This document shows, one piece after another, positions 1-64,000 of a DNA stretch of 64,000 nt. Positions within the stretch are counted from its first letter, which is position 1, and every line of letters begins with the position of its first letter. The stretch comes from Micromonospora sp. NBC_01699. Lineage in GTDB: Bacteria; Actinomycetota; Actinomycetes; Mycobacteriales; Micromonosporaceae. The position numbers and the translations under genes were made by a program. The notes beneath the pieces are model-generated. The model ran no database searches, was not told the origin of the DNA, and worked only from the letters and a program-made list of their open reading frames with translations. The stretch covers positions 5,890,001-5,954,000 of the forward strand of contig NZ_CP109199.1 in the NCBI RefSeq assembly GCF_036250065.1. Direction: 5' to 3'.

Positions 1-36
1 CCCGAGAACGACCCGACCTGACCCACCGGACAGCGC

Positions 37-111
37 GACGATCTTGCACTTGTGGTGGTACACAAACCCGGATGAGTGCCCCGATTCGGGCGCCACAACT
101 GCAAGATCGTC
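37..111. repeat. Dispersed palindromic element, copy 1
   Basis: Two 21-nt arms (37-57 and 91-111) are inverted repeats with two mismatches; the outer core is GATCTTGCA...TGCAAGATC. They enclose 33 nt containing CCGGATGAGTG. The element lies just beyond the 3' end of hisF. Related copies lie at 45004-45082 and, inverted, at 56753-56828. It could form a hairpin in RNA and end the his transcript. No ORF fits inside it. Confidence 0.8.
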
Positions 112-135
112 GGAGAGGACCGGGGGACGCGGCGG

Positions 136-906
136 TTAGCGGCGGATCGGGTGGCCGGCGTGGTGCAGGGCGTCCTTGACCTCGCCGATGGTCAGCTCGC
201 CGAAGTGGAAGACGCTGGCCGCGAGCACCGCGTCGGCGCCCGCCTCGACCGCCGGGGGGAAGTCGGCCACCGCGCCGGCACCGCCGCTGGCGACCACCGG
301 CACCTCGACCACCTGCCGCACCGCGCCGATCAGGGCCAGGTCGAAGCCGGCCTTGGTGCCGTCGGCGTCCATCGAGTTGAGCAGGAGCTCTCCGGCGCCC
401 AACTCGGCGGCGCGCCGCGCCCACTCGACCGCGTCCAGGCCGGTGCCCCGACGACCGCCGTGCGTGGTGACCTCGAACCCGCTGGGGGTGGTGCCGGCCG
501 GTGCCCGCCGTACGTCCAGCGACAGCACCAGCACCTGGCTGCCGAACCGGTCGGCGATCTCGGCGATCAGCTCCGGTCGGGCGATCGCGGCGGTGTTGAC
601 CCCAACCTTGTCCGCGCCGGCCCGCAGCAGGGTGTCCACGTCGGCGACCTTGCGTACGCCACCACCGACGGTCAGCGGGATGAAGACCGACTCGGCGGTC
701 CGGCGCACCACCTCCAGCATGGTGCCCCGGTCGTCCACCGAGGCGGTGACGTCGAGGAAGGTCAACTCGTCCGCACCGGCCCGGTCGTACGCGGCGGCCA
801 GCTCGACCGGGTCGCCCGCGTCGCGCAGGTCGAGGAAGTTGACCCCCTTGACCACCCGCCCGGCGTCCACGTCGAGACAGGGAATCACGCGCACCGCCAC
901 GGTCAT
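136..906 (-). CDS. hisF: Imidazole glycerol phosphate synthase, cyclase subunit HisF
   Basis: HisF uses ammonia delivered by HisH to convert PRFAR to imidazole glycerol phosphate and AICAR in histidine synthesis, in the cytoplasm. The 256-residue protein is a complete (beta/alpha)8 barrel of usual length. Both catalytic aspartates are visible: D12 in PCLDVD and D131 in LSLDVRR. The phosphate-binding GGGV and ASGGAG loops are present. It is separated from hisA by a three-gene stress cassette. A -10 box TAAGCT ends 6 nt before the ATG, so it probably has its own leaderless transcript. Product identity is very secure. Confidence 0.97.
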
Positions 907-912
907 GGGTCG

Positions 913-918
913 AGCTTA
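913..918 (-). promoter_or_regulatory. -10 box of hisF (leaderless)
   Basis: TAAGCT on the minus strand ends 6 nt before the hisF ATG at 906, so transcription would begin at or next to the start codon. No Shine-Dalgarno sequence precedes the ATG. No clear -35 is visible. Confidence 0.5.
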
Positions 919-982
919 ACCGCCCACCCGGGCCGCACCGACCGCGCGGCGGTCAGGTCCGGCCCGGGGGTACGGGCCACCG

Positions 983-1984
983 TCAGAGCCGGACCAGCAT
1001 CTTGCCCAGGTTCTCGCCGCGCAGCAGCCCGAGGAACGCCGCCGGGGCGTTGTCGAGGCCCTCGACGACGGTTTCGTCGTACCGGATCTGCCCGGAACTC
1101 AGCCAACCGGACATCTCTTCGAGGAACTGCCGACGCAGGCCGAGGTGGTCGTGGATCAGGAATCCGCGCAGGGTGAGCCGCTTGGAGATGGTCAGCGCCA
1201 GGTTGCGCGGTGCCGCTACCGGCTCGGTCGCGTTGTACTGGCCGATCATGCCGCAGATCGCCACCCGGCCGTGCAGCCGGAGCGCGGACAGGGCGGCCTC
1301 CAGGTGGTCGCCGCCGACGTTGTCGAAGTAGACGTCGATGCCGTCCGGTGCGGCCTGCCCCAGCGACGTGCGTACCGGCTGGTCGCGGTAGTTGAACGCG
1401 GCGTCGAAGCCGAGTTCGAGCAGCCGCTGCACCTTCTCGGCGGTGCCGGCGCTGCCGACCACCCGCCCGGCGCCCTTCAGCTTGGCGATCTGGCCGGCGA
1501 GGCTGCCCACCGCACCGGCGGCGGCCGACACGAAGACGTCCTCGCCCGGCTGGAGCGCGGCGACGTCGAGCAACCCGGCGTACGCGGTCAGCCCGATCCC
1601 GCCGAGCGGCCCGAGGTACGCCGACACCGGTGCGACGTCCCCGTCGACCCGGTGTGCGCCGTCGGCGTCGACAACGGCGTACTCCCGCCAGCCCTGGTTG
1701 TGCTGTACCAGGTCACCGGGGTGGAACGCCTCGGTCTCGCTGGCGATCACCTCGCCGATCGCGCCGCCGTCGAGCGGGGCGCCGAGCTGGTACGGCGGCG
1801 CGTACGACCTGACGTCGTTCATCCGCCCCCGCATGTACGGGTCGACCGACATGAGCTGGTTGCGGACCAGCACCTGCCCCGGTCCGGGGTCCGGCACCGG
1901 CACCTTGACCAAGTTGAAGTTCTCCAGCGTCGGCCAGCCGTGCGGTCGGCTGGCCAGGTGGATCTCCCGGCCGGTGCGGCTCAC
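983..1984 (-). CDS. NADP-dependent medium-chain oxidoreductase (PTGR/curcumin-reductase type)
   Basis: A 333-residue zinc-independent medium-chain dehydrogenase/reductase of the family that reduces the C=C bond of enals and enones (leukotriene B4 12-hydroxydehydrogenase, curcumin reductase). The N-terminal GroES-like fold contains SVDPYMRGRM, typical of the family. The Rossmann domain has AAAGAVGSLAGQ near residue 155 and YFDNVGG further on. No structural zinc cysteines are seen. Its ATG overlaps the ohr stop codon (ATGA), so the two are translationally coupled. This suggests detoxification of electrophiles that accompany peroxide stress. The exact substrate cannot be read from sequence. Confidence 0.88.
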   Translation of the reverse strand: MSRTGREIHLASRPHGWPTLENFNLVKVPVPDPGPGQVLVRNQLMSVDPYMRGRMNDVRSYAPPYQLGAPLDGGAIGEVIASETEAFHPGDLVQHNQGWREYAVVDADGAHRVDGDVAPVSAYLGPLGGIGLTAYAGLLDVAALQPGEDVFVSAAAGAVGSLAGQIAKLKGAGRVVGSAGTAEKVQRLLELGFDAAFNYRDQPVRTSLGQAAPDGIDVYFDNVGGDHLEAALSALRLHGRVAICGMIGQYNATEPVAAPRNLALTISKRLTLRGFLIHDHLGLRRQFLEEMSGWLSSGQIRYDETVVEGLDNAPAAFLGLLRGENLGKMLVRL

Positions 1985-2406
1985 CGGGTCTGCCCGAGAC
2001 GCAGGTCGACCTCGACGTTCCCGCGTACGGCGTTGGAGTAGGGGCAGACCTGGTGGGCCTGCTCGACCAGCTGCTCGGCGGTGGCCCGGTCGATCTCGGG
2101 CAGGTCCACCACGAGCGTCACGGCCAGGCCGAAGGCGCCGGCGTCGCCGCGTCCGAGGCCCACCTCGGCGGTGACCACGGAACCGGTGACGTCGGCCCTG
2201 GCCTTGCGGCCGATCAGTTTGAGCGCGGAGTGGAAGCAGGCCGCGTAGCCGGCGGCGAAGAGCTGTTCGGGGTTGCTGCCGCCGCCCTCGCCGCCCATCT
2301 CCTTCGGTACGGCGAGGTCGATCTCCAGGGTCCCGTCGGTGGTACGCACCCTGCCTCCCCGGCCCTCGCCGGTGGACTGGGCCTGCGTGCTGTAGAGCAC
2401 CTGCAT
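1981..2406 (-). CDS. ohr: Organic hydroperoxide resistance protein (OsmC/Ohr family)
   Basis: A thiol peroxidase that reduces organic hydroperoxides, usually recycled by lipoylated proteins. At 141 residues it has normal Ohr length. The two redox cysteines are C57 in AACFHSAL and C121 in VCPYSNA. The start was set at the ATG giving MQVLYST, as in other Ohr proteins; a GTG 9 nt upstream overlaps the end of the ohrR remnant (GTGA) and is the alternative. An AAGGAG lies just upstream. It is followed directly by an oxidoreductase with a 4-nt overlap. Confidence 0.93.
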   Translation of the reverse strand: MQVLYSTQAQSTGEGRGGRVRTTDGTLEIDLAVPKEMGGEGGGSNPEQLFAAGYAACFHSALKLIGRKARADVTGSVVTAEVGLGRGDAGAFGLAVTLVVDLPEIDRATAEQLVEQAHQVCPYSNAVRGNVEVDLRLGQTR

Positions 2407-2411
2407 GGCGA

Positions 2412-2765
2412 TCACTGCTCCTTCTGCTGGTGGATCAGTTGGGTGATCTGGTTCAGGGTGCCGCGCAGCGCGACCAGGTCCCGCTCATCCAGGCCGGTGG
2501 CCCGGACGATCCGTCGGGGCACCTGCTCGACCCGGTCGCGCAGGGCGCGTCCGGTCTCGGTCAGCTCGATCTCGACCAGGCGTTCGTCCCGGGCCGCTCG
2601 GCGCCGGGTCAGCAGGCCGCCCCGCTCCATCCGTTTGAGCAGCGGGGAGAGGGTGCCCGAGTCCAGGTGGAGTTCGGCGCCGAGCCGCTTGACCGTGCAC
2701 GGTTCGTCGGGCCGTTCCCAGAGCACGAGCAGGACCAGGTACTGCGGGTAGGTGAGCCCGAGCCC
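2412..2765 (-). pseudogene. ohrR: N-terminally deleted MarR-family regulator (OhrR remnant)
   Basis: The reading frame encodes the winged helix and C-terminal part of a MarR/OhrR regulator: GLTYPQYLVLLVLWE, then the recognition region LDSGTLSPLLKRMERGGL and the wing RRAARDERLVEI. About 40 N-terminal residues expected for OhrR are absent, including the dimerisation helix and the peroxide-sensing cysteine. An in-frame TGA at 2766-2768 lies immediately before GLGLTYPQ. The first usable start is a GTG at 2726, with no ribosome binding site. The break occurs beside a palindrome resembling an OhrR operator. Loss of repressor function is inferred; a short protein from the GTG would lack helix 1. Confidence 0.72.
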
Positions 2766-2766
2766 T

Positions 2767-2777
2767 CAATTCAATTG
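2767..2777. promoter_or_regulatory. OhrR-type operator-like palindrome
   Basis: CAATTGAATTG (minus strand) is a 5-1-5 palindrome resembling the AT-rich CAATT/AATTG operators of OhrR regulators. It is AT-rich in GC-rich surroundings and abuts the truncated ohrR frame upstream of ohr. Confidence 0.5.
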
Positions 2778-2831
2778 TGCACAACCAGTCAGAGTACGGA
2801 GCCGCCTCCCGCACGGGATGGCGGCCGGGCC

Positions 2832-3554
2832 CTACTCGGCCAGTACGGCGAGCGCCTCGGCGACGGTGAACGCGCCCGAGTAGAGCGCCTTGCCGGCGAT
2901 CACACCCTCCACCCCGATCGACTCCAGCGCGGCCAACGCCCGCAGGTCGTCCAGCGTCGACACCCCGCCGGAGGCGATCACCGGCGCGTCGGTCCGGGAG
3001 CAGACCTCGCGCAGCAGGTCGAGGTTGGGGCCGCGCATGGTCCCGTCCTTGGTGATGTCGGTCAGCACGTACCGGCTGGCGCCGGCCTTGTCCAGCCGCT
3101 CCAGCACCTCGAACAGGTCACCGCCGTCGCGGGTCCAGCCACGGGCGGACAGCGTACGACCGCGCACGTCCAGCCCGATCGCCACCCGGTCGCCGTACTC
3201 GGCCAGGACCCGGTCGCACCAGATCGGGTCCTCCAGGGCGGCGGTGCCGATGTTGACCCGGGCCGCACCGGTGCCGAGCGCGGCCCGCAGTGACTCGTCG
3301 TCGCGGATCCCGCCGGACAGCTCGACCGCCACGTCCACCCGCCGGACCACGTCGGCCAGCAGGTGCGCGTTCGTACCACGGCCGAAGGCGGCGTCCAGGT
3401 CGACCAGGTGCAACCAGGTCGCCCCGTCCCGCTGCCAGGCCAGGGCGGCCTCCAACGGATCGCCGTACGTCGTCTCGCTGCCCGCGGCGCCCTGGACCAG
3501 GCGTACCGCCCGGCCGTCGGCTACGTCGACGGCCGGGAACAGGGTGAGGCTCAC
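2832..3554 (-). CDS. hisA: Phosphoribosyl isomerase A (HisA/PriA)
   Basis: A (beta/alpha)8 isomerase of 240 residues that converts ProFAR to PRFAR in histidine synthesis. In actinobacteria the PriA form usually also performs the TrpF reaction. The first catalytic acid is D10 in FPAVDV and the second lies in LTDITKDGT around 164-172. Phosphate-binding GGIRD and ASGGVS loops are present. It is the last gene of the contiguous his run; the gene downstream is the ohrR remnant. The bifunctional role is an inference from lineage. Confidence 0.95.
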
Positions 3555-3578
3555 AGTGTCTCCTGTAGCTAGGGGGGT

Positions 3579-3905
3579 CTAGATCCGGCGCCCGAGCGCG
3601 AGCACCACGACCGCCGGCAGTACGAGCAGCAGCAACACGATCAGCCCCAGGCGCAACCCCGGATCGTCGACGAGGAACCAGATGGCACCGAGCGCCGCGA
3701 TCGACAGCACCGCCACCCCGGCCCGCTCGCCCCGGCTGCGCCGGGCGAACATCCTCCCCGTACGCCGGTCGGGCAACTTCGGCCGCAGACGCCGCAGCAG
3801 CGTACGCCGTCGCTGTCGACGGGCCACCCGGCGGGCGCGTACGGCCCGTGCCCGCTCGGCCTCGGCCTCGCGTACCGCCCGACGCCGGGCCCGCTCCTTG
3901 CTCAC
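3579..3905 (-). CDS. Small basic two-helix membrane protein
   Basis: A 108-residue protein between hisA and hisH. The first 60 residues are extremely Arg-rich, beginning MSKERARRRAVREAEAERAR. Two hydrophobic segments follow: AGVAVLSIAALGAIWFLV and a second at about 88-104, with a short polar turn between. It ends in GRRI. No catalytic motif is seen and the function is unknown. The spacing (24 nt to hisH, 24 nt to hisA) puts it in the his operon. The basic N-terminus should stay in the cytoplasm, where it could bind RNA or DNA. Confidence 0.7.
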   Translation of the reverse strand: MSKERARRRAVREAEAERARAVRARRVARRQRRRTLLRRLRPKLPDRRTGRMFARRSRGERAGVAVLSIAALGAIWFLVDDPGLRLGLIVLLLLVLPAVVVLALGRRI

Positions 3906-3930
3906 CGGCCCACTCCGGGTGCCCGCCCGG

Positions 3931-4551
3931 TCACAGCGTGCCCAGCCAGTTGCGCAGCAGGGCCGCCCCGGGGTCGGCGGACTTCTCCGGGTGGAACTGG
4001 GCGGCGGACAACACGCCCCGCTCCACCCCGGCGACGAACCGCCCGCCGTGCGTCGCGGTGCTCACCCGCGCCCCCGCCCCGGCCAGTAGCTGCCGATCGG
4101 CGGCCGCGTACGAGTGCACGAAGTAGAACCGGGCCTGGTCCGGCAGACCGGCGAAGAGCACCGAACCGGGCGCCGGTTCGACGGTGTTCCAGCCCATGTG
4201 CGGCACCCGCTGCGCGGCCAGCCGGGTCACCCCGCCGGGCAGCAGGCCCAGCCCCTTGGTGACCACGCCGTGTTCCTCGCCGTACTCGAAGAGGATCTGC
4301 ATGCCGACGCAGATGCCGAGCACCGGGCGGCCGGCGGCGACCCGCTCGGCGATCACCGGACCGGCTCCGAGCGCCTCGATCCCGGCCATGCAGGCCGCGT
4401 ACGCCCCGACGCCCGGCACCACCAGGCCGTCGGCGGCGGCCGCCGCCGCCAGGTCGGCGGTCACCGTCACCTCCGCACCGGCCCGGACCAGTGCCCGCTG
4501 CGCGGACCGAAGGTTGCCCGACCCGTAGTCGAGCACCACCACGGCCGGCAT
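3931..4551 (-). CDS. hisH: Imidazole glycerol phosphate synthase, glutaminase subunit HisH
   Basis: A class I glutamine amidotransferase of 206 residues that supplies ammonia to HisF. The nucleophile is C81 in GICVGMQ and the His/Glu pair sits in FHPEKS near the C-terminus. The glycine-rich PGVGAY oxyanion region is at about 46-51. Its ATG overlaps the stop of the preceding 52-codon gene (TGATG), so translation is coupled. It is complete and of usual length. Confidence 0.96.
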   Translation of the reverse strand: MPAVVVLDYGSGNLRSAQRALVRAGAEVTVTADLAAAAAADGLVVPGVGAYAACMAGIEALGAGPVIAERVAAGRPVLGICVGMQILFEYGEEHGVVTKGLGLLPGGVTRLAAQRVPHMGWNTVEPAPGSVLFAGLPDQARFYFVHSYAAADRQLLAGAGARVSTATHGGRFVAGVERGVLSAAQFHPEKSADPGAALLRNWLGTL

Positions 4552-4709
4552 CAGGAGTCACCGGGCAGCAGCCAGAGCACGCCACCGGCGGTGGCCAGCA
4601 GCGCGAGCAGGCCGACGAACCCGATCATGCCGATCGACGCGCCCTGCCGGTGCAGCGACCAGACCCCGCCGACCAGGACCCCGGCCAGGACGAACAGCGC
4701 CGGGGCCAC
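4551..4709 (-). CDS. 52-residue two-helix membrane protein in the his operon
   Basis: A small gene tucked between hisB and hisH. It starts with a GTG that shares one base with the hisB stop (TAGTG) and ends in a TGA that shares one base with the hisH ATG (TGATG). The protein begins MAPALFVLAGVLVGGVWSL, has a short polar loop HRQG, then a second helix with GFVGLLALLATAGGVLWLL, and ends PGDS. Tight coupling at both ends argues that it is really translated. Function unknown; small membrane proteins occur at this position in other actinobacterial his operons. Confidence 0.72.
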   Translation of the reverse strand: MAPALFVLAGVLVGGVWSLHRQGASIGMIGFVGLLALLATAGGVLWLLPGDS

Positions 4710-5320
4710 TACAGCGCGCCCTTGGTGCTGGGGATCGCCCCGGCGTTGCGCGCCTCGACCGTGACCGCCTCCCGCAATGCCCGCGAGACCGCCTTGAACT
4801 GGGCCTCGACCACGTGGTGCGCGTCCGGGTGGCCGCCGTCGCGGGCCGCCCGCAGCACCGACACGTGCAGGGTCATCCTGGCCGACTGCCCGAACGACTC
4901 CCAGATGTGCCGGGTCAGGCTGGTCGGGTAGACCGGCCCGATGTACGGCGCCAGCGCCGGCTCGTCGTGCACCACGTACGGCCGACCGGAGAGGTCGACC
5001 GCGGCCCGGACCAGCACCTCGTCCATCGGGATGGTGGCGGAGCCGTACCGCCGAATCCCGGCCTTGTCGCCCAGCGCCTGGTCGAAGGCGGTGCCCAGGG
5101 CGAGCGCGGTGTCCTCGACGGTGTGGTGCGCGTCGATCTCCAGGTCCCCGACCGTCTGTACGGTCAGGTCGAAGCCGCCGTGCCGGGCGATCTGGTTGAG
5201 CATGTGGTCGTAGAAGCCGACCCCGGTGCTGATGTCGGCCTGGCCGGTGCCGTCGAGGTTGATCTCGACCAGCACCTTGGTCTCGTTGGTGGTCCGCTCG
5301 ACCCGGGCGGTTCTGCTCAC
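4709..5320 (-). CDS. hisB: Imidazoleglycerol-phosphate dehydratase HisB
   Basis: A 203-residue monofunctional IGP dehydratase, the manganese enzyme that makes imidazole acetol phosphate. The metal-binding histidine motifs are present: [15 protein letters not shown] and DAHHVVEA. The start is the GTG giving [11 protein letters not shown], which overlaps the hisC stop (GTGA) and yields the usual length; a longer upstream frame would overlap hisC by about 130 nt and adds no conserved residues. Confidence 0.96.
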
Positions 5321-6399
5321 AGCGACTCCAGCACGATCGTCAACTCGGTCAGAAAGGCGTCCGTCTCGGCCGGGGTACCGGCGGTGACCCGCAGCCAGCC
5401 CGGCAGGCCGACGTCGCGGACCAGCACCCCCCGCTCGACCAGGGCCCGCCACACCACGCCCTGGTCGCCGCCGACCTCGAACAGGACGAAGTTGGCGTCA
5501 CTCTCGGCGACCCGCAGACCCGCGCCGCGCAGCGACTCGACTATCCGGTCGCGCTGCACCTTGATCGCGTCCACGGTGGCCAGCAGCGCGTCCCGGTGCG
5601 CCAGCGCGGCCCGCGCGGCGGCCTGGGTGAGCGCCGAGAGGTGGTACGGCAGCCGGACCAGTTGCACCGCGTCGACCACCGCCGGGTCGGCGGCCAGGTA
5701 GCCGAGCCGTCCACCGGCGAAGCCGAACGCCTTGCTCATGGTCCGGGTCACCACCAGCCGGGGGTGGCCGGGCAGCAGGCCCAGCGCGGTCGGCGTGCCG
5801 GGGCGGGCGAACTCGGCGTACGCCTCGTCGACCACCACCATGCCGGGCGCGACGGCGAGCACGGCGGTGACCACGGCCGGGTCGAGCGCGGTGCCGGTCG
5901 GGTTGTTCGGCGAGCAGAGCAGCACCAGATCCGGCCGGTGCGCCTCGACCTGGGCGACCGCGTCGGCGGCGGTCAGCCCGAACTCCCCGTCGCGCCGGCC
6001 GTCCAGCCAGGTGGTGCCGGTGCCGAGTGCCAGCAGCGGGTGCATCGAGTAGGCCGGGGTGAAGCCCAGCGCGGTCCGGCCCGGTCCGCCGAACGCCTGG
6101 AGCAACTGCTGCTGGATCTCGTTGGACCCGTTCGCCGCCCACAGGTTGGCGGTGTGCAGCCCGTGGCCCAGGTAGTCGGCCAGGTCGGCGCGGAGCGCCA
6201 GCGCGTCCCGGTCCGGGTAGCGGTTGAGGTCGGCCAGCTCGGCGGTGAGCGCCTTGCCGATCGCGTCGACCACGGCTTCCGGCACCGGGTACGAGTTCTC
6301 GTTGGTGTTCAGCCGTACCGCCACGTCGAGCTGCGGTGCCCCGTACGGGGAGCGGCCGCGCAGGTCCGGCCGCAGCGGCAGGTCGTCCAGGGAGGTCAC
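5317..6399 (-). CDS. hisC: Histidinol-phosphate aminotransferase HisC
   Basis: A 360-residue fold-type I PLP enzyme that transaminates imidazole acetol phosphate. The PLP lysine is K223 in [17 protein letters not shown], the cofactor-holding aspartate is D191 in VVVDEAY, and the substrate-loop NTNENSYP is at 31-38. The SPNNPTG motif is at 163-169. The ATG overlaps the hisD stop (ATGA). The gene is complete. Confidence 0.96.
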
Positions 6400-7730
6400 G
6401 ACGGCCGCCCGAGCCGCTCGTTCGGGAACCGGGCCGAGACCGCCTGCCCGTGTGCCGGCAGGTCCTCCACCTCGGCCAGGGTCACCACGTACGGGGCGAC
6501 GTCGCGCAGGGCCGCCTCGTCGTACTCGATGATGTGGATGCCGCGCAGGAAGGACTGGACCGACAGGCCGGAGGAGTGCCGGGCGCAGCCGCCGGTGGGC
6601 AGCACGTGGTTGGAGCCGGCGCAGTAGTCACCAAGCGACACCGGCGCGTACGGCCCGACGAAGATCGCCCCGGCGTTGCGTACCCGCATCGCCCACTGCC
6701 GGGCGTCGACGGTCTGGATCTCCAGGTGCTCGGCCGCGTACGCGTCGACCACCCGCAGCCCCGCCGCCAGGTCGTCGACCAGCACCACGCCGCTCTGCTC
6801 GCCGCCGAGCGCCGCGCTGATCCGCTCGACGTGCTTGGTCGCGGCGAGCTGACGGGTCAGCTCCCGTTCGACCGCGTCGGCCAGCTCGACCGACGGGGTG
6901 ACCAGCACGCTCGCGGCCAGCGGGTCGTGTTCGGCCTGGCTGATCAGGTCGGCCGCGACGTGGCCCGGGTCGGCGGTCTCGTCGGCCAGTACGGCGATCT
7001 CGGTCGGCCCGGCCTCGGCGTCGATGCCGACCACGCCGCGCAGCAGCCGCTTGGCGGCGGTGACCCAGATGTTGCCCGGACCGGTGATCATGTCGACCGG
7101 CGCGCAGCGGGTGTCGCCGGTCGCGTCGGTGTCGGCGCCGTACGCCAGCATCGCGACCGCCTGCGCGCCGCCGACCGCGTAGACCTCCTCGACGCCGAGC
7201 AGGGCGCAGGCGGCCAGCACCCGGTCGTCGGGCAGCCCGCCGTTGTCCTTCTGCGGCGGGCTCGCCACCACCAGCGAGCGGACCCCGGCCGCCTGTGCCG
7301 GCACCACGTTCATGACCACGGTCGACGGGTACATGGCCAGGCCACCGGGGACGTAGAGGCCGACCCGGTCGACCGGCACCCAGCGCTCGGTGACGGTGCC
7401 GCCCGGCACCACCTCGGTGTGCGTGTCCGTACGCCGTTGCTCGTCGTGCACCCGGCGGGCCCGGTTGATGCTCTCGGTCAGCGCGGCCCGGACCGCCGGG
7501 TCGAGCGCCCGCTCGGCGGCGGCGATCGCCTCGGCCGGCACCCGGAGCTGGTCGAGCTGGATGCCGTCGAACCGATGGGTGGCCTCGCGGATCGCGGCGA
7601 ACCCGTCCGCGTGCACCGCCTCGACGATGGGGCGGATCTGCTCCGCCGCGACCGAGACGTCCAGTTGGGCACGGGGCAGCAGACCCCGGGGGTCACGCGC
7701 GCTTCCGCGCAGGTCGATCCGATTCAGCAC
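6396..7730 (-). CDS. hisD: Histidinol dehydrogenase HisD
   Basis: A zinc-dependent NAD enzyme of 444 residues that performs the last two oxidations of histidine synthesis. The conserved GLYVPGG, AGPTEI, AEHLEIQ and SNHVLPTGG segments contain the catalytic Glu/His and zinc ligands. The start was set at the GTG giving MLNRIDLRG, the usual HisD N-terminus. A -10 box TAGACT ends 7 nt before it and there is no ribosome binding site, so the mRNA is probably leaderless. This is the head of the his operon. Confidence 0.95.
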
Positions 7731-7737
7731 GCCCACG

Positions 7738-7743
7738 AGTCTA
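7738..7743 (-). promoter_or_regulatory. -10 box of the his operon
   Basis: TAGACT on the minus strand lies 7 nt upstream of the hisD GTG at 7730. It diverges from the TAGGCT of the neighbouring plus-strand gene, with only 84 nt between the two boxes. Confidence 0.55.
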
Positions 7744-7827
7744 GGCGGCAGCGGACCGGCGCTCCGCGCACGCCCAGCCGGCGGGACGGTGAGCCCGGCC
7801 ACCGCACCCGTGCGGGGCAAAAACGGC

Positions 7828-7833
7828 TAGGCT
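7828..7833 (+). promoter_or_regulatory. -10 box of the Lon-N-domain gene
   Basis: TAGGCT ends 6 nt before the GTG at 7840. No Shine-Dalgarno sequence is present, indicating a leaderless transcript. Confidence 0.55.
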
Positions 7834-7839
7834 CGACCG

Positions 7840-8544
7840 GTGCACGCACGGCTGCCGCTCTTCCCGCTCGGGACGGTGCTCTTCCCGGGCCTGGTGCTGC
7901 CGCTGCACATCTTCGAGGAACGCTACCGGGAGCTGGTCCGGCACCTGATCGGGCTGCCCGACGGCACCCCGCGCGAGTTCGGTGTGGTCGCCATCCGCAG
8001 CGGCTGGGAGACCCGGCCGGCCGCCGGCCAGGTCGGGCCGGCCGCGCCCGCCGACGCCGTCACCCTGCACGAGATCGGCTGTACGGCGGAGGTGCGGCAG
8101 GTCACCGAGCTGGCCGACGGGCGGTTCGACCTGGTGACGGTGGGGCGGCGCCGGTTCCGGATCAACGAGGTCGACGAGGGTGCCGCGCCGTACCTGACGG
8201 CCGAGGTGGAGTGGCTGCCCGAGCCGGACGGGCAGCAGGAGGCGGCCGATCTGCTGGCGCCCCGGGTGCTCGCGGTGTTCCGGCGGTACCTCGGGCTGAT
8301 CCGGGCCGACCCGGAGCAGATCACCGAGCAGTTGCCGGACGACCCGACGGTGCTCTCGCACCTGGTGGCGGCGACCGCCGCGCTCGCCGTGGCCGACCGG
8401 CAGCGGCTGCTCGCCACCCCGGACACCGCCGAACGGCTCCGCTCGGAGCTGCGGCTGCTCAGTCGCGAGGCGGCTCTGCTGCGTCAGGTACGGGCGGTGC
8501 CGGTGCCGCTGGCGGAGTTGGCGGTACCGCCGAGTCCCAACTGA
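7840..8544 (+). CDS. Lon N-terminal (substrate-binding) domain protein
   Basis: A 234-residue stand-alone protein matching the N-terminal LAN domain of Lon protease. It begins MHARLPLFPLGTVLFPG, followed by LPLHIFEERYRELV, both hallmarks of the family. There is no AAA+ or protease part, so it is not a degraded lon but the common free-standing LON-domain protein. The role is unclear; it is presumed to bind peptides or misfolded protein. It is divergent from hisD. Its 3' end overlaps the convergent DUF2567 gene by 86 nt. Confidence 0.9.
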   Translation: MHARLPLFPLGTVLFPGLVLPLHIFEERYRELVRHLIGLPDGTPREFGVVAIRSGWETRPAAGQVGPAAPADAVTLHEIGCTAEVRQVTELADGRFDLVTVGRRRFRINEVDEGAAPYLTAEVEWLPEPDGQQEAADLLAPRVLAVFRRYLGLIRADPEQITEQLPDDPTVLSHLVAATAALAVADRQRLLATPDTAERLRSELRLLSREAALLRQVRAVPVPLAELAVPPSPN

Positions 8545-9223
8545 CGGCGACCGGTTCGGGTTCGGCACCGAGCCCGGCATACCGGGACCAACCAGCCAGC
8601 AGGGTGTACATCACCACGGCACCGAACGCCGGCACCAGCAGATCGCCCCGGAGCACCGGGATGAAGCCGAAGAGCCACTCGAACCGACCGGCCCGCAGGT
8701 CCGGGGGCTTGGCGAAGCCCGTACCGGCGGCCGTGGTCTCCAGCATCCGCTGGTACTCGCCGAGTCCGATCTGCCGACCCACCTGCCAGGCGACCACGGC
8801 CGCGCCGATCGCACCGAGGGCGGCCACCACCATGCCCACCGGGCCCCGGTAGCGGCGCAGGAACAACCACACCGCAATCGCCGCGAGCAGCCCGAAGACG
8901 AGGCCGAACAGGCTGAACCAACCGTCCGCGGCGACGAACTGCTCCGGCTGCGGCTGGGCCAGCACCGCGCCGCCCCGGTCCTGGATCACCGGCACCGAGG
9001 GCGCCACCGCCCGCCAGGCCAGCCCGAGCGGGGCCCCGAGCACGGTCAGCGCCAGGACCGCCGCCACCGCCACGGTCAGCGCCCGCAGTGGCGCGCGCGG
9101 CCGGGCCGGCGCCGGGTGGACGTACGCCATGGGGTAGCCGTCGCCCGGCGGACCCGGCGGTTCGGGTCCACCGTCGGCGGCGTCGTCCGGGGGATGCTGG
9201 TCGTCGGGGGTTGCCGGGCTCAC
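8459..9223 (-). CDS. DUF2567-type membrane protein
   Basis: A 254-residue integral membrane protein with a Pro/Asp-rich cytoplasmic N-terminus (about 1-45), four hydrophobic segments (about 48-68, 103-121, 128-146 and 196-215) and a Pro-rich C-terminal tail. The loop between segments 1 and 2 carries APSVPVIQDRGG. It follows dnaE on the same strand after 82 nt. The last 86 nt lie antisense to the Lon-N gene. Function unknown. Confidence 0.75.
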   Translation of the reverse strand: MSPATPDDQHPPDDAADGGPEPPGPPGDGYPMAYVHPAPARPRAPLRALTVAVAAVLALTVLGAPLGLAWRAVAPSVPVIQDRGGAVLAQPQPEQFVAADGWFSLFGLVFGLLAAIAVWLFLRRYRGPVGMVVAALGAIGAAVVAWQVGRQIGLGEYQRMLETTAAGTGFAKPPDLRAGRFEWLFGFIPVLRGDLLVPAFGAVVMYTLLAGWSRYAGLGAEPEPVAVSWDSAVPPTPPAAPAPPVPDAAEPPRD

Positions 9224-9305
9224 CCTGCGATCCTCTCAGGCCGACCGCCCACACCGGGCGGCGGATCCGTGGACTGCCCGATCCGCGCGCCCAACGGCGG
9301 CCCGG

Positions 9306-12300
9306 TCAGCCGGCGACCGCGCTCGGGCCGAGCAGCGCCTTGAGGTCGGCCATCAGCGCGGTGCTCGGCGCCACCCGCATCCTGCCCAGCCGCAGCAGGG
9401 TGCCCCGCGAGCCGTTGACCAGCCGGACGTGCACCTCGGCCGAACCGGGATGGCTGGTCAGCACCTCGCGCAGCCGCTCGACCAGGGGCGGTGTGCACCG
9501 CGACGGGGGCAGCGCCAACACCACCGGCTTGATCTCGTCGACCGCGGTGATCTCCGGCATCGACATGTCCATCGCCATCAGCCGGGGCTGGTCGTCGCGC
9601 CGGTCCACCCGACCCTTGACCACCACAATCGCGTCCTCGGCGATGTACTGCCCGACCACCTCGTAGGTGTTCGGGAAGAACAGCACCTCGACCGCGCCGC
9701 CGAGGTCCTCCAGGGTGGCCGAGGCCCAGGCCCGGCCCTGCTTGGTGATCCGGCGCTGCACCCCGGAGAGGATGCCGGCGAGGTTGAGGATCTGACCGTC
9801 GGAGACGTTTCCCTCCTCGGCCAGGGCGGCGATCGTCATGTCGGCGGCGGCGGCGAGGACGTGCTCCACCCCGAACAGCGGGTGGTCGGAGACGTACAGG
9901 CCGAGCATCTCCCGCTCGAAGGTGAGCAGGTCGGTCTTGTCCCACTCGGTGGTCGGGATCTGCGGTGTGACGATCATGCCGGGGCCGCTGTCCCCGGCCC
10001 CGAAGGCGTCGCCGAACAGGTCGTACTGGCCGACGGCCTCGTTGCGTTTGAGGTCGAGGAACGAGTCGATCGCGTCGGTGTGCACCGCGAGCAGACCCCT
10101 GCGGGTGTGTCCGAGCGAGTCGAACGCCCCCGCCTTGATCAGCGACTCGATGGTCTTCTTGTTGCAGGCGACCGCGTCGACCTTGCGCAGGTAGTCGTAG
10201 AAGTCGGCGAACCGGCCCTTCTCCCTGCGCGACCGGCGGATCGACTCGACCACGTTGGTGCCGACGTTGCGCACGGCGGCGAGACCGAACCGGATGTCCT
10301 CGCCGACCGCGGCGAACCGGGCGTTGGACTCGTTCACGTCCGGCGGCAGGACCTTGATCCCCATCCGGCGGCACTCGGCCAGGTAGACCGCGGACTTGTC
10401 CTTGTCGTCACCGACGGAGGTGAGCAGCGCACCCATGTACTCGGCCGGATAGTTCGCCTTCAGGTACGCCGTCCAGTACGACACCACCCCGTACGCGGCG
10501 CTGTGCGCCTTGTTGAACGCGTAGTCGGAGAACGGGACCAGGATGTCCCAGAGGGTCTTGATCGCCTCGTCGGAGTAACCGTTGGCCTTCATCCCGGCGG
10601 CGAACGGCTTGAACTCCTTGTCGAGGATCTCCTTCTTCTTCTTACCCATCGCCCGGCGGAGCAGGTCCGCGGCGCCGAGGCTGTACCCGGCCACCTTCTG
10701 CGCGATCGCCATGACCTGCTCCTGGTAGACGATCAGCCCGTAGGTGTCGCCCAGGATGTCGGCCAGGGACTCGGCCAGTTCGGGGTGGATCGGCACCACC
10801 GGCTTGCGCTTGTTCTTGCGGTCGGCGTACTCGTTGTGGGCGTTGGCGCCCATCGGGCCGGGGCGGTAGAGCGCGCCGACGGCGGAGATGTCCTCGAAGT
10901 TGTCCGGCGCCATCGACCGCAGCAGGGCCCGCATCGGGCCGCCGTCGAACTGGAACACGCCCAGGGTGTCACCCCGGCCGAGCAGGGCGTACGTCGCCTT
11001 GTCGTCCAGCGGCAGGTCCTCCAGGACCAGGTCGATGTCCCGGTTGTCCTTGATCGACTCCAGGCAGTCGTCCATGATGGTCAGGTTCCGCAGGCCGAGG
11101 AAGTCCATCTTGAGCAGGCCGATGGTCTCGCACGCACCCATGTCCCACTGGGTGATGATCGAGCCGTCCTGCTCACGTTTGTGGATCGGCAGCACCTCAA
11201 GCAGCGGGTCGCGGGACAGGATGACCCCGGCGGCGTGCACGCCCCACTGCCGCTTCAGGCCCTCCAGCCCCTTGGCGGTGTCGACGATCTTCGCCACTTC
11301 GGCGTCGGAGTCGTAGAGCGCCCGGAACTCGGCCGCCTCCTGGTAACGCTGGTGGTTCTTGTCGAAGATGCCGCCGAGCGGGATGTCCTTGCCCATCACC
11401 GCCGGTGGCATCGCCTTGGTGATCCGGTCACCGACCGCGAACGGGTAACCGAGCACCCGGGCCGCGTCCTTGATCGCCGCCTTCGCCTTGATCGTGCCGT
11501 ACGTGATGATCTGTGCGACCCGGGCCTCGCCGTACTTCTCGGTGGCGTAGCGGATCATCTCGCCGCGCCGACGCTCGTCGAAGTCCATGTCGATGTCGGG
11601 CATCGAGACGCGGTCCGGGTTGAGGAACCGCTCGAAGAGCAGACCGTGCTGCATCGGGTCCAACTCGGTGATCCCGAGCGCGTACGCGATCAGCGCGCCG
11701 GCGGCCGAACCACGGCCCGGACCGACCCGGATCTTCTCCCGCTTGGCGTGCGCGATGAGGTCGGCGGTGACCAGGAAGTAGCCCGGGAAACCCATCTTGA
11801 GGATCACGCCGAGCTCGTACTCGGCCTGCCGCTGCCGGTCCTCGGGCACCCCGTTCGGGAACCGCCGGTTCAGCCCGCTCAGGACCTCCTTGCGCAGGAA
11901 GGTCTCCTCGGTCTCGCCGTCGGGCACCGGGAACTGCGGCATCAGGTTCCGGGACGCGAACACCTCCTTGTAGTCGCCGATCTTCTCGGCGATCTCCAGG
12001 GTGTTGTCGCAGGCGCCCGGCACCTCGGCGTCCCACATCGCGCGCATCTCGGCCGGCGACTTCAGGTAGAAGTCGCGGGCGTCGAACCGGAACCGCTTCG
12101 GGTCGGCCATCGTCGACCCGGACTGCACGCAGAGCAGCACCTCGTGCGCGTCGGCGTCGGCGGCATGGGTGTAGTGCAGATCGTTGGTGGCGATCGGCTT
12201 CAGGTTGAGCGTCTTGCCCAGCCGGATCAGGTCCTTGCGGATCCGGGTCTCGATGTCCAACCCGTGGTCCATCAACTCCAGGTAGAAGTTGTCCGCGCCG

Positions 12301-12836
12301 AAGATGTCGCGGAACTCCGCCGCCGACTCGCACGCCTTCTCGAAGTTGCCGATCCGCAGCCAGGTCTGGATCTCGCCGGACGGGCAGCCGGTGGTCGCGA
12401 TGATGCCCTTGCCGTACTGGTTGAGCAGCTCCCGGTCGGCGCGCGGCTTGTAGAAGAAGCCCTCCAGGCTCGACCGGGAGGCGAGCGCGAACAGGTTGCG
12501 CAGCCCGTCCGCGTGCTGGGCCAGCAGGGTCATGTGGGTGTAGGCGCCGCTGCCGGAGACATCGTTCTCGCCACCGTCGGCCCAGCGCACCCTGGTCCGG
12601 TCCCGCCGGTCGGTGCCCGGCGTCAGGTACGCCTCCAGCCCCACGATCGGCTTCACCCCGGCCGCGGTCGCCTGCTTGTGGAAGTCGTACGCCCCGTACA
12701 GGTTGCCGTGGTCGGTCATGGCCAGCGCGGGCATGCCGAGCCGGTTGGTCTCGGCGAAGAGTTCCTTGAGCCGGGCCGCCCCGTCGAGCATCGAATACTC
12801 GGTGTGCGTGTGCAGGTGCACGAACGAGTCAGACAC
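9306..12836 (-). CDS. dnaE: DNA polymerase III alpha subunit, replicative (DnaE1)
   Basis: The chromosomal replicase, 1176 residues. It opens with the PHP domain ([16 protein letters not shown]). The C-family catalytic aspartates are in PDIDMDF, with the GPGRGSAAG loop before them; helix-hairpin-helix and OB domains follow ([11 protein letters not shown]). The PHP metal residues look intact, fitting the actinobacterial DnaE1 that proofreads through PHP. The start is the GTG giving MSDSFVHLH, preceded by GGTGAAGGGG at suitable spacing; the GTG five codons upstream lacks one. Confidence 0.97.
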
Positions 12837-12923
12837 CGGGACCCCCTTCACCTCAGCGTCATCACCAGCGGGCGCCCGCCCGGAGGCACCGGTTCGGGCC
12901 GTCCGGGGGTCGCCAGACCGAGA

Positions 12924-12929
12924 AGCCTA
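12924..12929 (-). promoter_or_regulatory. Possible -10 box of dnaE
   Basis: TAGGCT on the minus strand, about 87 nt upstream of the dnaE start. The -35 region is GC-rich and not convincing. The 268 nt between dnaE and the divergent plus-strand gene hold otherwise only a TAGCGT (13079-13084) that could serve the latter. Confidence 0.35.
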
Positions 12930-13104
12930 GTCGCCCCGTGCGGCGGCCGACACGGGTGACACGGCGCCTTGAGAAGAGACACATCCGGCTTCCTCCGGCC
13001 GCGCCGCCTTGACCTCCACCGCACTCGCCGCCGACTGCGATACGGTCCCCACCAGCCATAGCAGTGCGTCAGTGAGCCGTAGCGTTCCGTCGAAGGGGCA
13101 GCCG

Positions 13105-14952
13105 ATGACCACCCACGACAGCACGGTGGTGCCGAACCCGCGACAGGAGGTGGTGGCCCCGCCGGAACACCACGGCACCGTCCGCACGGACCGGTCGGAG
13201 GCCCTCGGCCCGGCAACCGCGGCCACCGGACCGGGCGGCACCGACGGCGACGGGACCGCCACCGCCCGCTCCCGTCGACTGCCCTGGTTCGCGATCGAGA
13301 CGGTGACCAGCGTCGGCACCGCCATGGCGTTCCTGGCCTGGAGCCGGACCGTCGACGTCGACCCGCTCGACCGCAAGGGGCAGGTCAGCGGGCTCGCCGC
13401 GTTGCAGTTCCGGTTCGCGGTGGTGGCCATCGTGCTGGTCACCGCCCTGGTGCTGGCCCACCGCCTGCTGGACCCGCGACGGCGGCGCCGGGCGGTCACC
13501 GTCGGCTGCGCGGTCATCGCCGGGCTGACCACCGGGCTGGTGGCCGGCGGCATCGACGTCGCCCTACGCGGCACGCAGTGGGGCCTGTGGGCCGGCGGCG
13601 GCGACTACGGCTGGATCCTCGACTGGATCGGCCGGATGTCGCGCGGCGAGACCGTACCCGACCACTACCCACCGGTCATCTTCTGGCTGATCCGGGGCTG
13701 GGCGAAACTGAGCGGGCAGTCTCCGGCCTTCGCGATCAAGGAGATCCAGCTCGTCGGCACCGCCCTGTTCGGCCCGGCCGCCTACCTCGCCTGGCGGCTG
13801 GTCCTGCGCCCGCTCCCGGCACTGGGCATCGGCGTGGTCGCCATGCTGCCGTTCATCGAACCGGTGAAGCCGTACCCGCAGATCACCCTGGTGATGCTGA
13901 TCCCGGTGCTGGTCCGCTACCTGAGCACGGTCCGTCGCACCGCCGGCTACACCACCCGCCGTACGGTCGGCCTCGGCCTGGCCTACGGCGCCGGACTGGG
14001 CCTGCTCTTCCTGCTCTACTCCGGCTGGTTCGTCTGGTGCGCCGCCGGCGCCGCCACCGCGTTCCTGCTGCTCGCCCCGTGGCGGCGGGCCTGGGCCAGG
14101 GTGCTGCTGCTGGCCGTCTCGACCCTCGCCGCCCTGGTACTGGTCTCCTGGGTGCACCTGCGCGGCCTGCTCGCCTCCACCGGCGGCACCACCGACGCCT
14201 ACTTCTACTTCGACACCGACACCGAGCCGACCTACTTCGCCATGTGGCGCAACGACCGGCCGGCGGACGCCGGACCGGCCTGGCCACCCCTGGGCGAACT
14301 CGGCGGGGTGGGCCTGTTCACCATCGCGCTCGCGGTCGGACTCGGCCTGGCGCTCTGGTTCGGCTGGCGCCGGACCGTGGTGGTCACCGTCGGGCTCTGC
14401 GCGGTCAGCGCCTGGCTGCTGCGGATGTGGCTGGCCAGCGAACAGTGGGAGACACTGACCGTACGCCTGTATCCACGTACGACCATGGTGCTGCTCTACT
14501 GCCTGCTGATCCTCGCCGGCTTCGGCCTGCTCTACGCGCTCACCGCGCTGCGCGAACGGCTGGGCGCCCGTTCCGGCGACGGTGCCGGCACCGCTGTACC
14601 GGTCGGGTCGAGCGGTGGTCGCGGCGTACCGGTCGGCATCGTGTGCATCCCGCTGCTGCTCGTCCTCGCCTCGGCCGGCTCCGCGATGGCGGACCAGTAC
14701 ATGCCGGACAGCCGGCGCAACAGCACCGGCTACTTCGCCTGGATCGCCCAGACCAGGTGGTACCCGCACGTCGGCACCTGCTCGACCTACGGCCGACTGC
14801 ACGACTGCGGCAGATCCGACCGGACCACCTCACCGGCCGCCGGCAACAGCCCCACGGCCACCCCGAGCGGCAGCCCTCCGGCCACCGGCAGCTCCCAGCC
14901 GGCACCCTCCGGCGCGTCCCCCGCGATCAGCGGGCGAACGGCTCGACCATGA
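13105..14952 (+). CDS. Multi-spanning GT-C-like membrane glycosyltransferase (AftA-like, tentative)
   Basis: A 615-residue protein with an 80-residue polar N-terminus, about eleven hydrophobic segments and a Ser/Thr/Pro-rich C-terminal tail. The first outside loop holds GGDYGWILDW and then PDHYPPVIFWLIRGW, resembling the Asp-containing loop and YPP element of GT-C arabinofuranosyltransferases such as AftA. This would fit polyprenyl-phosphate-sugar-dependent decoration of a wall glycan. The ATG at 13105 follows GAAGGGG at 6 nt. The stop overlaps the convergent EspI-like gene by 26 nt. Family placement is inference; membrane topology is clear. Confidence 0.6.
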   Translation: MTTHDSTVVPNPRQEVVAPPEHHGTVRTDRSEALGPATAATGPGGTDGDGTATARSRRLPWFAIETVTSVGTAMAFLAWSRTVDVDPLDRKGQVSGLAALQFRFAVVAIVLVTALVLAHRLLDPRRRRRAVTVGCAVIAGLTTGLVAGGIDVALRGTQWGLWAGGGDYGWILDWIGRMSRGETVPDHYPPVIFWLIRGWAKLSGQSPAFAIKEIQLVGTALFGPAAYLAWRLVLRPLPALGIGVVAMLPFIEPVKPYPQITLVMLIPVLVRYLSTVRRTAGYTTRRTVGLGLAYGAGLGLLFLLYSGWFVWCAAGAATAFLLLAPWRRAWARVLLLAVSTLAALVLVSWVHLRGLLASTGGTTDAYFYFDTDTEPTYFAMWRNDRPADAGPAWPPLGELGGVGLFTIALAVGLGLALWFGWRRTVVVTVGLCAVSAWLLRMWLASEQWETLTVRLYPRTTMVLLYCLLILAGFGLLYALTALRERLGARSGDGAGTAVPVGSSGGRGVPVGIVCIPLLLVLASAGSAMADQYMPDSRRNSTGYFAWIAQTRWYPHVGTCSTYGRLHDCGRSDRTTSPAAGNSPTATPSGSPPATGSSQPAPSGASPAISGRTARP

Positions 14953-16879
14953 CCGAGGCCGCCTTCAGCCACGCCTGCCGGGTGTCGTGCTGGAGGTTGG
15001 CGTACTCGATCGACGAACCGCTCTCCAGCGCCGGGTCGTACGGCACCACGACCACCGCCCGGGTACGCGTGGCGAAGTGCCGCTCCAGGTCCGCCTGCAA
15101 CGGCGACCGGCCCGGTGTGGGGCAGGAGACCAGGGTGACCGCGTTGTCGGCCAGTTCACCCATGCCCACCTCGTGCAGCAGGTCGAGCATCCAGTCGGCC
15201 GCGAACGCCGCGTCCTCGCGCGGCACCGTGGTGACCACCAGCTGGTCGGCGGCCTGGATCACCGTCTGCCAGTTGACGCTCTCCACGTTGTTGCCGGTGT
15301 CGACGCAGATCACGTCCTGGGTACGGCGCAGCAGGTCGAGCACCCGCCGTACGGTCTGCTGGTCCAGCCGGGACGCGAACCGGGGGCTCTCCTCCCCGGC
15401 CAGCACGTTGTACGACCCGTCCGACGCGTGCCGCAGGTAGTCGTCGAGCCGACCGGTCAGGTCCGTACCGGTGCGCAGTTCGACCTCGGCCAGGTCGGTG
15501 ATCAGGTGCCGGATGGTGCGGGCGTGCCGGGCGCTGCCGGCGCGCAGGCCGAGCGTGCCGCGCAGCTCGTTGTCGTCCCAGGCGAGCACCCCCCGGCCGC
15601 GCACACTGCCCACGGTGGCGGCGGCGAGCACCGTCGCGGTGGTCTTGTGCACCCCGCCCTTCGGGTTGGCGAAGGCGAGCACCCTGGGTGTGCCCAGGTC
15701 GCGGCGGAGCACACTGACCGCGCGGTCGACCTCGGCGTCCGGTGCGCCCTCCCGCCACTCGACCCGCCCCGGGGCACCGTAGCCGTTGCCGTTCGCCGGC
15801 GCCGCTGCCGGCGCGGTGCGGGCGGCGGCGCGCACCGGGGCGACCCGGGCCGCCGCCGAGACCGGCGCGGGTGCCACCGGGTCGGGTACTGGCGGCGGGA
15901 TGATCGGTGGCACGACGATCGGTGGCGCGACGGGTGCCGGGCCGGCGGTCGGCAGCGGAACCGCGGTCGGCACCGAGGCCGCGCCGACTGAGGCGGACCG
16001 GGTGGGGGCGTATCCGGGGTCGACCCGGCCGTAGGCGGTGGGCTCGGCCCGGCCATGGTCTGGTTCGACCCGGCCGTAGGCGGTGGGCTCGGCCCGGCCG
16101 TGATCCGGCTCGACCCGCCCGTAACCGGCCGGCTCCGGGCGACCGTAACTCGGCTCCGCCCGGCCGTAACCGCCCGCGTCGGACCGCTCCGGGCGACCGT
16201 AGGTGGGGGTGTCCGGCCGACCGTAGTCCGGCTCGGGGCGGCCGTAACCGGCTGCCTCGGCCCGACCGTAGTCCGGCTCGGGACGAGGGTAGGTCGGCTC
16301 CGGCTCCGGGCGCGGGTAGGTCGGCTCCGGCTCGGGGCGCGGGTAGACGGCCGGGTCCGAGCGGCCGTAACCGGCTTCGGGACGGCCGTAGGTGGGGACC
16401 TCCGGCCGACCGTAGTCCGGCTCGGTGCGCCCGTAACCGGCCGGTTCGGCCCGGCCGTAGCCCGGATCCACCCGGCCGTAGTCGGCCTCCAGGGCGGTCC
16501 GCCGGTATTCGGACTCCAGCGCCGCGTAGCGGGACTCGCCGGGCTGGCCCGGCTCCTGTCGGTAGCCGTTGTCGAGGGCCGAATACCGGGACTCGCCCGG
16601 GTCCGGTCCGTAGCCCGACCCGGCCGGGTTGACCGGCTCCGGTCGGTAACCGCCGTCGGCCGGACGGCCGGGGTCGGCCCAGTCCTGGGGTCCCCCGCCG
16701 GGGCGGGGGCCGGCGAGCTCGGCGGACGCGCCCGCGGCCCGGAGGTCCTCCACCCAGCGGTCATCCGGCTCGGGCGGCTCGGCGGAACGGCTGCCGCCAA
16801 GCCGCGCTCGGTCCAGCAACGCGCGCCAACGCGGTGCTGGTTCCGCCGGCCGGCTCCAGCCGGTCTCGGTGCCGTCCAC
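14927..16879 (-). CDS. EspI/MinD-like ATPase with long repetitive N-terminus
   Basis: A 650-residue protein in two parts. Residues 1 to about 390 are low-complexity: Pro/Gly/Tyr/Arg-rich with many imperfect repeats of the type YGRxEPxYGR, then a Pro/Ala/Val-rich linker. Residues 400-650 are a MinD/ParA-like P-loop ATPase with FANPKGGVHKTTATVL at about 403-418, CVDTGNN as Walker B-like, and TTVPREDAA. The P-loop carries His where the deviant Walker motif has Gly (KGGVHKT). The layout recalls mycobacterial EspI, a type VII secretion-associated ATPase. The GTG start has GGGAGGG six nt upstream. No ESX genes occur in the window, so a secretion link is inference. Confidence 0.7.
   Translation of the reverse strand: MDGTETGWSRPAEPAPRWRALLDRARLGGSRSAEPPEPDDRWVEDLRAAGASAELAGPRPGGGPQDWADPGRPADGGYRPEPVNPAGSGYGPDPGESRYSALDNGYRQEPGQPGESRYAALESEYRRTALEADYGRVDPGYGRAEPAGYGRTEPDYGRPEVPTYGRPEAGYGRSDPAVYPRPEPEPTYPRPEPEPTYPRPEPDYGRAEAAGYGRPEPDYGRPDTPTYGRPERSDAGGYGRAEPSYGRPEPAGYGRVEPDHGRAEPTAYGRVEPDHGRAEPTAYGRVDPGYAPTRSASVGAASVPTAVPLPTAGPAPVAPPIVVPPIIPPPVPDPVAPAPVSAAARVAPVRAAARTAPAAAPANGNGYGAPGRVEWREGAPDAEVDRAVSVLRRDLGTPRVLAFANPKGGVHKTTATVLAAATVGSVRGRGVLAWDDNELRGTLGLRAGSARHARTIRHLITDLAEVELRTGTDLTGRLDDYLRHASDGSYNVLAGEESPRFASRLDQQTVRRVLDLLRRTQDVICVDTGNNVESVNWQTVIQAADQLVVTTVPREDAAFAADWMLDLLHEVGMGELADNAVTLVSCPTPGRSPLQADLERHFATRTRAVVVVPYDPALESGSSIEYANLQHDTRQAWLKAASVMVEPFAR
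16021..16580. repeat. In-frame imperfect tandem repeats in the EspI-like gene
   Basis: The DNA repeats CGGCCGTA-type units every 24-60 nt, encoding YGRxEPDYGRPE variants. One 45-nt unit encoding GRVEPDHGRAEPTAY is present twice in succession near 16040-16130, and a second duplication encodes YPRPEPEPT around 16290-16350. Such tracts vary in length by slippage. Confidence 0.8.
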
Positions 16880-17017
16880 GGCTTGCCCTCCCAGCGCCCT
16901 CGGTGCCCCGCCTGACAAGGCTATGAGGCAAACCCTATTAAGGCCACACCGGAGGGCCGACACCAGTGTCCGGTTCGCCAGACAATGCGGTGACCCCGCG
17001 GACGTGGCCGCCGCCGC

Positions 17018-18106
17018 TCAGCGGGCCGCCACCGGCTCCCCTTCCATGGGCTCCACCAGGTGATCGTCGACCAGACTCGGTGCCGCCGACGGGCCCGACG
17101 TCGGCGGCGCCGACGACCCGACCGGGGTCGGCGGCGGAACCGGTGGCGGGTCGGTGGCCGGCTCGAAGGTCGTCGGACTCACAGTCGCCGGCACCGTCGG
17201 TGGGACGGACACCGGTGTTGCCGGCTCGGTGCTCGGACCGGGAACCGGGTCGACGGTGGCAGCACCGCTCGGCGCGGCCGAGGCGACCGGCAGGCCGGCG
17301 TCGACCGGCGGGCGGGCCACGTCGAGCTGCTCCGGCAGCGGCGGGGTGAACACCGCCCGGTCGAGCCGGCGTACCTCCGGCGCCGGGTCGACCGCCCGTA
17401 CGCCGGGCCGGGCCGCGAGCCGGTCCAGCGCCACCGGGGTGGCCCGGACGATCGCCCCGTAGACACACGAGCAACCCCTGCCGTACGCGGTCGCCTCGTC
17501 GAGTGCGACCCGTGCCCCGGTGTCGTACAGCCGGCGCAGGTCGGGGTCGCCGTCGGCGGGCAGCCCGGCGGCACGGGACCGGTAGTCGGCGGCCTCCCGG
17601 TCCTTGCGCTCGGCGACCCGGCGCATGCCGGCGAGTACGTCGGACGGGATGCGCATGGCCGGGATGCGGACGAGTTCGGTCTGGGTCTGCGGCAGCGGCA
17701 CCCGACCGAAGACCTCCGACACCGACACGTCGCCGACGATCGGGGTCAGCCGGTCCGGTGCCAGGTACGCCGCCAGCGTCACCAGCGCGTACGTCTGGTC
17801 GCCCGGCTCGGCCGGCCCGGTGGCGACCAGTTTCCGCAACTCGGTCCGGCTGGACTCGACGTAGCCGGGGATCGACTCCCCCTCGATCACCCCGACCCGG
17901 GTCACCTCGCCGACGGTCGGGTCACCGCCGACCTGCCCCCGGTCGGCCGCCCAGACCGCGGTGACCAGTACGGCGACCGAGGAGAGCAGCGCGGCGGTGG
18001 TCAGCACCCGCATCCGGACCGGTCCCTGACCGAGCCGGGCCAGGCCCCGGGCGAGCCGTGGCAGCAGGCATCGATCCAACTGACGCAGCAGGTCACCGGC
18101 ACGCAC
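17018..18106 (-). CDS. Membrane-anchored protein of unknown function
   Basis: A 362-residue protein with a short basic cytoplasmic N-terminus, one transmembrane helix at about 34-53 (LTTAALLSSVAVLVTAVW), a folded extracytoplasmic domain (about 60-260) and a Pro/Thr/Ser-rich tail of 100 residues. The domain has a GRGCSCVYGAIVRA segment with two close cysteines and LDRLAARPGVRAVDPAPEV. No enzyme family is recognised. It lies between the EspI-like ATPase and rluD on the same strand, 138 nt upstream of the ATPase start, so the two may be co-transcribed. Confidence 0.75.
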   Translation of the reverse strand: MRAGDLLRQLDRCLLPRLARGLARLGQGPVRMRVLTTAALLSSVAVLVTAVWAADRGQVGGDPTVGEVTRVGVIEGESIPGYVESSRTELRKLVATGPAEPGDQTYALVTLAAYLAPDRLTPIVGDVSVSEVFGRVPLPQTQTELVRIPAMRIPSDVLAGMRRVAERKDREAADYRSRAAGLPADGDPDLRRLYDTGARVALDEATAYGRGCSCVYGAIVRATPVALDRLAARPGVRAVDPAPEVRRLDRAVFTPPLPEQLDVARPPVDAGLPVASAAPSGAATVDPVPGPSTEPATPVSVPPTVPATVSPTTFEPATDPPPVPPPTPVGSSAPPTSGPSAAPSLVDDHLVEPMEGEPVAAR

Positions 18107-18155
18107 GGGCGGAACTTCCCCTCGTCGAGCGGGTCGATGGTGGTCGCTTCGACGC

Positions 18156-19118
18156 TCAGTCGCGCAGTGTCGCGAGCGCCCGCTTCAGATCGTCAGGGTA
18201 GTCGCTGACGAAGCGAACCTCTTCGGCCGTACGGGGGTGGAGAAAACTGAGCTCTCGGGCATGCAGCCACTGGCGATCCAGTCCGAGTCTGGCGGAAAGC
18301 GTCGGGTCGGCACCGTACGTCAGGTCACCCACGCAGGGGTGACGCAGGGCGGACAGGTGCACCCGGATCTGGTGCGTACGCCCGGTCTCCAGTCGTACGT
18401 CGAGCAGGCTCGCCGACGGGAACGCCTCGATCGTGTCGTAGTGGGTGATGCTCGGCTTGCCGTCGGCCATCACCGCCCAGCGCCAGTCGTGGGTCGGGTG
18501 CCGGTCGATCGGCGCGTCCACGGTGCCGCGCAGCGGGTCGAGGTGTCCCTGCACCACGGCGTGGTAGCGCTTCTCCACCTCGCGCACCTTGAAGGCCCGC
18601 TTGAGCGCGCTGTACGCCTGCTCGCTCTTGGCCACCACCATCACGCCGGTGGTGCCCACGTCGAGCCGGTGCACCACGCCCTGGCGTTCGGCGGCGCCGC
18701 TGGTGGCGATGGTGTGGCCGATGCCGGCGAGCCCGCCGATCACGGTCGGGCCGGTCCAGCCGGGGCTGGGGTGGGCGGCGACGCCGACCGGTTTGTCCAC
18801 CACGACGATGTCGTCGTCGGCGTAGATCACCTGTAGGCCGTCGATGGACTGGGGGACGACCTGCGGCGCGACCGGTGGTGCCGGCAGCGTCACCTCCAGC
18901 CAGGATCCGGCGCTGACCTTGTCGGACTTGGGCCGGGGGGTGCCGTCGACCAGCGCGTCGCCGGCCTCGACCAGGGTGGCGGCGACGGTCCGGGAGAGCC
19001 CGAACAGGCGGGCGACGGCCTGGTCCAGGCGCATCCCGTCGAGTCCGTCGGGCACCGGCAGCGAGCGCTGGTCACCGACCGCGCGGGCGGGGCCCGAGCC
19101 GTACGTGGAGGAGGTCAT
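18156..19118 (-). CDS. rluD: 23S rRNA pseudouridine synthase, RluD type
   Basis: A RluA-family pseudouridine synthase of 320 residues. An S4 RNA-binding domain (about 26-80, [16 protein letters not shown]) precedes the catalytic domain, with catalytic D153 in [23 protein letters not shown] is the conserved C-terminal motif. By family it makes the pseudouridines of helix 69 in 23S rRNA. Its ATG overlaps the lspA stop (ATGA), the usual lspA-rluD pair of bacteria. RluD rather than another RluA paralogue is inferred from this pairing. Confidence 0.92.
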
Positions 19119-19780
19119 GACACTTCCCGATCTCGACTGCCCGGTCCGGCGTCCGGATCGCCGGGTGCCGTCCGGGTCTCGGTGGGGGCGTCCCGGTCGG
19201 TCCCGTCCGGGGCGCGGTCCGAGCCGCTCCGGACCCGGGTGCCGTCGCGCTGCCGGCCGGTGAGTTCGAGCAGGATCGCCAGGATCACGCCGCTGACCAG
19301 GGCGCTGTCAGCGAGGTTGAAGATCGGCCAGGTCTGCCCGTACGGGTCGAAGAGGCTGACCATGTCGACCACGTGCCCGAGGAACGGGCCGGGGGCGCGG
19401 AAGATCCGGTCGGTGAAGTTGCCGAGCGCACCGGCGAGCACCAGGCCCAGCGAGATGGCCCAGGGCAGCGAGCGCAGCCGGGTCGCCATCCAGCTGATCC
19501 AGCCGACCACCGCGAGGGTGACCAGTGGGAAGACCCAGGTGTAGTCGGAGCCGAGGCCGAACGCCGCGCCGCTGTTGCGGATCAGGGTGAGGTAGACCGC
19601 ACCGCCGAAGAGCCGGACCGGCTCGCTGGGGGTCAGGGTCGACAGGGCCCACTGTTTGGTGCCGAGGTCGGCGAGCAGGACCAGCACCGCGGTCGCCACG
19701 AGGATCGTGATCGCGCGCCGTCGGCCCACCCCCGCCTTCGGTGTGGCGGTGTCGGGCCCGGCGGGGCGTACTGCGGTCAT
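19115..19780 (-). CDS. lspA: Lipoprotein signal peptidase II
   Basis: An aspartic protease of the inner membrane that cleaves prolipoprotein signal peptides, target of globomycin. The 221-residue protein has four transmembrane helices; the catalytic aspartates are D124 in GNFTDRIF and D158 in FNLADSAL, and [10 protein letters not shown] is the conserved loop at 68-77. The Asp/Thr-rich C-terminal tail (after 178) is longer than in E. coli but common in actinobacteria. GGGGAG precedes the ATG. Confidence 0.96.
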
Positions 19781-19884
19781 CTGCTCCCCATCGACGTTCA
19801 GCGGTACTGCCTCTCACCCATGGCGACGCAGCCCGTCGGCCCGGCGCGGTGGGGGCTGTCCCCCGACCGCGCCGAGCCGGTCGC

Positions 19885-20307
19885 TCAGCGTCGCTCTTCC
19901 AACTGCTTGCAGGAGACACACAGGGTGGCGGACGGGAACGCGGCTAGCCGCTCCACCGGGATCGGGTTGCCGCACTTCTCGCACCAGCCGTAGCCGCCCT
20001 CGTCGAGCCGCTCCAGCGCCCGTTCCACCTGCGTGATCCGCTCCAGGATGCTGTTGGCGAGAGAGATCTCCTGCTCCCGCTCGAACGTCTTGGTCCCGGT
20101 GTCGGCCTGGTCGTCCCCGGCCGAGTCGGTCAGCCGGTCGCGCTGTAGCTCGGTGATCTCGCTCAGGGTCTGATCGTACTCGGCGCGCAAGTCGTCCCGC
20201 CGGGCTGCCAGGGCGGCTCGGATCTTCTCCGTCTCCGCGGTGCTGCGGGTGGCCTTCTCCGCCGACTTGCGTCCCGCTGCGGTCTTGGTGTCAGCTGGCT
20301 TCGCCAT
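19885..20307 (-). CDS. TraR/DksA C4 zinc-finger protein
   Basis: A 140-residue protein with a coiled-coil N-terminal part (about 25-105) and a C-terminal four-cysteine zinc finger, C109/C112 (WCEKCGNPI) and C130/C133 (LCVSCK). DksA/TraR proteins bind RNA polymerase through the secondary channel. Actinobacterial members usually lack the acidic DxxDxA tip of E. coli DksA; the tip here is not of that form, so a ppGpp-cofactor role is uncertain. It is overlapped at its start by the preceding small gene and lies 104 nt upstream of lspA. Confidence 0.9.
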   Translation of the reverse strand: MAKPADTKTAAGRKSAEKATRSTAETEKIRAALAARRDDLRAEYDQTLSEITELQRDRLTDSAGDDQADTGTKTFEREQEISLANSILERITQVERALERLDEGGYGWCEKCGNPIPVERLAAFPSATLCVSCKQLEERR

Positions 20308-20647
20308 CGTCGCTCCCTCGGCCGCGTTCCCCGCGGCGATCGGCGGTGCCTGGACCTATCTGTTCCGCGACCCGGAGGTGGGGTCCGGCCGTGCCGTTCG
20401 CGGCCACCGTGCCGGTGTCCGAGGCAGGGGCGACCGGTGCCCGTCGGGCCAGCGCCCACTTCGCCAACGTTGCCGGACTGGGCGGTGTGACCGGTGAGAC
20501 CGACGGTGGGCTACCGGCAGCGGCGGCCGGAGCCGTCCGCGGTACGTCCGGCGTCGGTGTGCGCGCCGGTTGGTCGGCGCCGGAATCCACCGGCGACAAC
20601 CCGGAATCCGGGGCCGCCCCGCCCGCGGTTTGCGTCCGCTCGGCCAT
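20291..20647 (-). CDS. Small low-complexity protein upstream of the TraR-like gene
   Basis: A 118-residue Ala/Pro/Thr-rich protein beginning MAERTQTAGGAAPDSG and containing LAKWALARRAPVAP. No fold is recognised. The ATG has GGGGGA 5 nt upstream and lies about 54 nt downstream of a good promoter (-35 TTGTCG, 17 nt, -10 TATTCT), which rules out the longer upstream frame. The stop overlaps the TraR-like start by 17 nt, implying coupling. Whether the protein is functional is uncertain; it may mainly be a translated leader. Confidence 0.5.
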   Translation of the reverse strand: MAERTQTAGGAAPDSGLSPVDSGADQPARTPTPDVPRTAPAAAAGSPPSVSPVTPPSPATLAKWALARRAPVAPASDTGTVAANGTAGPHLRVAEQIGPGTADRRGERGRGSDDGEAS

Positions 20648-20707
20648 AGCGTCCCCCAGTTGCAAAACGGGCGCGCGGCGGGCCGCCGCGCACTCCGGAG
20701 GTTGGCA

Positions 20708-20736
20708 AGAATACGGAACGTACAGACGTCCGACAA
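20708..20736 (-). promoter_or_regulatory. Sigma-70-type promoter for the TraR/lspA/rluD run
   Basis: -35 TTGTCG at 20736-20731 and -10 TATTCT at 20713-20708, spaced 17 nt, on the minus strand. It is AT-rich in context and placed about 60 nt before the 118-residue gene. Confidence 0.65.
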
Positions 20737-20805
20737 CACGCCGCACCGATGTCACGCATTTCAGCCCGGAGTAATCCCTAATCCGGGCAAAAAGAACCTA
20801 GCAGA

Positions 20806-22308
20806 TCATCCGTCACGATCGTCCCCACTTTCACCGAACCAGCGGGCCAGTCGCCCGCGCCGGCTGACCGCCCGCAGCCGGCTCTCGGCGGCGTCCCGAA
20901 CCTGCTCGGTGGCGACCACGAGCAGGCTGTCGCCGACCTTCAACCGGGTGTCCGGAGCGGGTACGAAGCCGGTGCCGTCGCGCAGTACCAGGGTCACCGC
21001 CGCGCCGACCGGCAGTCGGAGTTCGTCGATGTGCACCCCGGCGAGTCGGGAACCCGACGGTATCTCCAGTTGCAGCAGGTCGGCGCCCATTCGTTCCAGT
21101 GGGGCGGTCTCCACCCGCAGTTCCGCCGCCTCCGCCGGGGCGACCACTCCGAGCCAGCGGGCCACCGGGGCGAGCGTCGAGGTCTGCACCACGGTGAAGA
21201 TCACCACCAGTACGAACACCGCGTCGAAGAGCCGGTCGGCGCCGGGCATCCGTTCGGAGAGCGGGATGGTCGCCAGCACGATCGGCACCGCCCCGCGCAG
21301 CCCGGCCCAGGACAGGAAGACCTGGTCGCGCAGGGCGGTGCCGAACGGTGTCGCGGCGACCGCCACCGACAGCGGCCGGGCCACGAAGACCAGGGCCACC
21401 CCGGCGACCACGGCCGGCAGCAGGGCGTGGGCCAGCCGACCGGGCGAGACCAGCAGCCCGAGCAGCACGAACAGCCCGATCTGGGCCAGCCAGGCGAGCC
21501 CGTCGGCGAAGCCGAGGATGGACTGGCGGTGCGGCAGCCGGGCGTTGCCCAGGACCACTCCGGCGACGTACACGGCGATGAAGCCGGAGGCGTGCAGCAC
21601 GGTGCCGGCGCCGTAGGCGAGCACTGTCAAGCCGACCGCGGCGATCGGGTACAGGCCGGACGACGGCAGCGCGGCCCGGCGCAGCGCCCACCGCCCGCCG
21701 ACGCCGACCCCGAACCCGACCGCCGCGCCGACGATCAGCTCGTAGACGACCAGGAGCGCCTCCTGCCACCACGGGTGGGCGCCGAGCGCCGGGGTGGCGA
21801 GCAGAATGACCAGCAGTACCACCGGGGCGTCGTTCATGCCCGACTCGGCCTCGACGGTGGCGACCAGCCGGGGTGGCAGGCGCAGCCGGCGCAGGGTGGC
21901 GAAGACCGCCGCCGCGTCGGTCGAGGAGAGCACCGCCCCGTAGAGCAGGGCGAGCCGCCAGTCGAGCCCGAGCAGCAGGTGCACCGCCACCCCGACCACG
22001 GCGATGCTGACCACCACGCCGACGGTGGAGAGCAGTACCGAGACGCCGAGCACCGGGCGCAGCAGACTCCACCGGGCGGTCAGGCCGCCCTCGGCGATGA
22101 TCACGATCAGCGCGCAGAAGCCGAGCACCCGGGTCAGTTCGGCGTCGTCGAACCGGATGCCGAGCCCGGACTCGCCGATCGCCACGCCGATGGCCAGGTA
22201 GACGAGCAGGCTGGGCACACCGAGCCGGGTGGAGAGCCGGACCGCGCCGACGGCGATCAACAGCACCGCCGCTCCGACCAGGAGGGCGACGTCGAGGCCG
22301 TGCGTCAT
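20806..22308 (-). CDS. CPA-type cation/proton antiporter with RCK-C domain
   Basis: A 500-residue antiporter. About twelve transmembrane helices (1-390) carry the family motifs SSTDAAAVFATL and ESGMNDAPVVLL, whose acidic residues carry the ion. The C-terminal 110 residues form a TrkA-C/RCK-C regulatory domain (EIPSGSRLAGVHIDELRLP, ending in GDSLLVVAT). This arrangement is that of the NhaP2/CvrA group of K+/H+ (or Na+/H+) exchangers. Ion choice cannot be decided from sequence. It starts 22 nt after the DUF167 gene. Confidence 0.88.
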   Translation of the reverse strand: MTHGLDVALLVGAAVLLIAVGAVRLSTRLGVPSLLVYLAIGVAIGESGLGIRFDDAELTRVLGFCALIVIIAEGGLTARWSLLRPVLGVSVLLSTVGVVVSIAVVGVAVHLLLGLDWRLALLYGAVLSSTDAAAVFATLRRLRLPPRLVATVEAESGMNDAPVVLLVILLATPALGAHPWWQEALLVVYELIVGAAVGFGVGVGGRWALRRAALPSSGLYPIAAVGLTVLAYGAGTVLHASGFIAVYVAGVVLGNARLPHRQSILGFADGLAWLAQIGLFVLLGLLVSPGRLAHALLPAVVAGVALVFVARPLSVAVAATPFGTALRDQVFLSWAGLRGAVPIVLATIPLSERMPGADRLFDAVFVLVVIFTVVQTSTLAPVARWLGVVAPAEAAELRVETAPLERMGADLLQLEIPSGSRLAGVHIDELRLPVGAAVTLVLRDGTGFVPAPDTRLKVGDSLLVVATEQVRDAAESRLRAVSRRGRLARWFGESGDDRDG

Positions 22309-22330
22309 GCGCGCCCCGCGCGGACGGTCC

Positions 22331-22657
22331 TCACCCCGGTGCCCCGTCGCGCAGCTGACGCAGGCGGGTTTCCAGTGCCTCGGCCGGGCCGTCGACCAGG
22401 AAGAGTTTGTCGCGGCTGGCCGCGCCGGCGCGCAGCACCACGGCGGCCGGACGGACCGCGAGGGCCCGCGCCAGGGCGAGCCGGGCGGCCTCGGTGGCCC
22501 GGCCGTCGACGGCCGGCGGGTTGACCGCGATGACCAGGGCGCAGCCGTACGGGCCGGTGAAGGCGCCGCCGACCCGGACCCGGGCGGATCCGGGCTTGAC
22601 CCGTACGGCGACGGTCACCGGGTGCTGGTTGGCCGAGGTGGAGCCACCGATGGGCAC
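22331..22657 (-). CDS. DUF167 (YggU-like) protein
   Basis: A 108-residue protein of the DUF167 family; the signature VTVAVRVKPGSARVRVGG, AVNPPAVDGRATEAA and RAGAASRDKLFLV are all visible. Function unknown in bacteria. The start is the GTG giving MPIGGSTSANQ, 12 nt after the upstream gene's stop; the ORF can be extended upstream only by overlapping that gene. Confidence 0.85.
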   Translation of the reverse strand: MPIGGSTSANQHPVTVAVRVKPGSARVRVGGAFTGPYGCALVIAVNPPAVDGRATEAARLALARALAVRPAAVVLRAGAASRDKLFLVDGPAEALETRLRQLRDGAPG

Positions 22658-22668
22658 GGTGCCGGTGC

Positions 22669-23373
22669 TCAGCCGCGGTGGGTGTCGGCGAGCAGCCTGG
22701 TGTCCGGCTCGCAGGCGGCGCACGGCGTGAAGCCGAGTTCGACCGCCTCGCCGACCGGCAGCGGCTCGGTTTCCCGGTCGCGCAGGTGCGGGCAGTCGGC
22801 CAGGTGGTAGCGCGGCCGGCCGTCGACCACCAGTACGTCCTCGGCCATCCGGGCGATCCGGGCGGCGTCGGCGGGCGCTACGTACTGCGCCGCCGGCTCG
22901 TCCGGGTACGGGTCGTCGTCGGTCGGCCCGGTACGGCCGGTGGCCGCTGGCCCGGCTGCCTCGGCCGGTTGCCGCCGGCCGCGGTCGTCGGTGCTCAGCG
23001 GGTCGGGCCCACCCTGGTGGTGGCCGCCCTGGTGGGGGACCAGCACCTCGACCGGTGCGTCGAAGCCGGTCGCCCGGTCGTCGAGGTCGAACCGGTCGTC
23101 GGGCCGCCGCTCGTAACCACGAGCGCCGGCCGCGGCCCGGCGAGGGTGCGGTTCACCGACACCCTCGCCACCGGCCAGCGGGAGTGACTCCTCGTCGGAG
23201 TCACCGGCCCCAGCGCGGATGGCGGCCGCCTGGCGGGCGCCCACCACCAGCGCGACGGCAGCCAACAGGCTCGCCGCGATGGAGGCGATCAGCAGCACGC
23301 TCGAACCATTGGCCAGCCCGAGCACGAGCAGCGCGACCGCGACGAGGATGAGCAGGAGACTTCCGACTATCAC
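22669..23373 (-). CDS. Two-helix membrane protein with C-terminal Cys/His metal-site motif
   Basis: A 234-residue protein. Two hydrophobic segments (about 2-20 and 27-46) form an N-terminal hairpin, followed by about 100 polar, low-complexity residues with QGGHHQGG. The last 50 residues are conserved-looking: RPRYHLADCPHLRDRE then GFTPCAACEPD, giving a His/Cys...CxxC set that could bind zinc, as in Ada-type metal-binding modules. It lies between divIVA and DUF167 on the same strand. Function unknown; the location suggests a cell-envelope or pole role. Confidence 0.75.
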   Translation of the reverse strand: MIVGSLLLILVAVALLVLGLANGSSVLLIASIAASLLAAVALVVGARQAAAIRAGAGDSDEESLPLAGGEGVGEPHPRRAAAGARGYERRPDDRFDLDDRATGFDAPVEVLVPHQGGHHQGGPDPLSTDDRGRRQPAEAAGPAATGRTGPTDDDPYPDEPAAQYVAPADAARIARMAEDVLVVDGRPRYHLADCPHLRDRETEPLPVGEAVELGFTPCAACEPDTRLLADTHRG

Positions 23374-23440
23374 GGCTCACCCCTCGCCGCATCGTTTCCA
23401 GCTGTTGTCGTGTGCTGCGGGCCGAACCCGTACGAGCGGG

Positions 23441-24244
23441 TCAGCGCCCGGCTTCAAGCGCGCCGGACCTGCTGCCGCCGTAGGAGTTGGCCAGTCCGGC
23501 CGCGGCCAGGCTCGCGGATCCGCCACCGGACCGATTGCCGTCGGTCCGGGTCATCTCCGCTTCGAGACCCTGTCCACGTCCGTCGAGGTCCCGCAGCTGG
23601 CTCTCCAGGTACGCCTTGAGCCGGGTGCGGTACTCACGCTCGAACTGCTTGAGCTCCTCGATGTGCTTCTGCAAAGCGGTGCGCTTGGCGTCCAGGCCGC
23701 CCATGGCCTCCTGGTGGCGCTGGCGCGCGTCCCGCTCAAGGGCGTCGGCCTTGGCCCGCGCCTCGCGGGTGACCTCCTCGGCCTTGGAGCGCGCGTCGGA
23801 GAGCAGCTTGTCGGCCTCGCGACGGGCGTCCGACACGTGGTCGTCGGCCGTACGCTGCGCCATCATCAGCACTCGCAGTGCCTGCTGCTCGCCGTCGCCG
23901 CCCGCGACCGGGCCACCCTGCGACCGCACCTGCTCCAGCTCGGCCTGCATCGCCCTGGCTGCCTGCTCGGCCGCCGCCTTGTCGCGCTGCACCCGGTCGA
24001 GCTGGGCCTTGACGTCGTTCAGCTCGGCGGCCAGTCGCGGGTCGGCGCCCGGGCCGGCTGGTGCGCCGCCACGACCGCCGCGCTCCACCTGGGCGCGAAG
24101 CTCATTGTTCTCCTCGATCAGACGGGCGAGCTCTCGCTCGACCTCGTCCAAGAAGGCGTCGACCTCCTCCTCGTCGTACCCCCGCTTGCCGATCGGCGGC
24201 TTCTTGAAGGCGACGTTGTGTACGTCAGCCGGGGTCAGCGGCAT
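23441..24244 (-). CDS. divIVA: DivIVA/Wag31 polar growth scaffold
   Basis: A 267-residue coiled-coil protein. The N-terminal membrane-curvature domain reads [18 protein letters not shown] and [18 protein letters not shown]. Long coiled coils follow (about 85-225), separated by a Gly-rich linker. In actinobacteria DivIVA marks poles and septa and directs apical wall growth, so it is expected to be essential. It sits at the usual place after yggT. The C-terminus is Ser/Gly-rich. Confidence 0.96.
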
Positions 24245-24296
24245 CGAAACTCCTCGGGTCAGTTGCGGCCGCGTAGCGCGCTGGTCACCGGGTTGT

Positions 24297-24596
24297 TCAC
24301 CCGTGGATCAACGGCCTTAACACGAACTCCATCAGCACGAACAGGATAACCAGGAGCACAAGGGAGGCCAGGTCGATGCTCACGGTACCAATTCGCAACG
24401 GTGGGATCACACGCCTCAACGCCTTGAGGGGCGGATCAGTGACGCTCCACACCGTTTCGAGTCCTGCTGACGCTCCGCGACTCGGCTGCCAGCGCCGCCC
24501 GTATTGCAGGACGGCGCCCAGGACAAATCGGGCCAAAAGAACCAGCAAAAAGACGTAGAGGATCAGGTACAGGACTTGGAACAGGATCGAAGACAC
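24297..24596 (-). CDS. YggT-family membrane protein
   Basis: A 99-residue protein with an N-terminal helix (about 4-24), a conserved loop with [21 protein letters not shown], and a C-terminal helix (about 75-94). This is the YggT/Ycf19 signature. It lies between sepF and divIVA as in other actinobacteria and is thought to take part in membrane or septum organisation. The start ATG follows the sepF stop by 24 nt. Confidence 0.9.
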
Positions 24597-24620
24597 GGCA
24601 GGCGAGATCCCTCGGTCGGG

Positions 24621-25337
24621 CTAACTCAGGCTGAAAAACCCACCCTCAGCGATCTTGGCTTTGTCCTCTGCGGTGACCTGGACGTTTGCCGGTGAGAGTA
24701 GGAACACCCGGTTGGTCACGCGCTCGATCGTACCGCGCAGCCCGAAGGCCAACCCGGCGGCGAAATCGACCAATCGGCGGGCATCGGCCTCATCCATCTC
24801 GGTGAGGTTGATGATCACAGGTACGCCGTCGCGGAAGTGCTCACCGATGGTGCGCGCCTCGCGATAGGTGGTCGGGTGCAGCGTTGTGATCTGGTACCGC
24901 TGGTCCTCCTCCGGCGCCACCCGTTCCCGCATCTGCACCTGCGGCGCGAGCGCCAGGTTGTCCCGGGTGTGGTAGGTCAACGCGGAGGACGACTCGGTGG
25001 AGTTGGGCCGGGTGATCGACCGGACACTGGCCCGGTCGGTCCGTTCCGGACGCTCGGTCCGCTCCGGCCGCTCGCCGTCGGACCGGTCCGGGTCGCCGGA
25101 CCGGGCGGTGGCGCGCTCGGAGAGCCGGCCACCCCGATCCGTGGAACGGGCCCGCGGCACCGCCGGTGGCTCGTCCGGCTCGTCGTCCTCGTCGGAGAAC
25201 TCCTCGGCGTACCGGCTCTGCCGGTAACGCGAGTCGCTGCGGTAGCCGGCCTTGTTGTCGTAGCCGTCGTCGTAGGCCCGCTCGTCATCCTCTTCGACCA
25301 GCCCGAGCCAGACCCCCGCCTTGCGCAGTGCACCCAT
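24621..25337 (-). CDS. sepF: Cell division protein SepF
   Basis: SepF tethers FtsZ to the membrane and is the main FtsZ anchor in actinobacteria, which lack FtsA. The N-terminal amphipathic helix begins [17 protein letters not shown]; a charged Arg/Asp/Ser-rich linker follows. The C-terminal SepF domain (about 150-238) contains [18 protein letters not shown] and [14 protein letters not shown]. The ATG at 25337 has GGAGGGG 7 nt upstream and gives the membrane-targeting helix at residue 1, so the longer upstream frame is rejected. The 191 nt before it contain an operator-like palindrome. Confidence 0.95.
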
Positions 25338-25491
25338 CGCCGCGCCCCTCCGTCCGCCGTGCGACACGCCCCCCGTGCCCATGCCACTGTCACGCGCGTG
25401 AACACCGCAAGTGCCCACCGGTCCGAGACCGCTCGCCGACGACCGGTGTCCCGGCCGTCCCCCCAACCCCCCGATGGCGGTGAGTACGCCT

Positions 25492-25513
25492 CAAACAACA
25501 CTGTTGTAGTTTG
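25492..25513. promoter_or_regulatory. AT-rich palindrome between yggS and sepF
   Basis: A 22-bp imperfect palindrome with matching ends CAAAC/GTTTG and inner ACA/TGT. It lies 16 nt beyond the end of yggS and about 155 nt upstream of sepF, in an otherwise very GC-rich gap, and resembles an operator. Confidence 0.35.
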
Positions 25514-25528
25514 GTGTCCGTTGCCAGG

Positions 25529-26275
25529 CTACCGCAGCGTGGAACGCATTCCGAGCAACGCGCTACCGACGCGCACATGTGTCGCGCCGTACGCGATCGC
25601 CGTCTCCAGGTCGCCGCTCATGCCGGCGGAGAGCAGCCCCGCCGCCGGGTGGTCGACCCGAAACCCGGCCGCCACCTCGGCCAACCGGGCGAACGCGCGC
25701 TCCGGCTCCCAGCCCAGCGGTGCCACCGCCATCAGCCCGGCCAGCCGCAACGTGTCGTGCCGGGCGATCTCGGCGGCCACCGGTGACAGTCCCCGGTCGG
25801 CGTCGGCACGGTCCGGCAGCGCACCACCGCGCTCGGCGTCGCCATCCAGGCTGACCTGGACCAACGCGGCCAGCGGCCGGTCCCGGAGCCGGTCCGCGGC
25901 GGTGGCCAGGGCGCCCGCCAGACGCACGCTGTCGACCGAATGGACCAGGTCGGCGTACGTGACCACCGAACGGGCCTTGTTGCGCTGCAATTGGCCCACG
26001 AAGTGCCAGCGAACGTCCACTCCGGCGGCCGCCACCTCGGCCGCCTTCGGCGCGGCCTCCTGATCCCGGTTCTCGCCCAGCTCCCGTACGCCGAGCCCGG
26101 CCAGCAACAAAGCGTCACTGGCCGGGTACGTCTTGGTAACGGCGATCATGGTGACCGCGTCCCGGGTACGACCTGCGGCCTCGGCCGCGTCGGCGATCCG
26201 GGCCCGGGTGCGGGCCAGGCTGGCCGCGAGTTGCGCGCGACGGTCGAGCTGCGCCGCGCTGGCTGGTGCGTTCAT
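25529..26275 (-). CDS. PLP homeostasis protein, YggS family
   Basis: A 248-residue single-domain PLP-binding protein of the YggS/PROSC group, involved in pyridoxal phosphate balance. The PLP lysine is in AVTKTYPASDA and the conserved ELGENRDQEAAPK and HFVGQLQRNK follow. It starts 9 nt after the ftsZ stop. In most actinobacteria a pgeF (YfiH) gene separates ftsZ and yggS; here it is missing. Confidence 0.93.
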   Translation of the reverse strand: MNAPASAAQLDRRAQLAASLARTRARIADAAEAAGRTRDAVTMIAVTKTYPASDALLLAGLGVRELGENRDQEAAPKAAEVAAAGVDVRWHFVGQLQRNKARSVVTYADLVHSVDSVRLAGALATAADRLRDRPLAALVQVSLDGDAERGGALPDRADADRGLSPVAAEIARHDTLRLAGLMAVAPLGWEPERAFARLAEVAAGFRVDHPAAGLLSAGMSGDLETAIAYGATHVRVGSALLGMRSTLR

Positions 26276-26284
26276 CGGGCCGGC

Positions 26285-27415
26285 TCAGGAACCGTTCTTG
26301 AGGAAGTCCGGCACGTCCACGTCGTCGAACAGCACCCGGCGGGTCGACTGGGTCGGCGCGGGCGGCGTGTTCTGGACGCTCGACGTCGAACCGTGGGCGA
26401 CCGCGGGCTGCGCCTGCGGCTGCGACTGATTCACCTTGCGCGGCGGCTCGGCGGCCTTGTACGAGGGCGTACCGCCGTCGAACCCGGCCGCTATCACGGT
26501 CACCCGGACCTCGTCGCCGAGCGCGTCGTCGATCACCGCGCCGAAGATGATGTTGGCGTCCGGGTGGGCCGCGTCGGTGACCAGTTGCGCCGCGTCGTTG
26601 ATCTCGAACAGACCGAGGTCCGACCCGCCGGCGATGGAGAGCAGTACGCCGCGCGCGCCGTCCATGCTCTGCTCCAGCAGCGGGCTGGAGATGGCCGCCT
26701 CGGCCGCCTCCACCGCCCGGTTGTCCCCGCGCGCGCTGCCGATGCCCATCAGGGCGCTGCCGGCGCCGCTCATCACGCTCTTGACGTCGGCGAAGTCCAG
26801 GTTGATCAGACCGGGCGTGGTGATCAGGTCGGTGATGCCCTGCACACCGGAGAGCAGCACCTGGTCGGCCTGGCGGAAGGCGTCCATCATGCTGATCCCC
26901 CGGTCGCCCAGGGCGAGCAGCCGGTCGTTCGGGATCACGATCAGGGTGTCGCACTGGTTGCGGAGTTCTTCTATTCCCGCCTCGGCCTGCACCTGCCGGC
27001 GCTTGCCCTCGAACGAGAACGGGCGGGTCACCACGCCGATGGTCAGCGCGCCGAGCTTGCGGGCGATGTTCGCCACCACCGGCGCGCCGCCGGTGCCCGT
27101 ACCGCCGCCCTCACCGCAGGTCACGAAGACCATGTCGGCGCCCTTGAGCACCTCCTCGATCTCGTCGCGGTGGTCCTCGGCGGCGTTCTTGCCGACGTCC
27201 GGGTTGGCGCCCGCGCCCAGTCCCCGGGTCAGCTCCCGGCCGACGTCGAGCTTGACGTCGGCGTCACTCATCAGCAGGGCCTGGGCGTCGGTGTTGATCG
27301 CGATGAACTCGACGCCCTTGAGCCCAACCTCGATCATCCGGTTGACGGCGTTGACGCCGCCGCCACCGATGCCGACGACCTTGATGACCGCCAGGTAGTT
27401 GTGCGGAGGTGTCAT
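26285..27415 (-). CDS. ftsZ: Cell division GTPase FtsZ
   Basis: The tubulin-like ring protein, 376 residues. N-terminal [13 protein letters not shown], the GTP-binding signature [15 protein letters not shown] and the synergy-loop [11 protein letters not shown] are intact. The conserved C-terminal peptide [10 protein letters not shown], which binds SepF and FtsW, is at the end after a Gln/Pro-rich linker. The start is [14 protein letters not shown], as in other actinobacterial FtsZ; the in-frame ATG 69 nt upstream adds a non-conserved basic stretch. It is preceded by its own promoter region. Confidence 0.97.
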
Positions 27416-27521
27416 CGGGGTCCTTTCCCTTCGAGATTGGCGGCGCCGGCCCGTCACGCGGCCCGGCCGGATCATGGTCGACATCCACCCCCGGTACGAG
27501 CGGGCGAAGCGAAACTCTAAC

Positions 27522-27550
27522 CCTCTACTAGAGAGTTATAGTTATGTCAA
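27522..27550 (-). promoter_or_regulatory. ftsZ promoter
   Basis: Minus-strand TTGACA (27550-27545), a 17-nt AT-rich spacer and TAGAGG (27527-27522); an alternative -10, TAGAGT, lies 8 nt further on. The spacer region includes an inverted repeat AACTCT/AGAGTT. The whole 245-nt gap between ftsQ and ftsZ holds nothing else obvious. Confidence 0.55.
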
Positions 27551-27660
27551 CCACTGATCCTCTCCGGGCAACGTAGGCGTCCGTGCGCCGTCAACCAAGG
27601 ACCCACCCCGGCGTGTCGCCACGCCCGTCCACAATCGCACCGACCGCACCACCCGGCGGC

Positions 27661-28503
27661 TCAGCGGATGGTCACCACGTCCGGCGAGCTGACATCGATG
27701 GTGTCGCTGTCGTGTCCGAGCAGCGCGGTGGCCACCGTCGCCTTGTCGCCGCTGCGCGCCGAGTCGCCCCAGACCACCGTACGGTCGCCGCGCAGCTTGA
27801 CCAGGATCCGCGCCGGCCCCTCCACCGCGACCTCGACCAGCTGCTCGCTCAACTGCGGGGTCAGCGCGGCCAGCACCTGCAACGCCGCCCGGGTCGCGGG
27901 GTCACCGCCGCCCGGCGATCCGACCCGGACCAGCGGCAGACCGGCCGGCCGCTGCGGCAGCGTCCGGAACACCACCCCCGCACCGTCCACCACGGCGAAC
28001 TGCCGGCCCTGCGGCACCACCGCCACCGCTGTCCGCTCGACCACCTCGACCAACAGCGTGCCCGGCCACTGTCGGGACACCGTCACCCGCTCCACCGGCG
28101 CCAGCCCGCCGACCCGGTCGCGCACCTCGGCCAGGTCCACCCTGGCCAGCGGCCGCCCGACCGGCACCCCGGCGGCCTCGCGTACCTGCTCCGGGGTGGT
28201 CAGCGCGGTGCCGGTCACCCGCAGCTCGCCGACCCCGAACAGCGAGGTGCCGTAGACGACCCAGACGACCAGGGCGGCGAGCACCAGCACCCCGCCCACG
28301 CCGGCCCAGGGCAGCGCCGCGCGCAGCCGCCGCTGCCGGGCCCGGCGCATGAACCGCCGGGCCGACGGGGGCACCGCGTCACTGCCCGCCCGGACCAGCC
28401 GCCAACGCCGCTCGGCACCGCCCCGACCGGTCGCGCCGGGGCCGGCGGAGGCACCACCGCCGGAGCCGGCGGCCCGGCCGCGCGGCGGCGTACCCGGCGT
28501 CAC
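27661..28503 (-). CDS. ftsQ: Cell division protein FtsQ
   Basis: A bitopic divisome protein of 280 residues. The N-terminal 60 residues are cytoplasmic, Gly/Arg-rich; the transmembrane helix is at about 64-84; the POTRA domain begins LFGVGELRVTGTALTTPEQV, followed by RVTVSRQWPGTLLVEVVERTA of the beta domain. It starts with a GTG overlapping the murC stop (GTGA), so it is coupled to murC. Confidence 0.95.
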   Translation of the reverse strand: MTPGTPPRGRAAGSGGGASAGPGATGRGGAERRWRLVRAGSDAVPPSARRFMRRARQRRLRAALPWAGVGGVLVLAALVVWVVYGTSLFGVGELRVTGTALTTPEQVREAAGVPVGRPLARVDLAEVRDRVGGLAPVERVTVSRQWPGTLLVEVVERTAVAVVPQGRQFAVVDGAGVVFRTLPQRPAGLPLVRVGSPGGGDPATRAALQVLAALTPQLSEQLVEVAVEGPARILVKLRGDRTVVWGDSARSGDKATVATALLGHDSDTIDVSSPDVVTIR

Positions 28504-29987
28504 GCGCCGGGTGGAGTCGATCCGGCCGCCCCGGGCGCCACGACCGCGTCCCGGACGTCGTCGGCCGCCGGCCCACCGGCGAGCGCGGCGAGCAGTTCGT
28601 CGCCCATCAGCGAGATCGGCGGCGCGCCCATGGTCACCACCACGTCGCCCCGACCGGCCCGCCGGACCACCTCGGCCGGCACGTCCGCCCAGGACTCAAG
28701 GAAGATCTTCCGGTCCGCCGGCAGCGGCACGGCCGCGGTCAGCGCCGCCGCACCCTCCCCCGGCTGGCGTACCTCGCCGGGGCCGAAGACCTCCAGCATC
28801 ACCACCTCGTCGGCGATGCCGAGCGCGGCGGCGAGCTGGTCCTGGAGGTCGCGGGTGCGGTAGACCCGGTACGGCTGGAAGACCACCACCAGGCGCCCGT
28901 CGCCGGCCACCTCGCGAAGGGTCTGTAGGGACGCGGTCATCGAGGTCGGGTGGTAGGCGTACTCGTCGTAGACCAGGACGCCGCCGACGACGCCCTTGCG
29001 CTCGAACCGGCGGCGTACGCCGGGGAACGTCCCGAGGGCGGTCACCGCCGCCGACACCGGCAGGCCCAGCTTCAGCGCGGTCAGCACCGTGGCGGCACTG
29101 TTGAGGGCGAGGTGCTTGCCGGGCACCGGTAGCCGGATCTCGCCCAGCGACACACCGTCCAGGGTGGCCTGGTAGCGCGCCCCGGCGGCGGACGAGACCA
29201 CCTCGGACAGCCGCAGGTCGGCGTCGGCCGCCAGCCCGTACGTGTAGACCGTGCGACCCTCCGCGCGCAGCGCCCCGGCCAGCCGGTGGGTGCCCGGGTC
29301 GTCGGCGCAGACGACGACGAACCCGTCCGGGTCGGTCAGTCGGGCGAACTCGCCGAAGCCGGCCTCCAGTCCGGCGTAGTCGCCGTACGTGTTGAGGTGG
29401 TCCTCGTCGATGTTGGTGATGATCGAGACGTACGGCCGGTAGCGCAGGAACGAGCGGTCGCTCTCGTCGGCCTCGGCGACGAAGTACTGCCCGCTGCCGT
29501 GGTGGCCGTTCGAGCCCACCTCGGAGATCTCGCCACCGATCACGAAGGACGGATCCTCGCCGGCCTGCTGAAGGATCAACGTGAGCATCGAGGTGGTGGT
29601 GGTCTTGCCGTGGGTGCCGGCGACGGCGATCGCCCGCCGCCCGGTCATCGCCGCGGCCAGCGCCTCGGACCGGTGCAGCACCCGCAGCCCGCGCCGGTGT
29701 GCCTCGACCATCTCCAGGTGGTCCTGCGGGATGGCGGTGGAGTAGACCACCGTGTCGACCCCGTCGAGGTTGGCCGCGTCGTGGGTCATGTGGATGGTGC
29801 CGCCGAGGGCGCGCAGGGAGGCCAGCGCCGGCCACTCCCGCAACTCGCTGCCGGAGACGGATATGCCCCGGGTGAGCAGCAGGCGGGCCACCCCGCTCAT
29901 CCCGATCCCACCGATCCCGATCAGGTGTACGGTGCCCAGGTCCTCGGCGGCCACCGTACCGGCCGGACTGGACTGCGCGGTGTTCAT
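28500..29987 (-). CDS. murC: UDP-N-acetylmuramate-L-alanine ligase MurC
   Basis: Adds L-alanine to UDP-MurNAc using ATP. The 495-residue enzyme has the N-terminal HLIGIGGIGMSG Rossmann loop, the P-loop AVAGTHGKTTTTSML and the Mur-ligase NIDEDHLNTYG. The chosen ATG (MNTAQSSPAG) has an AGAAGG upstream and leaves 32 nt to murG; an alternative GTG at 30023 overlaps the murG stop and adds 12 residues. The gene is complete. Confidence 0.95.
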   Translation of the reverse strand: MNTAQSSPAGTVAAEDLGTVHLIGIGGIGMSGVARLLLTRGISVSGSELREWPALASLRALGGTIHMTHDAANLDGVDTVVYSTAIPQDHLEMVEAHRRGLRVLHRSEALAAAMTGRRAIAVAGTHGKTTTTSMLTLILQQAGEDPSFVIGGEISEVGSNGHHGSGQYFVAEADESDRSFLRYRPYVSIITNIDEDHLNTYGDYAGLEAGFGEFARLTDPDGFVVVCADDPGTHRLAGALRAEGRTVYTYGLAADADLRLSEVVSSAAGARYQATLDGVSLGEIRLPVPGKHLALNSAATVLTALKLGLPVSAAVTALGTFPGVRRRFERKGVVGGVLVYDEYAYHPTSMTASLQTLREVAGDGRLVVVFQPYRVYRTRDLQDQLAAALGIADEVVMLEVFGPGEVRQPGEGAAALTAAVPLPADRKIFLESWADVPAEVVRRAGRGDVVVTMGAPPISLMGDELLAALAGGPAADDVRDAVVAPGAAGSTPPGA

Positions 29988-30019
29988 AGGACCAACCTTC
30001 TCTTTCGCGGTGTCCCCGG

Positions 30020-31126
30020 TCACCGGGTCACCGCCTCGTAAACGAAGTCGAGCAACGCCTCGTCGCCGTCGCGCCGGCCGTAGCTCGCGACCGCGGCGCT
30101 CATCGCGGCCAGCCGGCGCGGGTCCCGGGCCAGCGGCAGTACGTTCTGCTCGACCCAGCCCGGGGTCAGCTCACCGTCGTCGACGAGCAGGCCGCCGCCG
30201 GCCTCGACCACCGGCAGCGCGTTGCGCTTCTGCTCCTGGTTGCTGTGCGGGTACGGCACGTAGACCGCCGGCAGCCCGATCGCGGCCACCTCGGCGACCG
30301 TCATCGCGCCGCCCCGGCAGAGCATCAGGTCGGCGGCGGCGTAGCCGAGTTCCATCTCCGACAGGTAGGGCAGCGTCACGTACGGCACCGGCAGGTCGGT
30401 GGGGACCGAGACGCCCTCGTTGCGGGCGCCGATCACGTGCAGTACCTGCACCCCGGCGCGGGCGAGCTCCTTGGCCGCCCCGGAGACGGCCAGGTTGATC
30501 GAGCGGGCGCCCTGGGAGCCGCCGGAGACGAAGAGCGTGGGCAGGTCGGGTCGGAGCCCGAAGTGGGCCCGTGCGGCGGCCCGCTGGCCCACCCGGTCCA
30601 GCGCGGTGATCCCCCGGCGCAGCGGTACGCCGACCACCCGGGCGTCGCGCAGCGACTCGGCCTGCTGTGGCTGGTGCGGGAAGCCCACCGCCACGTGCTT
30701 GGTGAACTTCATCCCGAGCCGGTTGGCCACCCCCGGCGGCACGTTCACCTCGTGGATCACGATCGGCAGCTCCCGCCGCCAGGCGGCCAGGTACGCCGGC
30801 ACCGAGACGTAGCCGCCGAAGCCGACCACCACGTCCGCCCGGACCTCGTCGAGCACCCTGCCGGCCGCCCGGGACGCCTTCAGCATCCGGTCCGGGGTAC
30901 GCAGCAGGTTCAGGTTCATCGACCGGGGCAGCTGGTACGCCGGGATCTGGCGCAGTTCGTACCCGTGCGGGGGGATGAGTTCGTTCTCCAGCCCGCGGGG
31001 CGTACCCACGCAGGTGATCCGTACTCCCGGGTCGTGACGGCGCAGGCAGTCGGCAAAGGCCAGCAGCGGGTAGATATGCCCCCCGGTGCCACCTCCGGCA
31101 AGCACTACCGACCGCAGCGGACCCAT
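30020..31126 (-). CDS. murG: Lipid II synthase MurG
   Basis: A GT28 glycosyltransferase of 368 residues that transfers GlcNAc to lipid I at the inner face of the membrane. GGGTGGHIYPLLAFAD at 10-25 is the N-terminal G loop, and VSGGSQGARSIN is the middle G loop. CRGGAMTVAEVAAIGLPAVYVPYPHSNQ carries the UDP-GlcNAc-binding residues. Its ATG overlaps the ftsW stop by one base. Confidence 0.96.
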   Translation of the reverse strand: MGPLRSVVLAGGGTGGHIYPLLAFADCLRRHDPGVRITCVGTPRGLENELIPPHGYELRQIPAYQLPRSMNLNLLRTPDRMLKASRAAGRVLDEVRADVVVGFGGYVSVPAYLAAWRRELPIVIHEVNVPPGVANRLGMKFTKHVAVGFPHQPQQAESLRDARVVGVPLRRGITALDRVGQRAAARAHFGLRPDLPTLFVSGGSQGARSINLAVSGAAKELARAGVQVLHVIGARNEGVSVPTDLPVPYVTLPYLSEMELGYAAADLMLCRGGAMTVAEVAAIGLPAVYVPYPHSNQEQKRNALPVVEAGGGLLVDDGELTPGWVEQNVLPLARDPRRLAAMSAAVASYGRRDGDEALLDFVYEAVTR

Positions 31127-32676
31127 CAGCGTCTCCTCTCGTTCGCCGAGCCGGCACGCTCCCGTGCCGCCCGACCACCCGCCGCCCGGCCGGCCTCCGG
31201 CCGGGCCTGCCCGTCGCGCCGCTTACCCGATCGCGACTGGGGATCACGGGCGGCAGCGCCGGGACTGGTCCCCGGGCGCCGGCCCGTGGAAAGCGGTGGC
31301 AACGGGGCCCAGACTAGTCGTACCCATCGGGCCGGCGGGCGGGCGTTCAGGGCTCGGGCCGCGTCCGGTTCGGCGCGGGCGAACGAGGCGAGCATGCCGA
31401 TCGCGGCGAGGGTCACCACCAGGGCACTTCCGCCGTCGGAGATGAACGGCAGCGGCAGGCCGGTGATCGGCAGCATCCCGGTGACCCCGCCGACGTTGAT
31501 GATCGCCTGGCTGACCAGCCAGGTGGTCGCGGCGGCGGCGGCGAGCCGCCGGAACGGGTCGTCCACCCGGCGGGCGATCCGCAGGCCGCTGTAGGCCAGC
31601 ACGGCGAACAGGGCGAGCACGACAACGCAGCCGACGACGCCCAGTTCCTCGGCGACGACGGCGAAGATGAAGTCGTTGTGCGCCATCGGCAGCCAGTCCC
31701 ACTTGGCGGTGCCCCGGCCCAGGCCGACCCCGAACCAGCCGCCGTGGTCGATCGCGAGGCGGGCCTCCCGCAGCTGGTAGCAGGCGTCCTCGTCGCAGTT
31801 GGGCGGCGGGTTCAGGAATGCGGTGAGCCGCAGCAGGCGGTAGTTGTCGGCGTTCGCGGTGCCGGACCCGCCGCCACGGGAGGCGGCGGCGATCAGCAGT
31901 CCGACGCCGGCCAGCCCGAGCGCGGACAGGGCGGCGAAGACCCGCATCCGGACCCCGGCCGCCCAGAGCAGGCCGACGACCACGGCGAGCAGGCAGAGCA
32001 TGGTGCCGAGGTCGTTGTAGCCGACCAGCAGGAAGAGCAGGCCGATCACCGGGAACAGCGGCAGGGCCAGTTCGCGCCAGTAGCCCAGCGCGGCGCCCTT
32101 GCGGACGATCAGGTCGGCTCCCCAGAGCACCAGCCCGAACTTGGCCAGTTCCGAGGGTTGCACCTGCACCGGGCCGAGGTGCAGCCAGTTCAGGCTGGCC
32201 ACCAACGGGCCGAGCTTGCCCGTCTTGTCGTCGGGATCCCCGAACGGGAACAGCAGCAGTAGCCCGTTGAGCACCAGCAGCAGGGCGACCGCCAGGCCGA
32301 GCACCGGCGGGCCGACCGCGCGGAAGGTCCGGGCCGGTAGCCGTTGGCAGGCCCAGAAGGCGACCAGCCCGATCACCGCGAAGACGGTCTGTTTGGCCAG
32401 CGCGCCGAAGGCGTTGCCGCCCTCGGCGTACTCGGTGACGCTGGTGGCGGAGAAGACCATGGTCAGGCCGATCACCAGCAGCAGGCCGGCGCTGGACAGC
32501 AGCAGGTAGTAGGAGGCCAGCGGGCGGTCGAGCAGGCCGCGCAGGGCGGCCAGGCCGCCGGCGAGGTCGAGGTCGCCCGGTCCCGGTCGCACCGGTCCCG
32601 GCCGCGTCGGTTTCGGCGCGGACAACCCCGTCGTACGCCCGGAGGCGACGGTCTGCCGCGGATGTTCGCCCGTCAT
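31126..32676 (-). CDS. ftsW: SEDS peptidoglycan glycosyltransferase FtsW
   Basis: A 516-residue SEDS polymerase that makes septal glycan with FtsI. About ten transmembrane helices span 55-445; the long loop with HYNLG-like GYNDLGTMLCLL and the C-terminal GVTGMLPITGLPLPFISDGGSAL are family signatures. Cytoplasmic tails at both ends are Arg/Pro-rich. The gene immediately upstream should be murD but is missing; 201 nt with a strong hairpin lie there instead. Confidence 0.95.
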   Translation of the reverse strand: MTGEHPRQTVASGRTTGLSAPKPTRPGPVRPGPGDLDLAGGLAALRGLLDRPLASYYLLLSSAGLLLVIGLTMVFSATSVTEYAEGGNAFGALAKQTVFAVIGLVAFWACQRLPARTFRAVGPPVLGLAVALLLVLNGLLLLFPFGDPDDKTGKLGPLVASLNWLHLGPVQVQPSELAKFGLVLWGADLIVRKGAALGYWRELALPLFPVIGLLFLLVGYNDLGTMLCLLAVVVGLLWAAGVRMRVFAALSALGLAGVGLLIAAASRGGGSGTANADNYRLLRLTAFLNPPPNCDEDACYQLREARLAIDHGGWFGVGLGRGTAKWDWLPMAHNDFIFAVVAEELGVVGCVVVLALFAVLAYSGLRIARRVDDPFRRLAAAAATTWLVSQAIINVGGVTGMLPITGLPLPFISDGGSALVVTLAAIGMLASFARAEPDAARALNARPPARWVRLVWAPLPPLSTGRRPGTSPGAAARDPQSRSGKRRDGQARPEAGRAAGGRAARERAGSANERRR

Positions 32677-32828
32677 CTCGCCGGCCCCCGGGCCCCACCC
32701 AGCGCAGTCATCGGCCCATCATCGACGCTCGCCGTACCGGGTCGGCGCAGGCGGACGGTCGGCGTGTCGGATCCGGGCCGGTCGTGGGTGGTCCGGATCG
32801 ACCGGGTACGCGTCGAGCCGTACCGGTG

Positions 32829-32870
32829 CGGCGGGCGGCCCGACGACCCTGTCGGTCGGGCCGCCCGCCG
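32829..32870. terminator. Strong hairpin after mraY, in the murD position
   Basis: Perfect 16-bp arms (32829-32844 and 32855-32870), G+C only apart from one pair, loop of 10 nt, starting 8 nt beyond the mraY stop. No T-tract follows. It could weaken or end transcription between mraY and ftsW. No murD remnant is recognisable in 32677-32877. Confidence 0.65.
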
Positions 32871-32877
32871 GCCCGGA

Positions 32878-33984
32878 TCAGCTCATCGCGGCGAGGAAAT
32901 CGCTGTAGAACAGGCCGAGAGCGATCGCGACCCCGATTCCGGCGATGATCCAGAAACGGACCACGATATTGACCTCGCTCCACCCGGCGAGTTCGAAGTG
33001 GTGTTGCAGCGGGGACATCCGGAACACGCGTTTGCCCGTGGTACGGAACGAGATGATCTGGATCACCACCGACATCGTGATGATCACGAAGAGGCCACCG
33101 ATGATCGGCAGCAGCAGCACGGTACGGGTGGACATCGCCATGCCACCGATCAAGCCGCCCAGGCCGAGCGCCCCGGTGTCGCCCATGAAGATCCGTGCCG
33201 GCGAGGTGTTCCACCAGAGGAAGCCGACACAGGCGCCGGCCGCCGCCCCGGCTATCAGGGCGATCTCCAGCGGGTCGCGTACCTCGTAGCAGTAGGTCGA
33301 GGGTTTGATCTTGTAGTCGGGGTCGGCGCACCAGTGCCGGTACTGCCAGAACGCAATCAGCGCGTACGCGGCGAGCACCATCACCGAGGCCCCGGTGGCC
33401 AGACCGTCGAGCCCGTCGGTCAGGTTCACCCCGTTGGTCGAGGCCATCACCACGAAGATGAAGATGATCACCGAGACGATCTTGCCGACTTCGAGCGCGT
33501 TGATGTCCCGGATGAAGGAGAGCGTGGTGGAACCCACGGTCTGCCCGTTGGTGCTGGGGAAGTAGAGCGCGATCACCCCGAACACCGCGCCGACCAGGAT
33601 CTGCCCCAGCAGCTTGCCGCGCTTGTTCAACCCGGCGCTGTTGCGCTTGCGGACCTTCAGGAAGTCGTCGATGAAACCGACCGCGCCGGCGAAGACCATC
33701 AGGCCCAGCAGCACCAGCGCGGTGATGGTCGGTTGCACCTGGGCGATCTGCTGGCTCGGCAGGGTGGTCAGGGCCAGGTGACCGGCGACGTACGCGATCA
33801 CGGTGGCGATGATGAACACCACCCCGCCCATGGTCGGGGTGCCCTTCTTGCCCTGGTGCATGATCGGGCCCTCGGCCCGGATCGGCTGGCCCGCCTTGAG
33901 CCGGGTGAACACCTTGATCGCCAGCGGGGTGGCGAAGAGCGACACCAGGAAGGCCACGCCGATGGCGACGATGACCGCCCTCAC
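32878..33984 (-). CDS. mraY: Phospho-MurNAc-pentapeptide transferase MraY
   Basis: Makes lipid I from UDP-MurNAc-pentapeptide and undecaprenyl phosphate. The 368-residue membrane protein has ten hydrophobic segments. Catalytic and substrate motifs: [32 protein letters not shown] and [13 protein letters not shown]. The start ATG overlaps the murF end (33981-33984), so the two are coupled. A strong hairpin follows directly. Confidence 0.96.
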
Positions 33985-35408
33985 GCGTCAACCCCTCCGG
34001 CGCCGTTCCCGCTCCCGTTCGCGGCGTCGGCGCGCAACGCGTCGACCACCTCCCAGGTGCGGTAGCGCGAGCCCTTCACCAGGACCACGTCGCCGGGGCG
34101 CAGTTGGGCCCGTACCGTGGCCACCGCCTCCGCCTGATCGGACACCAGCACCGACATTCCTCCCCAAGTACTCACCGCCGACGCCCCGTGGTGGATCGGC
34201 GCCGCCGAGTCACCAACCACGAAGAGCCGGTCGACGCCCAGATCGGCCGCGAGCCGGCCGACCTCATCATGTCCCTGCTGCTCGAACTCGCCGAGCTCGG
34301 CCATGTAGCCGAGCACCGCGATGGTCCTCCGGTCCCGGCCGAACTCGGCCAGCGCACGCAGCGCCGCCGACATCGACGCGGGATTCGCGTTGTACGAGTC
34401 GTCGATGACCGTCACCCCGTCGGGGCGGTCGAAGACGTCCATCCGGCGGGTCGACACCAGCCGCAGCTCACCCAGTGCGCCGGCCAGGTCGGCCGGTGGC
34501 AGTCCCACCTCAAGCGCCACGGCCGCCGCCGCGAGCGCGTTGCCGACCTGGTGGCGCCCGGACAGCCCGAGTCGGACCGGTCGGCTCCCGTCCGGCGTGA
34601 CCAGCACGAACGAGGCCCGGCCCCGGTCGTCCAGGCTCACCCCGGTGGCCCGTACGTCGGCGTCGTCGGCCTCACCGACCAGCACCACCCTGGCCGTGGT
34701 CCGGGAGGCCATCGCCCGTACCCGTGGGTCGTCGGCGTTGAGCACGGCGACCCCGCCGTCGGCCGCGGCCGGCAACGCCTCGACCAGCTCGCCCTTTGCC
34801 TGCGCGATCGCCTCGACCGAGCCGAACTCGCCGACGTGGGCGACCCCGACGTTGAGCACCACGGCGATCCGCGGCGGGACCACCCGGGTCAGGTAGCGCA
34901 CGTGGCCGGGGCCACGGGCACCCTTCTCCAGCACCAGGAAACGGGTCGACTCGTCGGCCTGCAAAGCCGTGTACGGATGCCCCAGCTCGTTGTTGAACGA
35001 ACCGGGCGGCGCCACCGTCGGGCCGAGCCGGGCGACGAGCTGCGCGATCAGGTCCTTGGTGCTGGTCTTGCCGGAGGATCCGGTCAGCCCGATCACGGTC
35101 AGCTCCGGCAGCCGGTCCACCACCGTACGGGCCAGCGGGCCCATCGCGGTCAGCGCGTCGGGGACCAGCACCATCGGCACCCCGGCGATCTCACGGGTGC
35201 CGAGCACCGCGACCGCGCCCGCCTGCACGGCTGCGGCGGCGTAGTCGTGGCCGTCGACGTGCTCACCGGGGAAGGCGACGAACAACGATCCGGGCCGGAC
35301 CCGGCGGGAGTCGAACTCGACCGGGCCGGTGACCAGGGTCGCCGGGTCGGCCCCGACCAGCCGCCCGTCGACCGCCGTGGCCACCTCGGCCAACGTGAGG
35401 GCGATCAT
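33981..35408 (-). CDS. murF: UDP-MurNAc-tripeptide-D-Ala-D-Ala ligase MurF
   Basis: Adds the D-Ala-D-Ala dipeptide to the UDP-muramyl tripeptide. The 475-residue enzyme shows the N-terminal [14 protein letters not shown] region, the P-loop [14 protein letters not shown] and the [15 protein letters not shown] motif typical of MurF. The C-terminus is Gly/Asn-rich. The ATG overlaps the murE stop by four bases. Confidence 0.96.
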
Positions 35409-36931
35409 CGCTGCCCCACCAGGTGACCGAAGCGGGCGGTCAGCGCGGCAGCCAGCTCGACCTTGTCGTCGAACGGGAACACCTGGCCGGCGACCTCCTG
35501 CCCGCGCTCGTGGCCCTTGCCCAGCAGTGCGATCACGTCACCGGGCTCGGCCAGCCGTACCGCCTCGTCGATCGCGGCCCGCCGTCCGGCGAGTTCCAGG
35601 ATCCGGGCGTCGGCGCCGGCCTGCCGCGCGCCCCGGACCACGTCGGCCCGGATCGCGGCCGGGTCCTCGGTACGCGGGTTGTCGTCGGTGACGACCACCA
35701 GGTCGGCGCCGTGCGCGGCGGCCGCCCCCATCACCGGCCGTTTCTGCTTGTCCCGGTCACCACCGGCGCCGATCAGGCAGATCACCCGGCCACCTCCCAT
35801 GGTCAGTTCGCGCAGCGCGGCGAGTACGGCGACCACCGCGTCCGGTTTGTGGGCGTAGTCGACCACCCCGCGCACCGGGCCGGGCGCCTCGACCAGCTCC
35901 AGCCGGCCCGGCACTCCGGGACAGGCGGCCACGCCGGCCGCCGCGGTCGCCGGGTCGACCCCGGCGGCGACCAGCATGGCGAGGGCAAGCAGCGCGTTGG
36001 CCACGTTGTGCCGGCCGGGCAGCGCCACGGTGGTGTCCAGGGTCAGCCCGTCCGGGCCGAGGGCGGTGAACCGCTGGGCGTAGCCGGAGCCGCTGATCGC
36101 GGTGGCCCGCCAGGTGGCGTCCGGGTCACCGGCGGCGGAGTAACTCACCGTGGCCGGCTTGAACAGCGGGCGCAGCGCGGGCTCGTCGAGGTTGAGCACC
36201 TCGACGTCGCACCGGCCGTCGAACAGCCGCGCCTTGGCGGCGAAGTAGTCGTCCGCGTCGGCGTGGAAGTCGAGGTGGTCCTGGCCGAAGTTGGTGTAGC
36301 CGCCGGCGGTGAACCGGACCCCGCCGACCCGGCCCATGGCCAGCGCGTGACTGGAAACCTCCATCACCACGGCGGTCACCCCGCGCTCCAGGGCGGCGGC
36401 GAGCATGGCGTGCAGGTCGGTGGCCTCCGGGGTGGTCCGGACGCTGTCCAGCCGCAGGTCGCCGAGGCGGGTCTCGACGGTGCCGATCAGGCCGGTGACG
36501 TGCCCGGCCGCCCGCAGGCCGGACTCGACCAGGTACGCGGTGGAGGTCTTGCCAGCGGTGCCGGTGATGCCGATCATGATCAGTCCGGCGGTGGGCTCCC
36601 CGTAGACCGCGGCGGCCACGGTGCCGAGCACCGCGCGCGGGTCCGGTACGACCAGCACCGGCAGTCCGGCGGCGACCGCCGCGGGCGCCCCCGCCGGATC
36701 GGTCAGTACGGCCACCGCGCCCGCCGCGACCACCGCCGGGACGAACTCGGCCCCGTGTCGGCGCGATCCGGGCAGCGCCGCGTAGAGATCACCGGGCCGG
36801 ACCTCGTTGCTGGCGTGGGTCACCCCGGTCACTGCCAGGGAGGAGTCGTCGGGCGGTTGGATCCCGAGCCGGTCGGCGAGTTCGCGGAGCCGGATCGGAA
36901 TCACCGTGCGTGGACGTGGATTGCCGGGCAC
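35405..36931 (-). CDS. murE: UDP-MurNAc-dipeptide meso-DAP ligase MurE
   Basis: Adds meso-diaminopimelate to UDP-MurNAc-L-Ala-D-Glu. The P-loop is GITGTAGKTSTAYL, and VVTDDNPRTEDP contains DNPR, the signature of DAP-specific rather than lysine-specific MurE. This fits the DAP-type wall of Micromonosporaceae. The start is the GTG giving MPGNPRPRTVIPIRL, 8 nt after a TAGGGT -10 box, giving a 508-residue protein from a leaderless message; the longer upstream frame overlaps ftsI. Confidence 0.94.
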   Translation of the reverse strand: MPGNPRPRTVIPIRLRELADRLGIQPPDDSSLAVTGVTHASNEVRPGDLYAALPGSRRHGAEFVPAVVAAGAVAVLTDPAGAPAAVAAGLPVLVVPDPRAVLGTVAAAVYGEPTAGLIMIGITGTAGKTSTAYLVESGLRAAGHVTGLIGTVETRLGDLRLDSVRTTPEATDLHAMLAAALERGVTAVVMEVSSHALAMGRVGGVRFTAGGYTNFGQDHLDFHADADDYFAAKARLFDGRCDVEVLNLDEPALRPLFKPATVSYSAAGDPDATWRATAISGSGYAQRFTALGPDGLTLDTTVALPGRHNVANALLALAMLVAAGVDPATAAAGVAACPGVPGRLELVEAPGPVRGVVDYAHKPDAVVAVLAALRELTMGGGRVICLIGAGGDRDKQKRPVMGAAAAHGADLVVVTDDNPRTEDPAAIRADVVRGARQAGADARILELAGRRAAIDEAVRLAEPGDVIALLGKGHERGQEVAGQVFPFDDKVELAAALTARFGHLVGQR

Positions 36932-36939
36932 GGCGTCAG

Positions 36940-36945
36940 ACCCTA
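36940..36945 (-). promoter_or_regulatory. -10 box of murE (leaderless)
   Basis: TAGGGT on the minus strand ends 8 nt before the murE GTG, with no Shine-Dalgarno sequence in between. It lies in the 91-nt gap between ftsI and murE, so the lower half of the dcw cluster can be transcribed on its own. Confidence 0.5.
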
Positions 36946-37022
36946 CCGGGTCGAGGGACCCGCACCACACAGCCGCCCCGGTGGTTTGCCCGCACCCACC
37001 GATGATGTCCCGTATTCGCCGC

Positions 37023-39311
37023 TCAGCGGGGATAGACAACAAACTTCGGCGGTTTGGTCCCCGTTTGGGGCACCCGGTAATGGGTCAGCGCGAAGTTCAT
37101 GATCTTCTTGAAGACCGGTGCGGAGACGTCGCCCCCACCACCGCCCGGGGTGTACGCGAACACCGCGACGACGTACCGCGGTTGGTCCGCCGGGGCCATG
37201 CCGATGAACGAGGCGACCTCGCCGGGGGCGTACGAGCCGTTGAGCACCCGTGAACCGGTGCCGGTCTTGCCCGCCACCCGGTAACCGGGGATGGCGGCCT
37301 TGGTGCCGGTGCCGTCCGGCACGGTCACCACCGCCTCCATCATCTCCCGCAGCGCGGCGGCGTTCTCCGGGCTGATCACCTGCCGGGTCTTCGGCGCCGG
37401 GGCGGGCGTACGGGTGCCGTCCGGCGCGATGGTCTCCGCGACCAGGTGCGGCTGGATCCAGGTGCCGCCGTTGGCGATCGTGGCGTACGCGGCGGCCATC
37501 TGCAACGGGGTCGCGTCGACGCTGTGCCCGATCGGGATCGACCCGTACGCCGAGCCGCTCCACTGGTCCGGGGGCAGCACCCGGCCGGTCGCCTCGCCCG
37601 GCACCCCCTCGCCGGTCGCCTCGCCCAACCCGAACTTCCGCTGGTAGTCGTACAGCTTCTGCGCGCCCAACCGGTCGGCGATCTTGATCGTGCCGATGTT
37701 CGACGAGTAGGCCAGGATGCCGGGCAGGCTCATCTTGGCCTGGTTGACGCCGGCCGGCAGTTTGTGGCTGTCGGTGAACACCTTGCCGCCCTTGGTGATG
37801 CTGTTGCCGACGGTGACCGTGTCACCGGGCTTGATCACGCCCTCCTCCAGCGCCGCGGCGAAGGTGATCGCCTTGTGCACCGAGCCGGGGTCGACCACGA
37901 AACCGGTCGCGGCATCCTCCCGGTCGGTTCCCACGCTTTTCTTCCAGTCGGCCGCGCTGTAGGTCGGATGACTCGCCTGGGTCAGCACCGCGCCGGTCCG
38001 GATGTCGATCACGATGGCGGCGGCGATCGTCGCCTTCTCCTCGCGGGCCGCCGCGCTGAGGATGCGCTGGCACTCCCACTGGAGGTCGCGGTCGATGGTG
38101 AGCTGGAGCGAGCTGCCCGGCTTGGGCTCGGTCACCACCTTGTCGTAGCCACCGGGGATCGGGCTGTTCAGATCGCCCCGGCCGGCCTCGAAGACCCGCT
38201 TGCCGTTGACCCCGCGCAGCAGTTCCTCGTACCGGGCCTCGATCCCCTCCAGACCGCTCATGTCGTCGCCGATGAAGCCGATCAGGTTGGCTGCCAGGTC
38301 GCCGCCGGGCACCTCCCGGCGTTCGTCCTGGCCGGTGCCGATGCCGGCCAGGTTCAGCTCCATGATCTGCTTTGCGGTGTCGATCTCGACTCCCCGGGCC
38401 AGGTACTGGAACTGGGAGACGAAGCCGTCCGCGCCCTTCGTCCGGCTCAGGTCGGCGACCAGGGTCGAGCGGGGGATGCCAAGCAGCGGCGAGAGCTTGG
38501 CGGCGGCGTCCGCCGGGTCCTCCACCATGGTCGGGTCGGCGTACACGTAGCGGGCCTCGACGCTGTGTGCCAGCACCGCGCCGGACCGGTCGTAGATCGA
38601 GCCGCGCGGAGCGGCGAGGATCACCGGCTTGAGCCGGTCGTCGACGCTGTCGGCGTACGCCGGGGACTGCACGACCTGGAGGACGACGAGCCGGATGCCG
38701 ACGGTGGCGAAGAGCGCGAGCGCGAGCATGGTGCCCAGCCGGAGCCGCAGGCGCGAGTCGGCCAGCCGGGGCGGGCTGGGCGGCTTGCGCGGCGCGCGGC
38801 GCGGCGCGGCGCCGGGGCGACCGGAACCGCTCGTGGTGGTGGTGCCGGTCCGCCGCCGGGGTGCGGGCACCGGCCGGGCGACGTCGGCGGCTCGGGCGGC
38901 GCGCGGTGGTACCGGTCGCCCGGTGCCGGTGCCGCGTCCGGCGGCGGGCTCGGGGGCCTCGCGCCGGGTCCGCGCACCGTTGGTCCGGCCGCCGTCGAGC
39001 ACCTGCAACGCGGGTCGGAACGGGTCCGCCGATCGGGTGGACCTGGGCGTACGGCGCAGTTCGGGAGCGTCCCGCAGGGTTCGGCCCCGGGGCGTGTAGG
39101 CCCGCGCACCGGAGATCCCGCCGAGGCCCGGCTCGCCGTCGGTGGCACCGCCCCGACCGACCCCCCGGCCGCCGGTGTCCCGGTTCGCGCCGCGCGCTCC
39201 GGTGTCCCGGCCGGCACCGCGTGCTCCGGTGTCCCGCTCCGAGCCGGACTGTGACGAACCGCGCCGGGACGTGGAGCCGTCCCGGCGCGGTTCATCGGAG
39301 CGTGGCGACAC
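37023..39311 (-). CDS. ftsI: Septal transpeptidase FtsI (class B PBP)
   Basis: A 762-residue class B penicillin-binding protein. A 190-residue basic cytoplasmic N-terminus contains repeats of RDTGxRG at about 26-50. The transmembrane helix is at 192-212 and the dimerisation domain follows. The transpeptidase has the serine motif S477-V-H-K480, SSN at 536-538 and KTGTG near 682. There are no PASTA domains. The start GTG is preceded by a G-rich Shine-Dalgarno. It is expected to pair with FtsW at the septum. Confidence 0.94.
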   Translation of the reverse strand: MSPRSDEPRRDGSTSRRGSSQSGSERDTGARGAGRDTGARGANRDTGGRGVGRGGATDGEPGLGGISGARAYTPRGRTLRDAPELRRTPRSTRSADPFRPALQVLDGGRTNGARTRREAPEPAAGRGTGTGRPVPPRAARAADVARPVPAPRRRTGTTTTSGSGRPGAAPRRAPRKPPSPPRLADSRLRLRLGTMLALALFATVGIRLVVLQVVQSPAYADSVDDRLKPVILAAPRGSIYDRSGAVLAHSVEARYVYADPTMVEDPADAAAKLSPLLGIPRSTLVADLSRTKGADGFVSQFQYLARGVEIDTAKQIMELNLAGIGTGQDERREVPGGDLAANLIGFIGDDMSGLEGIEARYEELLRGVNGKRVFEAGRGDLNSPIPGGYDKVVTEPKPGSSLQLTIDRDLQWECQRILSAAAREEKATIAAAIVIDIRTGAVLTQASHPTYSAADWKKSVGTDREDAATGFVVDPGSVHKAITFAAALEEGVIKPGDTVTVGNSITKGGKVFTDSHKLPAGVNQAKMSLPGILAYSSNIGTIKIADRLGAQKLYDYQRKFGLGEATGEGVPGEATGRVLPPDQWSGSAYGSIPIGHSVDATPLQMAAAYATIANGGTWIQPHLVAETIAPDGTRTPAPAPKTRQVISPENAAALREMMEAVVTVPDGTGTKAAIPGYRVAGKTGTGSRVLNGSYAPGEVASFIGMAPADQPRYVVAVFAYTPGGGGGDVSAPVFKKIMNFALTHYRVPQTGTKPPKFVVYPR

Positions 39312-39312
39312 G

Positions 39313-40044
39313 CTAACCCCCCGCGTTCTGCTGACTGGTGATGGCGGGCTGCCCCCCGGCCGGCTGCGGAATGCCGACCACCTGGCCGTCGGGCAGCCGG
39401 ATGAAAGCCTTGGTGCCGGACTCGACCAGGCCCAGCTTGCGGGCCTGGGCCACCAGGTTGCCCGGTGCCTGGGCGTCGGCGATCTCCTTGTCTAGCCGCT
39501 GCTGCTGGAGGTCGAGCGTGGCCTGCTCCCGCTGGAGCTTGTCCAGCCGGATGGCGTTCTCGTTGATCTTGGTGTTGACCACCAGGACCCCGAGCACCCC
39601 ACCGACCACGACCGCCAGGATCAGCCCGACGAAGGGCGCCTGCGGCACGCTCACCGGCATCGGCGGAGCGACCCGCAGCCGAGGCGCCTCCACCCGACCG
39701 CTACCGGCCGGGTGCGCCTCACGGGCGACGTCACGGGCCCGCTGCGCCGCGCCGCCGGCCGGGTGCGCCACCCGGGCCCGCTCCCGCGCCCGCTCGGCGT
39801 GGTCCCGGGCGGGCGTCGGAGCCAGCTCCGGTGCCCGCAGCGCGGCACTGCCCTGGGTCGGGAAACTGCCCGGCGTCGGAAACTCGCGCGCCCCCCGGGC
39901 ACGAGTCTGCTGACCCGGCACCGCCCCAGCCGTACGGGTGCTCCGCTCGGTCGTCGTCCGCTCCGCCACGGTCCGGCCCCCCGACCGTGGTGTACGCGGC
40001 TGGGCACCGGATTGATCCCGGTGGTCGCGCTTGTCAACGTTCAT
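39313..40044 (-). CDS. ftsL: FtsL-like divisome protein
   Basis: A 243-residue bitopic protein between rsmH and ftsI, the ftsL position. The N-terminal 135 residues are cytoplasmic and Ala/Arg/Pro-rich with repeats of AREAHPAG-like units. One transmembrane helix is at about 137-157, followed by a short coiled coil (about 160-190, [22 protein letters not shown]) and a globular end with [11 protein letters not shown]. Assigned by position and architecture, since FtsL sequences diverge strongly. Its ATG overlaps the rsmH stop (ATGA) and has GGAGGGG. Confidence 0.85.
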
Positions 40045-41174
40045 GTCCCCTCCCCCTCTACTGCCGTCCCGCCTTCGTCCCCTGGCCCCGATGGCCCCTT
40101 CTTCCGGTCCTGGGTGGACCGTCCCAGCGCCACGGCACCGGGGGCGTGCAATGCCTTCGCCCGTCGACGGGGCCGCTCGCGGTCGGCCCGCCCACTCTCC
40201 GTCGGACCGGTCGCCCGGTCCGGATCGATCCGTTCCGCCGCCCGCAGTCGTACCGAGGCGGCCCGCGGATTGGCCGCCACCTCCGCCTCGCTCGGCAACT
40301 CGGCACTGCGGTTGAGCAACCGCAGCGTCGGGCCGGTGCCGGGCAGTTCGACCGGCAGGTCGACCGGGCCGGTGCTGCGCGCCCGGCCGGCAAACGCCTG
40401 CTTGGTGATCCGGTCCTCCAGCGAGTGGTACGACAGCACCACCAGCCGACCGCCCACCGTGAGCGCGTCCAACGCGGCCGGCAGCGCCGCCTCCAGCGCG
40501 GCCAGCTCCCGGTTTACCTCGATCCGCAACGCTTGAAACGATCTTTTCGCCGGATGTCCGCCGGTCCGGCGGGCCGCCGCCGGGATCGAGTCCCGGACCA
40601 GCTCGGCGAGGAACGCCGAGGAGGTGATCCGGGACCGTTCCCGCTCCCGCAGAATCGCCGAGGCGATCCGCCCGGCGAACCGTTCCTCGCCGTAAAGCCG
40701 CAGGATCCGGGCGAGTTCACCGTGCGTGTAGCTGTTGACGATCTCCTCCGCGGTCACCCCGCGGGTCTGGTCCATCCGCATGTCCAGCGGCGCGTCCTGG
40801 GCGTAGGCGAACCCGCGGTCGGGCGCGTCGAGTTGCAGCGACGACACCCCGAGGTCGAACAGCAGCCCGTCGACCCCGGGGAGGCCGAGCCGGTCGAGCA
40901 CGTCCGGCAGCTCGTCGTAGACCGCGTGCACCAGGTGGATCCGGTCGGCGTACCGGGCCAGCCGGGCTCGGGCGTGTGCCAGGGCCTCGGGGTCGCGGTC
41001 GAGCCCGACCAGGATCGTTCGCGGGTACGCGGCCAGCACCGCCTCGGCGTGACCGGCGAGGCCGAGCGTGGCGTCGACGTGGACCGTACGGTCGCCCCGG
41101 TCCAGCGCGGGGGCGAGCAGCTCAAGACACCGCTCAAGCAACACCGGCACGTGCGTGCCGCGCAGCTCCCCCAT
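40041..41174 (-). CDS. rsmH: 16S rRNA (cytosine1402-N4)-methyltransferase RsmH
   Basis: Formerly MraW; methylates C1402 of 16S rRNA with S-adenosylmethionine. The N-terminal [13 protein letters not shown] and SAM-binding [15 protein letters not shown] and [11 protein letters not shown] are present, with [11 protein letters not shown] and [11 protein letters not shown]. Length is 377 residues with an Arg/Pro-rich tail. The ATG giving [11 protein letters not shown] has GTGGGGG at 6 nt; the in-frame upstream extension has no conserved residues. Confidence 0.95.
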
Positions 41175-41380
41175 GTCGACCCCCACTGACCGGCTTCCTT
41201 GTCTGTTCACGTCTGTATGCTGTCAACCGCTCGTCATACCGCCAGATCCCCATCCGCTCTGGCCCGTCGACCCGCCCCTGGTAAGGCCGGTCAGCGGATC
41301 GCGCGCCTGGCACCGGGGAAGAGGCGCCAGGAACAGGAGCGGCTGGAGATCTCGCAGTACGTCGGGCGTGTCGGCCCGCC

Positions 41381-41812
41381 CTACAGCCCGCCGGGCAACA
41401 CCCCCTCCTCGATGTCGGCGAAGTCGTCTTCGCTTTCCGCGAGGTAGGTCTCCCAGGCGCGCTTGTCCCAGATCTCCACCCGGGTGCTCGCGCCGATGAC
41501 CACCAGCTCACGGTCGAGCGCCGCGTATTCCCGCAGGTGGCCCGGAATGATCACCCGGCCCTGCTTGTCCGGCACCTCGTCGTGCGCGCTGGCGAAGAAC
41601 ACCCGGCTGTACGCCCGAGCGGCCTTGTGGGTCATCGGCTGCTCGCGCAGCTGATCCGCGATCCGCTGGAACTCGGGCGTCGGGAAGACGTACAGGCAGC
41701 GTTCCTGCCCCTTCGTGATCACGACACCTCCCGCCAGCTCGTCCCGGAACTTGGCCGGAAGAATCAGCCGGCCCTTTTCGTCCAGGCGCGGGGTATGAGT
41801 GCCGAGAAACAC
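41381..41812 (-). CDS. mraZ: Transcriptional regulator MraZ
   Basis: A 143-residue protein made of two SpoVT-AbrB domains: [20 protein letters not shown] at 4-23 and [18 protein letters not shown] at about 81-98. MraZ binds repeats upstream of its own gene and controls the dcw cluster. It is separated from rsmH by 206 nt, in which a TTGACA (41226-41221, minus strand) could be a -35 for rsmH. Its upstream region has three boxes with 10-bp period. Confidence 0.95.
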
Positions 41813-41895
41813 GGCCCAACCCCCTCGCCCTTCCAGCGGCGTTCGCGGCGCCGCTGTCCCCCGGGCCGGCAGGCCCTCCCGGCCCCACCATTGGG

Positions 41896-41921
41896 CCCCA
41901 CTCTACTCCACTTCCCTCCAC
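41896..41921 (-). promoter_or_regulatory. MraZ operator: three direct repeats with 10-bp period
   Basis: On the minus strand GTGGAG (41921-41916), GTGGAG (41911-41906) and GTGGGG (41901-41896) repeat exactly every 10 bp, 84 nt upstream of the mraZ start. Repeated TGGG-like boxes with one helical turn spacing are the known MraZ target. A similar GTGGTG/GTGGAG pair occurs on the plus strand at about 41981-41995. Confidence 0.7.
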
Positions 41922-42229
41922 CCGCAACCGGAAACGCAGGGAAACCACGACGGTGTCATTCGCAAAACTGCACGTCAGAGGGGGTGGTGCGAAGTGGAGG
42001 GGGCTGCGGCGCCCGCCCGGCGTCCGCTTTCCGACAAAGATCAAATGGGGCCCGAGTAGCGCCCGCCGGCACCCGTCACGCGCCTTTCCGGTGCCGTTCG
42101 GGTGACCGTCACCGGCACATCGGGCCCGCGCGCCCCGGTCCGGGAGGAAAGTGGAGGGATCAAGGTCCGGCGGGAGCATCCCGAGGGGACGGGAAAGGTG
42201 GAGGGGAATGAGGCGATGTGGCTGTCCGG

Positions 42230-42235
42230 TAACCT
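42230..42235 (+). promoter_or_regulatory. -10 box of murT (leaderless)
   Basis: TAACCT followed by 7 nt and the GTG at 42243. The region 41813-42242 between mraZ and murT is a divergent promoter region; apart from this and the MraZ boxes no gene is seen in it. Confidence 0.5.
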
Positions 42236-42242
42236 CGCTCGC

Positions 42243-43505
42243 GTGACGGACGCGAGAATGCCCCTGCGGGCGAAGGTGGCCAGCTCCGTGTCGCGTACCG
42301 CGGCTGCGCTGTCAAGGGCCGCCGGCCGCGGCGACGGCTCGGTGATCGGCGGCTGGATCGGACTCAAGATCGACCCGGACCTGCTGGCGCACCTGGCCGC
42401 CGGCCGGGCCATCGCCCTCATCTCCGGGACCAACGGCAAGACCACCACCACCCGACTGACCGCCGCCGCCGTGGGCGTACTCGGCCCGGTGGCGACCAAC
42501 TCCTTCGGCGCCAACATGCCCAGCGGGCACACCTCCGCGCTGGCCAAGGCGGGCAACACCCCGTACGCGGTGCTGGAGGTCGACGAGCACTACCTGGCCC
42601 AGGTCCTCGAAGCCACCGAGCCGCACGTGGTCGCGCTGCTCAACCTCTCCCGGGACCAGCTCGACCGGGCCAAGGAGGTCAGCATGATGGCCCAGCTCTG
42701 GCGGTCCGCCCTGGTGCGGTACCCGGAGCTGCGGGTGGTGGCCAACGCCGACGACCCGATGGTGGTCTGGGCCGCGACCCCGCCCGAGATGCGCAGCGGG
42801 AACCTGAGCACCCCGACGGTCACCTGGTTCAGCGCCGGGCAGCGCTGGCACGACGACTCGTGGGTCTGCCCCGAGTGCGGCTCGCCGATCGAGCGGGCCC
42901 AGGACCAGTGGTGGTGCACCGGCTGCTGGCTGCGCCGGCCCGAGCCGCAGTGGGTGGTCGAGGACGACGGCGTGCTCGACCCGTCCGGCGCCTGGCACAA
43001 GGTGGTGCTCCAGCTTCCCGGCCGGGTCAACCTCGGCAACGCGGCCACCGCGCTCGCCGTCGCCGCCGAGTTCGGCGTACGGCCGGCCGACGCGGTCTCC
43101 CGGCTGGGCGGGGTCGCCTCGGTCGCCGGCCGGTACGCCCAGGTCGTCCGCGCCGGGCGCAACATCCGGCTGCTGTTGGCGAAGAACCCGGCGAGCTGGC
43201 TGGAGGCGTTCGACATGGCCGACCACGCGCCGACCCTGCTCTCCATCAACGCCCGCGACCCCGACGGCCTGGACACCTCGTGGCTGTTCGACGTGGACTT
43301 CTCGCCGCTGCGCGGCCGGCAGGTGCTGATCACCGGCGACCGGGCGTACGACCTGGCGGTCCGGTTGGACGTGAACGACGTGCCGTTCCGGCACGTGCAG
43401 ACCTTCACCGAGGCGGTCTCGGCGGTGCCGCCGGGCCGGCTCGAAGTGATCGCGAACTACACCGCGTTCCAGGACATCCGAGCGGAGTTGGACCGTGTCA
43501 ACTAA
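42243..43505 (+). CDS. murT: Lipid II isoglutaminyl synthase, ligase subunit MurT
   Basis: Activates the D-isoglutamate carboxyl of lipid II for amidation; acts with GatD. The 420-residue Mur-ligase-like protein has the P-loop SGTNGKTTTTRL at 61-72 and a four-cysteine zinc ribbon, C209/C212 and C225/C228, inserted in the middle domain as in other MurT proteins. EVDEHYLAQV carries the ligase acidic residues. The GTG at 42243 was chosen because of the TAACCT box 7 nt before; ATGs at 42216 and 42258 are alternatives. Confidence 0.93.
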   Translation: MTDARMPLRAKVASSVSRTAAALSRAAGRGDGSVIGGWIGLKIDPDLLAHLAAGRAIALISGTNGKTTTTRLTAAAVGVLGPVATNSFGANMPSGHTSALAKAGNTPYAVLEVDEHYLAQVLEATEPHVVALLNLSRDQLDRAKEVSMMAQLWRSALVRYPELRVVANADDPMVVWAATPPEMRSGNLSTPTVTWFSAGQRWHDDSWVCPECGSPIERAQDQWWCTGCWLRRPEPQWVVEDDGVLDPSGAWHKVVLQLPGRVNLGNAATALAVAAEFGVRPADAVSRLGGVASVAGRYAQVVRAGRNIRLLLAKNPASWLEAFDMADHAPTLLSINARDPDGLDTSWLFDVDFSPLRGRQVLITGDRAYDLAVRLDVNDVPFRHVQTFTEAVSAVPPGRLEVIANYTAFQDIRAELDRVN

Positions 43506-44277
43506 CTCGTACTTCCCGGTCGACCAGCCGAGCGGGTACGCGATGGCCTCGCCCAGCGGCTCGGAAAGCACGCTGCGGATCGCCTGGCTCTACCCGGATT
43601 TGCTCTCCACCTACGGCGACCGGGGCAACATGCTGATCCTGGCCCGCCGGGCGCAGCAGCGCGGCATGCCGGTGGAGACCATCGAGGTCCGCTCCGACCA
43701 GCCGCTGCCCACCAGCGCCGACATCTACCTGCTCGGCGGCGGCGAGGACGGGCCGCAGGCGCTCGGCGCGCAGCGGCTGATCGCCGACGGTGGCCTGCAC
43801 CGGGCGGTCGCCCAGGGCTCGGTCGTCTTCGCCGTCTGCGCCGGTTACCAGCTGCTGGGCGGCTCGTTCTTCGCCAAGGGCGCCAAGTGCGCCGGGCTGG
43901 ACCTGCTGGACCTGAACTCGGACCGGGGGCCGTCGCGGGCCGTCGGCGAACTCGCCGGCGAGATCGACCCCCGCCTCGGGCTGCCGCCGCTGAGCGGCTT
44001 CGAGAACCACGGCGGTCGTACCCACCTCGGCCCCGGCGTCTCCGCGCTGGCCCGGGTCAGCACCGGCATCGGCAACGACGGCAGCAGCGAGGGCGCGTGG
44101 CGCGGGAAACTGCTCGGCACCTACTCCCACGGGCCGGCGCTGGCCCGCAACCCGGCCCTGGCCGACCTGCTGTTGCGCTGGGCGACCGGGGTGAACAACC
44201 TGCCGCCGCTCAACGACACCTGGCAGGAGCGACTGCGGGCCGAGCGGGTGGCCGGCGTGGCCGCCGCCCGGTCGTGA
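43495..44277 (+). CDS. gatD: Lipid II isoglutaminyl synthase, glutaminase subunit GatD
   Basis: A class I amidotransferase-type glutaminase of 260 residues that delivers ammonia to MurT. The nucleophile is C115 in VFAVCAGYQLLG, and GGGEDGPQ at 81-88 matches GatD. A conserved histidine is in GTYSHGPALARNP near 211. It starts with a GTG inside the end of murT (11-nt overlap), so the subunits are made together. Confidence 0.94.
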   Translation: MSTNSYFPVDQPSGYAMASPSGSESTLRIAWLYPDLLSTYGDRGNMLILARRAQQRGMPVETIEVRSDQPLPTSADIYLLGGGEDGPQALGAQRLIADGGLHRAVAQGSVVFAVCAGYQLLGGSFFAKGAKCAGLDLLDLNSDRGPSRAVGELAGEIDPRLGLPPLSGFENHGGRTHLGPGVSALARVSTGIGNDGSSEGAWRGKLLGTYSHGPALARNPALADLLLRWATGVNNLPPLNDTWQERLRAERVAGVAAARS

Positions 44278-44996
44278 CCGCCCCGCACCTCCGGCGGCTG
44301 CTGCGGCAGCTGTCGGACGTGCGGTTCCGCTCGCTGCTGCGGCAGCGCTCCGTGCTGCGCTTCGGGTCGCTGCTGCTGATCCTCGGGCTGTTCGGCCTGG
44401 CGCTGCTGCTCGTACAGCCCGATCTGGCGGCGGCGCCACGGCTGGTCGACCGGCTCGGTCCGGCCGCCCCGGTGGCCGCCGTGCTCGGTGGCGCGCTGCT
44501 GATGGTGGCCCTGGTCCCCCGGACCCTGATCACGGTGGCGTGGGGCGCGCTGTTCGGCCCGCTCGGCGGGGCCGGCTACACCCTGGCCGCCGCGCTGGTC
44601 GCCGCCGCGCTCGGCTTCACCGTCGGTCGGTTGCTCGGCCGCGACTTCGTCGCCGAACGGGTACGCGGCCGGCTGGCCCGCCTCGACGGCTGGTTCAGCC
44701 GACAGAGCGTGTTCGGCGTGATCACCGTACGGCTGTTGCCGATCGGCGGGTTCGGCCTGGTCAGCTATGGCTACGGCACCACCGGCGCCCGGGTGGTCCC
44801 GTTCCTGATCGGCAGCGTCCTGGCCTCGGTTCCGTCCGCCTTCGGCTACGCCGCCATCGGTGCCGCGGTAGCCAACCCTGACGAGTTCAACTGGCTGTCA
44901 GTAGCCCCGGCAAGCTTCGGCCTAATCGCCGCCGCCATCCTCATCACCCGCTGGCGCAGGGCGGAACAAGCCCACCGCCGCTCCCCCGCCCCGTAA
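44274..44996 (+). CDS. VTT/TVP38-family membrane protein (DedA-like superfamily)
   Basis: A 240-residue membrane protein with about six hydrophobic segments. The family motif region reads WGALFGPLGGAGYTLAAALV, then RLLPIGGFGLVSYGYGTTG, where the conserved Pro and Gly residues of the VTT domain are seen. Relatives move or scramble lipids, such as undecaprenyl phosphate. Its GTG overlaps the gatD stop (GTGA), so it is co-expressed with the lipid II amidation genes; a lipid-carrier role would fit but is inference. Confidence 0.85.
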   Translation: MTAPHLRRLLRQLSDVRFRSLLRQRSVLRFGSLLLILGLFGLALLLVQPDLAAAPRLVDRLGPAAPVAAVLGGALLMVALVPRTLITVAWGALFGPLGGAGYTLAAALVAAALGFTVGRLLGRDFVAERVRGRLARLDGWFSRQSVFGVITVRLLPIGGFGLVSYGYGTTGARVVPFLIGSVLASVPSAFGYAAIGAAVANPDEFNWLSVAPASFGLIAAAILITRWRRAEQAHRRSPAP

Positions 44997-45003
44997 CACC
45001 CCC

Positions 45004-45082
45004 GCGTTGATCTTGCAGTTGTGGCGGTACCCATATCGCTCGAAAGGGAGCAATACGGGCACCACAACTGCAAGATCGACGC
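45004..45082. repeat. Dispersed palindromic element, copy 2
   Basis: Arms 45004-45024 and 45062-45082 are 21-nt inverted repeats with a single mismatch (GATCTTGCAGTTGTGG core), loop 37 nt. It fills the gap between two converging genes (the VTT gene ends at 44996, leuS at 45093), where the transcript hairpin would work as a bidirectional terminator. Confidence 0.85.
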
Positions 45083-45092
45083 TATCGAGGGG

Positions 45093-47948
<2,856 letters not shown>

Positions 47949-48020
47949 GTCGTCTCCTCGCCGCGCTCACCGTTGTGCGTACACGGGCACGTTTCGCATT
48001 TCAGGGCATGCATATCCGGG

Positions 48021-48048
48021 CACAAAAAAGCCCCTCACACAGGAGGGG
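48021..48048 (-). terminator. Intrinsic terminator of the leuS leader (attenuator)
   Basis: On the minus strand CCCCTC, loop CTGTGT, GAGGGG, followed by CTTTTTTG: a 6-bp stem with a six-T run, rare in such GC-rich DNA. It lies between the leader peptide and leuS. Confidence 0.85.
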
Positions 48049-48049
48049 T

Positions 48050-48085
48050 AGCCGTGCTGTCGCGCTCGGTGGCGTCAGCACGGCT
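48050..48085 (-). promoter_or_regulatory. Leader stem-loop overlapping the leader-peptide stop
   Basis: AGCCGTGCTG (48085-48076) and CAGCACGGCT (48059-48050) are perfect 10-bp arms. The first arm covers the last codons and stop of the leader peptide, and the second ends one base before the terminator stem. A ribosome stalled at the Leu codons, about 6 nt upstream, would alter this fold. Confidence 0.75.
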
Positions 48086-48113
48086 CGCTAAGAAGCAGGT
48101 AGGCCCGGGCCAT
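48075..48113 (-). CDS. Leucine leader peptide of leuS
   Basis: A 12-residue ORF, MARAYLLLSEPC, with three consecutive leucine codons (CTG CTT CTT). The two CTT codons are unusual for this genome. It is followed by a stem-loop and an intrinsic terminator, then by leuS about 127 nt from the stop. Attenuators upstream of leuS have been predicted in some Streptomyces; this has the same logic: charged tRNA-Leu lets the ribosome reach the stop and favours termination. A GAGGG lies 15 nt upstream of the ATG. Translation of this peptide is inferred. Confidence 0.78.
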   Translation of the reverse strand: MARAYLLLSEPC

Positions 48114-48231
48114 GCCGCGGAGTCTACGCCCTCACCCGACGGGCTGTCGCGCCCGGTTCCACGGGTCGACGGTACGGGGCCGACCGGTCAGCAGGACCGT
48201 ACGTGTGGTCGGCTTGAGCGTGAGTTCCGGC

Positions 48232-48237
48232 TAGCCT
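48232..48237 (+). promoter_or_regulatory. -10 box of the moxR operon
   Basis: TAGCCT ends 6 nt before an in-frame ATG at 48244, so the transcript should begin near 48244 and reach the moxR GTG at 48352 after about 108 nt, or be leaderless from the ATG. Confidence 0.5.
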
Positions 48238-48351
48238 GATTCCATGCGGTTGATCCGGGCGCGCCCCGCGACCGTATTTTCCCGCGAACCTTACGGCCGT
48301 CCCAGCGAGTCTGGACAGAGAAGAAGCCGTGCTGCGACGAGGAGGAGGCCC

Positions 48352-49416
<1,065 letters not shown>

Positions 49417-49418
49417 CC

Positions 49419-50717
49419 GTGCGCGAGGCACTGCGCGGTCTCACCACCCGTGGCCGGTCCTTCCTCGCCGCGGCGGTGGCGGCGGCCATCTCCGCGGCGA
49501 TCCTGGGTGAACGGGACCTGCTCCGGGTGGCCGTGCTGCTCGGCGTACTGCCGCTGCTGGCCGCCGCGTACGTCGGCCGCAGCCGGTACAAGCTGGCCTG
49601 TTCCCGGTCGCTGGAACCGCAGCGGGTGCCGATCGGTGCCAGTTCCCGCGTGGTGCTGCGGCTACAGAACATGTCCCGGCTGCCGACCGGGACGCTGCTG
49701 CTGGAGGACCGGCTGCCGTACGCGTTGGGCAGCCGGCCCCGGGTGGTGCTGGAACGGCTCGGCGCGCACCAGGCCAGCTCGGTGGCGTACACGGTGCGCG
49801 CCGACGTACGCGGCCGGTACGAGGTCGGCCCGCTGGTGGTCCGGCTGACCGACCCGTTCGGGCTGTGCGAGCTGACCCGCGCGTTCCCGAGCGTCGACCG
49901 GCTCACCGTCATCCCCCAGGTCACCCCGCTGCCCCAGGTGCGACTGGCCGGCGAGTACGCCGGCACCGGCGACAGCCGGGCCCGCTCGGTGGCGGTGCAC
50001 GGCGAGGACGACGCGGCGACCCGGGAGTACCGGCGCGGCGACGACCTGCGCCGGGTGCACTGGAAGTCCACCGCCCGCACCGGCGAGCTGATGGTGCGGC
50101 GGGAGGAACAGCCCTGGGAGAGCCGGGCGACCGTGGTGCTGGACACCCGCGCCACGGCGCACCGGGGCGAGGGGCCGACGGCCAGCTTCGAGTGGGCGGT
50201 CTCGGCCGCCGCGAGCGTCGCCGTGCACCTGCGCCAGTCCGGTTACAAGCTGCGACTGGTCACCGGTTCCGGAATGGACGCCGACGCGAACGAGGGCGCC
50301 GGCGAGGGCCTGCTGCTCGACCACCTCGCCGACGTACGGCTGAGCCAGCGCGGTGACGTCGCCAGGCTGGTCGAGCAGGTCCGGCAGCGCTCCGACGGCG
50401 GCCTGGTGATCGCCATCCTCGGCACGCTGAGCGTCGCCGAGGCCGAGGTGCTGGCCGGGTTGCGCGGCAACGGCGCGACCTGCCTGGCGTTCCTGGTCGA
50501 CAGCACCACCTGGCTCACCCTGCCGGCACCGGCGCGGACCGAGGCCGACCACGCCCACGGCGCCGCCGTGCTGGCACTGATGCAGAGCGGCTGGCGGGTG
50601 ATCCCGGTCGAGCACGGCAGCCGGATGCCCGCCCTCTGGCCGCAGGCCGCCCGTGGGTCGCAGGGCTTCGCCTGGCGGGCCGCGATGGCCGAGACGGTCG
50701 CCGGAGGGATGCGATGA
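49419..50717 (+). CDS. DUF58 membrane protein
   Basis: A 432-residue protein. Two N-terminal hydrophobic segments (about 12-30 and 33-50) are followed by a beta-rich domain and the DUF58 signature EYRRGDDLRRVHWKSTARTGELMVRREE, then a von Willebrand-A-like Rossmann part (TVVLDTRA...). DUF58 proteins are partners of MoxR ATPases. The GTG at 49419 is 8 nt after GGAGG; another GTG 6 nt upstream overlaps the moxR stop. Confidence 0.9.
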   Translation: MREALRGLTTRGRSFLAAAVAAAISAAILGERDLLRVAVLLGVLPLLAAAYVGRSRYKLACSRSLEPQRVPIGASSRVVLRLQNMSRLPTGTLLLEDRLPYALGSRPRVVLERLGAHQASSVAYTVRADVRGRYEVGPLVVRLTDPFGLCELTRAFPSVDRLTVIPQVTPLPQVRLAGEYAGTGDSRARSVAVHGEDDAATREYRRGDDLRRVHWKSTARTGELMVRREEQPWESRATVVLDTRATAHRGEGPTASFEWAVSAAASVAVHLRQSGYKLRLVTGSGMDADANEGAGEGLLLDHLADVRLSQRGDVARLVEQVRQRSDGGLVIAILGTLSVAEAEVLAGLRGNGATCLAFLVDSTTWLTLPAPARTEADHAHGAAVLALMQSGWRVIPVEHGSRMPALWPQAARGSQGFAWRAAMAETVAGGMR

Positions 50718-53179
50718 GGGGACGACGTCATCTCGGGTTCGTCGCCGCGGCGGCCACCCTGCTCGCCGCCGCGCCGCTGTCGGCGATCTTCGAACGGTGG
50801 ACCTGGCTGCTCCAGTCGGCGCTCGCGGTCGCGCTGATCGCCGGGGTCGCCACCCTGACCCGGGCGCTACGGGCACCGGTCTGGGCCCAGGCGCTGAGCA
50901 TGCTCGGCGCGTTGCTGCTCGGCCTGACCTGGCTGTTCGGCAGCGGCGAGGAACTGCTCGGCGTGCTGCCGACGCCCGACACGATCGCGCACTTCGGCTC
51001 GCTGCTGAGCGCCTCGGCGACCGACATGCAGTCGTACGGGGTGAAGGTGCCGGACACCAAGGGGCTGCTCTTCGTCACCGTACTGGGGGTGGGTGGGGTC
51101 GCGATCGTGGTGGACCTGCTCACCGTCGGGCTGCGCCGGCCGGCGCTGGCCGGGCTGCCGATGCTCGCCATCTACTCGGTGCCGGTCGCGGTGTACGTCG
51201 ACAACGTGCCGGCGGTGCCGTTCGTCGTCGGCTCGGTCGGCTTCCTGTGGCTGCTGGTGGCCGACAACGTCAACCGGGTCCGGCACTTCGGGCGCCGGTT
51301 CACCGGCGACGGACGCGACGTCGACATCTGGGAGCCGTCCCCGCTGGCGGCGGCGGGCCGGCGGCTCGCGGTGGTCGGGGTGGTGCTGGCGGTGCTGCTG
51401 CCGCTGGCCGCGCCGCAGATGACCGACGGGCTGCTCAACCGGTTCAACAACAGCGGCACCGGGGCCGGTGGCGAGGGCAACGGCCGGGGCGGCGCCGGTG
51501 GCGGGGTCCAGTTGTTCGCGGCCCTGCGCGGCCAGCTCAACCAGACCACGGTCACCGACTACGTGAAGGTCACCACGAACGAGCCCGATCCGTTCTACCT
51601 GCGGTTCGGGGCGGCGGACCAGCTGCGTTCGGGTGGCTTCGAGGTCCGTACGCCGACCGGGACACCGCTGAACCGGATGCCCGATCCGCGCGCCTCGGCG
51701 GCACCGGGGGTGTCGTTCCAGACGTACCGGGCGCAGGTCGAGGTGACGAACTTCAACATGCCGCTGTTGCCGATCTACTCGAACCCGCTGTCGGTGCAGA
51801 ACCTGGACGCGAACTGGCTCTACGACCGGGGCACCCAGACCGTGTTCTCCAGCCGGCGGCAGTCCAAGGGCAAGAAGTACTCGTTCGACTACGTCCGGTC
51901 GACGTACGGCCAGAAGGTGCTGGACGCGGTGCCGCCGCTGTCGCGCAGCGACCCGATCCAGCGGCAGTTCACCGACGTGCCGCCGGTGCCGCAGGTCGAC
52001 GAACTCGTCACCCGGCTGACCGAGGGCAAGCAGACCCAGTACGCGAAGGTCCGCGCGCTCTACGACTACTTCTCCCGGCAGAACGGCTTCAGCTACAGCC
52101 TGAGCACCCAGGGCGGCACCAGCGGTGAGGACATCGTCAACTTCCTCACCAGCAAGGTCGGCTTCTGCCAGCAGTACGCCGCGGCACTGGCCTGGCTGGT
52201 CCGGGCGGCCGACATCCCGAGCCGGGTGGCGTTCGGCTTCACCGTCGGCAGCGGCCGGCAGGACAACACGTACACGCTGACGAACCTGAACATGCACGCC
52301 TGGACCGAGGTCTACTTCTCCGGCATCGGCTGGGTCCCGTTCGACGCCACCCCGGCGGCGAACGTGACCGGCTCGACCCGTACCGAGTACGCGCCCGACA
52401 CCGACGCGCCCGATCCGGTCGCCCCGGCGGCGGTGCCGAGCGCGGCGCCGGGCGCGGGCAGCACGGCCGGGCCGAACCCGGACGATCGGCTGGACCGTGG
52501 CTTCGACGACGGGATCGTGGGCGCCGACGGGCAGGTCGCCGCCTCGGCGACCACCTGGCCGTACTGGGCCGGTGGCTCGGTACTGGCGGTGCTCCTGCTG
52601 CTCGCCGTACCGGGACTGCTGCGGGCCTCGATGCGGCGGCGCCGGCAGGTGGCGACGGCCACGGCCACGGCGACGACCGTGGCCACCTCGGCCGACGGTG
52701 ATCCGCCGCCGGGCGTGGCTCGGGTGGTGGTGACCGGTGCCGAGGCCGAACGGGCCCGCGCCGACGCCCACGCCGCCTGGGACGAGTTGGTCGACACGAT
52801 GGTCGACTTCCGGGTCGACGTGGACCGGACGGAGACGCCTCGGGCGACCGCCGACCGGTTGGTGGCCGAGGGCCTCAGTGCCGGCGGGGCGGACGCCGCC
52901 CGGCTGCTCGGTCGGGCCGAGGAGCGGGCGAGGTACGCCCGCGCCCCGCTGACCGGTGAGGAACTGAACCCGGCCCTGCGCGCGGTACGTGACTCCCTCG
53001 CGGCTCGGGCGGATCGGCGTACCCGGCTGTTGGCGGCGGTGCTGCCGCCGTCGGTGCTGCTGCGCTGGCGGTTGGCGATCATGGACGGCTCGGGCCGGTT
53101 CGTCACGGCCAACGGCCGGTTGCGCGAGGGCCTGCTCCGCTGGAGCCCGCGCCGACTGCTCGCCAACCGGGCGAGGTAG
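50714..53179 (+). CDS. Membrane transglutaminase-like protein (TgpA type)
   Basis: An 821-residue protein with five to six N-terminal transmembrane helices (1-235), a large extracytoplasmic transglutaminase-like domain and a further helix at about 614-634. The catalytic triad is C485 (GFCQQYAAAL), H528 (NMHAWTEVYF) and D544 (GWVPFDATP). A cytoplasmic DUF4129-like region follows. This is the actinobacterial equivalent of TgpA. Its ATG overlaps the DUF58 stop (ATGA). With MoxR and DUF58 it forms a conserved envelope module of unknown substrate. Confidence 0.92.
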   Translation: MRGRRHLGFVAAAATLLAAAPLSAIFERWTWLLQSALAVALIAGVATLTRALRAPVWAQALSMLGALLLGLTWLFGSGEELLGVLPTPDTIAHFGSLLSASATDMQSYGVKVPDTKGLLFVTVLGVGGVAIVVDLLTVGLRRPALAGLPMLAIYSVPVAVYVDNVPAVPFVVGSVGFLWLLVADNVNRVRHFGRRFTGDGRDVDIWEPSPLAAAGRRLAVVGVVLAVLLPLAAPQMTDGLLNRFNNSGTGAGGEGNGRGGAGGGVQLFAALRGQLNQTTVTDYVKVTTNEPDPFYLRFGAADQLRSGGFEVRTPTGTPLNRMPDPRASAAPGVSFQTYRAQVEVTNFNMPLLPIYSNPLSVQNLDANWLYDRGTQTVFSSRRQSKGKKYSFDYVRSTYGQKVLDAVPPLSRSDPIQRQFTDVPPVPQVDELVTRLTEGKQTQYAKVRALYDYFSRQNGFSYSLSTQGGTSGEDIVNFLTSKVGFCQQYAAALAWLVRAADIPSRVAFGFTVGSGRQDNTYTLTNLNMHAWTEVYFSGIGWVPFDATPAANVTGSTRTEYAPDTDAPDPVAPAAVPSAAPGAGSTAGPNPDDRLDRGFDDGIVGADGQVAASATTWPYWAGGSVLAVLLLLAVPGLLRASMRRRRQVATATATATTVATSADGDPPPGVARVVVTGAEAERARADAHAAWDELVDTMVDFRVDVDRTETPRATADRLVAEGLSAGGADAARLLGRAEERARYARAPLTGEELNPALRAVRDSLAARADRRTRLLAAVLPPSVLLRWRLAIMDGSGRFVTANGRLREGLLRWSPRRLLANRAR

Positions 53180-53200
53180 CCGGCAGTAGGTAAGCGGAAA

Positions 53201-53242
53201 CCCGTGGGGCCCGGAACCAGTGTTCGGTTCCGGGCCCACGGG
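53201..53242 (+). terminator. Terminator of the moxR operon
   Basis: A 17-bp hairpin (53201-53218 with 53226-53242, one bulged G), 21 nt beyond the transglutaminase stop. It has no T-tract, as is common in actinobacteria. Confidence 0.75.
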
Positions 53243-53280
53243 TTCCCTCCCCCGCCCCCTGCCCCCCTGCCCCCCTGCTC

Positions 53281-53342
53281 CGCGATCTAGGGCATATGGT
53301 GGTGATCAGAGATCAACAAGCCACCATATGCCCTAGATCGCG
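53281..53342. repeat. Perfect 22-bp palindrome between converging genes
   Basis: Arms 53281-53302 and 53321-53342 are identical inverted repeats with no mismatch (GATCTAGGGCATATGGTGG core), loop 18 nt. C-runs precede it (53246-53278) and G-runs follow (53350-53420), so the pairing can extend imperfectly outwards. The sequence differs from the element at 45004 but shares size and place. The 368-nt gap has no gene. Confidence 0.85.
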
Positions 53343-53349
53343 GGCGGAG

Positions 53350-53420
53350 TGGGGGGAGGGAGGGAGGAGGGAGGAGGGAGGGGGGCTTGGGGGGTTGGGG
53401 GGTTGGGCAGCATTGGGGGG
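53350..53420. other. G-rich tract with G-quadruplex potential
   Basis: At least eight runs of three or more G in 70 nt, including GGGGGGCTTGGGGGG and two copies of GGGGGGTT. On the other side of the palindrome are matching C-runs. Confidence 0.7.
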
Positions 53421-53548
53421 ATTCTGACGAGGGGGATCTCGTTAGGGCGAATCACCGGAAAGTGAACAGACATCATCGCCGGATACCGTCTGAGGTGTCC
53501 GGCGAAGCCGCCTCGCGGGCGAACCCGCGAAGGCGGAACCACCCGATG

Positions 53549-53932
53549 TCAGCGGTGGCCTTCCGGCCGCTGCCGCCACCGGTCTTCGAGACGGTCGAGC
53601 AAAGACATCCGCCGACCTCGCGTGCGCCGACTGGTCGAACCACCGACCACGCGCAGATCGGGCGTTTGCGCCTTGCGATGGGACTGCATCGCAAACGCGG
53701 CCGCACCGAGCATGACCACGAAGCCAGCCACTCCGATGAGCGGAGTCTTGTCCACCGTGCCGTAAACGACCAGTGCAAGGCCAGCGATGATCACGCCAGC
53801 GGCGACGAGCAGGCGACGTCGCGCGTGGAAACGCGGGTCGCTGGCACGCACAGCCGAGGCGAATTTGGGGTCCTCGGCAAGCGACTGTTCGATCTGCTCG
53901 AACAGCCGCTGCTCGTGCTCCGAGAGCGGCAC
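53549..53932 (-). CDS. DUF3040 membrane protein
   Basis: A 127-residue actinobacterial protein. The family N-terminus MPLSEHEQRLFEQIEQSLAEDPKFA is present over residues 1-25. Two transmembrane helices (about 41-58 and 64-82) follow, then a basic tail. Function unknown; widespread in actinobacteria near division genes. It converges with the moxR operon. Confidence 0.92.
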   Translation of the reverse strand: MPLSEHEQRLFEQIEQSLAEDPKFASAVRASDPRFHARRRLLVAAGVIIAGLALVVYGTVDKTPLIGVAGFVVMLGAAAFAMQSHRKAQTPDLRVVGGSTSRRTRGRRMSLLDRLEDRWRQRPEGHR

Positions 53933-54047
53933 GGCACTCCTCCCCGGTCACGTTGAGTCGATCCGGTCGGACCGACAGACCGTGGCAGCCAACCGGCTGC
54001 TTAGCGCAAGTCTACGAGGGGGGTCGGCGCTCGGAAAGCGGGACGAC

Positions 54048-55307
54048 CTACGGTCGTGCCTGATTTTCCGTCCGGCGCAGGTCATCACGCCCCAAGAGAC
54101 TCGCAGGGCGCACGATCGCACGCCCAAAACGGGCGGCCGCGGCATCCGCCGCCGCCTCCGCGTCCCGCCAACCGTGCTCCGGTTCGCCGAGCGCGAGCTG
54201 CCGGGGAGTCGCCCGCTCGTCGGCCAAGCCCTCCATTCGTACCCCTACGAGGCGGATTCGGTCAGTCACATTGAGCGCTACGAACAGGGCCCACGAAACC
54301 TCGAACAGCTCATGGGCGACGTCGGTGGGGCCACCGAGGGTCCGGGAGCGGTTGACCGTACGGAAATCGGACAGCCGTACCTTGATCGACACTGTCCGCC
54401 CCACCTGACCCGCTCGGCGCAGGCGCACCCCGACCTTCTCGGCCAGGGCCAGCAACGCCCGCCGGATCTGCTCCGGATCGGCGACGTCGGTGTCGAAGGT
54501 GACCTCGGCACCGATCGACTTCTCCACCTGGTCCGGACTCACCCCGCGCGGATCCCGGCCCCAGGCCAACTCGTGCAGGTGCCGGGCCGCCGCCTCACCC
54601 AGCGCCCCGCGCAGCATCTCGACCCGGGCCTGGGCGAGATCGGCGACGGTGGTCAGCCCCAGCCGGCGCAGCGTCTCCGCGGAGCGCTCCCCCACCCCCC
54701 AGAGCGCCTCGACCGGCAGCGGATGCAGGAATTCGAGCACCAGCCCGGCCGGCACCACCAGCAACCCGTCCGGCTTGGCCCGGGTCGACCCGAGTTTGGC
54801 CACGAACTTGGTCGGGCCCACCCCGACCGAACAGGTGATCCGTTCCTGCTCGACCACCCGGGCCCGGATCATCCGGGCGATCTCCGCCGGGCGCCCCAGC
54901 AGCCGCCGGGCCCCGGACACGTCGAGGAACGCCTCGTCCAGCGAGAGCGGCTCGACCAGCGGGGTGACCCCGCGGAAGATCTCCATCACCGCCCGGGAGG
55001 CGGCCGAGTATTCGGCGAAGTCCGGCGGCAGGAACACCGCGTGCGGGCAGAGCGCCCGCGCCCGCATCGACGGCATCGCGCTGCGCACCCCGTACCGCCG
55101 GGCCTCGTAGCTGGCCGAGCTGACCACGCCGCGCGGACCGATCCCGCCGACCACCACCGGCCTGCCGCGCAGCTCGGGTCGCTTGCGCACCTCGACCGCC
55201 GCGAAGAACGCGTCCATGTCGACGTGCAGAATCGGGCAACCCTCGTCGTCGCCGTCCGGCCCGAAGCGCGGATCACCGTCGCCCCGCACCGCCTGGCTCC
55301 GCCCCAT
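54048..55307 (-). CDS. dinB: DNA polymerase IV (DinB, Y family)
   Basis: A 419-residue translesion polymerase. The catalytic residues are D30 in LHVDMDAFFA and D124-E125 in SLDEAFLDV; the steric-gate region and YEARRYGVRSAMP follow. Helix-hairpin-helix (LWGVGERSAETLRRLG) and little-finger domains are present. The ATG at 55307 lies 6 nt after a TAGCCT -10 box, indicating a leaderless message. No LexA-type box was recognised upstream. Confidence 0.95.
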   Translation of the reverse strand: MGRSQAVRGDGDPRFGPDGDDEGCPILHVDMDAFFAAVEVRKRPELRGRPVVVGGIGPRGVVSSASYEARRYGVRSAMPSMRARALCPHAVFLPPDFAEYSAASRAVMEIFRGVTPLVEPLSLDEAFLDVSGARRLLGRPAEIARMIRARVVEQERITCSVGVGPTKFVAKLGSTRAKPDGLLVVPAGLVLEFLHPLPVEALWGVGERSAETLRRLGLTTVADLAQARVEMLRGALGEAAARHLHELAWGRDPRGVSPDQVEKSIGAEVTFDTDVADPEQIRRALLALAEKVGVRLRRAGQVGRTVSIKVRLSDFRTVNRSRTLGGPTDVAHELFEVSWALFVALNVTDRIRLVGVRMEGLADERATPRQLALGEPEHGWRDAEAAADAAAARFGRAIVRPASLLGRDDLRRTENQARP

Positions 55308-55313
55308 AACCGC

Positions 55314-55319
55314 AGGCTA
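55314..55319 (-). promoter_or_regulatory. -10 box of dinB (leaderless)
   Basis: TAGCCT on the minus strand, 6 nt before the dinB ATG, with no Shine-Dalgarno sequence between. Confidence 0.5.
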
Positions 55320-55423
55320 GCCCCCCGGTACGACAGACCCGGCGGGATGTCGGACGGTGCGCCCGGATCGTCGGCCCGACCGGTGAGCTGATGCGGGTCG
55401 CCTGCCCCGGTTCCCTCGGTGGG

Positions 55424-55467
55424 CTGTGGCGGTTTGTTACCCCTGGAGGGGTAGTGAAACGCCACAG
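55424..55467. promoter_or_regulatory. Nested stem-loop upstream of the aldo/keto reductase
   Basis: Outer arms CTGTGGCG and CGCCACAG, then TTT/AAA, then inner arms ACCCCT and AGGGGT with a 2-nt loop. It lies 22 nt before the -35 of the downstream promoter, in the 247-nt gap between dinB and that gene. Confidence 0.5.
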
Positions 55468-55488
55468 CGCCGCGCGGCGGGCCAACCC

Positions 55489-55519
55489 TTGACTTCGAGC
55501 GCACCTCAACTCGTAGCGT
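55489..55519 (+). promoter_or_regulatory. Promoter with 19-nt spacer for the aldo/keto reductase
   Basis: -35 TTGACT (55489-55494) and -10 TAGCGT (55514-55519), spaced 19 nt, with a partial dyad GAG/CTC between them. Long spacers of this type are typical of MerR-family control. Confidence 0.5.
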
Positions 55520-55554
55520 GGCCGACGGATCCCTCACCGAATGGAGTTCCTCGA

Positions 55555-56550
55555 ATGCAAACCGTCGCTCTGGGCCGCACCGGCGAGCAGGTCAGCCAGC
55601 TCGCCCTCGGCTGCATGCTGATGGGCACGATGACCGACGAGCAGACGTCGTACGCGATGCTCGACCGCTACCTCGACGGCGGCGGCACCTTCCTCGACAC
55701 CGCCAACTGCTACGCCTGGTGGCCCGGCCCACCGTTCCGGGGTGGCGAGAGCGAGTCCCTGCTGGGCCGCTGGTTCGCCCGCAGCGGGCGCCGCGACCAG
55801 GTCTTCCTCGCCACCAAGGGCACCGCCTGGGTGGCCGACCCGGCGGCCATGCTCGACGGCCGGGTCCAGCCCCCCGACGGCTACTCCGGTGCCGGCGCCG
55901 ACACCCTGCGCCGCGAACTGGACGACAGCCTGCGCCGGCTCGGCACCGACCACGTCGACCTCTACTACGTGCACGTGGACGACCGCTCCACCCCGCTGGA
56001 GGAGACCCTGGAGGCGCTCGCCGGCCTCGTCGCCGCCGGCAAGATCCGCTACCTCGGCTGGTCCAACGTGCACACCTGGCGGCTGGAACGGATCCGCCAG
56101 CTCTGCGACCGGTACGGCTGGCCGGCGCCGGTCGCCCTGCAACAGCAGCACTCCTACCTGCGCCGCCGCCCCGGCGTCGACCACACGGCCATCGTCGACG
56201 ACGAGCAACTCGACTACCTGCGGGCGCACGACGACCTGACCCTGGTGGCGTACTCGCCGATCCTGAAGGGCAGTTACGACGACGCGACCAAGCGGCGGGA
56301 ACATCCGGTGCTGGACCCGTACCGGGGTGCCGACTCTACCGCGCGGCTCGCCGTACTGGACGCTGTCGCCGCCGAACTCGACGTCACCCCGAACCAACTC
56401 GTCCTGGCGTGGCTGCTGCACCAGGACAGCCCCACCCTGGTTCCCCTGATCGGCCCCAGAACCCTCGCGCAGTATGAGGCCGCCCTCCCCGCCCTGGACC
56501 TCAAACTCACCCCCGACCACCTCACCCGCCTGAACCAGGCCACCGCCTGA
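55555..56550 (+). CDS. Aldo/keto reductase
   Basis: A 331-residue NADPH-dependent (beta/alpha)8 oxidoreductase of the AKR superfamily, close to the YajO/Tas type. Catalytic tetrad: D48 and Y53 (FLDTANCYAW), K88 (FLATKGTAW) and H140 (DLYYVHVDD). Cofactor-binding GWSNVHTWRL and the C-terminal IGPRTLAQYEAAL are present. The ATG has GGAG 7 nt upstream. Substrate unknown. Its promoter layout suggests control by a MerR regulator, which is not in the window. Confidence 0.92.
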   Translation: MQTVALGRTGEQVSQLALGCMLMGTMTDEQTSYAMLDRYLDGGGTFLDTANCYAWWPGPPFRGGESESLLGRWFARSGRRDQVFLATKGTAWVADPAAMLDGRVQPPDGYSGAGADTLRRELDDSLRRLGTDHVDLYYVHVDDRSTPLEETLEALAGLVAAGKIRYLGWSNVHTWRLERIRQLCDRYGWPAPVALQQQHSYLRRRPGVDHTAIVDDEQLDYLRAHDDLTLVAYSPILKGSYDDATKRREHPVLDPYRGADSTARLAVLDAVAAELDVTPNQLVLAWLLHQDSPTLVPLIGPRTLAQYEAALPALDLKLTPDHLTRLNQATA

Positions 56551-56752
56551 CCCCACCCACCCCGCGACGCCGCGATCATCGGGGGACGGCGTCACAACCA
56601 GGTGTACGCGGAGACGGCGCCTGCCCGCCGTACCCGAACCCGATCGTGCGGCGAAACAGCCCGCGTCAACCCGATCAAAGCCAGCCCTCCGCTCCAGCAG
56701 CCCTAAACGATCCCGAACCTCCACCACCCCCCTGCACCCACCGATTTCGTCA

Positions 56753-56828
56753 AGTGATCTTGCACTGGCGTCTGAGCCAGGACACTCATCCGGATTGGCA
56801 CACGACCACAAGCGCAAGATCGTCTCGC
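56753..56828 (-). repeat. Dispersed palindromic element, copy 3 (inverted, degenerate)
   Basis: Read on the minus strand it lines up with copy 1: GACGATCTTGC start, TTGTGGT, the loop core CCGGATGAGTG, and TGCAAGATC at the end. The arms have diverged, leaving GATCTTGC/GCAAGATC as the perfect ends. It lies within a 515-nt gap (56551-57065) in which no gene is seen. Confidence 0.7.
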
Positions 56829-57065
56829 TAACCGGTGGGGTGGGGGTGGTGGGGGCGTAGGGAGCCACCGGTCGCCCCTGGGGCGAGTGGTCGCCGACAA
56901 GTGGGAAGTTCGGGTGTTTCGTCAGCGTGGAGGCGGACCTACCCGAGCGTTTCGAGTCATCGGTCACGGATGGCGCAAGGAGCAGCACCTACCGTTGCCG
57001 TCGATATTCATCGATGGTTACGGTGCGGTGCCTGGTTGTGATCGGAGCACCATAGGGGAGGTCTC

Positions 57066-57656
57066 GTGAGGATCACCAGAACGGTGCTCGCTGCCGGTCT
57101 GGGCGTCGTGTCGATCGCGGTGGCGCTGCCGGCGTCGGCTTCGACGGCGGTGGAACCTGCGGCGCCGCATGCCGCCATGTTCGTGCCGTCGGCGCTCGCG
57201 GTGCCGGGAATCGCACCATCGGATGCGGACGAGACCGCGGTCTACCTGGACAGCACCGGGCGGGTCATGCCCAGGGCCACCGGCCCGGATGGGGCCACGC
57301 AGCGGGCGCTGATCGGCTGCACGCCGTTCAGTGGGAAGGACAACCCGCACTGGTCGGATCCGGACGTGTCCGGTCACGGCTACTGGGACAAGGGAACGTG
57401 CAGCAACAACCGCGCCAACGTGTACAACTGCCTCTACGAGTTCTACACGGACAACACCTGGCGGCAGAAGGCGTGCTCGCCGGTCGAGGAACTCGCCCCT
57501 GGCGGCGGGAGCGCCAACCGCACCGTGGCGCGCGTGAGGTGTGCCGACAGGACCAACACGTCGTGGCGCAACCACGTGGACGTCGATGTGATCGGCGAGA
57601 TCGACACCGGCGAGACGCCGCATAACCAGGCCATCGTCGACTGCCGGGTGTACTAA
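57066..57656 (+). CDS. Secreted Cys-containing protein of unknown function
   Basis: A 196-residue protein with a Sec signal peptide (MRITRTVLAAGLGVVSIAVA, cleavage near PASAS). The mature part has six cysteines (IGCTP, GTCSNN, YNCLYEF, KACSP, VRCAD, VDCRVY), which can form three disulfides, and is rich in Asn, Asp and Trp. No enzyme motif is recognised. The GTG start has GGGGAGG at suitable spacing. The next gene follows after 51 nt on the same strand. Confidence 0.8.
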   Translation: MRITRTVLAAGLGVVSIAVALPASASTAVEPAAPHAAMFVPSALAVPGIAPSDADETAVYLDSTGRVMPRATGPDGATQRALIGCTPFSGKDNPHWSDPDVSGHGYWDKGTCSNNRANVYNCLYEFYTDNTWRQKACSPVEELAPGGGSANRTVARVRCADRTNTSWRNHVDVDVIGEIDTGETPHNQAIVDCRVY

Positions 57657-57707
57657 TACCTCAGAGGCGGCACCGTCTCGGGCCGCCAGTACCGGAGGGG
57701 AGCGAGC

Positions 57708-58586
57708 GTGCCGGAGCGCAGCGTCACCGCACGACCGGGAGTGGCGCCCGGGGCCCGTCAGGTTGCGGGCACCATGTTCGCTGCCCTGTACGGTGAGCTG
57801 ATTCCGCACGCCTGGCGCGATTCCGAGTCAGACCTCGATGCCTACTCGCTGTTCTACCACCGGTCGATCGCGATGGGATGGCTTGACGACACATCCGCCG
57901 GGGGTGGCGCCGAGGACCGTATGCGCCGTGCGCCCGGGCTGTGGGGCATGAACGACGCCGGATGGCAGCACCCTCGCGACGCGGCGGGAACCGGACTGGT
58001 TTCCTGGTTTCAGGTCGACGCCAGCGCGGTGGCCGGCGACCGGCCGCTGCCGGTGCAGCCGTTCCTGCGCTGCGCGCAGGAGGCGACAGCGCGGGCCGGC
58101 AGACTGGACCTGTCCGCGGTGCAGGTGCTCCTGCCGGTGCAGGGCCTCGATCCCACGTCGCGCCCGCCGTACGCGCCGGTGCCGGCGATGCTGACCAGGC
58201 AGTGGTTCACCGAGTGCGGCCCGGAGGCGAGGACCTCGGTGGAGGTCGACATCAACAGTGGCCGTGACCCGTCGATTCCCGCCGCCGCGCGGCAGCTCAC
58301 CGAACATTTCGCCCGCCTTGAGCAGGACGTGTTCGTGTGCCGTTCCCACGACATCACCGAACACGACGCCGTGCTGCCTCCACCGATCACCGACCAATCC
58401 TGGAATGGCCCGCCCCTGCACGCCGTGGTCTTGCGCGGCGACCTCGCCGAGTGGTCGTGCGACGCGATCGGCTGGCTGGCCGAGGTCACCGCCGACACCG
58501 CCGCCGGGCTCGGCGTCCGTTCGCCGCTGCTACTCACCGTCACCCGCACCAATCTCATCAATCACGAGCCGGACACCACGGCGTAG
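57708..58586 (+). CDS. Uncharacterised cytoplasmic protein
   Basis: A 292-residue soluble protein with no signal peptide and no family that can be recognised. Visible segments: FYHRSIAMGWLDD, MNDAGWQHPRDAAGTGLVSWFQVD, LTRQWFTECGPEARTSVEVDINSGRDP and HAVVLRGDLAEWSCDAIGWLAEVT. The start GTG has GGAGGGGAG upstream. Together with the preceding secreted protein it may form a two-gene unit. A bidirectional terminator lies after it. Confidence 0.7.
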   Translation: MPERSVTARPGVAPGARQVAGTMFAALYGELIPHAWRDSESDLDAYSLFYHRSIAMGWLDDTSAGGGAEDRMRRAPGLWGMNDAGWQHPRDAAGTGLVSWFQVDASAVAGDRPLPVQPFLRCAQEATARAGRLDLSAVQVLLPVQGLDPTSRPPYAPVPAMLTRQWFTECGPEARTSVEVDINSGRDPSIPAAARQLTEHFARLEQDVFVCRSHDITEHDAVLPPPITDQSWNGPPLHAVVLRGDLAEWSCDAIGWLAEVTADTAAGLGVRSPLLLTVTRTNLINHEPDTTA

Positions 58587-58717
58587 CGCGACATCAACGA
58601 CCGATTCCGGCACGGCCACGCTGATGTTCGGTAGGCGGCACGTCTGCGCTGTCGCGTGCAGTTGGTCGGCGCCAACCAGCCGGCCCCACCTTCCGACAGC
58701 CGCAGTAGCCCCGGATG

Positions 58718-58756
58718 CGGAAACGCTCCCGGCCATCTCGGTCGGGAGCGTTTCCG
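58718..58756. terminator. Bidirectional terminator
   Basis: Perfect 14-bp arms (58718-58731 and 58743-58756; GGAAACGCTCCCG core), loop 11 nt, between the converging 292-residue gene and DUF397 gene. Confidence 0.8.
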
Positions 58757-58774
58757 GGTTGTCTGCGGTCGCGA

Positions 58775-58975
58775 TCAGGCGACGGGGCCGATCTTCTTGG
58801 CGAAGGTCACGAACCCCTGCCACTGCGCCGGACCGAAGGCCAGCGTGCCGCCATCACGGTCCTTGGTGTCCCGGACAAGCACGCGACCGGGCAGGTTGTC
58901 GGCCACCTCGACGCACTCATTCGCGCCGCCGCTGCTGCGCGTGCTCTTGCGCCACCGCGCACCCGTTAGATCCAT
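58775..58975 (-). CDS. DUF397 protein
   Basis: A 66-residue protein of the DUF397 family: ARWRKSTRSSGGANECVEVAD and VLVRDTKDRDGGTLAFGPAQW, then FVTFAKKI. In actinobacteria these small proteins accompany XRE/DUF5753 regulators (for example the Scr1/Scr2 and WhiJ-type pairs of Streptomyces). The start overlaps the end of the XRE gene by 10 nt, so the two are co-translated. Confidence 0.93.
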   Translation of the reverse strand: MDLTGARWRKSTRSSGGANECVEVADNLPGRVLVRDTKDRDGGTLAFGPAQWQGFVTFAKKIGPVA

Positions 58976-59772
58976 GTGTCTGCCACTTCCTTCATCAGGT
59001 CGACTGACTGGCCGTGCGGTAGTGCCTCACCCCTGACGGCCTCCCACGCTGCCTGCATCGCCTTGATGCGGTCCGCATGGTTGACCAGGTAGCCCTTTAC
59101 CTGGTCGTCCAGGTACCCGATGATGCTCTGATCCGCTGCGGTGGCGAGCACGAAAGGTCCGCTCAGCCCAGCGTACGCGCCGACGGTGTCCGGCACGACG
59201 TGCACGCGGACGTGAGGTTCTTCGCACGCTTTGATGATGGCCTGTATCTGCTCCCGCATGACCGCCGGTCCACCGACCGGCCGGCGCAGGACGGAGTGGT
59301 CGATCACGGCTGTGAACTGTGGGGGCGACTCGCCACTCAGGACCACCTGTCGTGCGAGTCGCTGTGCTAGGTAGCGCTCGATGTCGTCGCGGCTGAGTAG
59401 ACCGGCGTCGGTCAGTATGACGCGCGCGTACGCCTCCGTCTGGAGCAGGCCGGGGATGACCAGCGGTTGAAACGAACGGAGTGCGACGGCCGCACGCTCG
59501 GCGGTTTCCCAATCGATCTTCCACTTCGGCGCCCCGAGCCGTTTGTCGAGCCGCGCGAACATCCCTCCGGTTTGAAACACCTCGTCAACCCGATCCCAGA
59601 AGCCGAGGGGCGGCTTCCGCGATCCGGTCTCGATCATTCCCACCAGCGATGCGGAATAGCTGACGGCTTTTGCTAGATCGTCCTGGGTCATGCCCCGAGC
59701 AGCCCGGATCTGGCGTAGCTCATGGAGTAGCGGATGATCACGATTGTCGTCCAACTTCACACCATCCCACAT
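58966..59772 (-). CDS. XRE-family regulator with DUF5753 domain
   Basis: A 268-residue DNA-binding protein. The helix-turn-helix is at about 14-70 (RAARGMTQDDLAKAVSYSASLVGMIETG). The C-terminal DUF5753 ligand-like domain has the signature FQPLVIPGLLQTEAYAR and later VVPDTVGAYAGLSGPF. With the DUF397 gene it forms the common regulator pair of actinobacteria. The ATG at 59772 is used; a GTG four codons in is an alternative. An inverted repeat just upstream (59780-59798) could be its own operator. Confidence 0.93.
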   Translation of the reverse strand: MWDGVKLDDNRDHPLLHELRQIRAARGMTQDDLAKAVSYSASLVGMIETGSRKPPLGFWDRVDEVFQTGGMFARLDKRLGAPKWKIDWETAERAAVALRSFQPLVIPGLLQTEAYARVILTDAGLLSRDDIERYLAQRLARQVVLSGESPPQFTAVIDHSVLRRPVGGPAVMREQIQAIIKACEEPHVRVHVVPDTVGAYAGLSGPFVLATAADQSIIGYLDDQVKGYLVNHADRIKAMQAAWEAVRGEALPHGQSVDLMKEVADTWI

Positions 59773-59779
59773 TCTCTAC

Positions 59780-59798
59780 TGGGCACCCACGGCGCCCA
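59780..59798. promoter_or_regulatory. Putative operator of the XRE/DUF397 pair
   Basis: TGGGCACC / GGCGCCCA, 8-bp inverted repeats with one mismatch around a 3-nt centre, 8 nt upstream of the XRE start. The rest of the gap (59799-60020) has no clear gene. Confidence 0.45.
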
Positions 59799-60020
59799 AC
59801 TTCACGGAGTGACCACTACAACAACTCACAAGGCGCCCACGACCTCGCGAAAGACCTTCCGAGACTAAGCCCTTCGGCACCACAGTGTCATCAAGGAACC
59901 GCTCGGATCCTCCCGATAGGACGATCGGACGTGGACGGGTGGAACTGGGGGTCGTCCCGCACCCGCATTGCTCGAAATTGGGGCGACCCCACCTGACCCA
60001 AGCTGAGGGAGGCGAAGAAC

Positions 60021-60095
60021 GTGCACGACAACCAAACCGACCCGACCACCGATGATCCGCTGTCCGGACGCGTCCGGCGGAACCCCACGACGTGA
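60021..60095 (+). CDS. Possible 24-residue protein or leader ORF
   Basis: GTG with GGGAGG 8 nt upstream; the peptide begins MHDNQTDPTTDDPLSG and is very polar. Its stop is 3 nt before the ATG of the next gene, so it may couple translation of that gene, which has no good ribosome binding site of its own. Whether the peptide itself matters is unknown. Confidence 0.4.
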   Translation: MHDNQTDPTTDDPLSGRVRRNPTT

Positions 60096-60098
60096 CCG

Positions 60099-60332
60099 AT
60101 GAGTGGGGAACCGAGCCTCGACACGTTGAAGTGGATCGCTCGGAGTGAGGTCATGCGGCACCGCAATTCGCGCCTCTGGCGGCCAGTCTGCCTCCACTGC
60201 ACCCAGTACGGATGCCCGTACATGGAACGGGCGATCGAGTTCCTACAGACCCTCGCAAGGGACACGAGCATCGGTGCGCAGGCCAGTGCAGGGAACGGGA
60301 CGGGGACGGGGGAACATGAGCCGGCAGGATGA
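60099..60332 (+). CDS. Small Cys-rich protein A
   Basis: A 77-residue protein with a putative metal-binding set VCLHCTQYGCPYMERAIEFL, preceded by a helical region LDTLKWIARSEVMRHR. The next protein has the same pattern (CxxC, a third Cys 4-5 residues later, then a Leu/Met-Glu-x-Ala-Ile helix), so the two look like paralogues. The 3' end overlaps the next gene by 17 nt. Function unknown. Confidence 0.6.
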   Translation: MSGEPSLDTLKWIARSEVMRHRNSRLWRPVCLHCTQYGCPYMERAIEFLQTLARDTSIGAQASAGNGTGTGEHEPAG

Positions 60333-60525
60333 GCCGCTGACGAAGGCCGGGATCTGGTGGGCCGTACGCATGACCCTCCAGGGCCACGTCAACGGCCGGC
60401 GCTGTCCACAGTGCATGGACGACCACGAGTGCCGGCAGCTTGAGTGGGCGATCAAGGAGTGGACCGAGGCCAGACCGACCTCACCGGTATCGGCACTACT
60501 CGCCGGGGCGGGCGTGATCGCGTGA
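60316..60525 (+). CDS. Small Cys-rich protein B (paralogue of A)
   Basis: A 69-residue protein with RRCPQCMDDHECRQLEWAIKEW. The N-terminal helix GIWWAVRMTLQGH parallels that of protein A. The ATG follows GGGGGAAC. It overlaps the end of gene A by 17 nt, and its stop overlaps the GTG of the next gene (GTGA), which shows a tight operon. It could bind zinc or an iron-sulfur cluster; nothing in the sequence decides this. Confidence 0.65.
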   Translation: MSRQDEPLTKAGIWWAVRMTLQGHVNGRRCPQCMDDHECRQLEWAIKEWTEARPTSPVSALLAGAGVIA

Positions 60526-60797
60526 CCGACGAATCGACCCCGCCCCCTCCTGCCGGCAATATGCCGGACACCACCGGAGACGGCACGCGGTCACTGGTGA
60601 AGGTCACCGTCAACCTTGCCCCGCGCGCGGTGGACGCACTCGATCTCGCCTGCGGACGCACCCGGGACACCAAGACCGACACGATCAACCGGGCGCTGGT
60701 CGCCTACAACCTGGTCCTGGAACTGATGGAACGCGGCGGCGGCAGCCTCACCCTACAAAACCCCGACGGCCGCACCGAACGAATCCACCTGCTCTGA
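60522..60797 (+). CDS. Ribbon-helix-helix-like small protein
   Basis: A 91-residue protein. The middle part LVKVTVNLAPRAVDALDLAC then RTRDTKTDTINRALVAYNLV has the strand-helix-helix pattern of CopG/Arc-type DNA-binding proteins, with Thr/Asp before the second helix. The C-terminal SLTLQNPDGRTERIHLL is polar. It starts in the stop of gene B (GTGA). A role as regulator of this cassette is an inference. Confidence 0.65.
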   Translation: MTDESTPPPPAGNMPDTTGDGTRSLVKVTVNLAPRAVDALDLACGRTRDTKTDTINRALVAYNLVLELMERGGGSLTLQNPDGRTERIHLL

Positions 60798-60809
60798 CTG
60801 GAGACCGAC

Positions 60810-61079
60810 ATGGGTCACGACGAAGCAGAACCGCAAGGCTCCCTGCACCGACCGAACCAAGACTGGTACTGCACCGACGACGGCGAAGAATGGCCATGCC
60901 CGATCCACAAACGCCGCATGTGGACGTACTACCAGGATGATCACCTCCGCCTGGAAGGGATCATGAATCGGTTCCGCGACCGCGCCATGGTCAGCGGCAT
61001 GTCCCACGAGATCGCCACCGCCCGATTCGTCGGATGGGTCAGAAATCCGCCCGTCCGGCAGGTGAAGCGGTCCATCTGA
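60810..61079 (+). CDS. Small protein with Cys/His motif
   Basis: An 89-residue protein containing WYCTDDGEEWPCPIHKRRM near 19-37, a Cys/Cys/His set that could bind a metal, followed by a basic helical C-terminus (EGIMNRFRDRAMVSGM). It starts 12 nt after the RHH-like gene. Similar short proteins are often named flavin reductase in databases, which this sequence does not support. Confidence 0.65.
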   Translation: MGHDEAEPQGSLHRPNQDWYCTDDGEEWPCPIHKRRMWTYYQDDHLRLEGIMNRFRDRAMVSGMSHEIATARFVGWVRNPPVRQVKRSI

Positions 61080-61249
61080 CCACCCGCCCCGAGTGTGCCG
61101 CGTCCCCCGTGCGCGACAGGCTCGGGGCGGGTCTGTCGAACGTACATTTCGGGGACGACCAGGCGATGTCCGGCGGGACATCTGGCCAACGAAAGCCGGT
61201 ACGGATAACGTCGACCGCAATAGATGTTTGGCCGCCAAAGGAGATCACA

Positions 61250-61501
61250 GTGCTTCGCAGGTTCTGGCTACCCGCCGCCGCTACCGCTCTCCTCCTTCTC
61301 GCCGCCGCTCCGGCCTCGGCGATACCGCCAAACCCGTGCGGACGCGTCCAATCCTGCGTCACCACCTACTACGCCAACGGCTACCCCGGCGCCCCGAGCG
61401 GCGCGCAAGGTTACAGATGCGATGGCTACAAGTTCTCCTGGGGCGACCTCTCCGGCCAACAGGTAACCGTCTACGAAGACTGCGGCGGCACCCCGGTCTG
61501 A
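61250..61501 (+). CDS. Small secreted Cys-containing peptide
   Basis: An 83-residue protein. Signal peptide with RRFWLPAAATALLLLAAAP, cleavage expected after ASA. The mature part of about 58 residues has four cysteines (NPCGRVQSC, YRCDG, EDCGG), a Tyr/Gly-rich middle and SWGDLSG. It recalls small secreted actinobacterial families such as DUF6289, but this is uncertain. The GTG start follows AAAGGAG at 5 nt. The gene is free-standing, followed by a strong palindrome. Confidence 0.75.
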   Translation: MLRRFWLPAAATALLLLAAAPASAIPPNPCGRVQSCVTTYYANGYPGAPSGAQGYRCDGYKFSWGDLSGQQVTVYEDCGGTPV

Positions 61502-61522
61502 TCTTTCCCCACCCCTTGACCG

Positions 61523-61580
61523 CTAATACAGAGAAAGAGTGGTTATCCCACGCCGGATAACCACTCTTTCTCTGTATTAG
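61523..61580. repeat. Perfect 26-bp palindrome between converging genes
   Basis: Arms 61523-61548 and 61555-61580 match without error (core CAGAGAAAGAGTGG), loop CACGCC. It is unusually AT-rich. It lies between the secreted peptide gene and the phosphodiesterase gene, where it would end both transcripts. Confidence 0.9.
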
Positions 61581-61603
61581 TGCCTCCCCGCAGCGGGGGT
61601 GGG

Positions 61604-62815
61604 TCAGTGATGGGCGAAGAGGAGGGGGATGGTCATTTCGGTGGCGGTCCAGGAGCCGTGGTAGGCGACCAGCTTCGCCTCCATCGGGGCTTCGGTACGG
61701 CTGGCCAGGATTACGTACGACTCCTGGCAGCAGACGACGACGTCGCCGATCCGGGCCAGGTGTTCCTCCGACACCGGGCCGAACCAGCCGGCGGCCACCG
61801 CCTCGGCGCGCGGCGCCACCCACGCGGCCGGGCCCAGCACCTCGGTCCAGGTGGCCAGCACGTCGTCGGTCGCACCGGGCTCGGTGTGCAGGTAACGGAC
61901 TCGGGCTTCACCCGCCACCACCCGTACGCCGGCCCGCAGCCGTGGATCGAGATCGAGGTCGAAGCGCCGGTCCGGCGGCACGTTGAGCTGCCCATGGTCG
62001 GCGGTGACCAGCAGCGCGGCGTCGGCTGGCAGACCGTGCACCAACCGGTCGAGCAGCCGGTCCAGCTCGGCCGCCGCAGCCCGCCAGGCGATCGAGTCGA
62101 CCCCGGCCAGGTGCCCCTGCTGGTCGAGGTCCGGGTGGTAGCCGGAGACCAGGGTCGGGCCGGGTCCGGCGGCGAGCGCGGCCAGCATCTCGGTGGCCAA
62201 CGCGTCCACCCCGGCCGCACCCCGGTAGACGCCACCGGAGTTGGCGGCCACGGTCAGGCCGCTGACGGCGTACTCGGGGCGGCTCACCACGGTCACCGCG
62301 ACACCGGCCGCCTCGGCCAGTTCGAGCTGGGTCGGCAACGGCTGCCAGCGCCGGGGATCCGGGTCCGGCGTACGGGGGTCGCCGGCCGCACCGGACCAGT
62401 TGATGTGGGTAAGGATCCGGTCGCTGCCCGGCACGTTCAGCCGGAAGCCGAGCACGCCGTGCGCCCCCGGTGCCGCCCCGGTGCCGAGAGTCACCAGACT
62501 CGTCGGGGTGGTCGAGGGGAACCCGCTGGTCAGCGGCCTACCGGTCCGGGCGGCCAGGTCGGCGAGCACCGGAGCATGGGGCGCGGCAGTCGGTAACTGG
62601 TACCAGCCGAGGCCGTCGACCAGCAGAACCGCTATCCGGCGTACGCCGTCGAGTTGGCCGACCAGCCCCAACGGGTCGGTGGCGCCCGGTACCCCGAGCA
62701 CAGCCAGCACACTGGGAAGCAGGTCGGCGAGGCTGTCCCCGCCGTACTCCGGGCGTACCCGGTCGAACGGACCGTAGGCACCGAACGGGCCGGCGACGGC
62801 GGACGGGTCGGTCAT
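61604..62815 (-). CDS. Alkaline phosphatase-superfamily phosphodiesterase
   Basis: A 403-residue protein of the type I phosphodiesterase/nucleotide pyrophosphatase group. Metal and nucleophile residues: LLVDGLGWYQ, FPSTTPTS (Thr nucleophile), YHPDLDQQGH, VTADHGQLN and AYHGSW. No signal peptide is seen, so it is likely cytoplasmic. It starts in the end of the methyltransferase gene (4-nt overlap). The substrate is not readable from the sequence. Confidence 0.88.
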   Translation of the reverse strand: MTDPSAVAGPFGAYGPFDRVRPEYGGDSLADLLPSVLAVLGVPGATDPLGLVGQLDGVRRIAVLLVDGLGWYQLPTAAPHAPVLADLAARTGRPLTSGFPSTTPTSLVTLGTGAAPGAHGVLGFRLNVPGSDRILTHINWSGAAGDPRTPDPDPRRWQPLPTQLELAEAAGVAVTVVSRPEYAVSGLTVAANSGGVYRGAAGVDALATEMLAALAAGPGPTLVSGYHPDLDQQGHLAGVDSIAWRAAAAELDRLLDRLVHGLPADAALLVTADHGQLNVPPDRRFDLDLDPRLRAGVRVVAGEARVRYLHTEPGATDDVLATWTEVLGPAAWVAPRAEAVAAGWFGPVSEEHLARIGDVVVCCQESYVILASRTEAPMEAKLVAYHGSWTATEMTIPLLFAHH

Positions 62816-63591
62816 TCGGGGCGGCGGGCGAAGAGGTGCAGCTGGGCGGCCATGTCCCGGTAGGGCGGCCGGGACGCGGCGGCGAGCTCCAACTCCAGCA
62901 ACGCCTGCGGGTCACCGTCGGCAGCGGCCGAGGGGATCAGATCAGCGAAGACGCGTACGCCGTGGGTCTGCTCCACCCGCAGCCCGGCGGCGCCGAGCAG
63001 CGCGGCGGCGGTCTCCGCGTCGTAACGCCGACGCAGCGTGTCCCTCGGCCCGGCGCACCCGTCCGGGTCGGCGAGCAGCGCGGCGGCGACGTCGAGGTGC
63101 CCGTTCATCGCCCGGCTGAGTACGGCCGCCGCCCGGCTCGCCACCAGCACACTGGCCGCCCCGCCGGGACGCAGCGCGGTCGCCACCGCCGCCACCACGT
63201 CGGCCGGATCGTCGACCACCTCCAGTACGGCGTGGCAGAGCACCAGGTCAGCGGCGGCCGGCTCGACCAGTCCGGCGAGCGCGTCCCCGTCCCCCTGCAC
63301 CGCCCGGATCCGGTCACCGACGCCCGCCTCGGCGGCCCGCCGGGTCAACGCGGCGAGCGCGTCCGGGCTGGCGTCGACCACCGTCACCCGGTGACCCGCC
63401 TCGGCCAGCGGCACGGCGAAGCCGCCGGTCCCCCCACCAACGTCCAGCACGGTCAGGGCGCGCCCGGCGAGCCGGTCGAGTTCCCGGCGCAGCACCGCCC
63501 AGACCACGGCGGTACGCGGGCCCGGATACGGTCCGGTTGCTGGCGCCGGCCGGCCACGCACCGCGCCGGAACCGATCTGTGTTCGCTCCAC
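62812..63591 (-). CDS. SAM-dependent methyltransferase
   Basis: A 259-residue class I methyltransferase. Motif I is VLDVGGGTGGFAVPLAEAGH, motif II VTVVDASPDAL, motif III VQGDGDAL and motif IV LVLCHAVLEVVDD. The C-terminal part has RRYDAETAAALLGAAGLRVEQTHGVRV, as in SmtA/BioC-like enzymes. Coupled to the downstream phosphodiesterase gene by a 4-nt overlap. Substrate unknown; tRNA or small molecule are both possible. Confidence 0.88.
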   Translation of the reverse strand: MERTQIGSGAVRGRPAPATGPYPGPRTAVVWAVLRRELDRLAGRALTVLDVGGGTGGFAVPLAEAGHRVTVVDASPDALAALTRRAAEAGVGDRIRAVQGDGDALAGLVEPAAADLVLCHAVLEVVDDPADVVAAVATALRPGGAASVLVASRAAAVLSRAMNGHLDVAAALLADPDGCAGPRDTLRRRYDAETAAALLGAAGLRVEQTHGVRVFADLIPSAAADGDPQALLELELAAASRPPYRDMAAQLHLFARRPE

Positions 63592-63668
63592 CGGACGAGC
63601 CTAGGCCACCGGTCCGGATCACCGATCGGGAGAATCCGCCCGGCCCCGCCGAGGCAACCCGGAGCGGG

Positions 63669-64000
63669 TCAGCGGAAGTCACGGGAGGCGGGCGTGACCG
63701 GGGCGGTGATCGCGTCCAGCCGGTCGGCGATCAGGTTCGTCACCCCCTCGGCCCGCTCCAGCCGACCCCGCACGACCAGCGTGTTGCTCGTCCGGGCCAC
63801 CTTCCGGTAGCGCTGCCACAGCCCCGGCGAGCAGATCACGTTCAGCATGCCGGTCTCGTCCTCCAGGTTCAGGAAGGTCACCCCACCGGCCGTACCCGGA
63901 CGTTGCCGGTGGGTGACGATGCCGCCGACCCGGACCCGCCGACCCGGCTCCACCCGGCCCAGCTTCGCGATCGGCACCGCGTCGAGCGCGTCGAGCCGAT
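63669..64000 (-). CDS. dnaE2: Error-prone DNA polymerase DnaE2, C-terminal end (cut by window)
   Basis: The visible 110 residues are the C-terminal OB-fold of DnaE2: LGRVEPGRRVRVGGIVTHRQ, GGVTFLNLEDETGMLNVICS, and the end ...SRDFR typical of ImuC/DnaE2. The frame is open to the window edge, so the gene continues beyond 64000. DnaE2 works with ImuA/ImuB in damage-induced mutagenesis. Confidence 0.88.
   Translation of the reverse strand, partial: RLDALDAVPIAKLGRVEPGRRVRVGGIVTHRQRPGTAGGVTFLNLEDETGMLNVICSPGLWQRYRKVARTSNTLVVRGRLERAEGVTNLIADRLDAITAPVTPASRDFR

Follow-up and report, generated by a model that had tools for sequence, protein, structure and literature searches.

We propose that leuS, the leucyl-tRNA synthetase gene in the 64,000-nucleotide stretch of Micromonospora sp. 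NBC_01699 DNA that was analyzed (the window), is preceded by a leucine-responsive, ribosome-mediated transcription attenuator on a leaderless mRNA, in which a stem (P1) probably hinders the terminator by abutting on it; we put the probability of this reading at about 0.7. Leucine-responsive attenuation of leuS in general is highly likely, attenuation with P1 as the stall-dependent element is likely, and abutment as the mode of action of P1 is a tentative suggestion from its placement. A leucine leader peptide and attenuator of leuS had been named in the original prediction from this sequence, and the proposal was borne out by the conserved Leu codons, the covarying stems, the conserved terminator and the homology to a Streptomyces leader presented below.

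The elements of the leader, all on the minus strand, are listed in Table 1. The leader ORF, MARAYLLLSEPC, has 12 residues and reads ATG GCC CGG GCC TAC CTG CTT CTT AGC GAG CCG TGC TGA. The original prediction had described a 12-residue minus-strand ORF with three consecutive Leu codons, two of them CTT, followed by a perfect 10-bp stem-loop and an intrinsic terminator with six T upstream of leuS; the ORF matches that description letter for letter and the other elements are all present in the sequence, the perfect 10-bp stem (P1) being formed by AGCCGTGCTG and CAGCACGGCT. The ORF does not end ahead of P1 but runs into it, with its last codons and stop overlapped by the 5’ arm. CTT was said to be rare and is so, accounting for one Leu codon among the 258 of five window ORFs. 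The leader ATG lies 165 nt from the leuS GTG. This leuS is the sole full-length match among four in its own genome, and the closest named relatives of its product are from Micromonospora, with 85-89% identity over the N-terminal 149 residues.

Table 1. Elements of the leuS leader and their positions in the window
Feature	Position	Strand	Basis or remark
Weak -35-like hexamer GCGACA	48145..48150	-	By reading; spacer of 18 nt to the -10 element
-10 element TAGACT	48121..48126	-	7 nt 5’ of the leader ATG
Leader ORF MARAYLLLSEPC	48075..48113	-	TGA stop within the 5’ arm of P1
Regulatory codons CTG CTT CTT	48090..48098	-	Last CTT starts 8 nt ahead of the conserved P1 G
P1 stem, 5’ arm AGCCGTGCTG	48076..48085	-	Reading and covariation
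P1 stem, 3’ arm CAGCACGGCT	48050..48059	-	Reading and covariation; terminator 1 nt further on
Intrinsic terminator hairpin CCCCTC-CTGTGT-GAGGGG (6-bp, GC-rich stem)	48031..48048	-	Terminator scan and covariation
U tract, six T, after one C	48024..48029	-	Reading and terminator scan
Conserved TG, 9-10 nt past the terminator stem	48021..48022	-	Possible RNA polymerase pause site (putative function)
leuS Shine-Dalgarno GAGGAG	47954..47959	-	By reading
leuS, leucyl-tRNA synthetase, 951 aa	45093..47948	-	GTG start at 47948

A sigma-70 promoter scan of the leader region returned no promoter-like site. The spacing of the -10 element predicts that the transcript of the window leader is leaderless, beginning at the ATG. 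A TAnnnT box is found 6 or 7 nt 5’ of the leader start codon in 127 of 131 leaders, a count for which the script chose, among in-frame start codons, one having such a box, and this spacing agrees with that expected for leaderless mRNA. We searched the window against Rfam, T-box and other families included, without a match at the gathering score; the leader region gave only two sRNA matches, both far under that score, so that the search placed the leader in no known RNA family.

The leader strand (93 nt) folded at -41.2 kcal/mol (z -2.74), a value equalled by 2 of 200 shuffles, and a terminator scan of 1.5 kb had the leader terminator as its sole site. The terminator by itself is unremarkable, because 0.6 sites are expected in shuffles of this length. 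Such numbers, together with the commonness of short ORFs and the fact that leaderless ORFs offer no ribosome-binding site to recognize, are what could be said for a chance ORF beside an ordinary terminator belonging to the divergent region upstream; we give that explanation virtually no weight, as it is already refuted by covariation and by conservation across the family and the class, the latter being the strongest evidence against a chance origin of the leader.

The original prediction had asked for an alignment of related leaders, with absence of the Leu codons or the terminator from relatives to count against it. A DNA search with the leader found matches in 262 of the 300 family genomes searched, and a covariance model (R1) built from 61 leaders of that family (alignment A1) found matches in 295 of the 300 and in 41 of 44 genera, with one strong copy (102.5 bits) in the genome of the window itself. 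Both conserved Leu codons and covarying stems were recovered in the alignment. In all 50 family loci examined, from 45 different genomes, leuS was downstream of the leader. Four of the five genomes without an R1 match (G021, G039, G063 and G162) likewise have no match to the LeuS N-terminus (E 1e-40), and the fifth (G031, locus L128) has kept the promoter-like box and the terminator and lost the Leu codons and P1. Another genome (G054), which has a weak R1 match (E 5e-6), carries a locus (L132) with the promoter-like box directly 5’ of the leuS start and no leader. L128 and L132 are natural loss variants.

Beyond the family, R1 matched 166 of 394 genomes of the class, in 72 of 138 genera (E<=0.01), and these matches include at least three ilvB or cimA leaders (G327, G470 and G484) in place of leuS leaders. 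We fetched 69 class loci, 29 from the class search and 40 chosen for spread over families and second matches; leuS was downstream in 62, and the rest comprised four ilvB loci, two cimA loci and one contig end. Because these loci were retrieved by a model that contains the motifs, motif conservation in the class is partly selected. As a control for this circularity, leuS loci of one distant family were taken by a leuS HMM, and 20 of 30 had an R1 match. An independent ORF-and-stem script scanned 29 of the 30, of which 11 were parsed, three were without the LeuS motif and 15 were unparsed though several match R1; the last Leu codon was CTT in 11/11 parsed leaders and, by reading, stood 8 nt ahead of the GCCG core in each.

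The leader type also precedes two kinds of leuS, about 60-86% and about 34-43% identical to the N-terminal part of the window LeuS. Both kinds occur with the leader inside one family (L188 as against L181 and L191), and one genome, G506, carries both (L230 and L231; 36% and 71% identity to the window LeuS) with a leader before each. Finding one leader ahead of different leuS types, in G506 within a single genome, suggests that it stays with leuS, or moves along with it, when the gene is replaced.

Both helices, P1 and the terminator, are conserved as RNA structures. In A1, aligned with MAFFT, 96.2% of the cells pair, compared to 41-52% in slid controls, and changes on both sides occur in 5 of 15 pairs, a number reached by 33 of 500 shuffles; the covariation score of 0.143 (0.077 in shuffles) was reached by none of the 500. 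In a class-wide alignment of 100 leaders (A3), 8 of 15 pairs changed on both sides and the score was 0.233 vs 0.112 in shuffles, with 0/500 shuffles as high in either measure; these pair counts lean towards the model because A3, unlike A1, was fitted to it. One P1 pair in A3 is CG in 51 leaders, UA in 44 and UG in 5. We also scanned for covariation outside the model, in columns filled in >60% of rows and listing column pairs with >70% standard pairs. Ranks 1-4 are pairs of P1 and the terminator, unmodelled pairs begin at rank five, and in these well-filled columns no unmodelled pairs lie side by side as a helix, so the scan gave no conserved competing helix.

Codons were read at offsets from the conserved P1 G in 134 leaders (L214 and L216 left out). 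Leu is found at -8 in all 134 (CTT 129, CTC 5), at -11 in 133 and at -14 in 106, with only 2 at -5 and 6 at -17. Read in phase with the -8 codon, the stop is TGA at +7 in 88 leaders and TAG at -2 in 39, together 127/134. An offset-free script parsed 136 of 142 distinct leaders (failing on L122, L138, L208, L210, L216 and L243), 131 of them leuS-type, and placed the last Leu codon 8 nt from the first paired base of P1 in 92, 7 nt in 23, 6 nt in 12, and 4, 5, 5 and 9 nt in the remaining four; the distances of 6-7 nt are due for the most part to additional weak pairs at the P1 base. The P1 loop varied from 5 to 55 nt in this parse. Our first leader pattern required CTT as the last Leu codon and matched 82 of 85 loci; these give 74 distinct leaders, of which 61 make up A1. 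The CTT rule was not made by this pattern, because two of the three loci without a match (L128 and L132) have lost the leader and the third (L146) has CTT with a longer terminator loop.

The fixed codon and stop positions weigh on two explanations in which leucine supply would matter little. P1 and the terminator might form a tandem terminator that leucine tunes weakly through the reading of the leader, or P1 might aid termination; the two hairpins do stack end to end and clusters of adjacent hairpins have been described as intrinsic terminators (PMC8355165), but neither the Leu codon at -8 in every leader nor the stop at -2 or +7 of P1 in 127-129/134 is explained, and we regard this possibility as quite improbable. 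Still less probable, and very unlikely in our estimation, is sensing of the peptide itself or ribosome arrest by its LLLSEP motif, with leucine supply not the signal. LLL(S/T)EP is frequent in the family, but TAG stands one residue past the last Leu in 39/134 leaders with the RNA letters of P1 unchanged, the residue after the last Leu varies, and the codon itself is kept (CTT in 129/134) though 257 of the 258 Leu codons in the five window ORFs differ. Peptide-specific arrest is disfavored by this geometry of codons and stop.

With P1 allowed anywhere, the gap between P1 and the terminator was -2 to +3 nt in 126/135 leaders, the exceptions being one at +5 and eight outside. Among the outliers, L122, L138 and L210 have the usual P1 with a terminator that is seemingly misplaced, and L149, L162, L172, L213 and L216 have a different longest stem. 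A further leader, L208, gave no terminator call. An earlier parse confined the end of P1 to -4..+5 nt of the terminator, and its gap count of 130/131 is partly built in. In A1, one to three letters separate P1 and the terminator in 61/61 leaders.

These gaps can be set against a textbook attenuator, in which P1 or another helix shares bases with the terminator and only one of the two can form. Seliverstov et al. 2005 (PMC1262725) described the leuS leader of Streptomyces as a classical attenuator built of an antiterminator and a terminator hairpin, and the adjacent hairpins of C. glutamicum ilvBNC are described as competing for one GCC trinucleotide, with support from mutants (PMC11857589). 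An overlap of 1-2 nt between P1 and the terminator is also possible in 13/135 of our leaders, and 3 more allow pairing between the Leu-codon region and the terminator 3’ arm. Against this reading, P1 and the terminator abut without overlap, with gaps of 0 to 3 nt, in 113/135; the four top covarying, mostly pairable column pairs belong to P1 and the terminator and the unmodelled ones form no helix; and placing the ribosome at the Leu codons instead of the stop does not sequester the terminator 5’ arm more, as the folding below indicates, while the trpL and thrL controls do show capture. We consider base sharing of the textbook kind unlikely in these leaders.

Folding in four ribosome states covered 102 of 130 rows in A1 and A2, with the six ilvB and cimA rows left in. 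The median terminator probability was >0.999 in each state, the lowest single values being 0.04 in the free state and 0.46 with the ribosome at the stop, and the equilibrium folds contain both P1 and the terminator for nearly all 102 leaders in the four states. Pairing of the arms was evaluated in 122 leaders with CTN at -8, with the footprint assumed to reach 7 to 12 nt past the A site. Mean sequestration of the terminator 5’ arm was 0.11-0.31 at the Leu codons, 0.29 without a ribosome and 0.37-0.39 at the stop. The P1 3’ arm was paired at 0.97 for a ribosome on the third-last Leu, at 0.97, 0.87 or 0.72 at the last Leu, dropping as the assumed footprint grows, and at 0.66-0.69 at the stop. 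In the E. coli controls the terminator 5’ arm was held at 0.37 (first Trp), 0.66 (second Trp) and 0.08 (stop) in trpL, at 0.75 (first regulatory codon), 0.60 (last) and 0.16 (stop) in thrL and, weakly, at 0.50 and 0.39 (codons) and 0.25 (stop) in leuL; the pheM control was flat (0.70 vs 0.69), which makes the arm-capture test an imperfect one.

Any trend of the 5’ arm in the leuS leaders is thus opposite to that in E. coli trpL and thrL, and within these secondary-structure models, capture of the terminator 5’ arm by upstream RNA with a stalled ribosome was not seen in the 122 leaders. Neither ribosome-masked folding, geometry nor covariation, within the limits of secondary-structure models, produced a conserved antiterminator sharing bases with the terminator. 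Because P1 and the terminator coexist and the 5’ arm is if anything freer at the Leu codons, the computation does not show antitermination directly. The original prediction had spoken of the “full logic” of a ribosome-mediated attenuator; peptide, stem and terminator are indeed in place, but no conserved helix competing with the terminator by shared bases was found.

Three other pairings were considered as candidates and rejected. The terminator loop varies in the alignment, so its pairing with the P1 3’ arm was set aside. The Leu-codon region and the terminator 3’ arm form the longest stem, in place of P1, in only 3/135 leaders (L162, L172 and L213), where a stalled ribosome would cover it; this alternative stem could act only with the Leu codons free of the ribosome. 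Long-range pairing of P1 with the conserved TGYCC that follows the U tract would give 3 bp, and the sole column pair listed for it is almost invariant.

From the anatomy, the fixed distances, the covariation and the distribution, all of them read from sequence, we infer the following leucine response. RNA polymerase would begin at the leader ATG and produce an mRNA without a 5’ UTR, as shown in S. lividans. With plentiful charged Leu-tRNA, the ribosome would clear CTG CTT CTT and arrive at the stop, beside or within the 5’ arm of P1, where it would mask P1; the terminator would be free to fold and transcription would end. With scarce Leu-tRNA, the ribosome would wait, a Leu codon occupying its A site. 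When that codon is the last one, the rare CTT, P1 would start 11 nt downstream of the first P-site nucleotide, so that P1 could fold with the stalled ribosome in place, since it begins at the mouth of the mRNA channel. The folded P1, some 0-3 nt away from the terminator base, would then reduce termination and leuS would be transcribed, which is the weak step of the scheme.

With P1 sharing no bases with the terminator here, P1 may act by abutment: a stiff helix right behind the 5’ strand of the terminator might hinder the last base pairs from zipping inside RNA polymerase. The Leu-to-P1 spacing suggests that the leader is built for a ribosome stalled at the last Leu codon to come up against P1 and leave it closed; one at the stop would lie on P1 itself. 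A footprint of 12 nt beyond the A site would, in contrast, have the ribosome on the last Leu codon mask part of P1, which speaks against the proposed mechanism. Stem-loops at a spacing like that of P1 hinder A-site tRNA binding, and from the distance P1 itself may slow the arrival of Leu-tRNA. We searched the open-access literature for antitermination by pure abutment and found none, which is weak evidence of absence. The related ilvB leader of S. coelicolor also argues against the mechanism, its candidate regulatory codons having been mutated with regulation unaffected (PMC1262725).

Downstream of the terminator stem, TG (then mostly YCC) occurs at offsets 9-10 in 94/107 leuS leaders, with a TG background of 4.8% in the window; 17 of 124 leaders, in which the G run was not recognized, were left out of this count. 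Only 13/28 cimA leaders have TG at this place. This TG fits the elemental pause consensus G-10 Y-1 G+1.

Leaders of similar build precede other genes. Four ilvB loci matched by the leuS model (L224, L228, L232 and L243) have branched-chain codons and the stem-against-terminator layout. In another genus, 28 of 30 cimA (citramalate synthase) loci have an R1 match upstream, with E up to 0.035; these leaders encode III-type peptides, with ATT at -8 in 26/28 and ATC in 2/28. In the genome of the window (G000, contig C1), a leader encoding VTQHVLIIRD (ATT ATT) lies upstream of cimA at 1396769-1398337 (+), with a stem at the TAG stop, an abutting terminator and a weak R1 match (E 0.008; L286:1341-1443). 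By reading, 11 nt separate its last Ile codon from the stem, and the 8-nt rule is therefore not universal. An isoleucine leader of cimA is apparently unreported, as we found none in the open-access literature. That the leuS, ilvB and cimA leaders of actinobacteria constitute a distinct attenuator architecture, in which one stem does two jobs and shares no base with the terminator, is a doubtful proposition at present.

The distribution highlights the leucine attenuator of leuS as a widespread actinobacterial regulator and not a peculiarity of Streptomyces, and one covariance model finds the leader in many genera of the class, making it a ready search model. The near-constant distances (8 nt from Leu to stem, about 0-3 nt from stem to terminator) are the ones that would matter to a ribosome and polymerase moving as a coupled pair. 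With the usual base-competition switch not visible, the leader raises a mechanistic question, that of base competition versus steric blocking.

Attenuators of leuS were predicted in 2005 for S. coelicolor and S. avermitilis (PMC1262725), and in S. lividans a leaderless LeuL2 peptide, MRAVRLLLSEPR, followed by a hairpin and a U stretch, was found by RNA-seq (PMC8079986). R1, though built only from the family of the window, matches loci encoding MRAVRLLLS(E/G)PR (L202, L203, L206 and L220) with E of about 1e-14 or below; as this is the peptide published for LeuL2, the match argues for common descent with the Streptomyces leader. Judged by these matches, the window leader is a homologue of the Streptomyces leuS leader (LeuL2 type) and not a first. 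The original prediction had correctly mentioned that leuS attenuators were predicted in some Streptomyces, but its suggestion of novelty in this lineage is reduced by the homology to that known element. In the open-access literature searched we found no prior description of a leuS leader in the family of the window, and an earlier mention elsewhere is possible.

The window leader shares with E. coli trpL, thrL and leuL a peptide rich in the regulated amino acid and an intrinsic terminator, and its Leu regulatory codons match a leucyl-tRNA synthetase gene, as in trp-type leaders. The regulatory codons of E. coli leuL are four CTA codons, CTA being rare in E. coli. Unlike the leuS leaders, those of E. 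coli have an antiterminator that captures the 5’ arm of the terminator (clear in trpL and thrL, weak in leuL), and E. coli trp-type leaders have their own Shine-Dalgarno sequence, whereas the window leader is predicted to be leaderless. Mutual exclusion by shared bases, a defining trp-type feature, was tested by folding, geometry and covariation (pheM control flat) and not found; for this reason we file the leader under leuS leaders and not under overlap-type attenuators, and it most likely still works as an attenuator.

Among actinobacterial leaders, the LEU element, a pseudoknot 5’ of leuA (PMC1262725), also has Leu codons and a leucine-related gene but belongs to a different gene, and is set apart here by its published description and not by sequence; leuA leaders of other Actinobacteria were reported by Wolf et al. 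2017 (as cited in PMC8079986), and that of S. lividans is described as being without a typical terminator (PMC8079986). The C. glutamicum ilvBNC leader, like other actinobacterial ilvB leaders, has a leaderless peptide with antiterminator and terminator base to base (PMC11857589). It is the nearest published case to abutment that we found, the adjacent hairpins sharing only a GCC trinucleotide, and it differs from the window leader, which shares no bases, by that GCC and by a proposed anti-antiterminator. As in the LeuL2 type, the window leader has a short ORF with consecutive Leu codons directly 5’ of leuS and a hairpin and U-run terminator in between. The Streptomyces leuS leaders have the same gene, the 12-residue pattern (MRAVRLLLSEPR), P1 and the terminator; they belong to another family, and their P1 core is GCCGCGC where that of the window is GCCGTGC, the stem being preserved through compensatory change.
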